Below, one piece after another: positions 1-64,000 of a stretch of 64,000 bases of DNA. Origin of the DNA: Xanthomonas sacchari (lineage in GTDB: Bacteria > Pseudomonadota > Gammaproteobacteria > Xanthomonadales > Xanthomonadaceae); contig NZ_CP100647.1 in the NCBI RefSeq assembly GCF_024266585.1, forward strand, positions 2,461,001-2,525,000, in the 5' to 3' direction. Position 1 is the first letter of the stretch; every line of letters starts with the position of its first letter. The notes under the pieces are model-generated. The model made no database searches, was not told where the DNA came from, and saw nothing but the letters and a program-made list of their open reading frames with translations. The translations under genes were made by a program, and so were the position numbers.

Positions 1-1209
<1,209 letters not shown>

Positions 1210-1210
<1 letters not shown>

Positions 1211-2160
1211 TGGACCTGCTGTCCGCCCTGCAACTGCGCGCGCGGCTCAATGCCGCCATCCGCGCCTTCTTCGCCGCGCGCGGCGTGCTGGAAGTGGAGA
1301 CGCCGATGCTGTCGGCGGCCGGCAACACCGAGCCGAACATCGACAGCTTCCAGACCCGTTTCAGCGGTCATGTCGATGCCGGCCCGGCGCTGCGCTGGCT
1401 GCGCACCTCGCCGGAGTATCCGCTGAAGCGGCTGCTCGCCGCCGGCATCGGCGACTGCTACGAATTGGGGCGGGTGTTCCGCAACGGCGAGGCCGGCGGC
1501 CGCCACAATCCCGAGTTCACCATGCTCGAGTGGTACCGCGTCGGCTGGGACCATCGGCAGCTGATCGAGGAGACGGTGGAGCTGGTGCGCACCGCGCTGG
1601 CCCTGGTCGGACGCAGCGCCACGTTGCAGGTGCTCAGCTACCGCGAGCTGTTCCTGCAGGGGCTGGAGCTGGATCCGTTCGTCGCGCCGCTGGACGCGCT
1701 GCAGCAGCCGTTGCGCGATATCCGCATCGACGCCGACGGCCTCGGCCGCGACGACTGGCTGGACCTGCTGATGACCCACCGCCTGCAGCCGGCGTTCCCG
1801 GCCGACCGCCTCACCGTGGTCCACGACTGGCCGGCCAGCCAGTGCGCGCTGGCGCGGATCCGCGACGGCGACCCGCCGGTGGCCGAGCGCTTCGAGCTGT
1901 ACCTGGGCGGCTACGAACTGGCCAACGGCTACCACGAGCTCAACGATGCCGCCGAGCAGCGCCGGCGCTTCCTGCGCGACCATGCGCTGCGCCAGGCGCG
2001 CGGCGCGGTGCTGCCGCCGTTGGACGAACGCCTGCTGCAGGCGTTGCCGGCGCTACCCGATTGCGCCGGCGTGGCGGTCGGCGTGGACCGGCTGTTGATG
2101 GCGATGCGCGGCACCACGCAGATCGGCGACGTGCTCGCCTACGATTTCGCGCATGCCTGA
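1210..2160 (+). CDS. epmA: Elongation factor P--(R)-beta-lysine ligase EpmA (PoxA/GenX/YjeA)
   Basis: A 316-residue class II lysyl-tRNA synthetase paralogue without the anticodon-binding domain. The family attaches (R)-beta-lysine to a conserved Lys of EF-P, which relieves ribosome stalling at polyproline. Visible class II motifs are the motif 2 region (RTSPEYPLKRLLAAG, then YELGRVFRNGE and HNPEFTMLEWY) and motif 3 near the C-terminus (GVAVGVDRLLMAMRG). Length matches EpmA rather than full LysRS (~500 residues). The ATG at 1210 overlaps the preceding stop. EF-P itself and EpmB are not in the window. Confidence 0.93.
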
Positions 2161-2296
2161 ACCGCTGGTCAGGAAGCGCCGCGGCGCGTTGTTGCGTTGT
2201 CCACATCGATGATGGTTTGATCGGACTCGGCATGCGCACACCGCGGGCCGGCAGGTCTTCGTTGTTCAGGTTCTAGGCATAGGGGCAGAGCCAAGC

Positions 2297-3004
2297 ATGA
2301 AGTGGGCGTACGGGCTCGGTGGCTGGTGTTGGCTGGGATTGGCGGCAAGCCTGTGGCCGACGCCGTCGCCAGCGCAGGACGCCGATGCGTACGACAACGC
2401 GGTGGTGCGCTGCGAGTCGCGCGACATGACCTGGGTGCATTGCCCGATGCCGACCGCGCAGGGCGTGCAACTGGTGCGGCAACTGTCCGACAACGACTGC
2501 ATCCGCGGCAGCGAGTGGGGCTCGGACGCCACCGGCGTGTGGGTGACCCTGGGCTGTCGCGCCGAATTCCGCCCCAATCCGGGGGAGACGCCGCGCAGCG
2601 CGATGCGCCGCGTGCTGCGCTGCGAGTCCGATGGCCGCCTCGAGAGCTGCCCGGTGATGCTGCGCGGGGCGCCGGTGCGGCTGATGCGCCAGCTGTCGTC
2701 GGTGCCGTGCCGCGAGGAGCGCAGCTGGGGCGTGCGCCGCAACGAGATCTGGGTCGCGCGCGGCTGCCGCGGCGAATTCGAGATCGGCGCCGCCGACGGG
2801 TCCGGGTTTCCCGCCGGAACCCGTCCGGTGCTGTGCGAATCCAAGGGCAAGGCGCGGCGCCGCTGCGGCGTCAGTGTCCAGGAGCGTGTGGAACTGCGCC
2901 GGCAGTTGTCGGGCGCGCCCTGCGTGCAGGACGACAGCTGGGGCTGGGACCGCGACGGCATCTGGGTCGACAAGGGCTGCCGCGCCGAGTTCGGCGTCAA
3001 CTGA
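2297..3004 (+). CDS. Secreted DUF3011 protein with three Cys-rich repeats
   Basis: A 235-residue protein starting with a signal peptide (hydrophobic segment to about residue 25, possible cleavage near SPA-QD). The mature part is three copies of a ~55-70 residue unit: C-E-S, then a second Cys, then R-Q-L-S, a third Cys, S-W-G, I/V-W-V and finally GCRAEF/GCRGEF. Four Cys per unit suggest disulfide-bonded modules in the periplasm or outside the cell. This pattern matches DUF3011, whose function is unknown to me. It has its own short intergenic region upstream. Confidence 0.8.
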
Positions 3005-3074
3005 GCGCGCGGCGCGGCGCTGCAACGCCGCACCCCGTCCGCAATCGGCAATCGGCGGCGTTTACAATGGGCCG

Positions 3075-4139
3075 ATGAACGCCGCCCTCGATATCGATTA
3101 CGCCCGCTACGACCATATCCGCCCGATCCTGTGGACCGGCGATGCGCTGGAACTGCTCGACCAGCGCAAGCTGCCGTTCGCGGTGGAGCACGTGCGCTGC
3201 ACCGACAGCGACCAGGTCGCCGCGGCGATCCACGCCCTGGCCGTGCGTGGCGCGCCGGCGATCGGCATCGCCGCCGGCTGGGGCACCGTGCTGGCCGCGC
3301 GCGAGGTGCAGGCCGAGCACGGCGCCGAGGCGCTGCTCAAGCTGGAGCCGGCCTTGCAGCGGCTCAACGCCGCGCGCCCGACCGCGGTCAACCTGGCCTG
3401 GGCGCTGGCGCGCATGCGCAGCGCACTGGGCACGGCCGGCAGCGACTGGCGCTCGGTGCTGGAGCGCGAGGCGCAGGCGATCGCCGAAGAGGATCTGGCC
3501 GCCAACCGGCACATGGGCGCGCTCGGCGCCGGCCTGATCGCGCCGGGCAGCGGCGTGCTGACCCATTGCAACACCGGCTCGCTGGCCACCGCCGGCTTCG
3601 GCACCGCGCTGGGCGTGATCCGTGCCGGCGTCGCCCAGCAGCGCATCGCCAAGGTGTTCGCCGGCGAGACCCGGCCCTGGCTGCAGGGCGCGCGGCTGAC
3701 CGTGTGGGAGCTGCAGCAGGACGGCATCGACGCCACTCTGATCGCCGATTCGGCGGCCTCGCACCTGATGAAGACCGGGGCGGTGCAGTGGGTGATCGTC
3801 GGCGCCGACCGCATCTGCGCCAATGGCGACACCGCCAACAAGATCGGCACCTACCAGCTGGCGATCGCCGCGCGCCACCATGGCGTCCGGTTCATGGTGG
3901 TGGCGCCGTCGTCCACCGTGGACATGGACACCGCCGACGGCGCGCAGATCGAGATCGAGCAGCGCGATCCGGGCGAACTGTTCGGCGTCGGCGGCGCGCG
4001 CACCGTGGCCGACGGCATCGCCGCCTGGAACCCGGTGTTCGACGTGACCCCGGCCGACCTGATCGACGCCATCGTTACCGAGCGCGGGGTCATCGAGCGC
4101 CCGGACCCGGCGCGCATGCGCGCCGCCTTCGGCGGCTGA
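3075..4139 (+). CDS. mtnA: S-methyl-5-thioribose-1-phosphate isomerase MtnA
   Basis: A 354-residue enzyme of the methionine salvage pathway that converts methylthioribose 1-phosphate to methylthioribulose 1-phosphate. Family landmarks are [14 protein letters not shown] near residue 55, [20 protein letters not shown] with the catalytic Cys near residue 163, and [20 protein letters not shown] with the catalytic Asp. The start at 3075 fits the usual family length; an upstream in-frame extension runs back into the DUF3011 gene and is ignored. No other mtn genes are adjacent. gyrA follows downstream on the same strand. Confidence 0.95.
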
Positions 4140-4234
4140 GCCGGGGTAACGCGACGGCGCCCGCCGGGCGCCGCCGATGGCGCGCAAGTGCTTGTTCGCG
4201 CCGGCAAAACCGGGCAATCGGGCGCCCGTCATGA

Positions 4235-4240
4235 TAGAAT
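4235..4240 (+). promoter_or_regulatory. Possible -10 element of the gyrA promoter
   Basis: TAGAAT lies about 108 bases before the gyrA ATG in the 208-base gap after mtnA. No clear -35 hexamer sits 16-18 bases upstream, so this is only a candidate. Confidence 0.3.
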
Positions 4241-4347
4241 CCGGCGGTTCGATCGACCGCCGTGCGCCGTAGGCGTCCAGCCGCGGCGGGTCCGCCCATC
4301 GCGGGCCGGCGTCGTGGTCGATCCGCCACCAGACTTACGGAACCCGA

Positions 4348-7164
<2,817 letters not shown>

Positions 7165-7179
7165 TCCGCGCCTGAGCGA

Positions 7180-7216
7180 ACGACGACGCCGGCCGCGTGC
7201 CGGCGTCGTCGTTTTC
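7180..7216 (+). terminator. Rho-independent terminator of gyrA
   Basis: A perfect 14-bp stem (7180-7193 with 7199-7212), 5-base loop CGCGT, then TTTTC. It begins 15 bases after the gyrA stop. The remaining ~290 bases to the next gene hold no gene I can support. Confidence 0.85.
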
Positions 7217-7504
7217 GGGAATGGGGCAAATGACGCGGCGGCGTCTCGGCATGCGGCGCACGCGTGCGTGCCAAACAGCGCGATGCATCCGGACGGGGAT
7301 GCCGGATCGCTACTGCTGGGACCGATGCACACGGCGCGTGACGCTCAGGTCGGCACTGGGTCACGAGGACCGCAAGATTGCGTGTCAGTGTGTGTCACCG
7401 AGAAACGCATCACGTTCACTTGCTGCTTGGGATAAGGATGCGCGGCGCGCGTGCGCCGCTGTCACGCGGATGTTCCGCGTGGCCGTGTCCTGCAAGGAGT
7501 GGCA

Positions 7505-9934
7505 ATGAATGCATTCGAACAAACGCAGCGTCGCGGCGGCTGGCCGCTGCGCCTGCTCGGCGGCGTCTGCGCGCTGATCGGCGCGGTGCTGGCGATCGGT
7601 GGCGCCTGGCTGCTGGCACTGGGCGGCTCCTGGTACTACCTGGTCGCCGGCCCCGGCCTGGCGATCGCCGGTGTGCAACTGTGGCGCGCGCGGCGCAGCG
7701 GCGCGCTGTGGTTTGCCGCGACCTTCCTGCTGTCGCTGCTGTGGGCGGCGTGGGAGTCGGGTACCGACTATTGGCGCTGGGTGCCGCGCATGGGCTTGAT
7801 GGTGTTCCTGGCGCTGCTGCTGGCGTTGCTGCTGCCGCGGCTGGACCGGCCGTTCTCGCGCAGGCTGTCGCGCACGCTCGCCGCCGTGCTGGCGCTGGTG
7901 TTCGTCGGCGCGTTCGCGCTGGCGTTCCTGCCGTACGGGGTGACCGAGGCCGATGGTGCGCTGACGCATGCGGCCGGCATGGCCGCAGCGTTGGCAACCC
8001 CGCGCACCGGCGCGCAGCCGGCCGACGCGCCCGCCGCTGCCGACTGGGCCGCCTATGGCCGCGACAACGCCGGCAGCCGCTACACGCCGCTGCGGCAGAT
8101 CGCGCCGGGCAACGTGGCGCAGCTGCGCACCGCGTGGACCTTCCGCACCGGCGACCTGCCGGACAAGCGCTGGGGTGCGGAGACCACGCCGCTGAAGATC
8201 GGCGACAGCCTGTACCTGTGCAGCGCACGCAACCAGCTGATCGCGCTGGATGCGCGCAGCGGCCGCGAACGCTGGCGCTACGACCCCAAGGTGGCGGACA
8301 AGGCGATCCCGTACACCGCCGCCTGCCGCGGGGTGAGCTACTACGCGGTGCCCGATGCGCAGGCGACGGCGTCGACCGCGTGCCGTCAGCGCATCATCGA
8401 AGGCACTCTGGACGGACGCCTGATCGCGGTCGATGCCGCCGACGGCAAGCCCTGCGAGGACTTCGGCCGGCACGGCCAGGTCGACATCACCGTCGGCATG
8501 GGCGAGACGCCGCCTGGTTATGTCTCGATCAATTCGCCGCCGACCATCGTGCGTGGGGTGGTCGTCACCGGCCACCAGGTGCTGGACGGACAGAAGCGCT
8601 ACGAGCCGTCCGGCGTCATCCAGGGCTTCGACGCGGTGACCGGCGCGCTGCGCTGGGCGTGGGACATGACCCATCCGGACTGGACCGGCGCGCCGCCGCC
8701 GGGGCAGACCTGGACCCGCGGCACGCCCAACATGTGGACCAGCGCGGCCGGCGACGAACAGCTCGGCTACGTGTACCTGCCGATGGGCAATTCCTCGGCC
8801 GACTACTGGAGCAGTTCGCGCACCCCGCAGGAAGATCGCTATGCGACCTCGCTGGTCGCGCTGGACGTCACCACCGGCAAGCCGGTGTGGAACTTCCAGA
8901 CCACCCACATCGACGTGTGGGACTACGACCTGGGTTCGCAACCGACCCTGCTGGAGTTCCCGCACGACGGCACGACCGTGCCGGCGGTGCTGCTGCCGAG
9001 CAAGCAGGGCGAGCTGTACGTGCTCGACCGGCGCACCGGCAAACCGCTGGTCGGGGTCGAGGAACGCGCGGTGCCGGGCGGTGGCGTAGAGCCGCAGCGC
9101 CGCGCCAAGACCCAGCCGTTCTCGCTGTACCACTCGCTGCGCAAGCGCGACCTAACCGAGCGCGACATGTGGGGCATGACCCCGATCGACCAGTTGGTGT
9201 GCCGCATCCAGTTCCGCAGCGCCAGCTACAAGGGCATCTACACGCCGCCCGAAGCCGATCGCCATTCGATCGAGTATCCCGGCTACAACGGCGGCTCGGA
9301 CTGGGGCAGTGTGGCGGTGGACCCGCAGCGCGGGGTGGTCGTCGCCAATTACAACGACATGCCCAACTACAACCTGCTGGTGCCGCGGGCCAAGGCCGAC
9401 AAGATGGGCTGGGCGCCGCGCGATCAGGTGCGCGGCGACAGCGGCGGTGCCGAGGGCGCGGGCGATCCGCAGGCGGGCGCGCCGTACGCGATCAACGTCA
9501 ACGCCGGCTGGCGCCTGCCGTTCACAGGGCTGCTGTGCAAGCAGCCGCCCTACGGCGGCATTCGCGCGATCGACCTGGCCAGCGGCAAGACGCTCTGGGA
9601 CCGTCCGTTCGGCAGCGCGCGCGGCAACGGCCCGTTCGGCATCCACTCCGGATTGCCGATCGAGATCGGCACGCCCAACAACGGCGGCGCCGTGGTCAGC
9701 GCCAGCGGCCTGATCTTCATCGCCGCGGCGACCGACGACATGATCCGCGCGATCGACCTGGCCAGCGGCAAGACCCTGTGGCAGGCCAAGCTGCCCGCCG
9801 GCGGCCAGGCCACGCCGATGGTGTATGCGGTCGACGGTCGTGAGTACCTGGTCATCGTCGCCGCCGGCCATCACTTCATGGAGACCAAGCGCGGCGACTA
9901 TGTGATCGCCTACGCGCTGCCGCCGGCAAAGTGA
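7505..9934 (+). CDS. gcd: Membrane-bound PQQ-dependent dehydrogenase, glucose dehydrogenase type
   Basis: An 809-residue quinoprotein of the glucose/quinate/shikimate family. The first ~150 residues form about five membrane helices; from about residue 180 a periplasmic eight-bladed PQQ propeller follows, with repeated AxDxxSGKxLW units such as AIDLASGKTLWD and AIDLASGKTLWQ. The enzyme oxidises sugar at the outer face of the inner membrane and passes electrons to ubiquinone. AAGGAG at 7494-7499 supports the ATG at 7505. Length and architecture fit Gcd, but quinate dehydrogenase is built the same way, so substrate is inferred. No pqq biosynthesis genes are in the window. Confidence 0.85.
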   Translation: MNAFEQTQRRGGWPLRLLGGVCALIGAVLAIGGAWLLALGGSWYYLVAGPGLAIAGVQLWRARRSGALWFAATFLLSLLWAAWESGTDYWRWVPRMGLMVFLALLLALLLPRLDRPFSRRLSRTLAAVLALVFVGAFALAFLPYGVTEADGALTHAAGMAAALATPRTGAQPADAPAAADWAAYGRDNAGSRYTPLRQIAPGNVAQLRTAWTFRTGDLPDKRWGAETTPLKIGDSLYLCSARNQLIALDARSGRERWRYDPKVADKAIPYTAACRGVSYYAVPDAQATASTACRQRIIEGTLDGRLIAVDAADGKPCEDFGRHGQVDITVGMGETPPGYVSINSPPTIVRGVVVTGHQVLDGQKRYEPSGVIQGFDAVTGALRWAWDMTHPDWTGAPPPGQTWTRGTPNMWTSAAGDEQLGYVYLPMGNSSADYWSSSRTPQEDRYATSLVALDVTTGKPVWNFQTTHIDVWDYDLGSQPTLLEFPHDGTTVPAVLLPSKQGELYVLDRRTGKPLVGVEERAVPGGGVEPQRRAKTQPFSLYHSLRKRDLTERDMWGMTPIDQLVCRIQFRSASYKGIYTPPEADRHSIEYPGYNGGSDWGSVAVDPQRGVVVANYNDMPNYNLLVPRAKADKMGWAPRDQVRGDSGGAEGAGDPQAGAPYAINVNAGWRLPFTGLLCKQPPYGGIRAIDLASGKTLWDRPFGSARGNGPFGIHSGLPIEIGTPNNGGAVVSASGLIFIAAATDDMIRAIDLASGKTLWQAKLPAGGQATPMVYAVDGREYLVIVAAGHHFMETKRGDYVIAYALPPAK

Positions 9935-10087
9935 GGCGGACCGTCGCTGCGAGGTCGCGATGCGGCTTCGCGGCGGCGGGACGAATGGACGCTGGAAGGG
10001 CGTCTTCGGGCGCTCTGCCTCCCTCCCAGCGAGCAGCGTTGCGTCGCGATGCGTCCGCGCGAGGCATGGGCGATTCGCGCCTTGCAG

Positions 10088-10153
10088 GTAGGAGCGGCTT
10101 CAGCCGCGACAGGTTTTCCCGGGAACGCCTGTCGCGGCTGAAGCCGCTCCTGC
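10088..10153. repeat. Palindromic REP-like element, copy 1
   Basis: Two inverted arms of the unit GGAGCGGCTTCAGCCGCGAC (10091-10110 and its complement ending at 10150) around a short spacer. It lies in the 317-base gap between the convergent gcd and TPR-like genes. Further copies or fragments occur at 16831-16905, 32889-32914 and 60618-60675. The rest of this gap shows nothing I can assign. Confidence 0.85.
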
Positions 10154-10251
10154 GAGACACGCTAGTGCCGGCGGCGCACCGCTACCGCGGAGGCAGGCAT
10201 GGCAATTGACGCCTGCCCCGGCCATGTCACGCCTGCCAAACAGAGCGGCGC

Positions 10252-11106
10252 TTACTCCAACTGGTCATGCGCGAACGCCGCGTCCAGCGCTTCCATCGCA
10301 TCGCGCGGCTTGAGCTTGGCGGCCTTCTCGAACGCCGCGGCGGCGGCGTCCTCGCGCTTGTCGCCGTGCAGCAACAGCAACACGTTGGCGTGCTCGACGT
10401 GGGCGATCGGCGCGTCCGGGACCAGCTTCAGCGCTTGCTGGATGTGCTGTTCGGCGCTGGCGGCCTTGGCCCCGTAGGTCAGGCCGCCGATCATCGCGCC
10501 GACCTTGCCGATGATCTCGGCGTGGTACAGGGCCAGCGCCATGTGCGCCTCGGCATGCTTGGGCTCCAGCTCCAGCGCCGCTTCCAGCGACGCGCGGACC
10601 TTGCCGGCGATGCCCTGCTTGAGCGCCTTGACGATGCTCAGGCCCTGGCTGTAGCGGCCCAGCGCGAACGCGTGGCGGTAGTGGCTGTTGGCCTCGTCCG
10701 GCAGGGCGGCGATCGCCGCTTCGGCCAGCGCCGCGGCCTGCTGCAGTCGCTGCAGCTGCTCCTTGTCGTCCTCGACCAGGTAGCCGGCGTGGATGCCGAT
10801 CGCCTTGACCGCGACCGAGGCGCCGAACACCCCCAGCGCCTTGCCGGCCGCGTAGGCCTGCTGGAACTGCCCGTGGTGGAAGGCCCGCCAGGCCTCGATC
10901 AGCGCCGCCGACAGGGTCTGCGCGTCGTGGCCCTTGCCGGCCTTGCCGGCGGCATCCAGCAGCGCCTGCGCGCGCGCCGGATCCGGATAGGGTTCGCGGT
11001 CGCCGGCGTGCAGCTTGGGCCAGGCCTTCTTCAACGCATCGCCGGCGTAGGCGTAGGCCTTGGCGTCGTATGGAAACGGCGCCCACGCGCCCGATGTTGC
11101 TGCCAT
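10252..11106 (-). CDS. Conserved hypothetical protein with TPR-like helical repeats
   Basis: A 284-residue, Ala-rich, probably all-helical protein. The C-terminal half has TPR-like spacing, for example ALELEPKHAEAHMALALYHAEIIG and the segment QALKLVPDAPIAHVEHANVL read as short units, ending AFEKAAKLKPRDAMEALDAA. No signal peptide or membrane segment is evident, so it is likely cytosolic. The ATG at 11106 has AGGGAG nearby. It diverges from the small phasin gene. I do not recognise a specific function; such repeats usually mediate protein contacts. Confidence 0.65.
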   Translation of the reverse strand: MAATSGAWAPFPYDAKAYAYAGDALKKAWPKLHAGDREPYPDPARAQALLDAAGKAGKGHDAQTLSAALIEAWRAFHHGQFQQAYAAGKALGVFGASVAVKAIGIHAGYLVEDDKEQLQRLQQAAALAEAAIAALPDEANSHYRHAFALGRYSQGLSIVKALKQGIAGKVRASLEAALELEPKHAEAHMALALYHAEIIGKVGAMIGGLTYGAKAASAEQHIQQALKLVPDAPIAHVEHANVLLLLHGDKREDAAAAAFEKAAKLKPRDAMEALDAAFAHDQLE

Positions 11107-11266
11107 GCGGATCTCCCTGTGCGGCGCCGGGCCACGGCGTCCGCGCCGAGCATGGCGCGGGCGCCGGCGCGTGGCAAGGGTGGTGGCCGATAGTGTGTTT
11201 GCTCAAGCCGCCGGCGCGAGCATGGCGCGCATCGGGGCCACTGCCGGCCCGTCTGGAGATCGTGCG

Positions 11267-11686
11267 ATGGCGACCAAGAAGCGTTCCACCCCCGCGCTGC
11301 GCTCGGATCGGCTGAACCCACGGCACCTGTGGCTGGCCGGGCTGGGCGTGGTCGCGCTGACCCGCAAGCGTGCGCTCGCCGCCGCGGCCGATGCCGCGCA
11401 GGGCGCGGCGACGCTGAAGGCGCTGGCCACGCAACTGGCCGGCGACGCCGAGACCAGCGTGCGCGAAGGCGCTGCGGCGCTGCGCGAGCAGGTGCAGCCG
11501 TTGAGCGCCGAGGTCGAGGCGCGCCTGCAGCCGGTGTTGGTGAAGCTGGGATTGCAGGCGCGTCCGCAGCCGCGCAAGCGCGCCGCGACGAGCAAGCACA
11601 GCGTCAGCAAGCGCGGCGCCAAGCCGGCTGCGGCCAAGCGCAGCCCGGCCAAGCGGGTTACCCGCAGGCGAACTGCTGGCGCCTGA
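11267..11686 (+). CDS. Small phasin-family (PHA granule-associated) protein
   Basis: A 139-residue protein: a Lys-rich start, the segment NPRHLWLAGLGVVAL typical of the PhaI/PhaF phasin family, an amphipathic helical stretch (residues ~30-90) and a basic Lys/Ala/Arg tail resembling histone H1. Phasins coat polyhydroxyalkanoate granules and the basic tail can bind DNA. GGAG eight bases before the ATG at 11267 supports this start. A second, longer phasin is at 25705-26358 and a PHA system protein at 28744-29019, but no PHA synthase is in the window. Confidence 0.65.
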   Translation: MATKKRSTPALRSDRLNPRHLWLAGLGVVALTRKRALAAAADAAQGAATLKALATQLAGDAETSVREGAAALREQVQPLSAEVEARLQPVLVKLGLQARPQPRKRAATSKHSVSKRGAKPAAAKRSPAKRVTRRRTAGA

Positions 11687-11764
11687 CCCGGCGCCGCGCA
11701 CGCGCGATGGCCGGCCGCGCTCGGGCATACTCGCCGTCCCCACCCGACCCGAGACGGCGAGACC

Positions 11765-12244
11765 ATGCGGATCCGGCCTGCGACGCTTGAGGATGCCGAG
11801 GCGATGGCCGCCGTGCAGAACGCCATCTTCGCCGCCGGGCGGCGCAAGGCGCCGACCGATCCGGCGACGGTGCGCGCGACCTACCTGCAGCATGCCGACC
11901 GCCTCCAGTGCGTGCTGGCCGAGGGCGCCGACGGAGGCGTCCTCGGCTTCCAGTCGCTGCGCATCGCGCGCGTCGGCAATGCCTACGATGTCGCCGAGGG
12001 CTGGGGCATCATCGGTACCCATGTCGATCCGCGTGCGGCGCGGCGCGGGGTCGGCAGTGCGCTGTTCCGGGCCACCTGTGCGGCGGCGCGCAGCGCCGGG
12101 CTGACGCAGATCGACGCCAGCATCGCCGCCGACAATGCGCTCGGGCAGGCGTACTACGAGGCCATCGGCTTTCGTACCTATCGCACGCCGCCGGGTCTGG
12201 TCTGCAAGGTCTACCGGCTCGACGGCCCAGCCGCTGCCGGCTGA
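11765..12244 (+). CDS. GNAT family N-acetyltransferase
   Basis: A 159-residue acetyltransferase of the GNAT superfamily. It begins MRIRPATLEDAEAMAAVQN, the usual N-terminal strand and helix. The acetyl-CoA loop is in VDPRAARRGVGSALFRATCAAA, and the C-terminal DNALGQAYYEAIGFRTYRT motif follows. Substrate unknown. It stands alone on the plus strand and converges with the TetR gene. Confidence 0.85.
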   Translation: MRIRPATLEDAEAMAAVQNAIFAAGRRKAPTDPATVRATYLQHADRLQCVLAEGADGGVLGFQSLRIARVGNAYDVAEGWGIIGTHVDPRAARRGVGSALFRATCAAARSAGLTQIDASIAADNALGQAYYEAIGFRTYRTPPGLVCKVYRLDGPAAAG

Positions 12245-12286
12245 GCGGCGCGATGCCGCGCGCGATGGCGCGCGGGGCAGGGCGCC

Positions 12287-12913
12287 TCAATCCAGATAGG
12301 CTTCCATCAGCGTGGCCAGGTGCGCGCGCTCGGCCTCGCGCAGGAACGGTGCGATCAGCTGCATCACCTGCACGATGCCGTGGCGGATCGCCACTTGCTC
12401 GTCCTTTTCGCCGCGCGCGGCCGCGTAGTTGAGCCAGAACGTGGCCACCACCAGCGCATTGGTGGCCACGCCGCTTCTTTCCTGGACGCTGGCGCGCATC
12501 GCCCCGGTCTGCGCCAACCCCTCGAACACCGCCTGCACGCTGGCGTCGGCGCGGCGCAGGATGCGTGCGAAGCGCAGGCGCAGGCGCCGGCTGCGGCTGA
12601 GGATCTCGACCAGGTCGCGGTACAGGAAGCGGTAGTCCCAGATGCACTCGAACACCAAGTGCAACTGCAGCCAGATGTCCTCCAGCCCCGGCAGCCGCGC
12701 GCTCGGCAGCGCCAGCGCCGCGTCCATGCGCTCCTCGTAGCGCGCGAACAGGTGCTCGATGATGTCGTCCTTGTTGCGGAAGTGGTAGTACAGGTTGCCG
12801 GGGCTGATCTCCAGCTCGTCGGCGATGTGGTTGGTGGTGACGTGCGGCTCGCCCTGCGCGTTGAACATCGCCAGGGCGGTCTCGAGGATGCGCCGTCGGG
12901 TGTCGCGGGCCAT
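12287..12913 (-). CDS. TetR family transcriptional regulator
   Basis: A 208-residue repressor-type protein. The N-terminal helix-turn-helix spans about residues 8-55 (RRRILETALAMFN, then the recognition segment TNHIADELEISPGNLYYHF and KDDIIEHLF). The C-terminal ligand domain is helical and specific to the family. Its start overlaps the stop of the acyl-CoA-binding protein gene (TGATG), so the two are cotranscribed. That pairing suggests, but does not prove, that the ligand is an acyl-CoA or fatty acid. Confidence 0.88.
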   Translation of the reverse strand: MARDTRRRILETALAMFNAQGEPHVTTNHIADELEISPGNLYYHFRNKDDIIEHLFARYEERMDAALALPSARLPGLEDIWLQLHLVFECIWDYRFLYRDLVEILSRSRRLRLRFARILRRADASVQAVFEGLAQTGAMRASVQERSGVATNALVVATFWLNYAAARGEKDEQVAIRHGIVQVMQLIAPFLREAERAHLATLMEAYLD

Positions 12914-13170
12914 CAGGCCAGCAGCTTCTTCACCAGGTCCACGTACTTCTTCTGCGCTTCGGCCTGGGGCATGCCCTTGAGCTTGGCCCAGGCCTCGTAC
13001 TTGGCGGTGCCGACGAAGTCGAAGAAGCCGGGCTTGGTGCCGCTCACGTCGCCCTCCGAGCCTTGCTTGTACAGCGCGTACAGCCGCAGCAGGGTGTCGT
13101 TGTCGGGACGCTCCGCGCGCTGCTTGATGTCCTGGACCGCTTTCTCGAAGGCCGCCTTGCTGTCCGCCAT
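12913..13170 (-). CDS. Acyl-CoA-binding protein (ACBP)
   Basis: An 85-residue four-helix ACBP that binds long-chain acyl-CoA esters in the cytosol. Typical features are F-E-K-A-V near residue 9, LLRLYALYKQGSEGDVSG around residues 27-44, KPGFFDFVGTAKYEAWAKLKG read as two parts (the conserved K-x-x-x-W) and the C-terminal YVDLVKKL. Length matches eukaryotic ACBP (~86). It heads a two-gene unit with the TetR regulator downstream. Such proteins are uncommon in bacteria but recurrent in Xanthomonadaceae. Confidence 0.93.
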   Translation of the reverse strand: MADSKAAFEKAVQDIKQRAERPDNDTLLRLYALYKQGSEGDVSGTKPGFFDFVGTAKYEAWAKLKGMPQAEAQKKYVDLVKKLLA

Positions 13171-13275
13171 GATCCCGCTCCGCCCTGACCGGCAGGCATC
13201 ACAGCACGGGCGACCGGCCCGGTCAACGCGGGCTGCGGCCGGTGGCGGCCGCGGTCGCCGGCGCGGCTGCCGCCG

Positions 13276-14088
13276 TTACAGCATCGGCAAGGCGTCGGCC
13301 TGGCGGTTGTCGGCGATGCGTTCGTGCGCATGCGCGGCCTGTTCCTGCGCGGCCTGTGCCTGCCGTGCCAGCGAGGCCTTGGCGGCGATGGAACGAATCG
13401 CATCGGTCACTTCGGCCAGCGGCACCTGGCTGCCGAGCCGCTGGAAGGTGTCGCGGCTGTTGTAGCCGGAGCCGTCGCGCAGGTACTGCTCGTACATGGT
13501 CAGCAGTTCGGTGCAGGCCGCGGTCAGGGTTTCCATGTTGTTGCGGGCCAGCGCGTGGCCGACCTGGTCGAGGTTGTGCAGGCAGTCCGAGAGCCAGTGC
13601 AGGTCGTAGCGCGCGCTGGCCGGCTCCGGCCCGTTGTGGCCGCGGCTGAACGCGCTGTAGCGGCGGATGCTGCGCGCCACCCGCGCGACGTGCGCGAGCA
13701 GGGTGCCCACCTCGTCGGCGATGTCGATCTGCGCCAGGGCGATGGTCGACGGTGGCGCTGCAGGGGGCGACACCGGCGCTGCCTTCGGTGGTGCCGTGGC
13801 GGGCGCGCCTGCAGGCGCGGCCGCGGCGGCCGCCGCGGGCGCCGACTCGTACTCGTAGGTCGCACGCAGGCGCTCGTGGTCCTGGCGCAGCGTTTCCAGT
13901 TCCTGCGCGCTGGCGGCGGCCTGCGCCTTCAGCTGGCTCAGCGCCGCCTGATACCGCGCGATCGTCTCCTTCGCAGTCGCGTCGCGCTGATAGGCATGCC
14001 CCAGACGCTGGAACAAGCCATGCGCGAACGCTGTGGCAACGGCAGCCCACAGCGCCACGGCAGGAGTGAGATAGATCAGGATGCCCAT
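13276..14088 (-). CDS. Membrane-anchored coiled-coil protein, function unknown
   Basis: A 270-residue protein. Residues 5-27 form one membrane helix; residues ~38-75 are a predicted coiled coil (ETIARYQAALSQLKAQAAA, then QELETLRQDHERLRATYEYE); residues ~80-110 are an Ala/Pro-rich linker; the remainder is a helical cytosolic domain. AAGGAG seven bases before the ATG at 14088 fixes the start; a much longer open frame runs upstream antisense to hutU and is spurious. It lies just beyond the end of the hut operon. I do not recognise the family. Confidence 0.65.
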   Translation of the reverse strand: MGILIYLTPAVALWAAVATAFAHGLFQRLGHAYQRDATAKETIARYQAALSQLKAQAAASAQELETLRQDHERLRATYEYESAPAAAAAAAPAGAPATAPPKAAPVSPPAAPPSTIALAQIDIADEVGTLLAHVARVARSIRRYSAFSRGHNGPEPASARYDLHWLSDCLHNLDQVGHALARNNMETLTAACTELLTMYEQYLRDGSGYNSRDTFQRLGSQVPLAEVTDAIRSIAAKASLARQAQAAQEQAAHAHERIADNRQADALPML

Positions 14089-14228
14089 GCAGGCTCCTTG
14101 AAACGTTGCATCCCTTGTCGGCGTGTTGCGGCCGATCTTGAGGGCGTATCGTCCAAGCGGTGACGCAGTTCCGGTTTGGCGCCGCGCCGGCCGTCCGCCG
14201 CCGCCAGGCGACGGACGCCGCGCCGGCC

Positions 14229-15896
14229 TCAGCGCAGGATGCCGGGCAGGTCCAGGTGCTTGTCGCGGGCGCACTCCAGGGCGATGGGATAGCCGGCGTC
14301 GGCATGCCGCATCACCCCGGTCGCCGGGTCGTTCCACAGCACCCGGGCGATGCGCTTGGCCGCCGCCTCGGTGCCGTCGCAGACGATGACCATGCCGGCG
14401 TGCTGCGAGAAGCCCATGCCGACGCCGCCGCCGTGGTGCAAGGACACCCAGGTGGCGCCGCTGGCGGTGTTGAGCAGGGCGTTGAGCAACGGCCAGTCGG
14501 ACACCGCGTCCGAGCCGTCGGCCATGGCCTCGGTCTCGCGGTTCGGCGAGGCGACGCTGCCGCTGTCCAGGTGATCGCGGCCGATCACCACCGGCGCCTT
14601 CAGTTCGCCCTTGGCGACCATCTCGTTGAACGCCAGCCCCAGGCGGTCGCGGTCGCCCAGGCCGACCCAGCAGATCCGCGCCGGCAGGCCCTGGAACTGG
14701 ATCTTCTCGGCGGCCATGTCCAGCCAGCGGTGCAGGTGCGGGTTGTCGGGAATCAGCTCCTTGACCTTGGCGTCGGTCCTGGCGATGTCCTCCGGGTCGC
14801 CGCTCAGCGCGGCCCAGCGGAACGGGCCGATGCCGCGGCAGAACAGCGGGCGGATGTAGGCGGGCACGAAGCCGGGGAAGTCGAAGGCGTTGGCCACGCC
14901 TTCCTCCAGCGCCATCTGCCGCAGGTTGTTGCCGTAGTCCACGGTGGGCACGCCCAGCGCATGGAAGCCGAGCATGGCGCGGATGTGGTTGGCCATCGAG
15001 GCACGCGCGGCCTGTTCGACTTCCTTCGGCGCGGAGACGCGCTTTTCGTCCCACTGCGCGACGGTCCAGCCCTGCGGCAGGTAGCCGTTGACCGGGTCGT
15101 GCGCGGAGGTCTGGTCGGTCAGCAGGTCCGGCCTGACGCCGCGCGCCAGCAGCTCGGCGAGCACGTCGGCGACGTTGCCGAGCAGGCCGACCGAGCGCGG
15201 CGTCTTCGCCGCGCAGGCTTCGGCGATCAGGCGCAGCGCCTCGTCCAGCGAATCGGTCCAGGTGTCCAGGTAGCCGGTGCGCAGGCGCATGTCGATGCTG
15301 CTCTTGCGGCATTCCACCGCCAGGCACGAGGCGCCGGCCATCACTGCGGCCAGCGGCTGCGCGCCGCCCATGCCGCCGAGGCCGCCGGTGAACAGCCACT
15401 TGCCGGACAGGTCGCCGCCGTAGTGCTGCCGGCCCATTTCCACGAAGGTCTCGTAGGTGCCTTGCACGATGCCCTGGGCGCCGATGTAAATCCAGCTGCC
15501 GGCGGTCATCTGGCCGTACATGGCCAGGCCCTTTTGATCCAGCTCGTTGAAGTGGTCCCAGTTGGCCCAGCGCGGCACCAGGTTGGAGTTGGCGATCAGC
15601 ACCCGCGGCGCATCGGCATGGGTGCGGAACACGCCGACCGGCTTGCCCGACTGCACCAGCAGGGTCTGGTCGTCGTCCAGGCGGGTGAGGGTTTCGACGA
15701 TGGCGTCGAAGCTCTCCCAGTCGCGCGCGGCGCGGCCGATGCCGCCGTACACCACCAGTTCCTGCGGGCGCTCGGCCACGTCCGGGTGCAGGTTGTTCAT
15801 CAGCATGCGCAGCGGCGCTTCGGTCAGCCAGCTCTTGGCGGTGAGGGTGCTGCCGGTGGGGGCGTGGATGCGGCGGGTGGCGTCGAGGCGGGTCAT
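14229..15896 (-). CDS. hutU: Urocanate hydratase HutU
   Basis: A 555-residue enzyme converting urocanate to 4-imidazolone-5-propionate, step 2 of histidine degradation, with NAD+ as an electrophilic cofactor. Family-typical segments are [36 protein letters not shown] (nucleotide-binding Gly-rich region) and the C-terminal [19 protein letters not shown]. Length equals the usual ~556. GAGGA precedes the ATG at 15896. It is the last gene of hutI-hutH-hutG-hutU, 48 bases after hutG. Confidence 0.97.
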
Positions 15897-15944
15897 GCGG
15901 GAATCCTCAGGTGGATGCGCGGAAGGCGGAACGCGGTGCGCGCG

Positions 15945-16808
15945 TCAGTCGGCAGAGGGACCGGACGCGGTGGGGTGGCGAGCGAAGTCCAGGCAGGCCT
16001 GCAGCACCTGCTGCAGTACCGCGCGCAGCGGCGCGGCGGCGTCGGGTTGCCAGGGCGAAGGCCAGCTGGCGGGGTCGACCGTGTCCGGCTCGTGCATGTA
16101 GCCGCGGCAGGCCAGCTCCATCTGGATCGCGTGCACGCCGTCGGCCGGCGCGCCGTGGTGGCGGGTGCTCCAGCCGCCCCTGAAGCGGCCGTTGCGCACG
16201 TGGCTGAAGCCGCTGCCGGCGCAGACGCGTTCGACCGCATCGGTCAGCGCCGCCGCGCAACTGGTATCCACCGCGCCGGTGGCGCCGGCGCTGCCGATGT
16301 TGAACTGCGGCAGCTCGCCGTCGAACAGGTGCGGGATGCGCGAGCGGATCGAATGCGCGTCGTACACCACGATCGCCGGGTGCAGCGCGCGCAGGCGCGC
16401 GATCTCCGCGTCCAGTGCGGCGTGGTAGGGCACGAACCAGCGCGTGCGGCGCGCGTCGATCTCGGCCGCATCCGGCTCGGCGCCGGGCCGGTACAGCGGT
16501 TGCGCGTCGAAGGTGGTCAGCGGACACAGCCCGGTGGTGTTCTGCCCGGGATACAGCGACACCCCGGCCGGGTCGCGGTTGACGTCGATCACCGAGCGCG
16601 AGATCGCCGTGCGCACGGTGGTCGCGCCCATTGCCGTGGCGAAGTCGTACAGCAGGTGCACCCACCAGTCGGCATCGCGCTGCGCCAGCCACGGCGAGAC
16701 GAAGCCGTCGGCCAGCGGTTCCGGCAGCGTGGTGCCGGTATGCGGGAAGCTGAGGATCAGCGGCGCATCGCCGCGGTGCACACTGAGCCAGTCGGGCAGG
16801 GATGTCAT
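15945..16808 (-). CDS. hutG: N-formylglutamate deformylase HutG
   Basis: A 287-residue metal-dependent hydrolase of the N-formylglutamate amidohydrolase family, releasing formate and L-glutamate in the last step of the five-step hut pathway. Recognisable segments are LILSFPHTGTTLPEPL at the N-terminus, SVIDVNRDPAG, VVYDAHSIRSRIP with metal-binding residues, and FSHVRNGRFRGGWSTRHHG. Its presence with hutF, rather than formiminoglutamase, shows that the route runs through N-formylglutamate. A palindromic element separates it from hutH. Confidence 0.95.
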   Translation of the reverse strand: MTSLPDWLSVHRGDAPLILSFPHTGTTLPEPLADGFVSPWLAQRDADWWVHLLYDFATAMGATTVRTAISRSVIDVNRDPAGVSLYPGQNTTGLCPLTTFDAQPLYRPGAEPDAAEIDARRTRWFVPYHAALDAEIARLRALHPAIVVYDAHSIRSRIPHLFDGELPQFNIGSAGATGAVDTSCAAALTDAVERVCAGSGFSHVRNGRFRGGWSTRHHGAPADGVHAIQMELACRGYMHEPDTVDPASWPSPWQPDAAAPLRAVLQQVLQACLDFARHPTASGPSAD

Positions 16809-16830
16809 ACGGCCTCGCGCGTTGTGCTGT

Positions 16831-16905
16831 GTCGTAGGAGCGGCTTCAGCCGCGACGGGGCTTTACCGGGTAATGCCCCGTCGCGGCTGAAGCCGCTCCT
16901 ACGAC
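16831..16905. repeat. Palindromic REP-like element inside the hut operon, copy 2
   Basis: A 31-base arm (16831-16861) with its perfect complement (16875-16905) and a 13-base loop. Each arm contains the GGAGCGGCTTCAGCCGCGAC core. It fills nearly the whole 109-base gap between hutH and hutG, so it would form a very stable hairpin in the hut mRNA and could stabilise or attenuate it. Confidence 0.9.
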
Positions 16906-16917
16906 GGGTTCTTTGGA

Positions 16918-18456
16918 TCAGGACATGACTTCAGGCAACGCCATCTCCACCGCGGCAGCAAGCGTGCCGTCGCGCACCAGCGCGGTGGCGGCCAGCATGT
17001 CCGGGTGGAAGTAGCGGTCGTCCTGCAGTGCCGGCACGCGGGCGCGCAGCAGCGCGCGCGCCGCCTCCAGCGCGGCGCTGGAGCGCAACGGCGCGTGGAA
17101 GTCGCAGCCCTGCGCGGCCGCCAGCAACTCGATGCCGACCACGTTGGCCGCGTTCTCGGCCATCGCCAGCAGGCGGCGCGCGCCGTGCGCGGCCATCGAC
17201 ACGTGGTCTTCCTGGTTGGCCGAGGTCGGGATCGAATCGACGCTGGCCGGATAGGCGCGCTGCTTGTTCTCCGAGACCAGCGCCGCGGCGGTGACCTGCG
17301 GGATCATGAAACCGGAGTTGAGGCCGGGCTTGGGCGTCAGGAACGCCGGCAGCCCGGACAGCGCCGGATCCACCAGCATGGCGACGCGGCGCTCGCTGAT
17401 CGAGCCGATCTCGCACACCGCCAGCGCCAGCATGTCGGCGGCGAAGGCCACCGGTTCGGCATGGAAGTTGCCGCCGGACAGCGCCTCGCCGGTGTCGCTG
17501 AACACCAGCGGGTTGTCCGACACGCCGTTGGCCTCGGTGGCCAGGGTGGTGGCGGCCTGGCGCATCACGTCCAGCGCCGCGCCCATCACCTGCGGCTGGC
17601 AGCGCAGGCAGTACGGGTCCTGCACGCGCACGTCGTTGTCGCGGTGCGAATCGCGGATCGCCGAGTCGTGCATCAGGGCGCGCAGCGCGGCGGCGGTGGC
17701 GATCTGCCCGGGCTGGCCGCGCAGCGCGTGGATGCGCGGATCGAACGGGGTGTCCGAGCCTTTCGCGGCCTCGGTGGACAGCGCGCCGGCGACCAGCGCG
17801 GCATGGAACACGCGCTCGATCTCGAACAGCCCGGCCAGCGCATAGGCGGTGGAGAACTGGGTGCCGTTGAGCAGCGCCAGGCCCTCCTTGGCGCCGAGCG
17901 TCAGCGGCTGCAGCCCGGCCTGGGCCAGCGCCTGCGCCGCCGGCAGGCGCGCGTCGCCGACGAAGGCCTCGCCGACGCCGAGCATCACCGTGGCCAGGTG
18001 TGCCAGCGGCGCCAGGTCGCCGGAGGCGCCGACCGAGCCCTGGCACGGCACCACCGGGATCACCGCGTGGCGCAGCAGCGCTTCCAGCAGCGCCAGCGTC
18101 TGCGGCCGCACGCCGGAGGCGCCCTGGGCCAGGCTGGCCAGCTTCAGCGCCATCATCAGCCGCACCACCGGCACCGGCATCGGCGCGCCGACCCCGGCCG
18201 CGTGCGACAGCACGATGTTGCGCTGCAGGGATTCCAGGTCATCGCGTTCGATGCGCACGCTGGCCAGCTTGCCGAAGCCGGTGTTGATGCCGTACACCGG
18301 CGCGCCGGTGGCGACGATCGCCTCCACGGTGCGCGCGCTGCGCAGCACCGCATCGGTGCAGGCCGGGTCCAGGCGCACACCGGCGCCGCGGTACACGGCG
18401 CGCCACTGCGCCAGGCTGACCGCGCCGGGGCGCAGCAGGATCTCGTCGTCGCTCAT
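16918..18456 (-). CDS. hutH: Histidine ammonia-lyase HutH
   Basis: A 512-residue enzyme that deaminates L-histidine to urocanate, step 1 of the pathway. The MIO prosthetic group forms from Ala-Ser-Gly in [16 protein letters not shown]. Other family segments are [25 protein letters not shown] and [14 protein letters not shown]. The ATG at 18456 overlaps the hutI stop (ATGA), indicating translational coupling; the longer open frame upstream is inside hutI. Confidence 0.97.
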
Positions 18457-19655
18457 TGTCCTCTCCAGATACGCGCATGCAGTGGGTTGAAGCCCATGCG
18501 ATAGACCAATTCGGCCGGTTCGGCGATGTCCCAGATCGCCAGGTCGCAGGCCAGCCCGGCGCGCAGCCGGCCGACCTGATCCTGGCGCCCGAGCGCGCGC
18601 GCCGCCTCGCGGGTGAAGCCGGCGATGCACTCGGCCACGGTCAGCCGGAACAGCGTCGCCGCCAGATTCATCGCCAGCAGCGGGCTGGTCAGCGGCGAGG
18701 TGCCGGGGTTGCAGTCGGTCGCCAGCGCGCGCGGCACGCCGGCGGCGCGCAGCGCGGCGATCGGCGGCAGCTGGGTATCGCGGGTGAAATAGAACGCGCC
18801 CGGCAGCAGCACCGCCACGGTGCCGGCGGCGGCCATCGCGGCGACGCCGGCGTCGTCCAGATATTCGACATGGTCGGCCGAGCGCGCGCCGTAGCGCGCG
18901 GCCAGCGCCGCGCCGCCCTGGTTGGACAGCTGTTCGGCGTGGATCTTCAGCGCCAGGCCATGCCGTTGCGCGGCCTGGAACACCTGCTCGGTCTGCGCCG
19001 GGGTGAACGCCAGGTGCTCGCAGAACACGTCCACCGCCTCGGCCAGGCCCTGCGCGGCGACCGCCGGAATCATGCGCTCGCAGACCTCGTCGATGTAGGC
19101 CTGCGCCTCTGCGCCGGGCGGCACCGCGTGCGCGCCGAGGAAGGTCGGCGACACCGCCACCGGGCGCAGTTCGCCCAGGCGCCGCGCCACGCGCAGCAGG
19201 CGCAGTTCGTCCTCCAGGGTCAGGCCGTAGCCGGACTTGATCTCCACCGTGGTCACGCCTTCGGCCAGCAGCGCGTCCAGCCGCGGCAGGCTGGCGGCGA
19301 GCAGGGCGTCCTCGTCGGCGGCGCGGGTGGCGCGCACGGTGGAGACGATGCCGCCGCCGGCACGGGCGATGTCGGCATAGCTGGCGCCGAGCAGGCGCTG
19401 CTCGAACTCGCCGGCGCGGTTGCCGGCATAGACCAGGTGGGTGTGGCAGTCGATCAGGCCGGGGCCGATCCAGCGCCCGCCGCAGTCGACGCTGCGCTGC
19501 GCCGACAGCGGGCCGGGCAACTGCGCGGCCGCGCCGGCATAGACGATGCGGCCGTCGCGGCAGGCCACCACGCCGTCGCGGACCAGGCCCAGTCCGCCAT
19601 CCTCGGCGTCCAGCGTCATCAGGTGCGCGTTGTGCCAGAGCGTGTCGCAGGGCAT
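18453..19655 (-). CDS. hutI: Imidazolonepropionase HutI
   Basis: A ~400-residue amidohydrolase that opens imidazolone propionate to N-formimino-L-glutamate, step 3. The metal site is in [24 protein letters not shown] (read as [10 protein letters not shown]) with later His in EIKSGYG and [12 protein letters not shown], and the Asp in LATDCNPGT. The ATG at 19655 is taken as start; a GTG two codons upstream (19661) is equally possible and no clear SD is visible. It is the first gene of the minus-strand hut operon, next to the HutC-type operator. Confidence 0.95.
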
Positions 19656-19681
19656 GGTCACGGGCGGGCTCGTCGGTTATT

Positions 19682-19693
19682 TTGTATATACAA
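19682..19693. promoter_or_regulatory. HutC-type operator between hutI and hutF
   Basis: TTGTATATACAA is a perfect 12-base palindrome in an AT-rich patch of otherwise GC-rich DNA, exactly between the divergent hutI and hutF starts. HutC repressors of Pseudomonas and enterobacteria recognise a TGTATATACA core, so one site could control both operons. The binding is inferred; the palindrome is directly visible. Confidence 0.85.
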
Positions 19694-19718
19694 TATTGCG
19701 GTCGATGGAGGGTGTCCA

Positions 19719-21116
19719 GTGCAGACCCAGGTGCAGCAGCAGGCCAGCGGCAACGCGGGATCGGGCGAATTCTGGTGCGCGCACGCGTTGCTGTCGCAGG
19801 GCTGGGCGCGCGACGTGCGCATCGGCGTGCGCGGCGGCCGCATCGTTACGGTGGACAGCGGCGTGGCCGCCGTCCTGGGCGATCGCCAGTTGGGCATCGT
19901 GGTGCCGGGGCTGGGCAACCTGCACAGCCACGCCTTCCAGCGCGGCATGGCCGGGCTGACCGAGATCGGCGGCCGCAGCGGCGACAGCTTCTGGAGCTGG
20001 CGCGAGCTGATGTACCGCTTCCTGCAGCGGCTGGACCCCGACGATCTGCAGGCCATCGCCGAGCAGGCCTACGTGGAAATGCTCGAGGCCGGCTTTACCC
20101 GGGTCGGCGAGTTCCACTATGTGCATCACGCCGCCGACGGCCGGCCCTACGCCGACCGTGCCGAGATGGCGCAGCGCCTGGCCGCCGCGGCGCACACCAG
20201 CGGCATCGGCCTGACCCTGCTGCCGGTGTTCTATGCGCACGCCGATTTCGGCGGCGCCGCGCCGAACCCGGCGCAGCAGCGTTTGCTGCACGACGTGGAC
20301 GGCTTCGCCGCGCTGCTGGACGGCAGCCGCCGCGCCCTGCAGGGACTGGACGACGCGGTGCTGGGCCTGGCCCCGCACAGCCTGCGCGCGGTCACCCCGG
20401 ACGAACTGGCGGCGCTACTGCCGCTGTGCGACGGCCCGGTGCACATCCACATCGCCGAGCAGACCCGCGAAGTCGACGCCTGCCTGGCCTGGAGCGGGCA
20501 GCGGCCGGTGCAGTGGCTGCTGGCGCACGCGCCGGTGGATGCGCGCTGGTGCCTGGTGCACGCCACCCATGTCGATGCCGCCGAAGTGCAGGGCATCGCC
20601 GCCAGCGGCGCGGTGGTCGGGCTGTGCCCGATCACCGAGGCCAATCTCGGCGACGGCCTGTTTCCGATGCCGGCGTTCCTGCGCGCCGGCGGCCGTTTCG
20701 GCGTGGGCTCCGACTCCAACGTGCTGATCGACGCGGCCGAAGAGCTGCGCCTGCTCGAATACGGCCAGCGCCTGGGCCTGCGCGGGCGCAACGTGCTCAC
20801 CGGCGACACCGCGTTGTCCAGCGGCCGTTTCCTGTTCCAGTCCGCCGCGCAGGGCGCGGCGCAGGCGCTCGGCGTCGCCCAGGGCCTGCGCGAGGGCGCG
20901 CCGGCCGACCTGGTCGAACTGGACGCCGCGCATTCGGCAATGCAGGCGCGCCATGGCGACGCCTGGCTGGACAGCTGGGTGTTCGCCGCACGCGGCGGCG
21001 CGGTGCGTTCGGTGTGGCGCCACGGCCGCGAGCTGGTCCGCGAGGGCCGCCACCTGCAGCGCGAGGCCGTCGCCGCCCGCTACGCGCGTGCGCTGGCCCG
21101 GTTGCTGGACGCATGA
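19719..21116 (+). CDS. hutF: Formimidoylglutamate deiminase HutF
   Basis: A ~465-residue amidohydrolase that converts N-formimino-L-glutamate to N-formyl-L-glutamate and ammonia, step 4, feeding HutG. Metal-ligand segments are [44 protein letters not shown] and [21 protein letters not shown] (19706-19711) is well placed for the GTG at 19719; an open frame extending far upstream is antisense to hutI and spurious. hutC follows 19 bases downstream. Confidence 0.94.
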
Positions 21117-21135
21117 GACGCGCAACGAATACGAG

Positions 21136-21888
21136 ATGGTCTACGCGCCGTGGCGCAGGCCGCCGATGACGCCGGCCACACCGGCGCTGCCGCTCAACCA
21201 GCGCATCCGCCGCGACATCGAGGCGCGCATCCGCAGCGGCGAATGGCCGCCCGGCCATCGCATCCCGTTCGAGCACGAACTGATGGCGCAGTACGGCTGC
21301 TCGCGCATGACCGTCAACAAGGTGCTGGCGCTGCTCGCCGACGCCGGCATGATCGAACGCCGGCGCCGCGCCGGCTCGTTCGTGGCGCGCCCGCATCCGC
21401 ACATGGAGCAGGTCGCGCTGGAGATCCCGGACATCCCGGTCGAGGTTGCCGCGCGTGGCCATGCCTACCGCTTCGAACTGCTGGAACGCCGGCAGCGCGC
21501 GGCGTTGCCGCAGGAGGCCGAGGTCGCCGCGGGCGGCAGCCTGCTGGCGTTGCAGTGCCTGCACTACGCCGACGGCCGCCCGTTCGCGCTGGAGGAGCGG
21601 GTGATCAATCCGGTGGCGGTGCCGGAGGCCTTGCAGATGGACTTCGCGGTCACCGTGCCCGGCAGCTGGCTGTTGCAGCATGTGCCGTGGACCCGCGCCG
21701 AACACCGCATCAGCGCGGTCGGCGCCAGTGCCGCGCAGGCGGCACGGCTGCAGGTACCGGCCGGCACCGCCTGCCTGCTGATCGACCGCCGCACCTGGCG
21801 CGGCGAGCAGGCGGTGACCTTCGTGCGCCAGGTGTTCCTCGGCGACACCTACGACCTGGTCGCGCGGTTCTCGCCCGGCGCGCGCTGA
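21136..21888 (+). CDS. hutC: Histidine utilisation repressor HutC (GntR family)
   Basis: A 250-residue regulator with an N-terminal GntR winged helix (about residues 20-85: NQRIRRDIEARIRSGEW, CSRMTVNKVLALLADAGMIE) and a C-terminal UTRA ligand domain (about residues 100-245). In characterised systems HutC is released from DNA by urocanate. It sits downstream of hutF and is probably cotranscribed and autoregulated through the operator at 19682-19693. ATG at 21166 is an alternative start that would still keep the whole winged helix. Confidence 0.92.
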   Translation: MVYAPWRRPPMTPATPALPLNQRIRRDIEARIRSGEWPPGHRIPFEHELMAQYGCSRMTVNKVLALLADAGMIERRRRAGSFVARPHPHMEQVALEIPDIPVEVAARGHAYRFELLERRQRAALPQEAEVAAGGSLLALQCLHYADGRPFALEERVINPVAVPEALQMDFAVTVPGSWLLQHVPWTRAEHRISAVGASAAQAARLQVPAGTACLLIDRRTWRGEQAVTFVRQVFLGDTYDLVARFSPGAR

Positions 21889-22364
21889 GTCCGGCGCGCG
21901 CGGCGGCGCTCATACGATGCACGTACCGTCCGGGAGTGCCTGACTTGCTGCGCTGAACGCCTGCTTTCGCCTGCATCACCGCATCGCGCAGCAGCGGCTC
22001 CAGCCGCGACGGCCTGCCACGGAGCGCTGCATCGTGGCTAGTCACGAAAAGGGGACAACAGCCGCTTCTACGCGTACCTGCCCGGGGGGAGTGGATGTGC
22101 CCGACGGGCGTTACCAAAAACGCGTGCGTCTCGGCCGATCCCACAAGCGGGGAGCAAGCGCCGCTCGCAAAGGGCGAGCTGCATCGGCTGGATAGTGGCG
22201 AAACTAGAGGGCGAGGTGCCCGCAGTCGCCTCGGCGGTGCACGATGCTGCGGCGCCGCATGCGCGCCATACGCCGGCGTGCGTTTGTCCTGCCTGCCGCA
22301 CTCTGGCAAGTTAGCGCCGAGGCTGGGCGAGGGGCCGTGGCCGCGGAACGAGGGATGGTTCGGC
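21889..22364. other. Non-coding gap after hutC
   Basis: A 476-base stretch without a supportable gene. It contains a degenerate half-copy of the GGAGCGGCTTCAGCCGCGAC family (about 21985-22007) and otherwise ordinary GC-rich sequence. The promoter of the downstream reductase gene should lie here but I could not fix its elements. Confidence 0.5.
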
Positions 22365-24353
22365 ATGACGTATTTCGTGACAGGCGCCACCGGCTTCATC
22401 GGCCGCTATCTGATGGCCAGGCTGATGCGGCGCAAGGGCGTCGTGCATGTCCTGCTGCGCAAGGAGTCGCAGCGCAAGTTCGATGCGCTGGTGCGCGAGC
22501 AAGGCTGGGATCCCAAGCGCCTGGTGGTGCTGCATGGCGACGTCGGCGCCGAGTATTGCGGGCTGTCTGCGGCGCAGCGCAAGGCGCTGCACGGCAAGGT
22601 CAAGCATTTCTTCCATCTGGCCGCGCTGTACGACCTCACCGCCAAGGCCGAGGAACAGCGCGTCGCCAACCTCGACGGCACCCGCAACGCGCTGGAACTG
22701 GCCGCGCACCTCGGCGCCGGCATCTTCCACCACACCAGTTCGATCGCGGTGGCCGGGCTGTACCCGGGCATCTTCCGCGAGGACATGTTCGAGGAAGCCG
22801 AAGGGCTGGACGATCCCTATCTGCGCACCAAGTACGACGCCGAGGCGCTGGTGCGCGCCGAGACCCGGATCAAGTGGCGCATCTACCGCCCGGCGATGGT
22901 GGTCGGCGATTCGCGCACCGGCGCCATCGACAAGATCGACGGCCCGTACTACTTCTTCCCGCTGATCAAGAAGCTGCGCCAGCTGCTGCCGCCGTGGGCG
23001 CCGATGCTCGGCATCGAGGGCGGCCGGATCAACCTGGTGCCGGTGGATTTCGTCGCCGATGCGATGGACCACATCGCGCACAAGCCCAAGCTCGACGGCC
23101 ATACCTTCCACCTCACCGACCCCGAGCCGCTGCGGGTGGGCGAGGTGCTCAACGTGTTCTGCCGTGCCGGCCACGCCCCGGAAATGACCTTGCGGGTGGA
23201 CGCGCGCATGTTCGCGTTCGTGCCCTCCAGCATTCGCGCCGCGGTCGGCAGCCTGCCGCCGATCCGCCGCTTCACCGGCATGCTGCTGCGCGACTTCCGC
23301 ATCCCGCGCGAGGTGCTGAAGTTCATCACCTATCCCACGCGCTTCGACAGCCGCGAGACCGAGCGCGCGCTCAAGGGCAGCGGCATCGCCGTACCGCGGC
23401 TGGAGGACTATGCCTGGCGCCTGTGGGATCACTGGGAGCGGCACCTGGATCCGGACCTGTTCGTCGACCGCTCGCTCAAGGGCAAGGTCCGCGGCAAGGT
23501 GGTGCTGATCACCGGCGGTTCCTCGGGCATCGGCCTGGCCACCGCGCAGCGCGTCGCCGAGGCCGGCGCCATCACCATCATCGTGGCGCGCGGCGAGCAG
23601 GAACTGCATGCCGCACGCGACGCGATGAACGCCAAGGGCGGCAAGGTGTTCGCCTACACCGCCGACCTGTCGGACCTGGCCGACTGCGACCGCCTGCTCA
23701 AGACCGTGCTGGAGGCGCACGGCCATGTCGATGTGCTGATCAACAACGCCGGCCGCTCGATCCGCCGCTCGATCGAACTGAGCTACGACCGCTTCCACGA
23801 TTTCGAGCGGACCATGCAGTTGAACTACTTCGGCAGCCTGCGCCTGATCATGGGCGTGCTGCCGGGCATGACCGCGCGGCGCAAGGGCCATATCATCAAC
23901 GTCAGCTCGATCGGCGTGCTGGCCAACTCGCCGCGCTTCTCCGCCTACGTCGCCTCCAAGGCGGCGCTGGACGCCTGGAGCCGCTGCGCGCAGGGCGAGC
24001 TGTCGGGCAAGGGCATCAGCTTCACCACGGTCAACATGCCGCTGGTGAAGACGCCGATGATCGCCCCGACCAAGATGTACGACAGCGTGCCGACGCTGAG
24101 CGTGGACGAAGCCGCCGACCTGATGGTCAAGGCGATCATCGAACGCCCCAGCCGCGTGGCCACGCGCCTGGGCATCTTCGCCGCCCTGGTCAACGCGGTG
24201 GCGCCGAAGGCCTACGAGGTGGTGATGAACACCGCCTTCGAACTGTTCCCCGATTCGGCCGCGGCCAAGGGCGACCGCAAGGCCCTACGCGAGGCCAAAC
24301 CGAGCCAGGAGCAGATCGCGTTTGCTGCGTTGATGCGGGGCGTGCATTGGTAG
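22365..24353 (+). CDS. Two-domain SDR protein, likely fatty acyl-CoA reductase
   Basis: A 662-residue fusion of two Rossmann reductases. The N-terminal extended-SDR half (residues 1 to ~370) has TGATGFIG at residues 6-13 and a YLRTK catalytic motif. The C-terminal classical SDR half starts near residue 383 with TGGSSGIG, then NNAG, and has active-site YVASK. The same size and order occur in the ~660-residue Marinobacter fatty acyl-CoA reductase (Maqu_2220 type), which makes fatty alcohols from acyl-CoA; assignment here is by architecture and remembered similarity. It stands at the head of a lipid/PHA-flavoured stretch. Confidence 0.75.
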   Translation: MTYFVTGATGFIGRYLMARLMRRKGVVHVLLRKESQRKFDALVREQGWDPKRLVVLHGDVGAEYCGLSAAQRKALHGKVKHFFHLAALYDLTAKAEEQRVANLDGTRNALELAAHLGAGIFHHTSSIAVAGLYPGIFREDMFEEAEGLDDPYLRTKYDAEALVRAETRIKWRIYRPAMVVGDSRTGAIDKIDGPYYFFPLIKKLRQLLPPWAPMLGIEGGRINLVPVDFVADAMDHIAHKPKLDGHTFHLTDPEPLRVGEVLNVFCRAGHAPEMTLRVDARMFAFVPSSIRAAVGSLPPIRRFTGMLLRDFRIPREVLKFITYPTRFDSRETERALKGSGIAVPRLEDYAWRLWDHWERHLDPDLFVDRSLKGKVRGKVVLITGGSSGIGLATAQRVAEAGAITIIVARGEQELHAARDAMNAKGGKVFAYTADLSDLADCDRLLKTVLEAHGHVDVLINNAGRSIRRSIELSYDRFHDFERTMQLNYFGSLRLIMGVLPGMTARRKGHIINVSSIGVLANSPRFSAYVASKAALDAWSRCAQGELSGKGISFTTVNMPLVKTPMIAPTKMYDSVPTLSVDEAADLMVKAIIERPSRVATRLGIFAALVNAVAPKAYEVVMNTAFELFPDSAAAKGDRKALREAKPSQEQIAFAALMRGVHW

Positions 24354-24357
24354 TGGG

Positions 24358-24505
24358 GCGGGGAATCGGGAGTGGAGAATCGGGAATCGCAAAAGCGCTG
24401 GCTGCACGCGGTGCCACTGCTGTCTTGTCAGACAGGTGCGCGCGCATGTGCACGGCATGCCGATAGCCCGCTCTACCGATTCCCCATTCCCGATTCCCCA
24501 ATCCC
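24358..24505. repeat. Inverted GGGAATCGGGA-type intergenic repeat
   Basis: GGGAATCGGGAGTGG with GAATCGGGAATCG (24361-24388) faces its complement, ATTCCCCATTCCCGATTCCC (24478-24497). The arms flank about 90 bases and fill the gap between convergent genes. A related copy is at 30625-30660, which marks a dispersed family. Confidence 0.7.
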
Positions 24506-24508
24506 GGC

Positions 24509-25504
24509 TCAAAACGTCCGACATTGCCGCCAACGCACCGGTTCCGCACGGCCGGGGCGCGGGTTGAGCTGGATGCGGACCGTGCGCAGGGTCGGGTAGC
24601 GTTCCACTTCGCGGCAGATGCGCGGCCACACCTGGGCATCGTCGCCGCTGCGGTCGACCACCAGGGTCATCTGCGTCTGCCAGATGCCGCGGATCACGCC
24701 CGGCGTGCTGGCCAGGGCCTTGGACAGGTTCTGGCGATTGCGCTGTTCGGTGGCGGGGTCGGGCTCGGCCAGATCGCCGGCGGCATCGAGCGCCTGCTGG
24801 GGCGCAGCCTCGCTGGCGGTCGTCGAGGTGGCTGGCGCCTGCGTGTGGGCCGCAGCAGCGGCGGGCGCAGGCGCGGGCGCGGCCACGGATGCGGGTGTCG
24901 CTTCGGGTTGCTGCAGCGCCAACGCACCGACCCCGGTCACCACGCCCAGCGCGAGCGAGGCCAGGCCGGCGATGGCGATGTGGCGCTGCGCGCGGCGGCG
25001 GCTGGCGCCGATCACGCCGTCTTCCAGCTCGCTGGGCAGGTAGCGCTTGAGCATCGGCCAGATGCGCCGGCCGTCGAGGATTTCCACCGCCTGCTTCTCG
25101 GCCGCGGCGATGCCGTCGCGCTGCACCTTGCCCTCGGTGATCAGGATGCCGCCCTGCGCGCCCATCAGCCGCGCCGCCGCTCCCAGTTCGTTGACCGCGG
25201 CCGAGCCGATGCGGTACGCGCGGCCGTGCTTGCACGACAGCAGCCAGCGCGCATCGCCGCGGGTCATCACGAAGTCGCTCTGCGGTTCCTTGGACGCGGC
25301 GTCGTCCACGGCCGCATCGTGCAGGTCGCGCTGTTCGCGCATCGCACGCCGCACCATGTAGGAGAAATCGCGCCAGTGCAGGCCGGCCAGCGCATGCAGT
25401 CCGGCGGTGGTCTCATTCTCGCGGCGCCGCACCAGCCACAGGTAGAGACTGGCCGCCAGCCATGCCGCGATCGCCAAGATCGCGGCCGCTATCCAGGAAA
25501 ACAT
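24509..25504 (-). CDS. Membrane-anchored restriction endonuclease-like (Mrr_cat) protein
   Basis: A 331-residue protein. Residues 3-24 form a membrane helix. Residues ~40-150 resemble the Mrr/PF04471 endonuclease-like fold: LHWRDFSYMVRRAMRE, then SDFVMTRGDARWLLSCKHGRAYRIG (an Asp ... Ser-Cys-Lys core) and GGILITEGKVQRDG. A second hydrophobic segment lies at ~172-193, followed by an Ala/Pro-rich linker and a ~90-residue C-terminal domain. It resembles membrane proteins annotated as restriction endonucleases that lack a methylase partner; none is near here. The catalytic Asp-x-Lys pattern is only partly convincing, so nuclease activity is uncertain. Confidence 0.6.
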   Translation of the reverse strand: MFSWIAAAILAIAAWLAASLYLWLVRRRENETTAGLHALAGLHWRDFSYMVRRAMREQRDLHDAAVDDAASKEPQSDFVMTRGDARWLLSCKHGRAYRIGSAAVNELGAAARLMGAQGGILITEGKVQRDGIAAAEKQAVEILDGRRIWPMLKRYLPSELEDGVIGASRRRAQRHIAIAGLASLALGVVTGVGALALQQPEATPASVAAPAPAPAAAAAHTQAPATSTTASEAAPQQALDAAGDLAEPDPATEQRNRQNLSKALASTPGVIRGIWQTQMTLVVDRSGDDAQVWPRICREVERYPTLRTVRIQLNPRPGRAEPVRWRQCRTF

Positions 25505-25597
25505 GCTCGCACCCGCACACGCGCCGAAAGAAGTCAGTGTATCGCCAGCGTGTCACGGCGCCGGCAAGGCGACGGCGGTGGAAGGCGGACAAGAAAA

Positions 25598-25660
25598 GAC
25601 CCGCCAGTCCGAAGCCGAGAGGGGAGGGGAGCAAACGGTCTTCTGATGGACTGGCGGGTC
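25598..25660 (-). terminator. Terminator-like inverted repeat after the phasin gene
   Basis: Perfect 13-bp arms (25598-25610 and 25648-25660) with a 37-base loop. On the minus strand the stem is followed by TTTTCTT, as expected for the end of the phasin transcript. Confidence 0.6.
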
Positions 25661-25704
25661 CGCTTCGATTGTCTGGAAAAACGTGTTGCTTTGCAACAAT
25701 CCGG

Positions 25705-26358
25705 TTACTCGGCCGGGGTCGGCGTCGCGCTTTGCGTGCGGCTGCGGCGCTTGGGTGCGGTTGCGTTCCTGGCTGGCGCGACCTTGGCGACCACCGGGCC
25801 GGCGCGTCGGCGCGCCGGTGCCGCGCGCTTGGCGGTGCCGGCGTGCGATGCGGCGGTCTTCTTGGTGGCCTTCTTCGTTGCCGGCGCCTTGCCCGAGGCC
25901 TGCGACGCACGGCCGCCGCGCAGATGCCGCAGTTCGCCATTGAGCGCGTCCACGCGTTCGATCAGCGCGCCCAGGTCCTCGCGGCTGGGCACTTCCAGGC
26001 GACGCAGGGCGCGCTGCACGCGGTCCTCGAACACCTTTTCCAGGCGGTCCCAGGTGTCGGCAGCGCGCTCGCGGGCCTGGCCGACCCGGTTCTCCACCGC
26101 ATCGCGCACCGCGTCGACGCCGCCGCCGGCCAGCTTGCGCGTGCTCTGCTCCAGGCTCAGGCCTTCCTTCACCAGGGTCTCGAACAGCTTGCCGCCTTCG
26201 GCTTGGGCGCGGCCGAAGGCGCCGACCCCGGCCAGCCAGACCTGCTGCGCCGATTCGCCCAGGCGCTTGGACAGCTTCTCCGCCTGCGCCTGCAGGGTGT
26301 CGTCGGCGGCAGTGGCGGTGCTGCGCTTCTTGCGCGCGGATTTCTTCAGAGTGGCCAT
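25705..26358 (-). CDS. PhaF-like phasin (PHA granule-associated protein)
   Basis: A 217-residue phasin. Residues ~20-130 carry the family helical region (AQQVWLAGVGAFGRAQAEG, then FETLVKEGLSLE, and DLGALIERVDALNGEL as coiled coil). The C-terminal ~75 residues are a Lys/Ala/Arg/Pro-rich, AAKK-type tail like PhaF, which binds DNA and helps divide granules between daughter cells. It may also act without PHA as a chaperone-like protein. The adjacent patatin-type hydrolase is also minus strand. No phaC synthase is in the window. Confidence 0.8.
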   Translation of the reverse strand: MATLKKSARKKRSTATAADDTLQAQAEKLSKRLGESAQQVWLAGVGAFGRAQAEGGKLFETLVKEGLSLEQSTRKLAGGGVDAVRDAVENRVGQARERAADTWDRLEKVFEDRVQRALRRLEVPSREDLGALIERVDALNGELRHLRGGRASQASGKAPATKKATKKTAASHAGTAKRAAPARRRAGPVVAKVAPARNATAPKRRSRTQSATPTPAE

Positions 26359-26472
26359 GACGGTGCGGTTCCTTCGGCGGATGAGTGGCGGAGTTTGAGA
26401 CTCGGGACTGTGACTAGAGTAATCACACCAGCGTGCGCAGCGGGCAAGCGGCGTACGCGGGCGACGTCGGCG

Positions 26473-27738
26473 CTACGCCTCCGGCGAACGGTGGGTGCGG
26501 CGCCTGGCGCGGCGGTTGGCGATGACCTGGTCGACGTCGTCCAGCGCACGGCGCAGCCGCGCGGTGGTCTCGGTCATGCGCCGCGGCTGCACGTCCACGC
26601 CATCGAGGAAGGTGCGGTGGCGGTCGTTCAGGATCGCGTGGCGCAGCGCGATGCCGTGCGCGGCCAGCAGCGGCTCCAGTGTCTGCGCGTTGCGGCGCAG
26701 GTCGGCCAGGGTGTTGCGGTAGGCGAGCTGGCACACGCGGTGGCGCGCGGCGTAGCTGAAGAGATTGGTGAAGAACAGTTCGCTGTTGTTGGCGTTGGGC
26801 TCGAACACCAGTTGGTCCACCTGCGGGTACTGCTGCGCGTATTTCTCCAGCCCCACCTGCATGCGCGATTGCAGCAGGGTGCGGAAGGTCTGCGACAGCA
26901 CCGCCGGCAGGCCGCCGGCGAGCAGCCGCGCGCGGTCGATGTGGCCATTGCGGCGCGGCGCATGGGTGGCGTCGTAGGGCACCAGCGGGTTGATCCCGAT
27001 CATCAGGTCGATGCCGCGCTCCAGCAGGGTGGAGGCGTGCATGGTGCGGCGCAGCGCGCCGTCCACGTAATGGTGCCCGTCGATCTGCACCGGCGGGTAC
27101 AGTCCCGGCAGCGCGGCGCTGGCCTGGATCGCCAGCGAGATCGGCACGTGGTCCATGCCCGGCTCGCCGAAGCGCACCGTGCGGCCGCTGTCCAGGTCCA
27201 CCGCGACCACGAACAGGCTGGTATCCAGGTCGCGGAAATCGTTGCTGCGGCCGCGGCGGCTGAACACGTCCTGCAGGAAGCGCTCGACCCCGGCGTTGTC
27301 GAACAGGCCGCTGGGCACCAGCCCGCCGAAGCGGGTGATCAGGTCGGACCAGCGGGTCTTGCGCGGCTCGGTGAGCAGGTCGTGCCACCAGCCGTAGGCC
27401 AGCCGCGGCAGCGTCGCGGCGCGGCGCAGGTACTCGTAGACGTTGGGCCGCAGGAAGTCTTCCGGGCGGAAGTGCGCATCGTCGCTGTTGCCGGTGACGA
27501 AGATCCGGCAGATCTCGGCGCTGCTGACCCGGTTGGCCAGGCCGGCGGTGAGGAAGGCCCCGGAGCTGACCCCGACATAGCAATCCAGGCGGGTCAGGTC
27601 CAGTCCGTCCAGCGCCTCGTCCAGGGCGCGCAGCGCGCCGAGGCCGTACATGCCGCCGATCGGGCCGCCGCCGGCGATGGCTAGGCCGATGCGGCCATTG
27701 GAATGGGGACGGGGCGAGGCGCTATGGAGGGAAAGCAT
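26473..27738 (-). CDS. Patatin-like phospholipase
   Basis: A 421-residue patatin-fold hydrolase acting on acyl esters. The oxyanion loop is AIAGGGPIGGMYGLGAL near residue 20, the nucleophile Ser is in GVSSG near residue 58, and the catalytic Asp is in the DGA motif of YVDGALRRTMHAS near residue 225. There is no signal peptide or membrane helix. It starts 87 bases from, and divergent to, the FFLEELY-type gene. Neighbouring phasin and reductase genes suggest a role in lipid or storage-granule turnover; that is inference. Confidence 0.85.
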   Translation of the reverse strand: MLSLHSASPRPHSNGRIGLAIAGGGPIGGMYGLGALRALDEALDGLDLTRLDCYVGVSSGAFLTAGLANRVSSAEICRIFVTGNSDDAHFRPEDFLRPNVYEYLRRAATLPRLAYGWWHDLLTEPRKTRWSDLITRFGGLVPSGLFDNAGVERFLQDVFSRRGRSNDFRDLDTSLFVVAVDLDSGRTVRFGEPGMDHVPISLAIQASAALPGLYPPVQIDGHHYVDGALRRTMHASTLLERGIDLMIGINPLVPYDATHAPRRNGHIDRARLLAGGLPAVLSQTFRTLLQSRMQVGLEKYAQQYPQVDQLVFEPNANNSELFFTNLFSYAARHRVCQLAYRNTLADLRRNAQTLEPLLAAHGIALRHAILNDRHRTFLDGVDVQPRRMTETTARLRRALDDVDQVIANRRARRRTHRSPEA

Positions 27739-27825
27739 GCGCGGTCCGCAGGAGGCAGTGGCGCGAGTGTAGCCGAGCGCGGCGACGCTTGCGGTCGTGA
27801 CGGGCTGCGACCATCATCGGCGGCC

Positions 27826-28545
27826 ATGGCCCGCAGCAACCCCGTCCTGGAACGACTCGGCCGCCGCCTGGCGTGGCACCAGGCGCTGCACGACCCCGTG
27901 CGCGAACCGCGCAACGCGCTGCGCTGGCTGCAGGAACTGCGGCGCTGGCAGTCGCAGCGGCTGGAGCGCAGCTTCGAGCACTTCCTGGAGGATCCGCAGC
28001 GGCGCCCGGCGGCGATGTTCTTCCTTACCGACGTTTATGGCGACCGCGACTTCAGCCGCCGCGACGCCGACATCGTCAAGGTGTTGCCGATGATGCAGCG
28101 GCTGATGCCGGCGGCGTTGCTGGACACGGTCGCCGACGGCATCGAGCTGGGCGCGCTGACCCACGCCCTGGACCTGCGCATGGCTGCGGCGCTGCAGGCC
28201 CTGGCGCCACGGCGCAAGCGCCTGGACGAGGCGCTGTATGCCCAGGCCTATCGGCAGACCGGACTGCCGCGGCTGCGCCAGCGCCAGATCGATCTGATCG
28301 CCCGCGTCGGCCTGGGCCTGGCCAACGCGGTGCACACGCCCGGCGTGCGCATGTTGCTGCGCTTCGCGCGCGGCCCGGCCAAGGCGGCCGGGTTGTCGGA
28401 ACTGCAGGGCTTCCTGGAGCGCGGCTTCGACGCGTTTTCCAAGCTGGGCGACGCGGAAGGCTTCATCGGTGATATCGAGACCACCGAGCGCGCCGTGTCG
28501 CGGCGGTTGTTCGCGGGCGATCCGGATCCGTTTGCGTTGGAGTGA
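27826..28545 (+). CDS. FFLEELY-motif-type conserved protein (DUF8198-like)
   Basis: A 239-residue, Arg/Leu-rich helical protein without signal or membrane segment. The central segment AAMFFLTDVYGDRDFSRRD followed by VKVLPMMQRLMP corresponds to the FFLEELY-G-x-x-D-F-S-x-R-D motif of a conserved family of unknown function; here FFLTDVYG replaces FFLEELYG. It diverges from the patatin gene, with 87 bases between the two starts for both promoters. No function can be assigned. Confidence 0.7.
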   Translation: MARSNPVLERLGRRLAWHQALHDPVREPRNALRWLQELRRWQSQRLERSFEHFLEDPQRRPAAMFFLTDVYGDRDFSRRDADIVKVLPMMQRLMPAALLDTVADGIELGALTHALDLRMAAALQALAPRRKRLDEALYAQAYRQTGLPRLRQRQIDLIARVGLGLANAVHTPGVRMLLRFARGPAKAAGLSELQGFLERGFDAFSKLGDAEGFIGDIETTERAVSRRLFAGDPDPFALE

Positions 28546-28558
28546 GTCGGGGGCCGCG

Positions 28559-28733
28559 CCCTCACCCCAACCCCTCTCCCGGGGGGAGAGGGGCTTTGGT
28601 CGTTCCTTCTCCCCTCGGGAGAAGGTGGCCCGCAGGGCCTGATGAGGGGACGGGCGCAGCCTCGTGTAGCCAGTTCCATCAGTGCTTGGCGCCGTACCCT
28701 CACCCCAACCCCTCTCCCGGGGGGAGAGGGGCT
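28559..28733. repeat. Two direct copies of a CCCTCACCCCAACCCC-type palindromic repeat
   Basis: A 37-base unit at 28559-28595 recurs exactly at 28697-28733. Each unit holds the inverted repeat CCCCTCTCCC / GGGAGAGGGG. The first is followed by a related arm (CTTCTCCCCTCGGGAGAAGG, about 28607-28626). Such units are scattered between genes in this group of bacteria. Here they separate two convergent genes and could end transcription from both sides. Confidence 0.85.
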
Positions 28734-28743
28734 CGATCGCGCA

Positions 28744-29019
28744 TCAGCCCAGCTTTTCCGCCAGCACGCGGCGGATCTCGCTCTCCACCGTGCCCTTCAT
28801 CGCCGACAGCAGGAACCCCAGTTCGGCGGTGACATGCACCTGCTTGGGCAGCAGTTCGATGCGGCCGTCCACGCCCGAGCGCGAGAACAGCAGGGCGTCG
28901 CCGTCCCAGTGCGATTCCAGGTCGAAGCGCTCGGCCAGTTTCCTGGCGGCGGTTTCGATGGCCTTGCGGGCCTGCGCGGGGGACATGGCGTGGTCGTGGC
29001 GGATGTCGATGCTGGACAT
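28744..29019 (-). CDS. Polyhydroxyalkanoic acid system family protein
   Basis: A 91-residue protein matching the PHA_gran_rgn family: IDIRHDHAMSPAQARKAIET at the N-terminus, then LAERFDLESHWDGDALLFSRSG, and the end region GFLLSAMKGTVESEIRRVL. The family is found near PHA genes but its biochemical role is unclear. AGGAG precedes the ATG at 29019. It is the third PHA-associated gene in the window. Confidence 0.82.
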   Translation of the reverse strand: MSSIDIRHDHAMSPAQARKAIETAARKLAERFDLESHWDGDALLFSRSGVDGRIELLPKQVHVTAELGFLLSAMKGTVESEIRRVLAEKLG

Positions 29020-29135
29020 GCTGGCTCCTGTGCGGGCGGGTGCCCGCGTGAACGATCAGGCATTGTGCGTATGCGCGATGCATTGTCCAGCGCGCGCGCT
29101 TCTGCGCGCGCGGGCAACCTGCTAGGCTGCCCGCC

Positions 29136-29933
29136 GTGCACGATCTGCAAGTCCATTTCAGCAACCGCCAACATCCCGACCGGCCCCTGCGCGCGGGCGT
29201 GCATCGCATCGTGCGGCTGGCCTCCGGCCAGGTCAGCGTGGTCGACGACACCCAGGGCGCGTTGCTGCTGGCGCAATTCTGCCTCGACCGGCGCGGGCTG
29301 TGGCTGCAGGTCGCCAACGGCAGCCGCGGCATCCACGTCAACGGCCGCCCGGTGCGGCGCATGGCCCTGCTGCGCGCCGGCGACGCGGTCTACGCCGACG
29401 GCGTGGAGATGGTGGTGCAGGGCAAGTGCGAGCCGCTGCAGCGCCTGCCCGAGGTCAGCGAGGCCGAACACGACGATCCGCGCCTGGTGTTGCGCGGTGT
29501 CGGCGGCCCGCACCATGGCCGCAGTTTCACCGTGGACCGGGTGCGCAGCGTCGGCCGCTTGCGCGACTGCGACATCCGCATCGACGATCCGGCCTGCGCC
29601 GAGCAGCACGCGCGCCTGGAACGGCACGGCGAGCGGGTGCTGCTGCGCGGCTTCGGCGATGCGCAGACCCAGGTCAACGGCATCGCCGTGCGCAGCTGCT
29701 GGCTGCAGCCCGGCGATCAGGTCGTGTTCGATGCCCAGCACCGGTTCGTGCTGGAAGTGCCGCAGATGGTCGGTGCCGAGCCGCTGCGCGACGACCCGGC
29801 CCTGGCCGCGTTGGCGCTGACGCCGGCGGTGGCCCCGCGTCCGGCCACCGTGCGGCGCTGGCCGTGGCTGTTGCTCAGCGCCTTGCTGCTGGCCGCCGCG
29901 CTCAGCGGCCTGCTGTGGTTCGGCGCGCGCTGA
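29136..29933 (+). CDS. FHA domain protein with C-terminal membrane anchor
   Basis: A 265-residue protein. Residues ~1-100 form an FHA-like beta fold (ANGSRGIHVNGRPVRRMALL), and residues ~110-210 a more typical phosphothreonine-binding FHA domain (HHGRSFTVDRVRSVGRLRDC, then DPACAEQHARLE and VNGIAVRS). The classic Arg and Ser/His region is recognisable in the second. Residues ~240-262 form one membrane helix, so the domains face the cytosol. The GTG start has no clear SD. The last 32 bases overlap the msrQ 3' end on the other strand. No kinase is adjacent. Confidence 0.75.
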   Translation: MHDLQVHFSNRQHPDRPLRAGVHRIVRLASGQVSVVDDTQGALLLAQFCLDRRGLWLQVANGSRGIHVNGRPVRRMALLRAGDAVYADGVEMVVQGKCEPLQRLPEVSEAEHDDPRLVLRGVGGPHHGRSFTVDRVRSVGRLRDCDIRIDDPACAEQHARLERHGERVLLRGFGDAQTQVNGIAVRSCWLQPGDQVVFDAQHRFVLEVPQMVGAEPLRDDPALAALALTPAVAPRPATVRRWPWLLLSALLLAAALSGLLWFGAR

Positions 29934-30531
29934 GCGCCCGCCAGCCGCGCCAGCCCAGCAGCACCGCCAGGATCGCCGCGTACAGCAGCGGTTCGCGGAT
30001 GTCCGACTTCACCAGCCACCAGAAGTGCAGCACGGCGAGCACGCCGATCGCATAGATCGCCTTGTGCAGCTTGCCCCAGTTGCGCTTGAGCCGGCGCATC
30101 CAGCCCTGGGTGGAGGTGACCGCGAGCGGCACCAGCAGCAGCCAGGCCAGGAAGCCGACGGTGATGTACGGACGCTTGACGATCTCCTCGAAGATCTGCG
30201 TCCAGTAGCCGCGCAGGTCCAGCCCCAGGTAGGCCGCCAGATGCACGCTGGCATAGAAGAACGCGTACAGCCCGAGCATGCGCCGGAACCGCAGCAGCAC
30301 CGGCTGCCCGGTCAGCTGCCGCAGCGGGGTGATGGCCAGGGTCAGCAGCAACAGCCGCAGCGCCCACAGCCCGGTGCGGTGTTCTACCTCGGCCACCGGA
30401 TCGGCCCCCAGGGCGTCGCTGCCGGTCTGCCACACCTGCCAGAACTGCCAGCCCAGGTACGCCATCGGCGCCAGCGCCAGCGCATGCACCACCGCCTTGG
30501 CGGCAATCAACGAAGTCGAGGTCTTAGCCAT
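29902..30531 (-). CDS. msrQ: MsrQ, heme-binding membrane subunit of the MsrPQ system
   Basis: A 209-residue membrane protein with about six helices of the ferric-reductase-like fold. It carries heme and passes quinone electrons to periplasmic MsrP for repair of oxidised methionine in envelope proteins. Family segments include HRTGLWALRLLLLTLAITPLR, broken by the heme-binding His, LLRFRRMLGLYAFFYASVHL, GYWTQIFEEIVKRPYITVGF and AIYAIGVLAVLHFWW. It follows msrP on the minus strand with a 134-base gap that contains a dispersed repeat. Confidence 0.93.
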   Translation of the reverse strand: MAKTSTSLIAAKAVVHALALAPMAYLGWQFWQVWQTGSDALGADPVAEVEHRTGLWALRLLLLTLAITPLRQLTGQPVLLRFRRMLGLYAFFYASVHLAAYLGLDLRGYWTQIFEEIVKRPYITVGFLAWLLLVPLAVTSTQGWMRRLKRNWGKLHKAIYAIGVLAVLHFWWLVKSDIREPLLYAAILAVLLGWRGWRALSARRTTAGR

Positions 30532-30624
30532 GCGCCGTCATCGCGCGGTGTGGGCAAAGGCGGCATGAGACGCGCCGACTGTGGTGCCAGCCATCGCGCG
30601 ACGCCACCACCCGGCGCCGCGCTT

Positions 30625-30660
30625 TTCCCATTCCCGATTCCCGGTTCGCCATTCCCAGCC
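30625..30660. repeat. CCCATTCCCGATTCCCGG-type repeat between msrP and msrQ
   Basis: CCCATTCCCGATTCCCGG followed by CGCCATTCCCAG is the same family as the inverted repeat at 24358-24505. It lies inside the msrPQ operon gap. Confidence 0.55.
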
Positions 30661-30665
30661 TCCGC

Positions 30666-31634
30666 TCAATACCATTTCTTCAAATCCATCCCCGCATACA
30701 GCGACGCCACCTGGTCGGCATAGCCGTTGAACGGACGGGTGGGAATGCGCTCGGCGAACAGCTTGCTGGCCTTGCCGGCGATGCGGCGCTCGGTCTTCTG
30801 GCTCCAGCGCGGATGGTCCACCGCCGGATTGACGTTGGAGAAGAAGCCGTACTCGGACGGCTGCAGCTCGTGCCAGGCGGTTTCCGGCATGCGCTCGACG
30901 AAGCGGATCTCGACGATCGACTTGATGCTCTTGAAGCCGTACTTCCACGGCACCACCAGCCGCAGCGGCGCCCCGTTCTGCTGCGGCAGCGGCTTGCCGT
31001 ACAGGCCGGTGGCGAGCAGGGTCAGCGGATGCATGGCCTCGTCGATGCGCAGGCCTTCCTTGTAGGGCCAGTCGATCGAGCTGTAGCGGATGCCGGGCAT
31101 CTGCTGCGGATCGGCCAGGGTGGTGAAGGCGACGTACTTGGCCTTGGAGGTCGGCGCAAAGCGCTTGAGCACCTCGCCCAGCGGCACCCCCAGCCACGGG
31201 ATCACCATCGACCAGCCTTCCACGCAGCGCAGGCGGTAGATCCGCTCCTCGGGCGTGTGGCCCTTGAGCAGGTCGTCCAGGCTCAGCGTGCCGGGCTTCT
31301 CGCACTCGCCGGACACCTTCACCGACCACGGCGAGGTGCGCAGGGTCTTGGCCGCCTTCGACGGATCGGTCTTGTCGGTGCCGAACTCGTAGAAGTTGTT
31401 GTAGCTGGTCACGTCCTCGTAGCGGGTCAGTTCCTCGTTGGTACGGAACCCGCTGCGCGCCTGCTCCGGCGTCACCACGGTCTTCGGCGGTGCCGGCGGC
31501 TCGGCGTCGGCGCAGCCGACCAGGCCGGCCACCGGGGTCAGCGCCAGGGCCTGCAGCAAGCGCCGTCGCTCGCGGTAGACCGCTTCGTCGGTGATCTCGC
31601 GGCTGGGGACGGTGAGGGCATCGCGCAACGACAT
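30666..31634 (-). CDS. msrP: MsrP, periplasmic molybdopterin methionine sulfoxide reductase
   Basis: A 322-residue catalytic subunit of the sulfite-oxidase fold. A twin-arginine signal lies in [21 protein letters not shown] (near residues 20-40), consistent with export of the folded Mo-cofactor protein. The Mo-ligating Cys is in [20 protein letters not shown]. It reduces both diastereomers of methionine sulfoxide in periplasmic proteins, with MsrQ as partner. Regulators such as a MsrR-type two-component system are not adjacent. It diverges from serC. Confidence 0.94.
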
Positions 31635-31788
31635 GGCGGACTCCTGGAGCGAAGGGGGCGAGCGGTGACGGGGACTTCAGCACAGACTACGCATACGCCG
31701 GGCGAATGGATGCAAATGCAACCTAAATTGCCCGGGCAACAAGCTGTTGCGCTGCGGCATACTAGGGGTCCTGTCCGATAGGTGTCCC

Positions 31789-32874
31789 ATGACGCGCGCG
31801 TTCAATTTCAGTGCCGGCCCCGCTGCGTTGCCGGAATCGGTCCTGCGCCAGGCGCAGGCGGAGATGTTGGAGTGGAACGGCGTGGGCGCCTCGATCGTGG
31901 AGCTGAGCCACCGCGGCGCCGAATTCATGGAGGTGGCGGCGCAGGCCGACGCCGACCTGCGCCGGCTGATCGGCATTCCCGACGACTACGCCGTGCTGTT
32001 CCTGGCCGGCGGCGCCACCACCCAGCAGGCGTTGCTGGCGCTGAACTTCGCCGCGCCCGGGCAGACCGTGGACTACGTGGTGACCGGGCACTGGAGCAAG
32101 ACCGCGATCAAGCAGGTCGGGCCCTACGTCGACGTGCACGTGGCCGCCAGCAGCGAGGCCGGCGGCTTCCGCGACATCCCGCCGCGCGCCGACTGGCAGC
32201 TGCGCGACGATGCCGCCTACGTGCACATCACCGCCAACGAGACCATCCACGGCGTGGAGTTCCGCGACACGCCGGACGTCGGCGCGGTGCCGCTGTTCGC
32301 CGACTTCAGCTCCAGCATTGCCTCCGAGCCGATCGACGTGAGCAAGTACGCGCTGATCTACGCCGGCGCGCAGAAGAACCTCGGCCCGGTCGGCGTCACG
32401 GTGGTGATCCTCCGCCGCGACCTGCTCGAACGCGCCGGGCAGCCGCGCGCGGACATCTTCGACTACCGCTCGCACGTGGCGCGCGACTCGATGCTCAACA
32501 CCCCGCCGACCTGGAACTGGTACCTGGCCGGGCTGGTGTTCAAGTGGATGCTGGCCGAGGGCGGGGTGGAGGCGTTCGCCGCGCGCAACCAGGCCAAGTC
32601 GGCGCTGGTGTACGCGGCGATCGACGCCTCCGGCGGCTTCTACCGCAACGAGGTCGTGGCGGCGGTGCGCTCGCGGATGAACATCCCGTTCTTCCTGCCG
32701 GACGAGACCCTCACCGCGCGCTTCGTCGCCGAATCCAAGGCGGCCGGCCTGCTGGCGCTGAAGGGCCACAAGGCGGTCGGCGGCATCCGCGCGTCGCTGT
32801 ACAACGCCATGCCGCTGGCCGGTGCGCAGGCGCTGGTCGCGTTCATGCACGACTTCCAGCAGCGCCACGGCTGA
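31789..32874 (+). CDS. serC: Phosphoserine aminotransferase SerC
   Basis: A 361-residue class V PLP aminotransferase making 3-phosphoserine for serine (and in many bacteria pyridoxine) synthesis. It opens with [16 protein letters not shown]; the PLP Lys is in [18 protein letters not shown]-type segments include [21 protein letters not shown] -10-like CATACT lies about 30 bases before the ATG at 31789, so the leader is short. pheA follows 80 bases downstream, and aroA beyond it, the usual serC-pheA-aroA order. Confidence 0.97.
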
Positions 32875-32888
32875 GTCGCCGATCTTTT

Positions 32889-32914
32889 GCAGGAGCGGCG
32901 TCAGCCGCGACCGG
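32889..32914. repeat. Half copy of the REP-like element between serC and pheA
   Basis: AGGAGCGGCGTCAGCCGCGACC is a one-arm variant of the GGAGCGGCTTCAGCCGCGAC unit, with one base changed in the loop. It still forms a short hairpin. Confidence 0.65.
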
Positions 32915-32954
32915 ATCGCTGCGGCGATCCGGACCACCGAGGAACCCCCGATCC

Positions 32955-34112
32955 ATGGCCGCCAAGCCGAAGAAATCCCCCGCCGCCGCCAAGCCGGCCA
33001 AGTCCAAGTCCGCCGAACCGGCGCCCGCCGCCACGCCGGCCCTGGCCGACGTGCGCGCCAAGATCGACGAGATCGACCGCACCATCCAGGCGCTGATCGC
33101 CGAGCGCGCGCAGTTCGCGCACCAGGTCGGCAAGGCCAAGGGCAAGCTCGCCGCCGCGGTGGACTACTACCGCCCCGAGCGCGAGGCGCAGGTGCTGCGT
33201 ATGGTGGTGGACCGCAACCAGGGCCCGCTCAGCGACGAAGTGCTGGTGCACGTGTTCCGCGAGATCATGTCCGCGTGCCTGGCGCAGCAGGAGCCGCTGA
33301 AGATCGGCTACCTGGGGCCGGAAGGCACCTTCAGCCAGCAGGCGGTGCTCAAGCACTTCGGCCGTTCGGCGGTGGGCCTGCCGATGGCCACCATCGAGGA
33401 AGTGTTCCAGGAAGTGGAAAGCGGCAACGCCGACTTCGGCGTGGTGCCGGTGGAGAACTCGGGGCAGGGCACGATCCAGGTCACTCTGGACATGTTCCTC
33501 ACCTCCAATCTGAAGATCTGCGGCGAGACCGAGCTGCGCGTGCACCAGTTCCTGCTCTCGCGCAGCGGGCGGCTGGACGCGATCGAGCGGATCTATGCGC
33601 ATCCGCAGTCGTTCGCGCAGACCGCCGGCTGGCTGCGCGCGAACCTGCCGAAGGTGGAGAAGATTCCGGTCTCCAGCAACGCCGAGGGCGCGCGCCGCGC
33701 GCGCAATGCCGACGATGCGGCGGCGATCGGCGGGGAGAGCGCGGCGCATGTGTATGCGCTGAAGAAGGTCATCATGAAGTCGATCGAGGACGACGCGGAC
33801 AACACCACGCGCTTCCTGGTGATCGGGCGGCAGATCTTCCCGCCGTCCGGGCACGATCGCACCTCGGTGCTGGTGTTCATCCACGACAAGCCGGGTGCGC
33901 TGTTCGATGTGCTCAGTCCGTTCGCGCGGCATGGGATCAGCATGAACCGGATCGAGTCGCGGCCTTCGCATCAGGCGAAGTGGGAGTACGGGTTCTTCAT
34001 CGATCTGGCGGGGCATGTGGAGGATGAGGCGATGAAGGCGGCGTTGGCGGAGTTGAAGGCGCATTCGGCGCAGATCAAGGTGTTGGGGTCTTATCCGGTG
34101 GCGGTGCCTTGA
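32955..34112 (+). CDS. pheA: Bifunctional chorismate mutase / prephenate dehydratase (P-protein)
   Basis: A 385-residue fusion. After a Lys/Ala/Pro-rich leader, residues ~30-115 are an AroQ chorismate mutase (VRAKIDEIDRTIQALIAERA with the catalytic Arg and Lys helices). Residues ~120-295 are prephenate dehydratase (YLGPEGTFSQQAVLKHFG, and the TTRFLVIG motif). Residues ~300-380 are an ACT domain (LVFIHDKPGALFDVLSPFA, SRPS), which confers phenylalanine feedback inhibition. It converts chorismate to phenylpyruvate. No leader peptide or attenuator is visible in the 80-base gap after serC. Confidence 0.97.
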   Translation: MAAKPKKSPAAAKPAKSKSAEPAPAATPALADVRAKIDEIDRTIQALIAERAQFAHQVGKAKGKLAAAVDYYRPEREAQVLRMVVDRNQGPLSDEVLVHVFREIMSACLAQQEPLKIGYLGPEGTFSQQAVLKHFGRSAVGLPMATIEEVFQEVESGNADFGVVPVENSGQGTIQVTLDMFLTSNLKICGETELRVHQFLLSRSGRLDAIERIYAHPQSFAQTAGWLRANLPKVEKIPVSSNAEGARRARNADDAAAIGGESAAHVYALKKVIMKSIEDDADNTTRFLVIGRQIFPPSGHDRTSVLVFIHDKPGALFDVLSPFARHGISMNRIESRPSHQAKWEYGFFIDLAGHVEDEAMKAALAELKAHSAQIKVLGSYPVAVP

Positions 34113-34253
34113 TCGAGCCGTCCTTTCGTCGCGGCACGACGGCCAAAACCAAAAGGCCATCTGATTAACAGTCAAGTGCTCTAAGTGGTTGGTTGCACAA
34201 AAGCTGGAAGGCAACGGCAACGGCAACAGCAACAGCTTTCGCGCTTTGCGCGA

Positions 34254-34439
34254 GTTACTTTTCTTTGCTTGTGCAAAGAAAAGTAACCAAAAGAAACACA
34301 CCCCCGGGCGGGCTGCCCCGCGCTGCGCGCGGGGTCCGCGGACACGACGGGAATTTTCGGAAGGCACATCCATGTGCCTGCCGAAAACGACGCGCATCCT
34401 GCGCGTCGCCCCTTGCGGGGTTTTACCCGTCGTGTCCGC
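34254..34439. repeat. Composite hairpin element between pheA and aroA
   Basis: First a perfect 15-bp hairpin (34254-34268 with 34273-34287, loop TTGT). Then a large structure closed by perfect 14-bp arms (34338-34351 with 34426-34439) that encloses three internal hairpins: TTTTCGG..AGGCACAT with its complement, GACGCGCA/TGCGCGTC, and a short CCCC/GGGG stem. It resembles a multi-arm RNA or a MITE-like intergenic element. No protein is encoded. Confidence 0.75.
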
Positions 34440-34461
34440 CAGCCCTCACGGGGGATTGAGA

Positions 34462-34697
<236 letters not shown>

Positions 34698-34807
34698 GGT
34701 GAGGGAGTGGGTACGGTAGTCGTAGCGGTAGCGCCAACGCGCGTTAGCGGCATCCGTGTCGTCGGGTGGTAGTGGACCTTCGGGTGGTCGGACTTTCAGG
34801 AACGATG

Positions 34808-36121
34808 ATGAGCAACGAGCAAGGCTGGATCGCAACGCGCGGCACTGCGCTGCAGGGCACGCTGACGGTGCCGGGGGACAAGTCGGTGTCGCACCGGGCG
34901 GTGATGTTCGCGGCGTTGGCCGATGGCACGTCGCGGATCGAGGGGTTTCTCGAGGGCGAGGATACGCGCGCGACGGCGGCGATCTTTGCCAAGCTCGGGG
35001 TGCGGATCGAGACGCCGTCGCCGTCGCAGCGCATCGTGCATGGCGTGGGCGTGGATGGGCTGCAGGCGCCGCAGGGGGCGCTGGATTGCGGCAACGCCGG
35101 CACCGGCATGCGTCTGCTCGCCGGGCTGCTCGCGGCACAGCCGTTCGACAGCGTGCTGGTCGGCGATGCGTCGCTGTCGAAGCGGCCGATGCGTCGGGTC
35201 ACCGAGCCGCTGGCGCTGATGGGCGCGCGCATCGACACCGAGGCCAATGGCGTGCCGCCGCTGCGCATCCATGGCGGACAGCCGCTGCGCGGCATCGACT
35301 TCGTCTCGCCGGTGGCCAGCGCCCAGGTCAAGTCGGCGGTGCTGCTGGCCGGGCTGTATGCCGAGGGCGTCACCTCGGTGCAGGAGCCGCATCCCACCCG
35401 CGATTACACCGAGCGTATGCTGTCCGCGTTCGGCGTGGAGATCGCGTTCGCGCCGGGCCAGGCGCGGCTGCGCGGCGGCCAGCGCCTGCGCGCCACCGAC
35501 ATCGCGGTGCCGGCGGATTTCTCCTCGGCTGCGTTCTTCATCGTCGCGGCCAGCATCATTCCCGGCTCGGACATCACCCTAAAGGCAGTGGGGCTCAATC
35601 CGCGCCGCACCGGCCTGCTCGCGGCGCTGCGGCTGATGGGCGCGGACATCGTCGAACACAACCACAGCGAACACGGTGGCGAGCCGGTCGCCGACCTGCG
35701 CGTGCGCTACGCGCCGCTGCGCGGTGCGCGGATTCCGGAGGCCGTGGTGCCGGACATGATCGACGAGTTCCCGGCGCTGTTCGTCGCGGCGGCCGCCGCC
35801 GACGGCCAGACCGTGGTCAGCGGCGCGGCGGAACTGCGGGTCAAGGAATCGGACCGCCTGGCGGCGATGGCCACCGGCCTGCGCAGCCTCGGCATCGTCG
35901 TCGACGAAACCCCGGACGGCGCCACCATCCACGGCGGCACGCTGGGCGCGGGGACCATCGAGAGCCACGGCGACCATCGCATCGCCATGGCCTTCGCCAT
36001 CGCCGGTCAGCTGGCGCAGGGCGAGGTGCGGATCGAGGACGTGGCGAACGTGGCGACGTCGTTCCCGGGCTTCGACAGCCTGGCGCGCGGCGCCGGATTC
36101 GGGTTGCGCGCAGCCGATTGA
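34808..36121 (+). CDS. aroA: 3-phosphoshikimate 1-carboxyvinyltransferase (EPSP synthase)
   Basis: A 437-residue enzyme of the shikimate pathway joining shikimate 3-phosphate and PEP; the target of glyphosate. Diagnostic segments are VPGDKSVSHRAVMFAAL near residue 20, LDCGNAGTGMRLLAG near residue 93, KRPMRRVTEPLALMGA and the C-terminal RVKESDRLAAMATGL and HGDHRIAMAFAIAG. There are two adjacent ATGs (34805, 34808); AGGAA at 34798-34802 is better spaced for 34808. A hexanucleotide tract lies just upstream. Confidence 0.96.
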   Translation: MSNEQGWIATRGTALQGTLTVPGDKSVSHRAVMFAALADGTSRIEGFLEGEDTRATAAIFAKLGVRIETPSPSQRIVHGVGVDGLQAPQGALDCGNAGTGMRLLAGLLAAQPFDSVLVGDASLSKRPMRRVTEPLALMGARIDTEANGVPPLRIHGGQPLRGIDFVSPVASAQVKSAVLLAGLYAEGVTSVQEPHPTRDYTERMLSAFGVEIAFAPGQARLRGGQRLRATDIAVPADFSSAAFFIVAASIIPGSDITLKAVGLNPRRTGLLAALRLMGADIVEHNHSEHGGEPVADLRVRYAPLRGARIPEAVVPDMIDEFPALFVAAAAADGQTVVSGAAELRVKESDRLAAMATGLRSLGIVVDETPDGATIHGGTLGAGTIESHGDHRIAMAFAIAGQLAQGEVRIEDVANVATSFPGFDSLARGAGFGLRAAD

Positions 36122-36129
36122 GGGCGCTT

Positions 36130-36153
36130 CCGGCCTGCGTAACCGCAGGCCGG
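36130..36153 (+). terminator. Hairpin after aroA
   Basis: A perfect 10-bp stem (36130-36139 with 36144-36153) and TAAC loop, starting nine bases after the aroA stop. No T-run follows, so termination strength is uncertain. Confidence 0.5.
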
Positions 36154-36319
36154 GGTGCATGACTCGAGCGCTGCGCATCCGGAGCGATTCGCGTGCGTGT
36201 CGCGAACGCGTGCGCGGTGGAACGCGGACACACGGTGCCGGCGCCGTGGCGCATCTCGCCTCCGCGATCGCCGCTCGGCCACCGGCGACCTGCCGCCTGC
36301 CCCCACTCCCGGTGCGACG

Positions 36320-36350
36320 AAAAACCTGCGGCGGCCCTTCAGGCCGCCGC
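36320..36350 (-). terminator. Rho-independent terminator of the S9 peptidase operon
   Basis: On the minus strand, GCGGCGGCC pairs with GGCCGCCGC (36328-36336 and 36342-36350, 5-base loop), followed by AGG and TTTTT. It lies about 110 bases past the end of the peptidase gene. The rest of the 342-base gap between aroA and the peptidase shows no gene. Confidence 0.7.
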
Positions 36351-36463
36351 GCGATTGGCTCGATGCGTCCACGCAATGCCCGTCGGTCAGTCGACCAGAC
36401 GCGCTGTCGGATGCGCGCTACGTGCAGAACGCGATAGCGCGCAACCGGTGGCGACAGTGCCCC

Positions 36464-39271
36464 TCATGCGACATGGCGTGCGGTATGTTGCGCCAGCAGC
36501 AGCGAATGGCCTGGGTAGTCCGTTGCCGACCACGCTTCGGCGCGGCCACCCAGGTGGCGGGCCAGGAAGTCTTCGCACAGCGCATTGAACGACATGCGGT
36601 TGGCTTCCCGCACGAAGCCATGGCCTTCGTCCGTGTAGAGCGCATAGGTCACCGCGATACCGCTCTGCCGCAGGGCGGCGACCATCTGCTCGGACTCCGC
36701 CTGCTTCACGCGCGGGTCGTTCGCGCCCTGGGCAATGAGCAGCGGCGCGCGGATCTGCGCGGCGCGATGCAGGGGCGAGCGGTCGCGCAGTTGAGCCAGT
36801 CCCTCCGCGGTGGCCGGGTCGCCCATCGCACGGTGCTGGCGGATGCGGTCCGCCTCCCAGTAGGTCGGAATAGATGCCAACAGCGTTTCCAGGTTGGACG
36901 GCCCGACCACGTCGATGCCGCAGGCGTAGCGCGACGGGTAACGGGTGAGCGCCGACAGCACCGCGTAGCCGCCGTAGCTGCCGCCGAAGATGGCCAAACG
37001 CTTGGGATCGGCGATGCCGCGCTCGATGGCCCAGGTCACGGCGTCTTCCAGGTCCTCGTCCATCTTGCGGCCCCATTCGCCGTCCGCGGCGTTGACGAAG
37101 CGCTTGCCGAAGCCGGTCGAGCCGCGGAAGTTGACGCTCAGCACCGCGTAGCCGCGGTTGGCCAGCCATTGGTGCATGGGGTTGAAGCCGAAGCCATCGC
37201 GCGACCAGGGGCCGCCGTGCACCAGCATCACCAGCGGCAACGGCGAGGTGGTGCGCAGGTCGCCCCCCTCGGAGCCTGCGGGCACCGTCAGGTAGGACAC
37301 CAGCGAAAGGCCGTCGCGCGCCGGAATGACCACCGGCTGCATCCGCGCAAGCGGAACCCAGGTGAGTTCGGGACGCAGATCCAGCAGGTGCTGCATGGCT
37401 TGCTTCTTGCGGTCATACAGCCATGTGGAGGACGGTCGCGTATCGGACGACAGGGCGACGACCCATTGCTGGTCGTCTTCGGTGCGCGAGGTCAGGCGCC
37501 ATTCGCCATCACCGGCATAGCCGTCGAGGGTTTCGATGTCGCGCTCGATCGCGTCGTCCAGCATGTGCAGCTTGAAGCGCTCGTAGGTCACGCCGTAGGC
37601 CAGGGGACGGTAGCTGGCCACATCGGTGATCATGCCGCCGATGTCGGCGCGCGGGTCTTCAGCCAGCACGGTGATGGCGCCGCTGTTCCAATCGATCGCT
37701 ACCAGTGCGGCGGTGTCGCGACCGCGGCTGTCGTAGGCGTACAGCGTGCGGCCCTCGACGTCGAAATGGGAGGGGGCCGAACTGCGGCCGTCTTCCGCCG
37801 AGAACACCTGCCAGGGCTGCCACACCCCGGCGGCATCGCGCCGCAGCCATTCGCTGCCGCCATCGCGTGTGTTGCGCACGGCCAGCTTCGCCTGGTAGCG
37901 CGCATCCACCACGAAGCCGGCAAAGCCGGTGTTCTCTTCCATGCACTGCATCTCTCCGGTGCGGAGATTCAGCACATGCACATCGAAGAAGCGTGCGTCG
38001 CGCGCGTTCGAGACGATCGCGATTTCTTCGCGCCGCTCCCGGCTGATGCTTTGCACGCCCGTGCGGACGCCGGCCGCCGAAGGCGTCAAGGCGCGCAGGC
38101 TCCCGTCCGAGAGGTCGGCGCCGAACACCTGAAAGTTCTCGTCGCCATCGCGGTCCTGCGAGAACAGCAGCATGCCGGGAACGTAGGTCCAATTGAAGCT
38201 CTGGATGCCGCGACGCGTGTCCCGGGTGATCTGTCGGACCTCGCGCGGGTTGCTGCTGGGCGCGGCCCAGATGTTCATCACGCCATCGCCGTCTGCCAGC
38301 CATGCCAGCCATTGCCCGTCCGGGCTGATGCTCATGGAGGCCCGCGCCGGGTTGGCGAACAGGTGCTTGCGGGGGATGAGCGCTGCGGGCGCGTCGCCGT
38401 CGGCCGCATGCAGGATGTTCTGCATCACCAGCGCCGCCTGGCGCCACTGTTTGCCGTACTGGCTCTTCTGTTGTCGGTAGTAGGCTCTCAGCCGCTTCGC
38501 TTTCTCGGGATGCTTTTGCTCCAGCAGAGTGAAGACATTGGTGTAGTTGGTGTCCCCGGGCTCGCGGCCGGCCACGTCTTCCGCATGCAAGGTTTCCAGC
38601 ACCTGCTTCATGTCGTCGTCTTCTGCCTGGCCCCAGGGGTAGACGGCCATGTTCGCGGCGATACGTGCGTTCATCCAGCCGCGCAGCGTGTCCGACACGG
38701 CGCTGCGGGACTGCATCGGGTCCCAGGCCGCGGCTTCGATGCACGTTCCCACGGATGCGGCCACCGACCCGGGCGTCTGCGCATCGGTTTGCGCGACCGC
38801 CGCGCGGCGTGCCTTGCGCCAGCTGGCGCTGTCGATGTCCTGGCCCGCCAGGCGTGCCGCATGCAGCGCGGCCACGCCTTCCAGCGCTTCGGCCAGGCCC
38901 GCGGCAGCGTCCAGGTGGTTCAGTCCGTGGGTTTGGCCGTTGAGCAGCTCCAGGAGGCTGCGGCTACCCGCGGTGTCCATCGCCATGCCAGGCGCAATGC
39001 CCTGCATCAGGTGGATGCCCCAGGACACACCGAGCGTCGAATTGGCAGCGACCATCGAATCGATCGTGAGGGCGAGCCACTTCGGCAGGCCGTAATCGGC
39101 TTCCCAGCGGTCCAGGTCGTCGCCTTGCAGCAGGCTGCCGATGAAGCTGCCGACCTCGCCGTTCCAGTACAGCGGGCGATGCTCCCATCGCCCGGCCTTT
39201 TCCAGGGATTGCAGCGTGTCGATCGCCTGCCGGCGCAGGTCCGGGTCGCCATGGTATGCGCGCAGGGTCAT
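36464..39271 (-). CDS. S9 family (prolyl oligopeptidase-type) peptidase with unusual N-terminal region
   Basis: A 935-residue serine peptidase. The C-terminal alpha/beta-hydrolase domain starts near residue 650 (LVMLVHGGPWSRDGFGFNP); nucleophile Ser765 is in FGGSYGG, Asp852 in GANDPRV and His884 in DEGHGF. Residues ~300-640 form a beta-propeller-like region with SPDGQWLAWL repeats. Residues 1 to ~290 are Ala-rich, helical and match no family I know; typical S9 enzymes are 650-750 residues. There is no signal peptide, so it should be cytosolic. It starts one base after the thioredoxin stop and is the last gene of a receptor-transporter-thioredoxin-peptidase operon, suggesting it cleaves an imported peptide. 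Confidence 0.88.
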   Translation of the reverse strand: MTLRAYHGDPDLRRQAIDTLQSLEKAGRWEHRPLYWNGEVGSFIGSLLQGDDLDRWEADYGLPKWLALTIDSMVAANSTLGVSWGIHLMQGIAPGMAMDTAGSRSLLELLNGQTHGLNHLDAAAGLAEALEGVAALHAARLAGQDIDSASWRKARRAAVAQTDAQTPGSVAASVGTCIEAAAWDPMQSRSAVSDTLRGWMNARIAANMAVYPWGQAEDDDMKQVLETLHAEDVAGREPGDTNYTNVFTLLEQKHPEKAKRLRAYYRQQKSQYGKQWRQAALVMQNILHAADGDAPAALIPRKHLFANPARASMSISPDGQWLAWLADGDGVMNIWAAPSSNPREVRQITRDTRRGIQSFNWTYVPGMLLFSQDRDGDENFQVFGADLSDGSLRALTPSAAGVRTGVQSISRERREEIAIVSNARDARFFDVHVLNLRTGEMQCMEENTGFAGFVVDARYQAKLAVRNTRDGGSEWLRRDAAGVWQPWQVFSAEDGRSSAPSHFDVEGRTLYAYDSRGRDTAALVAIDWNSGAITVLAEDPRADIGGMITDVASYRPLAYGVTYERFKLHMLDDAIERDIETLDGYAGDGEWRLTSRTEDDQQWVVALSSDTRPSSTWLYDRKKQAMQHLLDLRPELTWVPLARMQPVVIPARDGLSLVSYLTVPAGSEGGDLRTTSPLPLVMLVHGGPWSRDGFGFNPMHQWLANRGYAVLSVNFRGSTGFGKRFVNAADGEWGRKMDEDLEDAVTWAIERGIADPKRLAIFGGSYGGYAVLSALTRYPSRYACGIDVVGPSNLETLLASIPTYWEADRIRQHRAMGDPATAEGLAQLRDRSPLHRAAQIRAPLLIAQGANDPRVKQAESEQMVAALRQSGIAVTYALYTDEGHGFVREANRMSFNALCEDFLARHLGGRAEAWSATDYPGHSLLLAQHTARHVA

Positions 39272-39272
39272 G

Positions 39273-39605
39273 TCAGCCTTCCAAGCAGTCGTCGATGAGC
39301 TGGGCGATCCGGGTCTTGGAGACCAGGCCCACCAGGCGGGCTTTTTCCTGGCCGTCCATGAACAGGATCATGGTGGGCAGGCCGCGCACGTGGAACTGCT
39401 GCATGGTTGCCTTGTTTTCGTCCGCATTGATCTTGCACACGCGCGCATCGCTGGCGTAGTCCTCTGCGATGTCGTCCAGGATGGGCAGCAACTGCTTGCA
39501 GGGAGCGCACCATTCGGCCCAGAAGTCCACCAGGACGGGGCCGGAGGATTGGAGGACGTGTTCTGCAAAGCTCGCTTCGGTGATGGCGGTGACGTGGGAA
39601 GACAT
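39273..39605 (-). CDS. Thioredoxin
   Basis: A 110-residue classical thioredoxin fold with active site WAEWCAPCKQLLP near residue 32, the cis-Pro loop RGLPTMILF, and no signal peptide, so it is a cytosolic disulfide reductase. It is one base from the S9 peptidase start and 53 bases after the ABC transporter. The active site is CAPC rather than the housekeeping CGPC. Its place in the operon suggests that the imported substrate, or the peptidase, needs disulfide reduction; this is inference. Confidence 0.92.
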   Translation of the reverse strand: MSSHVTAITEASFAEHVLQSSGPVLVDFWAEWCAPCKQLLPILDDIAEDYASDARVCKINADENKATMQQFHVRGLPTMILFMDGQEKARLVGLVSKTRIAQLIDDCLEG

Positions 39606-39658
39606 GGTTCGGTCCTGTGGTGACGGAGAAAAGAAACCAGATATGTGCGAAGGCCGAT

Positions 39659-41407
39659 TCAGGCGGGCGTCGGAGAGGGTTCTGCGCCGTCGCCGGCCTG
39701 GCTGCCGCTTTCGCAGCGGCGCAGCGTGAGGTCCAGCACGTGGTCGTGGTAGGAGGCCAGCGATTCGCGGTGCGCGACGCTGATCAACGTGCCGTTCGGC
39801 AACGCGTGCAGCAGGGCCTGGTACAGCGCTTGTTCGGTGTCCGGATCCAGCGCGCTGGTCGCCTCGTCCAGGAACAGATAGTCGGGCCGGTGCAGCAGTG
39901 CACGGCAGATCGCCAGTCGCTGCTGCTCGCCGCCGGAAAGCTTCTGCTGCCAGCGGTCGCTGTCGTAAAGCCGATCCGCCAGCGCTGACAGGCGCACTTC
40001 ATGCAGCGCCTGGCGCACGCGCGCGTCGTCGAAATCCTCGGGCTGCCCCGGATAGCACAGCGCGGCCTTGAGCGTGCCCTGCGGGATGTAGCTGCGCTGG
40101 GGCAGGAACATCAGCTGTCCGCCCTGCGGGTGGCCGATCTCGCCCTCACCGTAAGGCCAGATGCCGGCGACGGCGCGCAGCAAGGTGCTCTTGCCGACCC
40201 CCGAGGTGCCGCGCACCAGCCAGCGTTCGCCCCGGCGCATGCGCAGTTCTGGGATGGCGGCCAACTGTTCTCCGTCCGGCTTGTGCAGGGCGAGGTTCTG
40301 CGCTGCGATGGCATCGCCGGTGGCACGCCCGATGTGGATGCCGGGGGAGGGCGCGTTGACCTCCTGGATGGCGCCCAGCAGATCGCGCAGTCGGTTGCCC
40401 AGGGCCCACCATTCGGTAAAGGTGACGTAGGCCTGGCTGAAGAAGGCCAGGCTGCTGCTGACGGCGGTGAAGGCGCCGCCCGCGCGCGTCACGTCGCCCA
40501 TCGTGATGGCGCCCGAGAGATAGCGCGGCAGCGCTGCCGCGGTCGGCAGGAGGTGGGAGGAGAAGATCGTCGAGTAGGTTTCGCGCGCCAGGATCAGTTT
40601 GACGTTGCGCGCGATGATGTCCCGCCAGTTGGCCCTTACGTCCTCGAAGGATGCATCCAGCCGCTGCTTTTCCTGCGCGCCGCCGTCGTAGAAGGCGATC
40701 TGCTCGGCGTTCTCGCGCAGTTGCATGCCGCGGTAGCGGAAATTGGCTTCCACGGTCTGGCGGCGATTGAACAGATAGATCAACGGGCGGCCGGTGAGAT
40801 GCGAGATCAGCAGCGAACCTGCCGAGTACGCATAGACCAGATAGACCATGTAGCCGGGAATGGCGAAGTCGATGCCCCAGAGCGTGAAGCGCAGCGTGCC
40901 GGACAGGTTCCACAGGATGACGGTGAAGGACGCGGCTCCGACAACCACCTGGATGGGGTTGAGGAACAACTGCAGCGTCAGCTCGATGAACCGCGGAATG
41001 TCCTGCGAGATGCGTTGGTCCGCGTTGTCCAGGCCGCCATCCCGCTCGATGGCGTAGTACGTGCGCTGGCGGGTCCAGGCGTCGACGAACCAGCGTGTCA
41101 TGGCGGTGCGCCACTCGTACTGCTGCAGTTCCGTGATCGCGAACAGCAGCACCATGGAGACCAGCATCGCCAGGATGCCGGCGATCCATGACAGGCCCAG
41201 GCTGCGCCAGATGTCGTTCCACTCACGCTTCACCAGCGCATCCACCACCTGGCCCGACAACTGGTTGGCCCAGACGGCGACGTAGACGCTGGTGAACATG
41301 AGCAACAGCCGTGTCGCGAGAAGCACCCAGCCGCGCCAGCTTTCGCGCGACGTCCAGTAGGGCAGGATCAGGTCGCGCAGACGGGGACGGTGGCGTTGCA
41401 CGTTCAT
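39659..41407 (-). CDS. ABC transporter, permease-ATPase fusion of the BacA/YddA type
   Basis: A 582-residue half-transporter. Residues ~20-330 carry about six membrane helices of the SbmA/BacA/ABC_membrane_2 kind (LPYWTSRESWRGWVLL, the segment DNADQRISQDIPRFIE). Residues ~370-560 are the ATPase: Walker A GTSGVGKST, signature LSGGEQQRLA, Walker B YLFLDEATSALD, switch His in VAHRE. BacA/SbmA and Rv1819c relatives import peptides or cobalamin rather than export. ATG at 41407 is two bases after the receptor stop, giving tight coupling. It would carry the receptor's ligand across the inner membrane. Confidence 0.87.
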   Translation of the reverse strand: MNVQRHRPRLRDLILPYWTSRESWRGWVLLATRLLLMFTSVYVAVWANQLSGQVVDALVKREWNDIWRSLGLSWIAGILAMLVSMVLLFAITELQQYEWRTAMTRWFVDAWTRQRTYYAIERDGGLDNADQRISQDIPRFIELTLQLFLNPIQVVVGAASFTVILWNLSGTLRFTLWGIDFAIPGYMVYLVYAYSAGSLLISHLTGRPLIYLFNRRQTVEANFRYRGMQLRENAEQIAFYDGGAQEKQRLDASFEDVRANWRDIIARNVKLILARETYSTIFSSHLLPTAAALPRYLSGAITMGDVTRAGGAFTAVSSSLAFFSQAYVTFTEWWALGNRLRDLLGAIQEVNAPSPGIHIGRATGDAIAAQNLALHKPDGEQLAAIPELRMRRGERWLVRGTSGVGKSTLLRAVAGIWPYGEGEIGHPQGGQLMFLPQRSYIPQGTLKAALCYPGQPEDFDDARVRQALHEVRLSALADRLYDSDRWQQKLSGGEQQRLAICRALLHRPDYLFLDEATSALDPDTEQALYQALLHALPNGTLISVAHRESLASYHDHVLDLTLRRCESGSQAGDGAEPSPTPA

Positions 41408-41409
41408 GG

Positions 41410-43791
41410 TCAGAGCTTGAACTGATAGGTGAGCGTGAACGTACGCTTGTCGTAGACGGGAACAAACAGGGTCGAGTTGGAAAAGCCGTACAGCGTTCGG
41501 TTCGCGAGGTTCTTCACGCCCAGACGCAGCGACCACCTCGGCTGGGTGTAGGCGATGCCGGTATCGATGCGGGCGCCACCGGGTGCGCTAGGCTGTCCTT
41601 TCCTGATGCCCAGGACGGAGTCGTCCCATGCGCTGATGCCGAAGGCGACGCTCAGGTCGCGCAATCGCTCCGACTGGAAATCGTAGGTACTCCACAGGCT
41701 GACCTGGGTGCGCGGTCCTGCGCCGGGCAGCAGGTTCGGATCGAACAGGCTCTCGCGCTTGTTGTAGGAGTAGTTGAAGATGAGGTTGAGCCCGGGCATG
41801 GGGTTGCCCGCTGCCTCCAGTTCCACGCCCCTGGATCGCTGCCCGTCGATCAGGGTGTTGCAGTTGAGCGCGCGGTTGCGCTGCAGCAGGTTGAACTGAT
41901 CGATCTGGAACACGGCGGCCGACCAGGAAAAACGGTCGTCCACGTTGCTCTTGATGCCCAGCTCCTTGCTCTTGGACTGGGTGGGCGGGGTGGACGACGA
42001 CGACGTGCCGCAGATGGTCAGGTCGGAGAACAGCGGCATGAAGCCTTCGGCGTAGCTGCCGTAGATCGAGATGTTCGCGTCCAGGTTGTAGATCAGTCCG
42101 GCATTGACGGTGTTCTTGCTGAACGATCGCTTGGGTGTCGTCATGTCGGGCGTGGGGGGATTCGTGTACACGGTGGTGAAGCCGGGTCCGGTGTCCATGC
42201 GGGTGTGGCGCAAGCCCGCCACCAGTGTCCATTGCTCCCATTTCAGGGTGTCCTGGAGGTACAGGCCCAGTTGTTCCTGCGGCGAGTAGCTGCGGTAGGA
42301 GCGGCTGCCATCGCTACGCACCAGGGCAGGGAAGGGGTACTGGGTCGGCTGGTCGAAGCGGACCACCGCTCTCGGGCCGTTGTACTGGGTCTGGTCGAAG
42401 CTGTAATCGGTATGGTTGACGCCGGCCACCAGGCGTTGCTCCACCGGCCCGGTCGCGAACCGGTAGCTCAGGTAGTGATCGCCGCTGGTGGTGGTCTGGT
42501 TCGAGCGGCTGATGGTGCCGCTATAGCTCAGCAGCAGGTTGGAAACGCTGACCGGAAACTGGGGTGTCCACAGCGCCAGATCCAGGTCGGTGCTGACGCG
42601 TTGCATGCGGCTGTTGAATTCCAGTGCGTTCGAGAAGGAGTGCTGCAACGTGTAGAACACCGAGCGCGTGTCGGCATCGACGCCATTGCTCTTGTTGCCG
42701 GGCAGGGTGGAGGGAGGCGGCTCGATGAAGCCGCGGATCGCCACCGTGTACCGGTCGATTGGCGTGTGCGAATTGTCGGCCGACACGCCGAAGATGAAAT
42801 CCGTATCCGCCGTCTTCCACCGCACCTCGCCCAATCCGTAGTGCTGCGAACGTCCGTCGTACCCTGCGGAGCTGCGACTGGCGCGCGTGGCCGAGGTGAT
42901 CAGGCGGTAGCTGAATTCCTTGCTGCCGTTGATGGCGCCGGCCAGGTCGAGGGTGCCGGTGCGTTCGGCATGGCTGCCGTAGCTGACAGATGCATCGCGG
43001 ATGGAGTCGGTCGTCGGCTTCTTGGTCACGATGTTCAGCGTGCCACCGATGGCGTTCGCACCGGCGAGCAGGGCTTGCGGTCCTTTGAGCACCTCGACGC
43101 GCTCCACGCCGGCGACGTTGGTCTTGACCGAATTGGGATCGGTCAGCCCATTGGACAGCGTGGCGGCGTTCGCGCCGAAGCCGCGGATGTTGAAACCGCT
43201 GGACCCCTGCGTCGCGGGTTGCACCACCACGCCGGCGACATTGCGCAACGCGTCTTCGACGGTGGCGGACTGCTGGGTCTCCAGCACCTTGGCCGTCAGC
43301 ACGGTGATCGACTGCGGCACGTCGCGCAGATCGGAGTCGCCGCGCGTACCGGTAGAGGATCTGGAGGCGTGGAACCCGGTTTCGGCCTCGTCGCGCTTGG
43401 CGGTGACGGTGACGGAATCGAGTTGCTGCACGAACACGCGGATCGAGCCATCGGAGGCCGACGCCATGGTCAACCCGCTGCCCGAGACGGCCGCTTGCAC
43501 CGCGCCCTGCGCGGTCGTCTGCCCGGAGATGGCGGGGGCGCCGATGCCCTGTACGTCTTTGTCCTGGAACTGGATGGCGGTCCCGCTGATCCGTGCGATC
43601 GCTTGCAGGGTGGCAGAGAGAGGGCCGGCCGGAATGGTGAAGTTCATGGGCGTCGGGCCGGCCTGCGTCGTGGCGGCCGGGCTGTCCTGCGGCTGGGCAT
43701 GCACGCTCGCTGGCAGGGCGAGGGTGAGGGCGGCGTACATCGCGGTGGAACGAAACGGAGCCGGACGGAGCGGGGACTTGATGGGAGACAC
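41410..43791 (-). CDS. TonB-dependent receptor with N-terminal STN domain
   Basis: A 793-residue outer-membrane receptor. Residues 1-32 are a signal peptide (cleavage near VHA-QP). Residues ~48-118 form an STN domain (GPLSATLQAIARISGTAIQFQD cut at the usual spacing), then a TonB box region, a plug (~150-270: DVPQSITVLTAKVLE, VERVEVLKGPQALLAGANAIGG) and a 22-strand barrel ending in ...FTLTYQFKL with terminal aromatic-x-Leu. It looks like siderophore-type receptors, but no sigma/anti-sigma pair is adjacent although an STN domain is present. The GTG start has GAGGA seven bases upstream. First gene of the operon. Confidence 0.92.
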   Translation of the reverse strand: MSPIKSPLRPAPFRSTAMYAALTLALPASVHAQPQDSPAATTQAGPTPMNFTIPAGPLSATLQAIARISGTAIQFQDKDVQGIGAPAISGQTTAQGAVQAAVSGSGLTMASASDGSIRVFVQQLDSVTVTAKRDEAETGFHASRSSTGTRGDSDLRDVPQSITVLTAKVLETQQSATVEDALRNVAGVVVQPATQGSSGFNIRGFGANAATLSNGLTDPNSVKTNVAGVERVEVLKGPQALLAGANAIGGTLNIVTKKPTTDSIRDASVSYGSHAERTGTLDLAGAINGSKEFSYRLITSATRASRSSAGYDGRSQHYGLGEVRWKTADTDFIFGVSADNSHTPIDRYTVAIRGFIEPPPSTLPGNKSNGVDADTRSVFYTLQHSFSNALEFNSRMQRVSTDLDLALWTPQFPVSVSNLLLSYSGTISRSNQTTTSGDHYLSYRFATGPVEQRLVAGVNHTDYSFDQTQYNGPRAVVRFDQPTQYPFPALVRSDGSRSYRSYSPQEQLGLYLQDTLKWEQWTLVAGLRHTRMDTGPGFTTVYTNPPTPDMTTPKRSFSKNTVNAGLIYNLDANISIYGSYAEGFMPLFSDLTICGTSSSSTPPTQSKSKELGIKSNVDDRFSWSAAVFQIDQFNLLQRNRALNCNTLIDGQRSRGVELEAAGNPMPGLNLIFNYSYNKRESLFDPNLLPGAGPRTQVSLWSTYDFQSERLRDLSVAFGISAWDDSVLGIRKGQPSAPGGARIDTGIAYTQPRWSLRLGVKNLANRTLYGFSNSTLFVPVYDKRTFTLTYQFKL

Positions 43792-43869
43792 GGTGGAATC
43801 CTCTGGAGTGGCGTGGGTGGCAGATCGCGCTCAACGGACGCGATGCGGTGTTCCGTAGCTACAAGTCAG

Positions 43870-43978
43870 GTGTTTAGTACGCTTTTCATGCGATCCACCC
43901 CGGGGCGACCCTCCCGGCACGCCATCCCCGTCAGCAGGTGCATTGGCCGAGCATGCCACGCGAAAAGTGTTTGGTACA
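43870..43978. promoter_or_regulatory. Candidate MocR operator: direct repeats GTGTTTRGTAC
   Basis: GTGTTTAGTAC at 43870-43880 and GTGTTTGGTAC at 43968-43978 are direct repeats differing by one base, in the 470-base gap between the divergent receptor operon and the MocR gene. MocR regulators commonly bind direct repeats. The assignment is inferred from position; no other feature explains the pair. Confidence 0.45.
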
Positions 43979-44262
43979 GATGAATTTATCGTGATGTCAC
44001 ACGCGGGTAGGGAGCGGCGCGTATACGCGCGGGTTGCCCATCGTGTATTGAACAGTTTTGGTGCATTGCGACACGTTGAGGTGCGCTCCAAGGCCAGGTT
44101 TCGCCCCGGGTTGGTGCGCCAGACGTCGTCGCTGAATGGGCAAGCCGGCAAGGCGGCCGGCAACTGCAGGCATCAATTTGCCGAAGGCGGCCAGTCCGGG
44201 GGCCGACGGTCTATGATCCCGTGGCTCCACCTTCCCCCTTTTCTCCAGTACACGCTCCGTCC

Positions 44263-45741
44263 ATGCCAGCTCCCCGTCCAGCGAAGAACGGTTCCAAGCA
44301 ACAGCTCAAGGCCGCGCCGTCGGCCGGCCGCGTCAGCGGGCCGCTGATCGACCGGATCTTCGACGACATCAGCAAGCGGATCGAACAGCGGTCGCTGGAG
44401 ATTGGCGAGCGCCTGCCGTCGGTCAGGGCGATGGCCGCCAGCATGGCCATCAGCAATGAAACCGTGCTGCGTGCCTACGACAAGCTGGTGGCGGCCGGCT
44501 ATCTGCAAGCCCGTCGTGGCTCGGGTTTCTATGTGTCGCCGCAGGCCCGCCAGTTGGGCAAATCGGCCCCGGCCGCAGGGTGGGCCGGGCCTACGGCGCC
44601 GGTTTCCTGGAGCCACCTGCTGCACTCGGACCAGCGGCATGGCGGCTCGGCGCTGGGCACGCTGCCCGTCGAATGGATCGGCACCGAGGCGCTGGCCCAG
44701 GCCCTGCAGGCGCTGGCCGCACGGCCGCGCAGGAGCCTGTTCGAATACTCCGACATCGGCGGCTGGCTGCCCCTGCGCGAGGCGCTGAGTGCCAGGCTGC
44801 GTACGATCGGCATCAGCGCGAGCGCCGAGCAGATCGTGACAACGGCAGGCGCCACCGATGCCCTGGACCTGGTGATCTGGTCCTTTCTCTATCAGGGGCA
44901 GTATGTGGTGGTGGAGGAGCCGGCATCGTTCATCCATACCCAGCGGCTCATGGCCAGCGGCCTTTGGGTGCTGCGTGTGCGCCGCCTGCAGGATGGTCCC
45001 GACCTGGAGCAGCTGGCGGACCTGTGCGAGAAGTATCAGCCGAAAGCGTTCTTCTGCAGCTCGGTGCTGCACAACCCGACCTCCACCAGCATGTCGCCAC
45101 GCAAGGCCCATCAGCTGCTCAAGCTCGCCGAGCAGCATGCGATGTGGATCGTGGACGACGACACCCATGGCGACCTGCTTCCGCGCAGCAAGCTCGGCGC
45201 GGTCACGCGCCTGGCCGCGCTCGATCATCTGGAGCGGGTGATCCATATCGGCAGCTTTTCCAAGACCGTGGCCCCCGGGCTGCGCGCCGGGTTTCTGGCG
45301 GCGGGGAGCGAGCGCATGAAAAAGCTGCTGTTGATGCGCTCGGTCGGCTCCATCCATTCCTCTCTGCTCACGGACCAGCTCGTGCACCACCTGCTCACCG
45401 AGGGCGGCTACGAGCAGCACTGCGAAAGGCTGCAGAAAAAGCTGGCTGCCAACGGCAATGCGTTGCTTGCCAAGATCCGCGCCCGCGGCTGGCGGGCGAT
45501 GGAGGCGGAGGCGGGCATGTACCTGTGGGTCGCGTTCGGCGAAGGCGTCGACGCGCTTGCAGTGGCGGACATGCTGCGTGCAGACGGCATGCTGCTGGCG
45601 CACGAAAGGGCGTTCTCGAGCCATGGCGTGGACCAGCACGTACGCCTCAACATCGCCCACACCGACGATGCGATGCTCGATCGGATCGCGGCGGCCGTCG
45701 CCGCGGTCGCTGGGCAGCAGGCGACGCGCGCGAAGGCGTGA
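44263..45741 (+). CDS. MocR-type regulator (GntR winged helix fused to class I aminotransferase fold)
   Basis: A 492-residue PLP-dependent regulator. Residues ~25-95 are a GntR winged helix (IFDDISKRIEQRSLEIGERL, then ISNETVLRAYDKLVAAGYL). Residues ~130-480 are an aminotransferase-like domain with ATDALDLVIWSF, the Asn of VLHNPTSTSMSP, DDDTHGDL and the PLP Lys in GSFSKTVAPGLRAGF. MocR proteins use bound PLP to sense amino-compounds. It diverges from the TonB receptor operon, so it is the obvious controller. A GTG 14 codons upstream (44221) is an alternative start. Confidence 0.9.
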   Translation: MPAPRPAKNGSKQQLKAAPSAGRVSGPLIDRIFDDISKRIEQRSLEIGERLPSVRAMAASMAISNETVLRAYDKLVAAGYLQARRGSGFYVSPQARQLGKSAPAAGWAGPTAPVSWSHLLHSDQRHGGSALGTLPVEWIGTEALAQALQALAARPRRSLFEYSDIGGWLPLREALSARLRTIGISASAEQIVTTAGATDALDLVIWSFLYQGQYVVVEEPASFIHTQRLMASGLWVLRVRRLQDGPDLEQLADLCEKYQPKAFFCSSVLHNPTSTSMSPRKAHQLLKLAEQHAMWIVDDDTHGDLLPRSKLGAVTRLAALDHLERVIHIGSFSKTVAPGLRAGFLAAGSERMKKLLLMRSVGSIHSSLLTDQLVHHLLTEGGYEQHCERLQKKLAANGNALLAKIRARGWRAMEAEAGMYLWVAFGEGVDALAVADMLRADGMLLAHERAFSSHGVDQHVRLNIAHTDDAMLDRIAAAVAAVAGQQATRAKA

Positions 45742-45946
45742 CAGGCGAAGGCGTGTGAGCGTCTGCTGATCGCGTGCCTTGCTCGGTGCAGCGCCTCGCG
45801 CGGCGACGTTGGCAGGGTCAGGACATCGCAACGTCGGGGCACGCCGTGGCAGCCAGCCTGCGTGTCGACCGCGTTACGAAGAGAGAAGGAGAGGAGAAGC
45901 GCGCCGGCTTGGCCGACGAAGAGGCGCGATTGCGGCCCGTCCGCGA

Positions 45947-46198
45947 TCAGTGTGCCGGCTGCGGGCGCGGCGGGTCTGCCTTCGGTGTGGAGGTCGTGGC
46001 GGGGGCGCCGCTGTCCTCGTCGTTCTGCTCCAGCGCCAGCCACCAGCCAGCCATCGCGAGGACCAGCGCAATCACGATCACCCAGGCCCAGGGCGAGCCG
46101 CGATCGGCGCGCGCACGCGGCTCGCGTTGGATCGCCGGACGCGCAGCAGCGCGTTTCCACGCATCCAGCGGCTGTGTCGGCTTGTAGGAGGTGGGCAT
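45947..46198 (-). CDS. Small single-span membrane protein, unknown
   Basis: An 83-residue protein: basic cytosolic N-terminus (~35 residues), one helix (WAWVIVIALVLAMAGWWLAL), then an acidic, Pro/Thr-rich periplasmic tail. It lies ~106 bases downstream of the TonB-like gene on the same strand. I do not recognise a family. Confidence 0.55.
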   Translation of the reverse strand: MPTSYKPTQPLDAWKRAAARPAIQREPRARADRGSPWAWVIVIALVLAMAGWWLALEQNDEDSGAPATTSTPKADPPRPQPAH

Positions 46199-46304
46199 GG
46201 CGGCAACTCCTGTGGCGTGGGAGCGGGGCCAGTGTCGCCCAGGCCCCGTCCCTGCGGTGTCACCCCGATGTGAACGCGGCCTGCGCGTCCGGGTGCCGGT
46301 TCAG

Positions 46305-46958
46305 TTACGGCCCCGGCTTGAAGTCGAACGGGATCTCGATGCTGGCCGGCACCGCATGGCCGTTCTGCTGCGCCGGGCGGAACCGCCAGCGGCGCACCGT
46401 TTCCATCGCCGCGCGATCCAGGTCGCGCGAGCCGCTGCGCCGGACCAGGGCCACGCCGGCGGGCGCGCCACTGGCGTCGACCTCGACCCGCACCACCACG
46501 GTGCCGGCATCGCCACGGCGCAGCGCCGCCGGCGGGTAGCGCGGTGGCGGGGTCTGTCCTTCCAGCGGCACCGGGCGGTCGCCCGGCGCCAGCGCGGTGG
46601 CCGTGCCACCGGCGGCGTCGCTGCCCGCGGCCGGGGCCGGCGCCTCGGTGGCCGGCGGCGGCGCCGGCGCGGTCTCCACCAGCTTCGGCGCGTCGTCGGC
46701 GGGTGCGGGCTTGGCCTGCGGCATGCTGCTGGCGGCGCTGCCGGCCGGCAGCGGTTCGGGCAGCGGCTTCACCTGTTCGGTGTCCTGCTGCACCTGCGCT
46801 GGCTGCGGCTTGTAGAAATCGTTGTCCTTGCGTCCGACCAGCCACACCACCAGGAACAGCAGCAGGCCGGCGGCGAAGGCGATGCCGACGATCGCGAGCA
46901 GGCGCCGCGGCAAATGCAGCACGATGCCGGGCTTGGAGGACGAGGGTGACGTGGACAT
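46305..46958 (-). CDS. TonB family protein (energy transducer)
   Basis: A 217-residue protein: a short cytosolic start, one membrane helix (~residues 14-36), a Pro/Ala/Gln-rich periplasmic spacer and a TonB C-terminal domain (YPPAALRRGDAGTVVVRVEV, then AAMETVRRWRFRPA). Proteins of this type transmit proton-motive force to outer-membrane receptors, but many paralogues have other roles. No ExbB/ExbD is adjacent. It could serve the receptor at 41410-43791, which is 2.5 kb away; that is inference. The ATG at 46958 was chosen because the upstream extension lies in the serS promoter region. Confidence 0.82.
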   Translation of the reverse strand: MSTSPSSSKPGIVLHLPRRLLAIVGIAFAAGLLLFLVVWLVGRKDNDFYKPQPAQVQQDTEQVKPLPEPLPAGSAASSMPQAKPAPADDAPKLVETAPAPPPATEAPAPAAGSDAAGGTATALAPGDRPVPLEGQTPPPRYPPAALRRGDAGTVVVRVEVDASGAPAGVALVRRSGSRDLDRAAMETVRRWRFRPAQQNGHAVPASIEIPFDFKPGP

Positions 46959-46960
46959 GA

Positions 46961-48370
<1,410 letters not shown>

Positions 48371-48769
48371 TCGCCCAGTCCCGGGGCGTCGGCCTCGGGC
48401 GATCCCGACGTCTCCCCAGGCGCCGTCGTCGCGGCGGCGGCGCATCGTGCGCGACGCCGCACGCAGGCGCGTTCCCGTGAGGCAGTCGCCTCCCACCTTG
48501 CGCCCGCATGTGGTCGATCTGGCGGGGGCAGGGCATTCGCGCGCGTTGCCTTCCGCGCCATGCAGCATCCGCCGCAGGCGGCATTGCGCGTGCGCCGAAC
48601 CCCTCGCCCGTCACCTCGCGCTAGCCCGGCCGGGGTTACCCTTCCCGCGCTTATCTCCCTGCCCGAGCATCGCGACGCAAGCGCGACCGGCGTCCCTGCA
48701 GCGAAATTCGTTGTAGGAGTAGAATGAACCGGATCCGATTGTCCCCATCGTTCTAAATATCGAAAGAAC
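48371..48769. other. Gap between serS and the LysR gene
   Basis: About 400 bases with no supportable gene. The last 20 bases contain GTTCT (48750-48754) facing AGAAC (48765-48769) across ten bases, directly before the LysR start, a plausible autoregulatory dyad. No strong serS terminator was found. Confidence 0.4.
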
Positions 48770-49759
48770 ATGCATGACCTCAACGATCTGTACTACTTCG
48801 CCATGGTGGTCGACCACGGCGGGTTCGCTGCCGCCGAGCGGGCGCTGGGCATTCCAAAATCGCGCCTGAGCCGCCGCATCAGCCAGCTGGAGAGCGACCT
48901 GGGCGTGCGCCTGCTGCAGCGCTCCACGCGCCGCTTCGCGGTCACCGACCTGGGCATGAGCGTGCACCGCCACGCCCAGACCATGCTGGCCGAGGCGCAG
49001 GCCGCGCGCGAGGTGGTCGACCGGCTCAGCGCCGAGCCGCGCGGCCTGGTGCGGGTCAGCGTGCCGGTGTCGCTGGCGCAGATGCAGCTGCCCAAGCTGC
49101 TGCCGATGTTCCTGGACCAATACCCCAAGGTGCGGCTGCAACTGAACATCAGCAACCGCCGCGTCGACATCATCAACGAAGGCTACGACGTCGCCCTGCG
49201 CGTGCGGTCGCGCCTGGACGACGACGGCAGCCTGGTGATGCGCAGCTTCGGCCAGGTGCAGGAACTGCTGGTCGCCAGCCCCAAGTACCTGGACCGCGCC
49301 GGCCGCCCCAAGGACCCCGAGGAACTGACCTCGCACGTCACCCTCAGCATCAGCGAGGACGAAGCCCGGCAGCGCTGGGAACTGCACGGCCCGGCCGGCG
49401 AAGTGCGCCGCGTCGACCTGCAGCCGCGCGTGGCCGGCTTCGACTTCCCGCTGCTGCAGTCGATGGTCAAGGACGGCTTCGGCATCACCCTGCTGCCCGA
49501 GACCGTCTGCGCCGAAGCCGTACGCAACGGCGAACTGGAAGTGGTGCTGCCGGAATGGTCGCTGCCGCAGGGCATTTGCCACGCCGTGTTCGCCTCGCGC
49601 CGCGGCCTGCTGCCGGCGGTGCGCGTGTTCATCGACTTCCTCGCCGAACACCTGCCGCGCCAGATCGAGGCCTCGCGCCTGGACTGCGGCGGCAACTGCC
49701 CCGAGCGCACCAAGGCCAAGCATTCGACCCTGGGCGCGATGGCGGTCGAAGCGGGCTGA
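48770..49759 (+). CDS. LysR family transcriptional regulator
   Basis: A 329-residue LTTR. The N-terminal winged helix (residues ~1-60) is LNDLYYFAMVVDHGGFAAAE with recognition helix segment IPKSRLSRRISQLE. The effector domain (~88-290) has the periplasmic-binding fold and GFGITLLPE. It belongs to the AaeR/DsdC-like subgroup in length. Its usual divergent target is not next to it: upstream is serS on the same strand and downstream tRNA-Ser. An inverted repeat lies directly before the start. Confidence 0.9.
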   Translation: MHDLNDLYYFAMVVDHGGFAAAERALGIPKSRLSRRISQLESDLGVRLLQRSTRRFAVTDLGMSVHRHAQTMLAEAQAAREVVDRLSAEPRGLVRVSVPVSLAQMQLPKLLPMFLDQYPKVRLQLNISNRRVDIINEGYDVALRVRSRLDDDGSLVMRSFGQVQELLVASPKYLDRAGRPKDPEELTSHVTLSISEDEARQRWELHGPAGEVRRVDLQPRVAGFDFPLLQSMVKDGFGITLLPETVCAEAVRNGELEVVLPEWSLPQGICHAVFASRRGLLPAVRVFIDFLAEHLPRQIEASRLDCGGNCPERTKAKHSTLGAMAVEAG

Positions 49760-49972
49760 GCGAGACGCCGGCCGCGCACATCGGTCGCGCAAAACCGCCA
49801 CGGGCGTGCGAAAATGCGCGCCTGTGTCGGTGGCCCCGGGTTCGGGGAGCATCGGGTGCCGTCAGCGGCACCGACCGCCTCGAGTGGGGCAGGCACTGCA
49901 GCATCGCGCTCCCGCGGCGCTGCGCTTGAAGCGGCTGCGACGTTCTTCCGCAGCACCGCCGCGTTCGCAAAC

Positions 49973-50062
49973 GGAGAGATGGCCGAGCGGTTTAAGGCAC
50001 CGGTCTTGAAAACCGGCGAAGGGTCAAACCTTCCGTGGGTTCGAATCCCACTCTCTCCGCCA
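49973..50062 (+). tRNA. tRNA-Ser (anticodon UGA)
   Basis: A 90-base tRNA with acceptor stem GGAGAGA/TCTCTCC, discriminator G and encoded CCA (50060-50062). The anticodon loop CTTGAAA puts TGA at 50007-50009. The long variable arm is typical of tRNA-Ser, and the T-loop GGTTCGAATCC is intact. A lower-GC insertion starts right after it, so the tRNA may have been an integration target. Confidence 0.97.
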
Positions 50063-50185
50063 GATAGTGCTTTTCCGTAGGAAACTATTACGGACTCAGA
50101 AATTCTCTTGCCCATGTCCGAGTCAGAGGTTGTCTGTTAGGCGGGTGGAAAGTATGCCTGCTGGCTGCAGGAGCTGTCGTCGCGT

Positions 50186-50545
50186 ATGTCCAACCCGCGC
50201 CTAACACCCGAACAGCTCAAACTAGCCCGCGTGCTCCTGGTTGAGATTCGCGAGTGGCTTCGCGCTCTGAGTGACGGCGATCCCGAGTTGCTTTTCGCTT
50301 ATCGCCGCAAGATCGCCAAGGAGTTGGCATATGACGAGCGGAGCAAGCCGGCGGAGCGGCGTCGGCTGAAGCGGTTCAAGATGAAGGAGCAAAGCGGCGT
50401 GTGTCCGCTTTGCGATGAAGTGCTGCCCGAGAAGGGTGCTGTTCTCGACCGCATCCATGCCATCTATGGCTATACGGCAGCGAACACGCGCCTGATCCAT
50501 CAGCACTGCGACACCGCTCAGCAAGTGGCGAAGGGATATAGGTAG
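50186..50545 (+). CDS. Small HNH-like protein
   Basis: A 119-residue protein. The N-terminal half is helical and basic. Residues ~72-112 read CPLCDE, then LDRIHAIYGYTAANTRLIHQHCD: a C-x2-C pair followed by the D-R-I-H ... N-T-x-L-x-H-x-x-C arrangement of zinc-finger HNH nucleases. The usual first catalytic His appears replaced or shifted within LDRIHAIYGY, so activity is uncertain. Base composition is lower in GC than the flanks. It is the first gene after tRNA-Ser. Confidence 0.65.
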   Translation: MSNPRLTPEQLKLARVLLVEIREWLRALSDGDPELLFAYRRKIAKELAYDERSKPAERRRLKRFKMKEQSGVCPLCDEVLPEKGAVLDRIHAIYGYTAANTRLIHQHCDTAQQVAKGYR

Positions 50546-50759
50546 GCATGGCTCTCGCCAGCCGAGTGCATCTTGCGCAATGCTTTTGCGAAGGGCTCGT
50601 TCTTGCAAGGACGGGAGGCGCCCCGAAGGGCGCTCCCGGGTGTTGCGCCTAGCCCGGAGGGCTGCGCCAATGTGAAGTGACGTACTCCAGGCGGCCCTTC
50701 CGGAACCGTGTATACGCACACACATGCACCGTCTTGGCGTGGGACATAAGTCTTCCTGC

Positions 50760-51010
50760 AAAGCCGGTTTGTGAGGGCGATATCGGAATTCCAAGTCCTA
50801 GGGGCTATACTCCCCTTGCTGTAAGGGCCTCGGAACCAGCAGAGGGACGCCCCCGACTGCCATGCCGTGATGCCAGTGCGGAGGTCCGGAGGATTGTTGA
50901 GACTGCCTCGCCAAAGGCGATCTCAATACCGGACCATCCACACCGGCGTTTTGCCTGCCTAGCGCCTCAACTCAAGCCTATTTTGCGATGGGGACTTGGG
51001 TTGGGGCTTT
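50760..51010 (+). ncRNA. Candidate structured RNA in the tRNA-Ser insertion
   Basis: A 514-base stretch between the HNH-like and DUF5343 genes holds no convincing ORF but strong structure. Arms GGTCCGG (50883-50889) and CCGGACC (50929-50935) enclose TTGAGA/TCTCAA and TCGCC-AAA-GGCGA. Upstream are short hairpins (GGGG..CCCC at 50811-50825). A run of eight T ends at 51015 after AAGCC/GGCTT. A -10-like TATACT is at 50816-50821. I do not recognise it as 6S, tmRNA or a retron msr-msd. Confidence 0.4.
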
Positions 51011-51059
51011 TTTTTGCCGCCCGTGGTAGCGGGCTTCAACGGGCGGCCTTCTGTTCTTC

Positions 51060-51803
51060 TCATAGGTCGTTATCCTCCTCTTCGTCCTCGTTCTCTTCCT
51101 CCCCCATCGTCTCGCGATAGTTCTCGAGGATGTACTGCGTCATCTTTACGACCGAATTCCATTGCTTTTCGGTCATTTTGTCTGGCAAAACGATCTGCCC
51201 ATTCTTTCCGCCGAAGATCGGGATCGGGATAGAGATCATGCCTTCGCCCGCGGGCGGAGTTGCCTTCTGTATCGGATAGGGCGTTGGCGTCTGAGTGACT
51301 TGCGCTGCGGTCGTTGGCTTTGTCTTACGTTTGCTCCCTGCGTTCCCGGCGATTGGTGGCGCCTTCGCAAAAGGGCTGACTACGACACCCGCGTCCTTCG
51401 CCGCTGCCAAGAAGAAAGTTACGGACTTCGCCAGTGTTGAGCCACTAATCGCATACTGCCTGAACTGTTCTGCGAGCTGCGCAGCTGTTGCGCTACGCAG
51501 GTTGAAAGTTCCATTGGTTATGGCGCCGTAGGATTCAATCACCATGCCCTTGAGCATGGACTTGGCTTTCTCCTCGTCGGCTGCGATGTACTCATCCAGA
51601 AGCGTTGTGGGGATCCCGACCTCATCAACCAACTTGAACCACTTGAGCGTTGCGATAAGCGCAGACTGTTCGGAGCCGGAACGCTTGCTTAGGAAGCTGC
51701 GGTCGATTGCTGCGGGCAGCACGTCGTGATTCCGCAAATCACTCATAAGGGTCAAGAAGCTCTTATATGAGGTGTATGGCGGCTTGATAATCTTGTCGTT
51801 CAT
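51060..51803 (-). CDS. DUF5343-like protein
   Basis: A 247-residue protein. Residues ~6-75 (KPPYTSYKSFLTLMSDL, then IDRSFLSKRSGSEQSALIATLKWFKLVDE as parts, and GIPTTLLDEY) resemble DUF5343, likely a winged-helix-like module. A Pro/Thr-rich linker leads to a helical end and a strongly acidic tail (EEENEDEEEDNDL). AAGGGG before the ATG at 51803 sets the start; an open extension upstream is AT-rich leader. Codon use is clearly less GC-biased than neighbours, which suggests transfer. Function unknown. Confidence 0.65.
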   Translation of the reverse strand: MNDKIIKPPYTSYKSFLTLMSDLRNHDVLPAAIDRSFLSKRSGSEQSALIATLKWFKLVDEVGIPTTLLDEYIAADEEKAKSMLKGMVIESYGAITNGTFNLRSATAAQLAEQFRQYAISGSTLAKSVTFFLAAAKDAGVVVSPFAKAPPIAGNAGSKRKTKPTTAAQVTQTPTPYPIQKATPPAGEGMISIPIPIFGGKNGQIVLPDKMTEKQWNSVVKMTQYILENYRETMGEEENEDEEEDNDL

Positions 51804-51996
51804 GTGGATCCCCTTGTCGTCCGAGGCAAGCGGACGAATGGATTTCAGCATGCCTCGAGACATCGTGCAACTAGATCCAGTAGCCCTGGCTTTACGGACG
51901 AAAATCTTATTTAAAAAAATTCCTGAAATATCTCGCAAATATTTGATTCATAAGGTTATTTTTTGAAATCTATATTTGTGAAATTTATTTCGTCTG

Positions 51997-52014
51997 AAGC
52001 CGCCCGGGCGGCTT
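51997..52014. terminator. Palindromic hairpin AAGCCGCCCGGGCGGCTT
   Basis: A perfect 18-base palindrome followed by TGCTGTT on the plus strand, inside the AT-rich leader region upstream of the DUF5343 gene. It may be a terminator from outside transcription or a cruciform. The surrounding stretch 51804-52260 holds no gene I can support. Confidence 0.45.
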
Positions 52015-52269
52015 TGCTGTTGCGCGACCGGGCGAAATTGCGCAAATGATGACTGTCCAGGGGGGGCATGCGGAAGCCCGGGCGAGATCGTCTGATTCAA
52101 TACGCAGGAGAGCTGCAGCCGCAGAGTGTTCGGCTTGGTGAATTTGCTGATGAGTCCACTATACGGTTTGGTTGCATCTTTTCGCAGGCCAGTGCTACGT
52201 TCCGCCCGAGCTCCAAAAGGGTCACCCAATTTGGTGAGCAAAGCTTCCTTAGGACAGTGGCGGACACGG

Positions 52270-52833
52270 ATGCTGGCCGGGATCGGTGGCATTGCCGCGA
52301 TCGTGGTGGGGTGGGGCATCGGGTTGTTCGAGGCCAAGGACGTGCCGGTGCCGCCCGCGCTGCAGGCCGGGAAGGACGTTGCCGCGGGCGAGTGGTCGCT
52401 GCGCTTCGCGCGTGCGGAGGCGAGTGATCGGCTGCCGAATGGCGAGACGGTCTCGCGCGACGGTCGCAAGGCGATCGTGCTGTATCTGCAGGCGACCAAT
52501 CGCACCACGGAGACCAGCGGCTCGCTGGTGCAGGCGGTGGCGTTGAAGACGCCACCGCGTGGAGCCGATGCGCGGCCAACGGCCTATCTGTTGCGCGACC
52601 GCGCGGCCACCACCGAATTGCAGCCGGGCCTGCCGGAACAGATCGCGCTGGTCTGGACCTATCCGGCGACGGAGCGGGCGCCGGGGCGCGTGCGCTTCGA
52701 CGTCACCGCCCGTACCTTCAAGGCCTTCGACAATCTCTATGCGCAGCCGCTGTGGACCGATCCGCATCCGGTCGGGGTCGTGGAACTGCCGCTAGGGGCG
52801 TCGCGTCCCGGTACGCCGGCAGGTGCGCTGTGA
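52270..52833 (+). CDS. Membrane-anchored protein, unknown, first of a four-gene operon
   Basis: About 187 residues from the ATG at 52270: one hydrophobic anchor (GGIAAIVVGWGIGLF) then a beta-rich domain (EWSLRFARAEASDRLPNGET, IVLYLQATNRTTETSGS) resembling an Ig-like fold. The open frame continues upstream to 52126, but that part lies in the lower-GC insertion, so the original 5' end may have been replaced. It overlaps the next gene by GTGA. No family recognised. Confidence 0.6.
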   Translation: MLAGIGGIAAIVVGWGIGLFEAKDVPVPPALQAGKDVAAGEWSLRFARAEASDRLPNGETVSRDGRKAIVLYLQATNRTTETSGSLVQAVALKTPPRGADARPTAYLLRDRAATTELQPGLPEQIALVWTYPATERAPGRVRFDVTARTFKAFDNLYAQPLWTDPHPVGVVELPLGASRPGTPAGAL

Positions 52834-53408
52834 AGCGGCTGGCCGCCGTCGCGATCCTGCTGCTGGGCTTCGTGCTGCTCGCCGGCATGCGCTGGACGAT
52901 GCCGCGCTACGAGCGCATCACCGGTCCGATCGCGGTGTCCGGGGCGCCCGGCGCGTGGGTGCAGACCGACAATCTGGCCGTGGCCGCCGGCACGCCGCAG
53001 CTCGCGCACGCGATCCGCTTCAAGGCGGCGGGTGCGGTGCAGCAGCGCGACAGCGGTGGCGTGTGGCTGGTGGTGCCGGTGCGTTCGAAGGTCGCGCGCG
53101 CGACCGCGCGCGTGTACGGGCGGGTCTGGGCGACGCCCGACGGGCGCCGCTATCGCGCCAGCGGCCGCGCGGAGATGGGCGATGCGGTGCTGTCGTCGAT
53201 CAAGACGCTGCAGCCCGGGCTGGAACGCAAGGACGTCCTGGTGTTCGAACTGCCGTCCGCGCTCGCTACGGCAGGCGGCACGCTGGTGCTGGCGGAGGAC
53301 CGCGACCCGCAACTGACGGCCGAGGCGCAGGTGCGCTATCCGCCGTTGCCGGCCGGAGCGGCGGTCACCGACGTGCTCGATCTGGATGCGCTGCATGCAC
53401 GCCTCTGA
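52830..53408 (+). CDS. Membrane-anchored protein, unknown, second of the operon
   Basis: A 192-residue protein starting at GTG 52830, which overlaps the previous stop. Residues 3-17 form a signal anchor (LAAVAILLLGFVLLAG); the rest is a periplasmic-type beta-rich domain with APGAWVQTDNLAVAAG and ARVYGRVWATPDGRRYRAS. Its end overlaps the next gene's start in another frame. No family recognised. Confidence 0.6.
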   Translation: MKRLAAVAILLLGFVLLAGMRWTMPRYERITGPIAVSGAPGAWVQTDNLAVAAGTPQLAHAIRFKAAGAVQQRDSGGVWLVVPVRSKVARATARVYGRVWATPDGRRYRASGRAEMGDAVLSSIKTLQPGLERKDVLVFELPSALATAGGTLVLAEDRDPQLTAEAQVRYPPLPAGAAVTDVLDLDALHARL

Positions 53409-53988
53409 ACGCGATGTGGGTCTTGCCGTTTCCGAGCGGCGCATGCGCTGGCTCGCGCTTGCGGCGTTGGTGGTGCTGGTGCCGTGCACGATGGCCGCGA
53501 CCGGCTGGCGCGACGCCGTGGAACTGCTGCATGCGCGCGAATGGCGGCCGGTCGATGTGGCGACGGCGCAGGCCGCGGACTACGACGGGGCGACGGTGCG
53601 GCTCGCGTCGGTCGATGTGCTGCCGCTCGTGGCGGGCCTGCCCGCCGATCGCACCTTCGTGCGCACGCGGCTGTCGCTCGTGCCGGGCGCCTCCGGCGCG
53701 CAGTGGAGCGATTGCAGGCTCACGCTGGTCGATGGCTCGGGCCGTTCCTGGGCCGCGATCGACACCGTGCCGGACCTGTTGCAGCGTGCCCTGGCCAGGC
53801 CGGGCGAGCCGCCCGGCGTGGCCTGCGATGGGCTGGCCGTGTCCGCGGCCAAGCCGGGCGTGCCGTTGGCGATCGACGGCTACTACCTGGTCCCGCGTGC
53901 GGTGGCCGCGCAGCTGCGGCTCACCGTGAGCACGCGCGGCGGTCGCCCGCATTTTCTTCGCTTCGCGCGGGAGCAAGGCCATGACTGA
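53386..53988 (+). CDS. Membrane-anchored protein, unknown, third of the operon
   Basis: A ~200-residue protein with one hydrophobic anchor (WLALAALVVLVPCTMAAT, residues ~22-39) and an extracytoplasmic domain with a Cys pair (SDCRLTLVDGSGRSW and VACDGLAVSAA). Start at 53386 or 53395. It shares size and layout with the two preceding genes, so the three may be distant relatives. Its last eight bases overlap the next gene. Confidence 0.6.
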   Translation: MRCMHASERDVGLAVSERRMRWLALAALVVLVPCTMAATGWRDAVELLHAREWRPVDVATAQAADYDGATVRLASVDVLPLVAGLPADRTFVRTRLSLVPGASGAQWSDCRLTLVDGSGRSWAAIDTVPDLLQRALARPGEPPGVACDGLAVSAAKPGVPLAIDGYYLVPRAVAAQLRLTVSTRGGRPHFLRFAREQGHD

Positions 53989-55282
53989 GACGGCGCTGCG
54001 CGGTGGGCCGCTGGGGCTGATCGGCGACACGCTGCGGCTGTGGGTCCGCTACCTGCCGCAACTGCTGGCCGTGGCGCTGGCCGGGGTCTTGCTCAACGAA
54101 CTGCTGATGCAGGCCGCGGTGTGGATCGGCTATCGCAACCGGCTTGCCGGTCTGCTGTCGCTGACGCTGGTGGTGCTGGTCAAGCTGGTGGTCATCGTGC
54201 TGCTGTTCGAGACGCTGCGCCCGGCCTTGCCGGCGATCGCCAGCGCGGCACTGCCCGAACACGATGCGCCGGCAGCGGACGACGCGGGCAGGGCGCGCTG
54301 GCGCCGCCTGTCCACGATCGTGTCGCAGGCGCTGGTGCCGTTCTTCGCCTACTACGCCGCCTGGGGCTTCCTCGGCGAGACGATCCGCGCCTACGGGCGC
54401 GAGGGATTGGGACAGTTCAATCCGTTCGACCCGACCTACACCGGCTCCCTGTTCGAGGTGTCGGGCGGCTGGTGGCTGGCGGCCTCGGTGGCGCTGCTGT
54501 GGCTGATCCGGCGCGCCGCGAAAAAACAGAAGCAGCGCAGTGCGCATCCGGCGTGGAACGTGCTGATCGTGCTGTGCGAGGCCGGCTGGACCTTCGTCGG
54601 CATGTACGTGCTCACCGAATGGAAGGGCGGGGTGTTCCGCTGGCTGGCGCATCTGCGCATCGCCGATCTCGGCCAGCAATTGTGGCAGGGCATCAGCCAT
54701 CCGATCGGCGTTGCGCATGCCGCGCTGCCGGGTGCGGTGGAGCAGGCGCCGCCGGGCGTGGCGGATACGCTGGTGGTGATCTTCTTCTCGGCCCTGTTGC
54801 CGGTGGTCTGGCTGGCGTTGGCCGCGCTGATCTACCGCTACGACGTGCACAACGCCGAACTGAACGCCGCCGGCAAGTGGTCGCGCAAGGTCGACGGCAC
54901 GCTCGGGCTCTGGCGCAAGCTGCCGACCTGGTTGCGCGACTTCATCGGCCATTTCTGGGCGGGCACCGTCTCGCGCTATCGCGCCGCCGCCAACAGCGTG
55001 CAGCTGGCCGGCGCGACAGGGTTGGCGGCGCTGGTCACGCTGATCGTGCTGTATCGCGCCCTGGATTGGGCCTCGGCCTGGGCCTGGATGGGCCTGACCC
55101 GCCTGATCGGCCCGCATCCGCAGGTGGTGTGGCAGGCGATCGCCAACCAGCTCTCGGTGGTGCTGGGCACGCCCAGCGATCCCGGCGACGGCATCCTGCC
55201 GCAGACGCTGAAGATCTGCCTGCTCGCGGCGACGCTGGAGCGCGCCTTCCGTGCCGGCCGGGCCTGGCGGGCGTTGAAGTAG
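53981..55282 (+). CDS. Polytopic membrane protein, unknown, fourth of the operon
   Basis: A 433-residue integral membrane protein with about seven hydrophobic segments (for example LLAVALAGVLLNELLMQAAV, LSLTLVVLVKLVVIVLLF, TLVVIFFSALLPVVWLALAA as helices) and basic loops (RRAAKKQKQR). The N-terminal and C-terminal halves both have amphipathic cytosolic segments. It is translationally coupled to the three anchored proteins, suggesting one envelope complex. I do not recognise the family. Confidence 0.65.
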   Translation: MTETALRGGPLGLIGDTLRLWVRYLPQLLAVALAGVLLNELLMQAAVWIGYRNRLAGLLSLTLVVLVKLVVIVLLFETLRPALPAIASAALPEHDAPAADDAGRARWRRLSTIVSQALVPFFAYYAAWGFLGETIRAYGREGLGQFNPFDPTYTGSLFEVSGGWWLAASVALLWLIRRAAKKQKQRSAHPAWNVLIVLCEAGWTFVGMYVLTEWKGGVFRWLAHLRIADLGQQLWQGISHPIGVAHAALPGAVEQAPPGVADTLVVIFFSALLPVVWLALAALIYRYDVHNAELNAAGKWSRKVDGTLGLWRKLPTWLRDFIGHFWAGTVSRYRAAANSVQLAGATGLAALVTLIVLYRALDWASAWAWMGLTRLIGPHPQVVWQAIANQLSVVLGTPSDPGDGILPQTLKICLLAATLERAFRAGRAWRALK

Positions 55283-55340
55283 TCCACGGCATCGCGCCGT
55301 GTTCGCGGCGCCGCGGGCGGTGCTGTGCAGGCGCCAACAA

Positions 55341-55370
55341 AAAACGCCGCGATGGTGAACCATCGCGGCG
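55341..55370 (-). terminator. Terminator of the DUF3617 gene
   Basis: A perfect 11-bp stem (55345-55355 with 55360-55370, loop TGAA), followed on the minus strand by TTTTTTGTTG. It lies 58 bases past the DUF3617 stop. Confidence 0.8.
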
Positions 55371-55427
55371 CTGCAGAGAAGGGGATCGGCATCGCGTCTC
55401 CCTGATCGCCCGCGCGGACGCGCTGGC

Positions 55428-56006
55428 TCAGCCGGCAGCTGGCGCCTTGGGCTCGCCCGCCTTCAGGTCGCCCGGCTGGCACTCGCCCAGGCGCTTGCCG
55501 TCCAGCTTCATGTGCGTCTTCATCGACATGCCGCCGGGCAGCCCGCTGACCGTGGAGTGCGATTCCGACGCCATCTCGGTGGCGGTGAAGGTACCGGTGC
55601 TGGTGCCTTCGACCTTGATGTCGCCCATCGTGCAATGCATCTTCGCGTCGATCTTGCCGTCCTTCATGTTGAAGGTGTCGTAGACGCAGTTCTTCTGCAT
55701 CGGCGAGGCGCTGCCGAAGATGCTCGACGGATTGTTGATCTGCTCGGCGGTCAGGCACACCTTGGCGGTGCTCGGCGGCATCTTCGGCATCTGCGGCGTG
55801 TTGCCGGAGCCGCCGGTGGTCTCGCTGCTCACCTGCTCGATCCGCATCTCCCATTCGCCGGGCTGCAGCTTGGCCGCCTGCACCTTGGCCACGTCGGCGA
55901 CCGAGGCGTTGGACATGGCGACATTGTCGCCGTTCTTGTCGCCGCCCTTGCTGCAGGCGGCGAGCAGCACACAGACAGCAAGGGTTGCCGGCATGGTCAG
56001 ACGCAT
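55428..56006 (-). CDS. DUF3617 lipoprotein
   Basis: A 192-residue probable lipoprotein: signal peptide with lipobox LLAAC (Cys18), a short Gly/Asn linker, then a DUF3617 domain (QPGEWEMRIEQVSSETTGG, VCLTAEQINNP, the segment NCVYDTFNMKDGKIDAKMHC read in two parts, and THMKLDGKRLGEC). Conserved Cys suggest disulfides in the periplasm. Function unknown. It stands alone, with a strong terminator. Confidence 0.85.
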   Translation of the reverse strand: MRLTMPATLAVCVLLAACSKGGDKNGDNVAMSNASVADVAKVQAAKLQPGEWEMRIEQVSSETTGGSGNTPQMPKMPPSTAKVCLTAEQINNPSSIFGSASPMQKNCVYDTFNMKDGKIDAKMHCTMGDIKVEGTSTGTFTATEMASESHSTVSGLPGGMSMKTHMKLDGKRLGECQPGDLKAGEPKAPAAG

Positions 56007-56322
56007 GAACTTCTCCCTAAGTTATGTGAGGTGCGCGGAGCATAGCGGGGGGTGTGATTAAGATCACGTCGACGTCTCCGATTGGCGCCTGCCCAGGCCG
56101 GCGTGCAGGCGCGGACCGCTCGCCGCAGGCTCGCCCAGTCACGGGAGCAGCCGATCGGACCCGCGACGCACCGCGCGGCTGCGTTCGGGCCACCGCCGCG
56201 CGGTCCCCGGCGACAGCGGAACGCGTTGCGGGCGCGCCTGCCGTGCACGGTCCATTGCGTTCGGCTCTGCTAGCGTCTGCGCCGTCATGCGTGACCCATA
56301 CGCTATCTGCTCCGCTTCGACC

Positions 56323-57510
56323 ATGCCTAGCCCCGCCGAACGCCTCGCCATTCTCGAAAACAAGCGCACCTCGAAGATGGCCCGCTCCGCGCATGCCTAC
56401 GTGCGCGGCAATACCGCCAGGTTCTACGAATGGCTGGCGGCGTCGCCGGCGGCGCGGCGCGTGCCGACGGGCCCGGCGATCTGGATCTGCGGCGACTGCC
56501 ATCTCGGCAACCTGGGGCCGGTCGCCGACGGCGAGGGTCGCGTCGAGATCCAGATCCGTGACCTCGACCAGGGCGTGATCGGCAATCCCGCGCACGATCT
56601 CATTCGCCTGGGCCTGTCGCTGGCCACCGCGGCACGCGGATCTGACCTGCCCGGCGTCACCACCGCGCGGATGATGGAGGCGATGATCGACGGTTATCGC
56701 GCCGCCATCGAGGATCCGACCCGCGATCACCCCGGTGCCGAACCCGAGACCGTGCGCAGCATCCGCCGCGAGGCCTTCGGCCGGCGCTGGCGCCACCTGG
56801 CCAAGGAACGCCTGCAGGCGGTGGAGCCGCGCATCCCGCTGGGCGAGAAGTTCTGGGCGTTGGCGCCGGAAGAGCGCGAGGCGCTGCAGCGGCTGTTCGC
56901 GGACCCGGCGTTGGCGCAGATGGTGCTGTCGCTGAAGGGAAAGCCCAAGGACCGCGAAGTGCGCCTGGTCGATGCCGCGTATTGGATGAAGGGCTGCAGT
57001 TCGCTGGGCCTGCTGCGCTACGCGGCGATCGTCGCGTTGAAGACCGGCAAGGGCCACTGGTCCTATGCGCTGGTCGATCTGAAGGAAGCGGTCGCGCCGA
57101 TCGCACCGGCCGCGCCCGATGCGCGGATGCCGGCGGACAACGCCGAACGGGTGATTGCCGCGGCGCGGGCGCTGTCGCCGTACCTGGGCAGCAGGATGCT
57201 GCCGGTGCGGATGCTGGGCCGCTCGCTGTTCATTCGCGAGCTCTCGCCGCGCGACCTGAAGCTGGAGGTCGACCAGTTCAATCACGTCGAAGCGGTGCGC
57301 TCGGCGCGTTATCTCGCCTTCGTCGTCGGCAAGGCGCATGCGCGGCAGATGAAGCCCAGGACCCGCACCGCATGGCTGCGGCTGCTGGACGCCGATCGCC
57401 GCAAGGCCATCGACGCGCCGTCGTGGCTCTGGGAAAGCGTGGTCGCGCTCGCCGGCCATCACGAAGCCGGCTATCTGGAACACTGCCGCCGCTACGCGCT
57501 GGCCGCGTGA
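56323..57510 (+). CDS. DUF2252 family protein
   Basis: A ~395-residue cytosolic protein. It shows the DUF2252 signature: KMARSAHAYVRGNTARFYEWL, then IWICGDCHLGNLGP, and QIRDLDQGVIGNPAHDLIRL, a kinase-like His-Asp/Asp arrangement shared with aminoglycoside-phosphotransferase-like folds. The later segment ELSPRDLKLEVDQ and KAHARQMKPRT are also typical. The substrate of the family is not known to me. ATG at 56287 is an alternative start 12 codons upstream. Confidence 0.88.
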   Translation: MPSPAERLAILENKRTSKMARSAHAYVRGNTARFYEWLAASPAARRVPTGPAIWICGDCHLGNLGPVADGEGRVEIQIRDLDQGVIGNPAHDLIRLGLSLATAARGSDLPGVTTARMMEAMIDGYRAAIEDPTRDHPGAEPETVRSIRREAFGRRWRHLAKERLQAVEPRIPLGEKFWALAPEEREALQRLFADPALAQMVLSLKGKPKDREVRLVDAAYWMKGCSSLGLLRYAAIVALKTGKGHWSYALVDLKEAVAPIAPAAPDARMPADNAERVIAAARALSPYLGSRMLPVRMLGRSLFIRELSPRDLKLEVDQFNHVEAVRSARYLAFVVGKAHARQMKPRTRTAWLRLLDADRRKAIDAPSWLWESVVALAGHHEAGYLEHCRRYALAA

Positions 57511-57535
57511 GGGCGAACACGACAGCGCGAATGCC

Positions 57536-58174
57536 TCAGCGCAGCGCCAGCGCCACCAGCACGCCCACCGCGAGCAGGATCAGGACGATGCCGGAGCCGC
57601 GTTCCAGCCATGGCAGCGCCTGCGCGAAGCGGCGCAGCACCGCCTGGTTGCCGATCAGGACGGCGACCAGGATGTCCCACAGCAGCACCACGCCGAACAT
57701 CCAGGCGCCGTAGAACGTCTTCCAGCCGACGCTGGCGTGCGGCCCGGTCAGCATCGCCGCCAGGCTGGCGTAGAACAGCGCGTTTTTCGGATTGAGCAGG
57801 CCGGAGAGCGCGCCCATGCCGGCCGCGCGCCACCACGCTGCGCCCGACGCCGCGGGCGCCGCGCGGCGTGGCTGGGCGGCGATCTCCAGCGTGCCTTGGC
57901 CGGCGTGGCGCACGAACAGCAGGCCCAGATACAGCAGGTAGGCGCAACCGGCCAGTTGCAGGACCACGAACACGCGGCTGTCCGCGCGCAAGGCCGCGGT
58001 GCCGGCGAAGGCGGCGACGATGAACACGCCGTTGGCCAGGGCGATCCCCAGGCACGCGCCGCTGGCGACGCGCCAGCCGGCAGCCAGCGAGGTGCGGGCG
58101 ACCAGGAAGAAGTCGGGGCCGGGCGAAAGCAGCGCCAGGAAGTGCGCTGCGGCGATCATCAGGAACTGTTCCAT
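57536..58174 (-). CDS. LysE/RhtB family amino acid exporter
   Basis: A 212-residue membrane protein with about six helices. The family signature is near the N-terminus: AAAHFLALLSPGPDFFLVARTSLAAG, read around LSPGPDF. A middle segment GLLNPKNALFYASLAAML holds the conserved NPK. It probably exports an amino acid such as threonine, homoserine lactone or lysine. The AraC regulator begins 76 bases away on the same strand and is a likely controller. Confidence 0.9.
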   Translation of the reverse strand: MEQFLMIAAAHFLALLSPGPDFFLVARTSLAAGWRVASGACLGIALANGVFIVAAFAGTAALRADSRVFVVLQLAGCAYLLYLGLLFVRHAGQGTLEIAAQPRRAAPAASGAAWWRAAGMGALSGLLNPKNALFYASLAAMLTGPHASVGWKTFYGAWMFGVVLLWDILVAVLIGNQAVLRRFAQALPWLERGSGIVLILLAVGVLVALALR

Positions 58175-58250
58175 CGGGCCACACGTGAACGCGGTGCGGC
58201 GCAGTGTGCCGATCGCGGCAAGGCGCGGATTGAACGAAATTGCGCTGCCG

Positions 58251-59111
58251 CTATGGGCGTGGCGGCCGGAAACGGCCCGGCGGCACGCCCGCATGCGCCT
58301 TGAACACCCGCTGGAAATGCGCCTGGTCGGCGAAGCCCAGCTCCTGCGCCAGGCGCGCGAACGGTTCGCCCTGGCGGATGCGCGCCCTGGCGAGATTGAT
58401 GCGCGCATTGAGTTGCCAGGCATGCGGCGTCATCCCGGTGACGGTGCGGAATGCACGGATCAGGCGATAGCGGCTCATTGCCGCCAGCTCGGCCAGTTCC
58501 TGCAGGGCGATGTCGGCGGCCGGGGCGCTGCGCAGGCGTTGCAGCGCCGGGCGCAGCTGCGCGGCGAGGTGCGCTGGCGCGCAAGGGGGCTCGATCCGCA
58601 GGCCCTGCGCGGTGTCGTGGTCGCCGAGGAACGCGATCAGCGCGGCTTCCTTGGCGCCGGCCTCGGCGTCGGAGAACAGCAGCGTATTGAGCTGGCAGAA
58701 GCGCGCGTAGGCCGCCGGCGCATCGACGATGCGGATCGACTCGGCCGCACGCGTGGCGGCGGCGGCGTCGGTGTCTTCCTCGCGCAGCGCCTGCAGCCAG
58801 TCCGCATCCAGATGCAGCATCTGGTAGCTCCACGCCGAATCCGGCGCGGGATTGCAGGCGTGCACACGCTCGGCCGGGACGAACACCAGCGTTCCCGGAT
58901 GCAGGGCGATCCGGCCGACGTCGGCACCGCGGAAGAGGCTGTTGCCGCTGTCCACTGCGCCGATGGAGTAGGTCGGATGCAGGTGCGGCCTGTAGCAGGC
59001 GCGACTGTCGCAGGCACGGCGACTTTCGACGAACGGCAGCGCCGGGTCGCGCCAGAACAGCGGGGCTGGATCGGCGCGCATGGGCGGTGCGGACGGCGCG
59101 GAACGGGGCAT
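58251..59111 (-). CDS. AraC family transcriptional regulator
   Basis: A 286-residue regulator. Residues ~15-160 are a cupin-like sensor (RPHLHPTYSIGAVDSG, PGTLVFVPAERVHACNP). Residues ~190-280 contain two helix-turn-helix motifs (LAELAAMSRYRLIRAFRTVTG and FARLAQELGFADQAHFQRVFK, each within the usual spacing) and the ending HAGVPPGRFRP. AraC genes with a cupin sensor beside LysE exporters are a common pair. ATG at 59111 preferred over an upstream extension. Confidence 0.88.
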   Translation of the reverse strand: MPRSAPSAPPMRADPAPLFWRDPALPFVESRRACDSRACYRPHLHPTYSIGAVDSGNSLFRGADVGRIALHPGTLVFVPAERVHACNPAPDSAWSYQMLHLDADWLQALREEDTDAAAATRAAESIRIVDAPAAYARFCQLNTLLFSDAEAGAKEAALIAFLGDHDTAQGLRIEPPCAPAHLAAQLRPALQRLRSAPAADIALQELAELAAMSRYRLIRAFRTVTGMTPHAWQLNARINLARARIRQGEPFARLAQELGFADQAHFQRVFKAHAGVPPGRFRPPRP

Positions 59112-59240
59112 GGCGATGCGTCGCTGGGACGAAAAGGGCGCTTGCGCGATGCCGGCATGGTACCCAACTGCCGCAGCAGGACGTCGGTAGCGGCTTCGAT
59201 GCGCGTGCATGCACAGGCCAAGCGCGGACCGAAGCGGCGT

Positions 59241-59387
59241 TCAGCGCAACATGTCGATCGAGCAAAAGCGCCTGCGGATGTCGTTGACGAAGTGCTCGGC
59301 CGGGTCGAAGAAGTGCGGAAGCGGGCTGTCGAACAGCGCCAGGCAGGCGGCGTGGTCCTGCGCGGCAGACGGACGGATCGTGTTCAC
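59241..59387 (-). pseudogene. Possible remnant of a GNAT acetyltransferase
   Basis: A 48-codon frame from GTG 59387 reads NTIRPSAAQDHAACLALFDS, then PLPHFFDPAEHFV, and ends shortly after. This looks like the first helix and strand of a GNAT protein (T-I-R-P-x-x-x-x-D) cut short; the acetyl-CoA binding part is absent. It may be an intact small protein instead, so the call is tentative. Confidence 0.35.
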
Positions 59388-59537
59388 CCGGGCAGTGCGC
59401 CGCGGGCGGCCTCGGCGGTCGTGGGCGCCTCGTACGAAGCGTCCCGTATCGTCCGTTTCCGAACCGCGTGTCGGAAAATCGCGGCGGCCCTGTCCGGCCG
59501 CCGCAGCGACGCGGTGTCCGGAAGCGGGTAGGGTGGA

Positions 59538-59555
59538 TGTCAGATAATTCTTACG
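59538..59555 (+). promoter_or_regulatory. GacA-box-like element
   Basis: TGTCAG-ATAATT-CTTACG agrees at 10 of 12 defined positions with the GacA upstream activating sequence TGTAAG-N6-CTTACA, with the correct six-base spacer. It lies about 65 bases before the inferred start of the candidate sRNA and 300 bases before the GacA-like gene. Confidence 0.5.
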
Positions 59556-59610
59556 TCAGATCAGGATTGTCCTGATAACGCTTTCCCCGCCGCGCCAGCA
59601 TACTGGCCCC

Positions 59611-59707
59611 GCCTGACGCAGGAACCGTCGTGCGCCTTCCCACAGGAGAGCGCAGGCAGGTCACTCGACCCTGCGTGCCGAGCCTTGAGTAAGCTCGGCA
59701 GGGTTTT
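59611..59707 (+). ncRNA. Candidate Rsm/Csr-type small RNA
   Basis: About 97 bases between a -10-like CATACT (59599-59604) and a terminator. GGA motifs occur in ACGCAGGAACCGT, where CAGGAAC is the loop of a GACG/CGTC stem, and in CCACAGGAGAGC between GCGC arms. Size, GGA-in-loop layout, terminator, GacA-box-like element and position next to a GacA-like gene together resemble RsmX/Y/Z or CsrB-type RNAs that titrate RsmA/CsrA. No known family matched from memory; GGA is common in such DNA, so this is a hypothesis. Confidence 0.4.
59676..59707 (+). terminator. Terminator of the candidate small RNA
   Basis: TGCCGAGC (59676-59683) pairs with GCTCGGCA (59693-59700) across a nine-base loop, followed by GGGTTTT. 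Flanking ACCC/GGGT can lengthen the stem. Confidence 0.65.
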
Positions 59708-59848
59708 GATGACGCCAGCATGACGTTTCGCGAGGTGCGGATGAGCACATCGTGAAGCGTCGTTGTTTGTCTACGAAATCGTATTGCCCTGAATAATTCA
59801 CGCAGATAGTCTGATCGTGCGGTATCCGCTGCGTTGGGGTTATACGAG

Positions 59849-60496
59849 ATGGCCATCAGGGTTTTTCTGGTCGATGATCACGCTCTTGTCCGAACGGGCA
59901 TGAGGCTGATCCTGTCGAATCAAACGGATATCGAGATCGTCGGCGAGGCCGACAGCGGCGAAACGGCCCTCCCGCAGATCCGGCAGCTGAAGCCGGACAT
60001 CGTCCTGTGCGACCTGCACATGCCCGGCGTCAGCGGCCTGGAAGTCACCGAGCGCATCGTCAAGGGTGACCACGGCACCAAGGTCATCATCGTGTCGGTG
60101 CTGGAAGACGGCCCGCTGCCCAAGCGCCTGCTGGAAGCCGGCGCGTCCGGTTACGTCGGCAAGGCCGGCGATGCGCAAGAGTTGCTGCGCGCGGTGCGCG
60201 ACGTGGCGATGGGCAAGCGCTACCTCGGCGCCAACATCGCGCAGAACCTGGCATTGGCCAATCTGGAAGGTGGCGGTTCGCCGTTCGACGCGCTGTCCCC
60301 GCGCGAGCTGGAAGTGGCGCTGCTGCTGACCCGCGGCCTGCGCCAGGAGGACATCGCCAAGCGCCTTAGCCTCAGCGCCAAGACCGTCAACACGCACAAG
60401 GCGCGGCTGTTCGAGAAGGTCGGCATCCAGGACAACATCGCCCTGGCGCGGCTGGCCACCCAGTACGGATTGCTGGATCCGGCGCACCCGCTGTAA
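59849..60496 (+). CDS. GacA/UvrY-like response regulator (NarL/LuxR type)
   Basis: A 215-residue two-component regulator. The receiver (residues ~3-118) has the acidic pair in FLVDDHALVRTGM, phosphoacceptor Asp54 in DIVLCDLHMPGVSG, and Lys in YVGKAGD. The LuxR-type HTH (~150-210) is LSPRELEVALLLTRGLRQ, then IAKRLSLSAKTVNTHKARLF. Length and the HKARLFEKVGI ending match GacA/UvrY/LetA, which activate Rsm/Csr small RNAs. The partner BarA/GacS kinase is not here. A terminator follows. Confidence 0.88.
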   Translation: MAIRVFLVDDHALVRTGMRLILSNQTDIEIVGEADSGETALPQIRQLKPDIVLCDLHMPGVSGLEVTERIVKGDHGTKVIIVSVLEDGPLPKRLLEAGASGYVGKAGDAQELLRAVRDVAMGKRYLGANIAQNLALANLEGGGSPFDALSPRELEVALLLTRGLRQEDIAKRLSLSAKTVNTHKARLFEKVGIQDNIALARLATQYGLLDPAHPL

Positions 60497-60522
60497 TCGC
60501 GGGGTGTCCGGGTCTGCACGAG

Positions 60523-60543
60523 AGCGGCCTTCGGGCCGCTTTT
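60523..60543 (+). terminator. Rho-independent terminator of the response regulator gene
   Basis: AGCGGCC (60523-60529), UUCG tetraloop, GGCCGCT (60534-60540), then TTT, 26 bases after the stop. Confidence 0.8.
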
Positions 60544-60617
60544 GCGTTGTGTGGGTGCGATCGAACGGATCCGTTCGCGGCTGCTGATCGACTGCAGGGC
60601 ACCGCTAGTAATGGTCC

Positions 60618-60675
60618 TGTAGGAGCGGCTTCAGCCGCGACGGGCGTCACCGGGAAACCCGTCGCCACTCCTACG
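60618..60675. repeat. Degenerate REP-like element
   Basis: TAGGAGCGGCTTCAGCCGCG with its partner arm shortened to GTCGCCACTCCTACG. The second arm has lost the inner GGCTGAAGC segment, so this copy is decaying. The remainder of the 400-base gap between the response regulator and rne contains only terminators. Confidence 0.7.
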
Positions 60676-60850
60676 GGACATGCGGCATCCGGCTCTACGG
60701 CGACGGAAGCGGGTTCAGAGGTGCCCTTGCATGCGCGCGTCCCGTGCCGACGCTGCAGTGGCGCTCGCGCGAGCCGCCGTCGGGGACCGTTGGTCGGCGC
60801 AAGCGCGATCGTCCTGAGCGCCCTCAAGGGGAGCGCGTCATCGCGCCCAT

Positions 60851-60880
60851 GAAAAAAGCGGCCCGAAGGCCGCTTCTTTC
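60851..60880 (-). terminator. Rho-independent terminator of rne
   Basis: AAGCGGCC (60856-60863) and GGCCGCTT (60868-60875) with a 4-base loop; on the minus strand the stem is followed by TTTTC. It lies about 30 bases past the rne stop. Confidence 0.8.
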
Positions 60881-60904
60881 ATGCCGCAGCGGACGCAGCG
60901 TGAA

Positions 60905-63900
60905 TCAGCCGCGCTCCTTGTGCTCGTCGCCGTCCGCCTTGTCCGCGGCCTGCGGCGCATGCGCTGCGGACTGCGCGGCCGTGGCGGCACGTTCCTTCTT
61001 GTTCGCCTCGTCTGCAGCTGCGGCCTGCTCCTGCACGGCCGGCGTGGCGACCGCTGCGCTGCTGTCGCTTGCCGGGGGGGCCGATGCAGGCTCGGTCGAC
61101 GTCGCGGCCGGCGCTTCGTCGCCACTCGGGGCTTGTGCCGGTGCGTCGGCGAAGGCGTCGAGCAGGGTGGTCTGCACCGGTGCGTAAGCCGGCTTGACCG
61201 GGGCTACCTCCTGCGCACGCGGCTCCGCGGGAGCGCTGGGCGCGGCGGCGACTTCCGGCGCCGCGCTCGGCGCGACGGTGGCCGCCGACGGCGCGGTCAC
61301 GCCCGCCGGATCCTCGACCGTGGCCGTGGTATCGGCGGCGTCCGCTTCCGCGACCGGCGCCTTGGCGGCGGTGGCGGTCGGTTGCTCGACGACGGTACCG
61401 ATCGCGTGCGGCTGCGGCGTGGCAGGCGCGACGGCGGACGTTGCGCGCTCGGTCGGCGCGTCCGCGTGGTCGCTGGCGACACTCTCCTGCACGACCGGCG
61501 TGGTCTCGGCGACGGCTGCCGGAGCCGCAGCCACCACCGTGTCGGCGTGGGCCGCGGCGGCATCGCTGGCGCCCGAGGTGGTGGCGACCGGCGCGGTCGG
61601 CGCAGGCGCGGCGGCCACGGTGTCGGCAGGAGCGGCCGGCTGCACCGCCGCGGCGGCGCTGTGGGCCGGCGCAGGGTCGATAGCGACCGGCGCAACTGCC
61701 GGCACGACATCGCTGGCCGGTGCCGGCGCGCTGGCGGCGGCCGGACGCTCGCGGCGCGGCTCGCGCTTTTCCTGCGGCTCGCGCTTCTCCTGCACGGGCG
61801 GCTGCGGCTTGGCCGGGGCGTCGTCGCTGGCAGCGTCGTCGTCGAAGTCGAACTCCGGCTGGCTGCGGCTCGGCGCCGGCGTGCTTTCGCCGTCGCTGTC
61901 GCCGGCATCCAGATCGGCATCGTCCAGCCCGCTGGCATCGCCGGCAGCGCCGGCTTCGCCATTGCCACGGCGGCGGCGGCGGCCACCGCGACGGCCGCGA
62001 CGGCGGCGGCCGCCGGCGTCGCCGGTGCCGTCCTCGCCATCGGCGCTTTCGCCGGCGGGCACGGCCTGCGCGGTTTCCGCGGCGCTTTCGCGCTCGTCGA
62101 TGCCGGCTGCCGTAGCGGTCGGCGCCGGCTGCACGGGTGCGGCGGCGGCGGTCTCGACGGCCGCTGCCGGCTCCTGGGATGCGGCGATCGCGCCACCGGC
62201 GACCGCGGCGGCGGCCAGGGTGGTGGCGTCCTGCGCCGGCGTCACGGGCGCGGCCTGCGGCTTGGCGACGGCCTCGTCGGCACGCGGCTGGCGCGGCGGC
62301 TTGTCGCCCTGCACGGTGGCCTGTGCCGGCTCCTGCTGCGGCTTGGGCTGGCGCGGCGGGTTCTGCGGCTGCTGCTGCTTCGGCGGCTTGGGCGTCTGCG
62401 GCGGCTGCTGCGGCTTGGCCTGCTGCGCGGCCTGCTCGTTGCGCGGCGCCTTCGGCTGCGGATTCTGCTGCGCGGCCGACGCGGCGGCGCCATTGCCGGC
62501 GCGGCGCTCGTCGCGGCGCGCGTTGCCGCCGCCGTTGTTGCCGTTGCCGCGGGCGGCGTTACCGCCCTGGCCACCGGTGCGGTTGCCGTCGCGACGCGCA
62601 TTGCGGTCGTTGCGATCGCCACGGTCGTGACGGTTGCGGTTGCCGTCCTGCGGGCGCTGGCGCTGCGCGGACTCGGCGGCGGCCGGGGCCGGTGCCGGGT
62701 TGTCGCCGGCGCCGAAGATGCGCTTCAGCCAGCCGACCACGCCGGTGGCCGGCGGTGCGACCGGGGCGGGCGCGACGACCGGCGCCGGTGCCGGCGCGGC
62801 CACCGGTTCCTCGGCCACTTCGCGCACCGGGGCCGGCTGCGAGTGCTTCACATTGGTCACCGCAGGTGCCGGAATGTTCAACTGCGCCTTGGTCAGCGCG
62901 TGCACCGGCAGCTTGCGCGGGGTGCCGCGCTGGTAGCTGGGCTTGGTGCTTTCCTCGCCCAGCTCGTTCTCGCGCAGGCGGGTCACTTCGTAGTGCGGGG
63001 TGTGCAACTGCTCGTCGGCGACGATCACGATCGGCGCGTCGTGGCGCTTCTCGATCTCGCTGAGCGCGCGGCGCTTCTCGTTGAGCAGGTAGTTGGCGAT
63101 CTCCACCGGGGCCTGCACCAGCACCTGTCCGGTGTTCTCCTTCATCGCATGCTCTTCGGCGACGCGGATGATCGACAGCGACAGCGACTCGACGCTGCGC
63201 ATGCGGCCGTGGCCGTCGCAGCGCGGGCAGACGATCTGGCTGGATTCGCCCAGCGACGGACGCAGGCGCTGGCGGCTCATCTCCAGCAGGCCGAAGCGCG
63301 AGATGCGGCCGATCTGCACCCGCGCGCGGTCGTACTTGAGCGCGTTCTGCAGGCGGTTCTCGACCTCGCGCTGGTGCTTGTTGGAGGCCATGTCGATGAA
63401 GTCGATCACCACCAGGCCGCCGAGGTCGCGCAGGCGCAGCTGGCGCGCGACCTCTTCGGCCGCTTCCAGGTTGGTCTGGAACGCGGTGTCCTCGATGTCG
63501 CTGCCCTTGGTGGCGCGCGAGGAGTTGACGTCCACCGCGGTCAGCGCCTCGGTCTGGTCGACCACGATCGAGCCGCCGGAGGGCAGGCGCACGCTGCGCT
63601 CGTAGGCGGCCTCGATCTGCGACTCGATCTGGAAGCGGTTGAACAGCGGGATGTCGTCGGTGTAGTGCTTGAGCTTGCGCAGGCTCTGCGGCATCACCTG
63701 CTGCATGAACTCCTTGGCGTCGCCGAACATCTCCTCGGTGTCGACCAGGATCTCGCCGATGTCGGCGCGCAGGTAGTCGCGCAAGGCGCGGATGATCAGC
63801 CGCGATTCCTGGTAGATCAGGAACGGCGCCGGCTTGGCCAGGGCGGCCTCGGCGATCGACTTCCACACCTGCAGCAGGTAGTCCAGGTCCCATTGCAGCT

Positions 63901-64000
63901 CTTCGGCATCGCGGCCAACGCCGGCGGTGCGGATGATCACGCCCATGTCGTCGGGGATGTTCAGCTTGTCCAGCGCTTCCTTCAACGCGGCGCGGTCCTC
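60905..64000 (-). CDS. rne: Ribonuclease E, lacking its N-terminus at the window edge
   Basis: More than 1030 residues of RNase E, the scaffold endonuclease for mRNA decay and rRNA processing. The frame is still open at the right edge; the S1 domain and start lie outside. Visible are the DNase I-like catalytic region ([20 protein letters not shown] read around VDQTEAL; catalytic Asp pair there and in [11 protein letters not shown]), [20 protein letters not shown] and the zinc-link CPRCDGHG. The C-terminal ~600 residues are disordered: Pro/Gln/Ala-rich with arginine clusters (for example [16 protein letters not shown]) and acidic patches, a large degradosome-type scaffold that is poorly conserved between families. 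Confidence 0.96.

Follow-up and report, generated by a model that had tools for sequence, protein, structure and literature searches.

A modular, mobile gene set in Xanthomonas sacchari: a candidate peptide import-and-digestion system marked by a helical domain without an assigned family

Introduction

To our knowledge, Gram-negative bacteria have few known systems for taking up peptides or proteins and degrading them. In Fus, the best studied of these, digestion is periplasmic. E. coli SbmA, a protein of 406 aa without an ATPase, is the partner of FhuA in the uptake of microcin J25, and proteins of the SbmA/BacA type carry antimicrobial peptides. Lasso-peptide isopeptidase clusters, of which AtxE2 is an example, are a further point of comparison. 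The Fus system of Pectobacterium (FusA-FusB-FusC-FusD) and Fus-like protease-associated import clusters have been described (Grinter et al. 2019, PMC6793856), and the main text of that paper mentions other proteases in some of the Fus-like clusters.

We analyzed a window of Xanthomonas sacchari DNA, i.e., the whole stretch of 64,000 nucleotides from contig NZ_CP100647.1 (positions 2,461,001 to 2,525,000). Judged by comparison with related loci, an operon in this window appears to belong to a modular and mobile kind of peptide import-and-digestion system. The systems of this kind are marked by a domain without an assigned family, here called the N-domain.

Genes of the operon

Four minus-strand genes follow one another in the order receptor, ABC transporter, thioredoxin and S9 enzyme, with intergenic gaps of 2, 53 and 1 bases, and a MocR gene is divergent from them (Table 1). 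A first-pass annotation of the same DNA had proposed this arrangement; the coordinates were confirmed, and the Pfam and NCBIfam assignments agree with all five gene names.

Table 1. Features of the operon and its surroundings in the window
Feature	Coordinates	Strand	Basis or remark
TonB-dependent receptor, siderophore-receptor class	41410..43791	-	PF07715, PF00593; TIGR01783; GTG start, ATG at 43740 also possible
Fused permease-ATPase, YddA/SbmA-related (PF06472)	39659..41407	-	Walker A and LSGG motifs found
Thioredoxin, cytosolic-type, WCAPC active site	39273..39605	-	TIGR01068, 113.8 bits (cut-off 96.8)
Whole S9 enzyme, 935 aa	36464..39271	-	N-domain, propeller and hydrolase
N-domain, residues 1-290 of the S9 protein, all-helical	38402..39271	-	One family by HMM across related loci
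S9 part, propeller and alpha/beta hydrolase	36464..38380	-	PF00326 at residues 698-909
MocR/GntR-aminotransferase regulator, divergent	44221..45741	+	PF00392 and PF00155; GTG start, or ATG at 44263
Divergent intergenic region, 429 bases	43792..44220	.	Presumed promoter/operator, from coordinates
Inserted block with the entire system	36115..45938	.	Between aroA and TonB-family/serS genes

The receptor scored 262.9 bits with TIGR01783, above the curated cut-off of 223.5, and its relatives in the PDB were FetA, FhuA, FoxA, CntO and FpvA. On inspection, it begins with a signal-like sequence; inspection and a hydrophobicity scan revealed no signal sequence in the S9 enzyme or the thioredoxin. In its N-terminal region, the receptor aligns with FoxA and FpvA, whose structures were solved together with a signalling domain. 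The STN family was not listed in the Pfam scan of the receptor, and no FecI/FecR pair was called beside its gene.

PF06472 was the best Pfam family for the ABC protein (171.7 bits), and PF05992 (SbmA_BacA) was also over its cut-off (72.9 bits versus 24). The label BacA-like given in the first-pass annotation holds as far as the latter match is concerned, but the former family is the better one. Membership of the S9 enzyme in Peptidase S9 is supported by PF00326 (148.6 bits) and a catalytic triad of Ser765, Asp852 and His884, which are invariant in an alignment of six homologues. The nearest NCBIfam model to the MocR protein was PdxR, at 241 bits and under its cut-off of 320. Among sulfur-related genes, the window's own operon contains thioredoxin only, with neither a thioredoxin reductase nor a cysteine-breakdown gene.

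The N-terminal domain of the S9 enzyme

The fourth gene had been taken to encode a prolyl-oligopeptidase-type enzyme. Propeller and hydrolase make up the later part of the protein; the first ~290 residues form a separate all-helical domain, which had been overlooked. This N-domain had no Pfam match at E 0.01, and no close solved fold was found for it; its structure was predicted with a pLDDT of 84.7 and a pTM of 0.82. The N-domains of related loci belong to one family by HMM. They are fused to thioredoxin (Trx) in seven loci (L010, L023, L024, L039, L091, L094 and L109) and to the S9 enzyme in other copies, including the window. The N-domain ties the related systems together and marks them. 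Since it occurs in two kinds of fusion, to a thioredoxin and to a peptidase, we infer that it may be an adaptor, which would hold the peptide after import and link its reduction to its cleavage.

Gene set across related loci

We read 25 loci with an N-domain (the window, L008-L013, L023-L025, L027, L036-L039, L091-L099 and L109) from chromosomes and plasmids of alpha-, beta- and gammaproteobacteria. A scan of genomes with the S9 protein as query, profile searches of genomes and plasmid searches yielded these loci. In stretches of about 10-30 kb, we scored the components by tblastn, using 45 query proteins taken from the same loci. Of the 25 loci, 24 (all except L025) have thioredoxin, an adjacency that is partly built in for plasmid loci found with a Trx-N-domain query. 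A PF06472-type ABC gene was present in 23 (exceptions, L025 and L095; the copies of L023 and L024 lie in their extensions L100 and L101). A TonB receptor was detected by similarity in 21 loci and by Pfam in L025, 22 in all; it is missing in L095 and in L011 and L092, where the stretches end. The CXXC site of thioredoxin was found in all 17 sequences checked.

At least one peptidase was found in 22/25 loci, the exceptions within the stretch read being L037, L094 and L095. The peptidases are of unrelated kinds and swap between loci. With the S9 enzymes of these loci labelled by subfamily as S9C or S9A, S9C occurs in nine (the window, L027, L008, L009, L010, L011, L012, L013 and L036) and S9A in one (L038). 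M3 occurs in seven loci (L010, L011, L013, L036, L038, L092 and L096), TldD/TldE in eight (L023, L024, L039, L092, L096, L098, L099 and L109), M16 in two (L091, with two genes, and L093) and S8 in two (L097 and, 6.6 kb from the N-domain, L025). Most of the peptidases inspected have no signal sequence; the M16 protease of L093 begins with a signal-like sequence, and the S8 protease of L025 is an autotransporter.

Further genes are shared by some of the loci. Thioredoxin reductase was found in four (L013, L036, L092 and L096) and a Cds1-like L-cysteine desulfhydrase also in four (L008, L009, L012 and L096). The Cds1-like proteins of L008 and L096 scored 515 and 542 bits, both under the curated cut-off of 600, and those of L009 and L012 are 85-87% identical to the L008 protein. 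In L013 (Piscinibacter), a fusion protein of 753 residues (7142-9403), which joins aminotransferase class V, metallo-beta-lactamase and rhodanese parts, adjoins the thioredoxin reductase and M3 genes; it looks like a cysteine-desulfurase/persulfide-handling protein and is possibly a one-protein route for cysteine sulfur. The regulators are MocR in 11 loci, FecI and/or FecR in nine and Lrp in five. A TonB-ExbB-ExbD set occurs in nine loci, seven by tblastn, with the tonB of L091 and L097 taken from the record annotation.

Whether these genes are neighbours elsewhere was one of two checks that the first-pass annotation had named beforehand, and the outcome is in its favour, as they are conserved neighbours in other genomes. 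Paracidovorax and Acidovorax, whose S9 enzymes are 82-89% identical to that of the window, share its gene order, and Stenotrophomonas (S9 62%) has the same order with one extra thioredoxin-N-domain gene inserted. Across the 25 loci, the gene order varies and the set stays. We noticed no biosynthetic cluster within these loci.

Some loci depart from the common pattern. In the Klebsiella plasmid locus L091 (7248-20467), the ABC gene is present twice in tandem, and neither of the two M16 proteases has a clear signal sequence. In L025 (331-10536), the N-domain gene adjoins the TonB receptor gene, with the S8 autotransporter further off and no thioredoxin or ABC match. The Burkholderia glumae plasmid locus L094 (8983-10221) has no peptidase among the annotated genes within 9 kb. 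In Cupriavidus necator pBB1 (L095, 8971-10224), a lone Trx-N-domain stretch lies near an apparent transposase gene, with no receptor or ABC gene, and is probably a remnant.

Transporter controls and phylogeny

As controls, we used the 30 best-scoring other PF06472 genes from a set of 250 genomes, all of the family to which G419 belongs; we take G419 to be Acidovorax sp. Leaf160 and the family hence to be Burkholderiaceae. No receptor, thioredoxin, N-domain or other match to the system was found at any of the 30 control loci (mean length, 3.8 kb). Among 22 system loci cut to that mean length, all but L091 (21/22) matched one or more of receptor (17), N-domain (17) and thioredoxin (16); the queries derive from system loci, which favours the system loci in this comparison. 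PF06472 was present in 138/250 genomes of this family and the N-domain in 5/250, each time beside a PF06472 gene. In the window's own family, the four genomes of 149 with PF06472 are the same four that have a convincing N-domain.

A tree was built from 54 ABC proteins, i.e., 23 system proteins, E. coli YddA and the 30 controls. The system proteins and YddA split from the controls with a support of 97/91. The branch of the 23 system proteins without YddA had a support of 79/78 and was not starred; YddA may be a sister or an inner member of the system group. The window protein sits among Acidovorax ABC proteins. Its best solved relative was 6tqe (E 7e-80), presumably the mycobacterial multi-solute importer Rv1819c, followed by the ABCD family, and no SyrD/PvdE model was among the 25 NCBIfam matches listed of 182. 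The proposal of a BacA/YddA-like transporter, the second of the checks named beforehand, is partly borne out by the PF06472, YddA and SbmA matches and by the grouping with YddA apart from 30 PF06472 proteins, in a tree that has SbmA (a long branch) and the PvdE/SyrD exporters outside it.

Distribution and lateral transfer

The N-domain is rare. Matches were found in six of 198 genomes of the window's family, four of them convincing, in 2/99 genomes of the family of G416, in 2/9 same-genus genomes and in 1/369 genomes of a class draw. Phylum draws gave 5/398 and 6/269 genomes (the draws overlap and include the window's own genome). The last draw (6/269) contained one new convincing locus, L109 (G372), which has the full set, as predicted; the other matches were a spurious one (G258) and four already known.

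The operon had been thought accessory, and a block of ~9.8 kb around it is indeed absent from the four same-genus genomes compared by blastn (L087-L090). Matches stop and resume at window positions 36114/45939 in L087 and 36109/45947 in L088, and likewise, with wider gaps, in L089 and L090; in L087-L090, 62, 76, 162 and 252 bases separate the two flanking matches, against 9.8 kb in the window. The block ends show no direct repeat. The site has no tRNA either; a single tRNA was called, at 49973. Elsewhere in the window, a low-complexity repeat tract (34181-34753) in the pheA-aroA interval opens long reading frames with leucine or serine/asparagine runs, and the match to the sister genome L027 breaks off within it.

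The window S9 enzyme is 88-89% identical to the Paracidovorax and Acidovorax Leaf160 copies, whereas AroA is 33% identical to that of Leaf160. Against Stenotrophomonas, the relation is reversed (S9 62%, AroA 80%). Because these identities run in opposite ways, the block has evidently moved between distant proteobacteria. Plasmid copies were found in Klebsiella, Novosphingobium, Sphingomonas, Methylobacterium, Burkholderia and Paraburkholderia, and in Cupriavidus as the probable remnant; 52 B. glumae plasmid records have an N-domain at >=95% identity. A plant source (mango, rice, Chinese cabbage, tomato or Mimosa) is given for five of the nine plasmid loci read; for the remaining four it is waste water or soil, or no source is given.

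Discussion

We consider it probable (about 0.7), on the basis of gene content and its variation between loci, that these loci encode a mobile and complete uptake-and-breakdown system for a peptide bearing cysteine or disulfides. The TonB receptor would bring the peptide across the outer membrane, and the YddA/SbmA-type ABC protein would bring it across the inner membrane into the cytosol. There, thioredoxin, with thioredoxin reductase in some copies, would reduce the peptide, and the cytosolic peptidase would cut it. The N-domain, fused to thioredoxin or to the peptidase, might hold the peptide and couple both steps, and MocR, or elsewhere FecI/FecR or Lrp, would switch the operon.

That unrelated proteases interchange points most strongly to a peptide as cargo, as peptide cleavage is their common trait. 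Because thioredoxin, thioredoxin reductase and cysteine-breakdown enzymes occur in the loci, the cargo would contain cysteine or disulfides. FhuA, which is of the same receptor class, carries the lasso peptide microcin J25. A sequence of import, reduction and digestion had already been suggested in the first-pass annotation; the swapped peptidases, thioredoxin reductase and cysteine-breakdown enzymes of the relatives strengthen it, and no evidence was found for the proline-rich substrate that had also been considered. However, some of the proteases possibly act outside the cytosol (the M16 of L093 and the S8 of L025), and PF06472 by itself leaves the direction of transport unfixed. E. coli YddA has been described as a drug efflux protein (PMC9728188).

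The siderophore-receptor class of the receptor (TIGR01783, with FetA, FhuA and FoxA as relatives) leaves room for a ferric siderophore as cargo. The receptor and ABC protein might import a peptidic siderophore or metallophore, and thioredoxin and peptidase might free the iron by reducing and breaking the ligand; FecI and/or FecR and TonB-ExbB-ExbD, in nine loci each, would suit such an importer. So many unrelated peptidases, together with cysteine-breakdown enzymes, would not be expected for an ordinary siderophore, and we regard this explanation as unlikely. The system may also serve defence instead of nutrition, as a protective sink that imports and destroys antimicrobial peptides, either host cysteine-rich peptides or bacteriocins. 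The antimicrobial peptides carried by SbmA/BacA-type proteins, the plasmid carriage and patchy spread, and the plant sources of five of the nine plasmid loci are in keeping with this. However, the same gene set is compatible with nutrition, the plant sources are few and drawn from databases with biased sampling, and the cysteine-breakdown enzymes and MocR suggest catabolism; we judge such a role slightly less likely still than iron acquisition. That the genes are neighbours without joint function, spread together as one laterally transferred block, is very improbable, given that the order varies and the set stays, that components are fused, that the ABC group is specific to the set, and that matches to receptor, thioredoxin or N-domain lie at 0/30 control loci versus 21/22 system loci.

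If uptake and breakdown of a peptide is the correct reading, peptides would have a testable route through this set into the cytosol; the set also supplies a marker domain for finding further systems and connects peptide uptake with sulfur metabolism. It may be relevant to how plant-associated bacteria encounter cysteine-rich peptides and to the question of which receptors could bring peptide cargo inwards. Tentatively, and with the odds somewhat against so broad a claim, the loci might represent an undescribed class of laterally moving import machines, by which whole disulfide-bonded peptides would enter the cytosol and be digested in it. Its constant core would be a TonB receptor, an ABC group of its own, thioredoxin and the N-domain, with an exchangeable peptidase and sometimes cysteine-breakdown enzymes; the N-domain would be a new thioredoxin-coupled, peptide-holding adaptor, and the prey in plant-associated bacteria would perhaps be host cysteine-rich peptides.

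In the literature searched, whose coverage leaves most subscription journals and preprints outside, we found no description of the thioredoxin/N-domain set. Fus and E. coli YddA-YddB-PqqL are the described systems that come nearest. Lasso-peptide isopeptidase clusters such as that of AtxE2 are alike in having an S9-type enzyme beside a TonB receptor; as a lasso peptide isopeptidase (NF033523), the window enzyme was rejected (67.8 bits against a curated cut-off of 400). The SbmA/BacA proteins share the PF05992 match and the combination of a FhuA-class receptor with an SbmA-like permease in one operon, but the window protein has a fused ATPase and fits PF06472 better. E. coli YddA is 30.6% identical to the window ABC protein over 555 aa, along its length (E 3e-83), and the M16 proteases of L091 and L093 are distant relatives of E. 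coli PqqL (E 4e-13 and 8e-11). The E. coli YddA-YddB-PqqL stretch has 11 annotated features, none of them a thioredoxin or N-domain gene, and its receptor is not recognisably related by blastp: YddB gave a best E of 1.1, not significant, against the window receptor and four other system receptors.

Compared with what the main text of PMC6793856 describes for Fus, the present system is alike in its clustering of a TonB receptor, a protease and an inner-membrane transporter, in its patchy spread and in its alternative proteases. The words "thioredoxin", "ABC transporter" and "SbmA" are absent from that main text (word search). In Fus, an M16 enzyme digests in the periplasm, whereas most of the system peptidases inspected have no signal sequence. 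A receptor of the FusA/YddB family is not indicated by the above blastp result, a comparison with YddB and not with FusA directly, and neither a FusA nor a YddB entry is named among the 42 PDB matches of the window receptor. In place of a periplasmic M16 protease of the FusC/PqqL type, the window has an S9 enzyme without a signal sequence, and M16 occurs in 2/25 loci. The inner-membrane ABC transporter is YddA-like by both identity and tree, as in Fus-type clusters. Taken together, the system appears to work like Fus, and by its receptor or protease it would be no Fus member.
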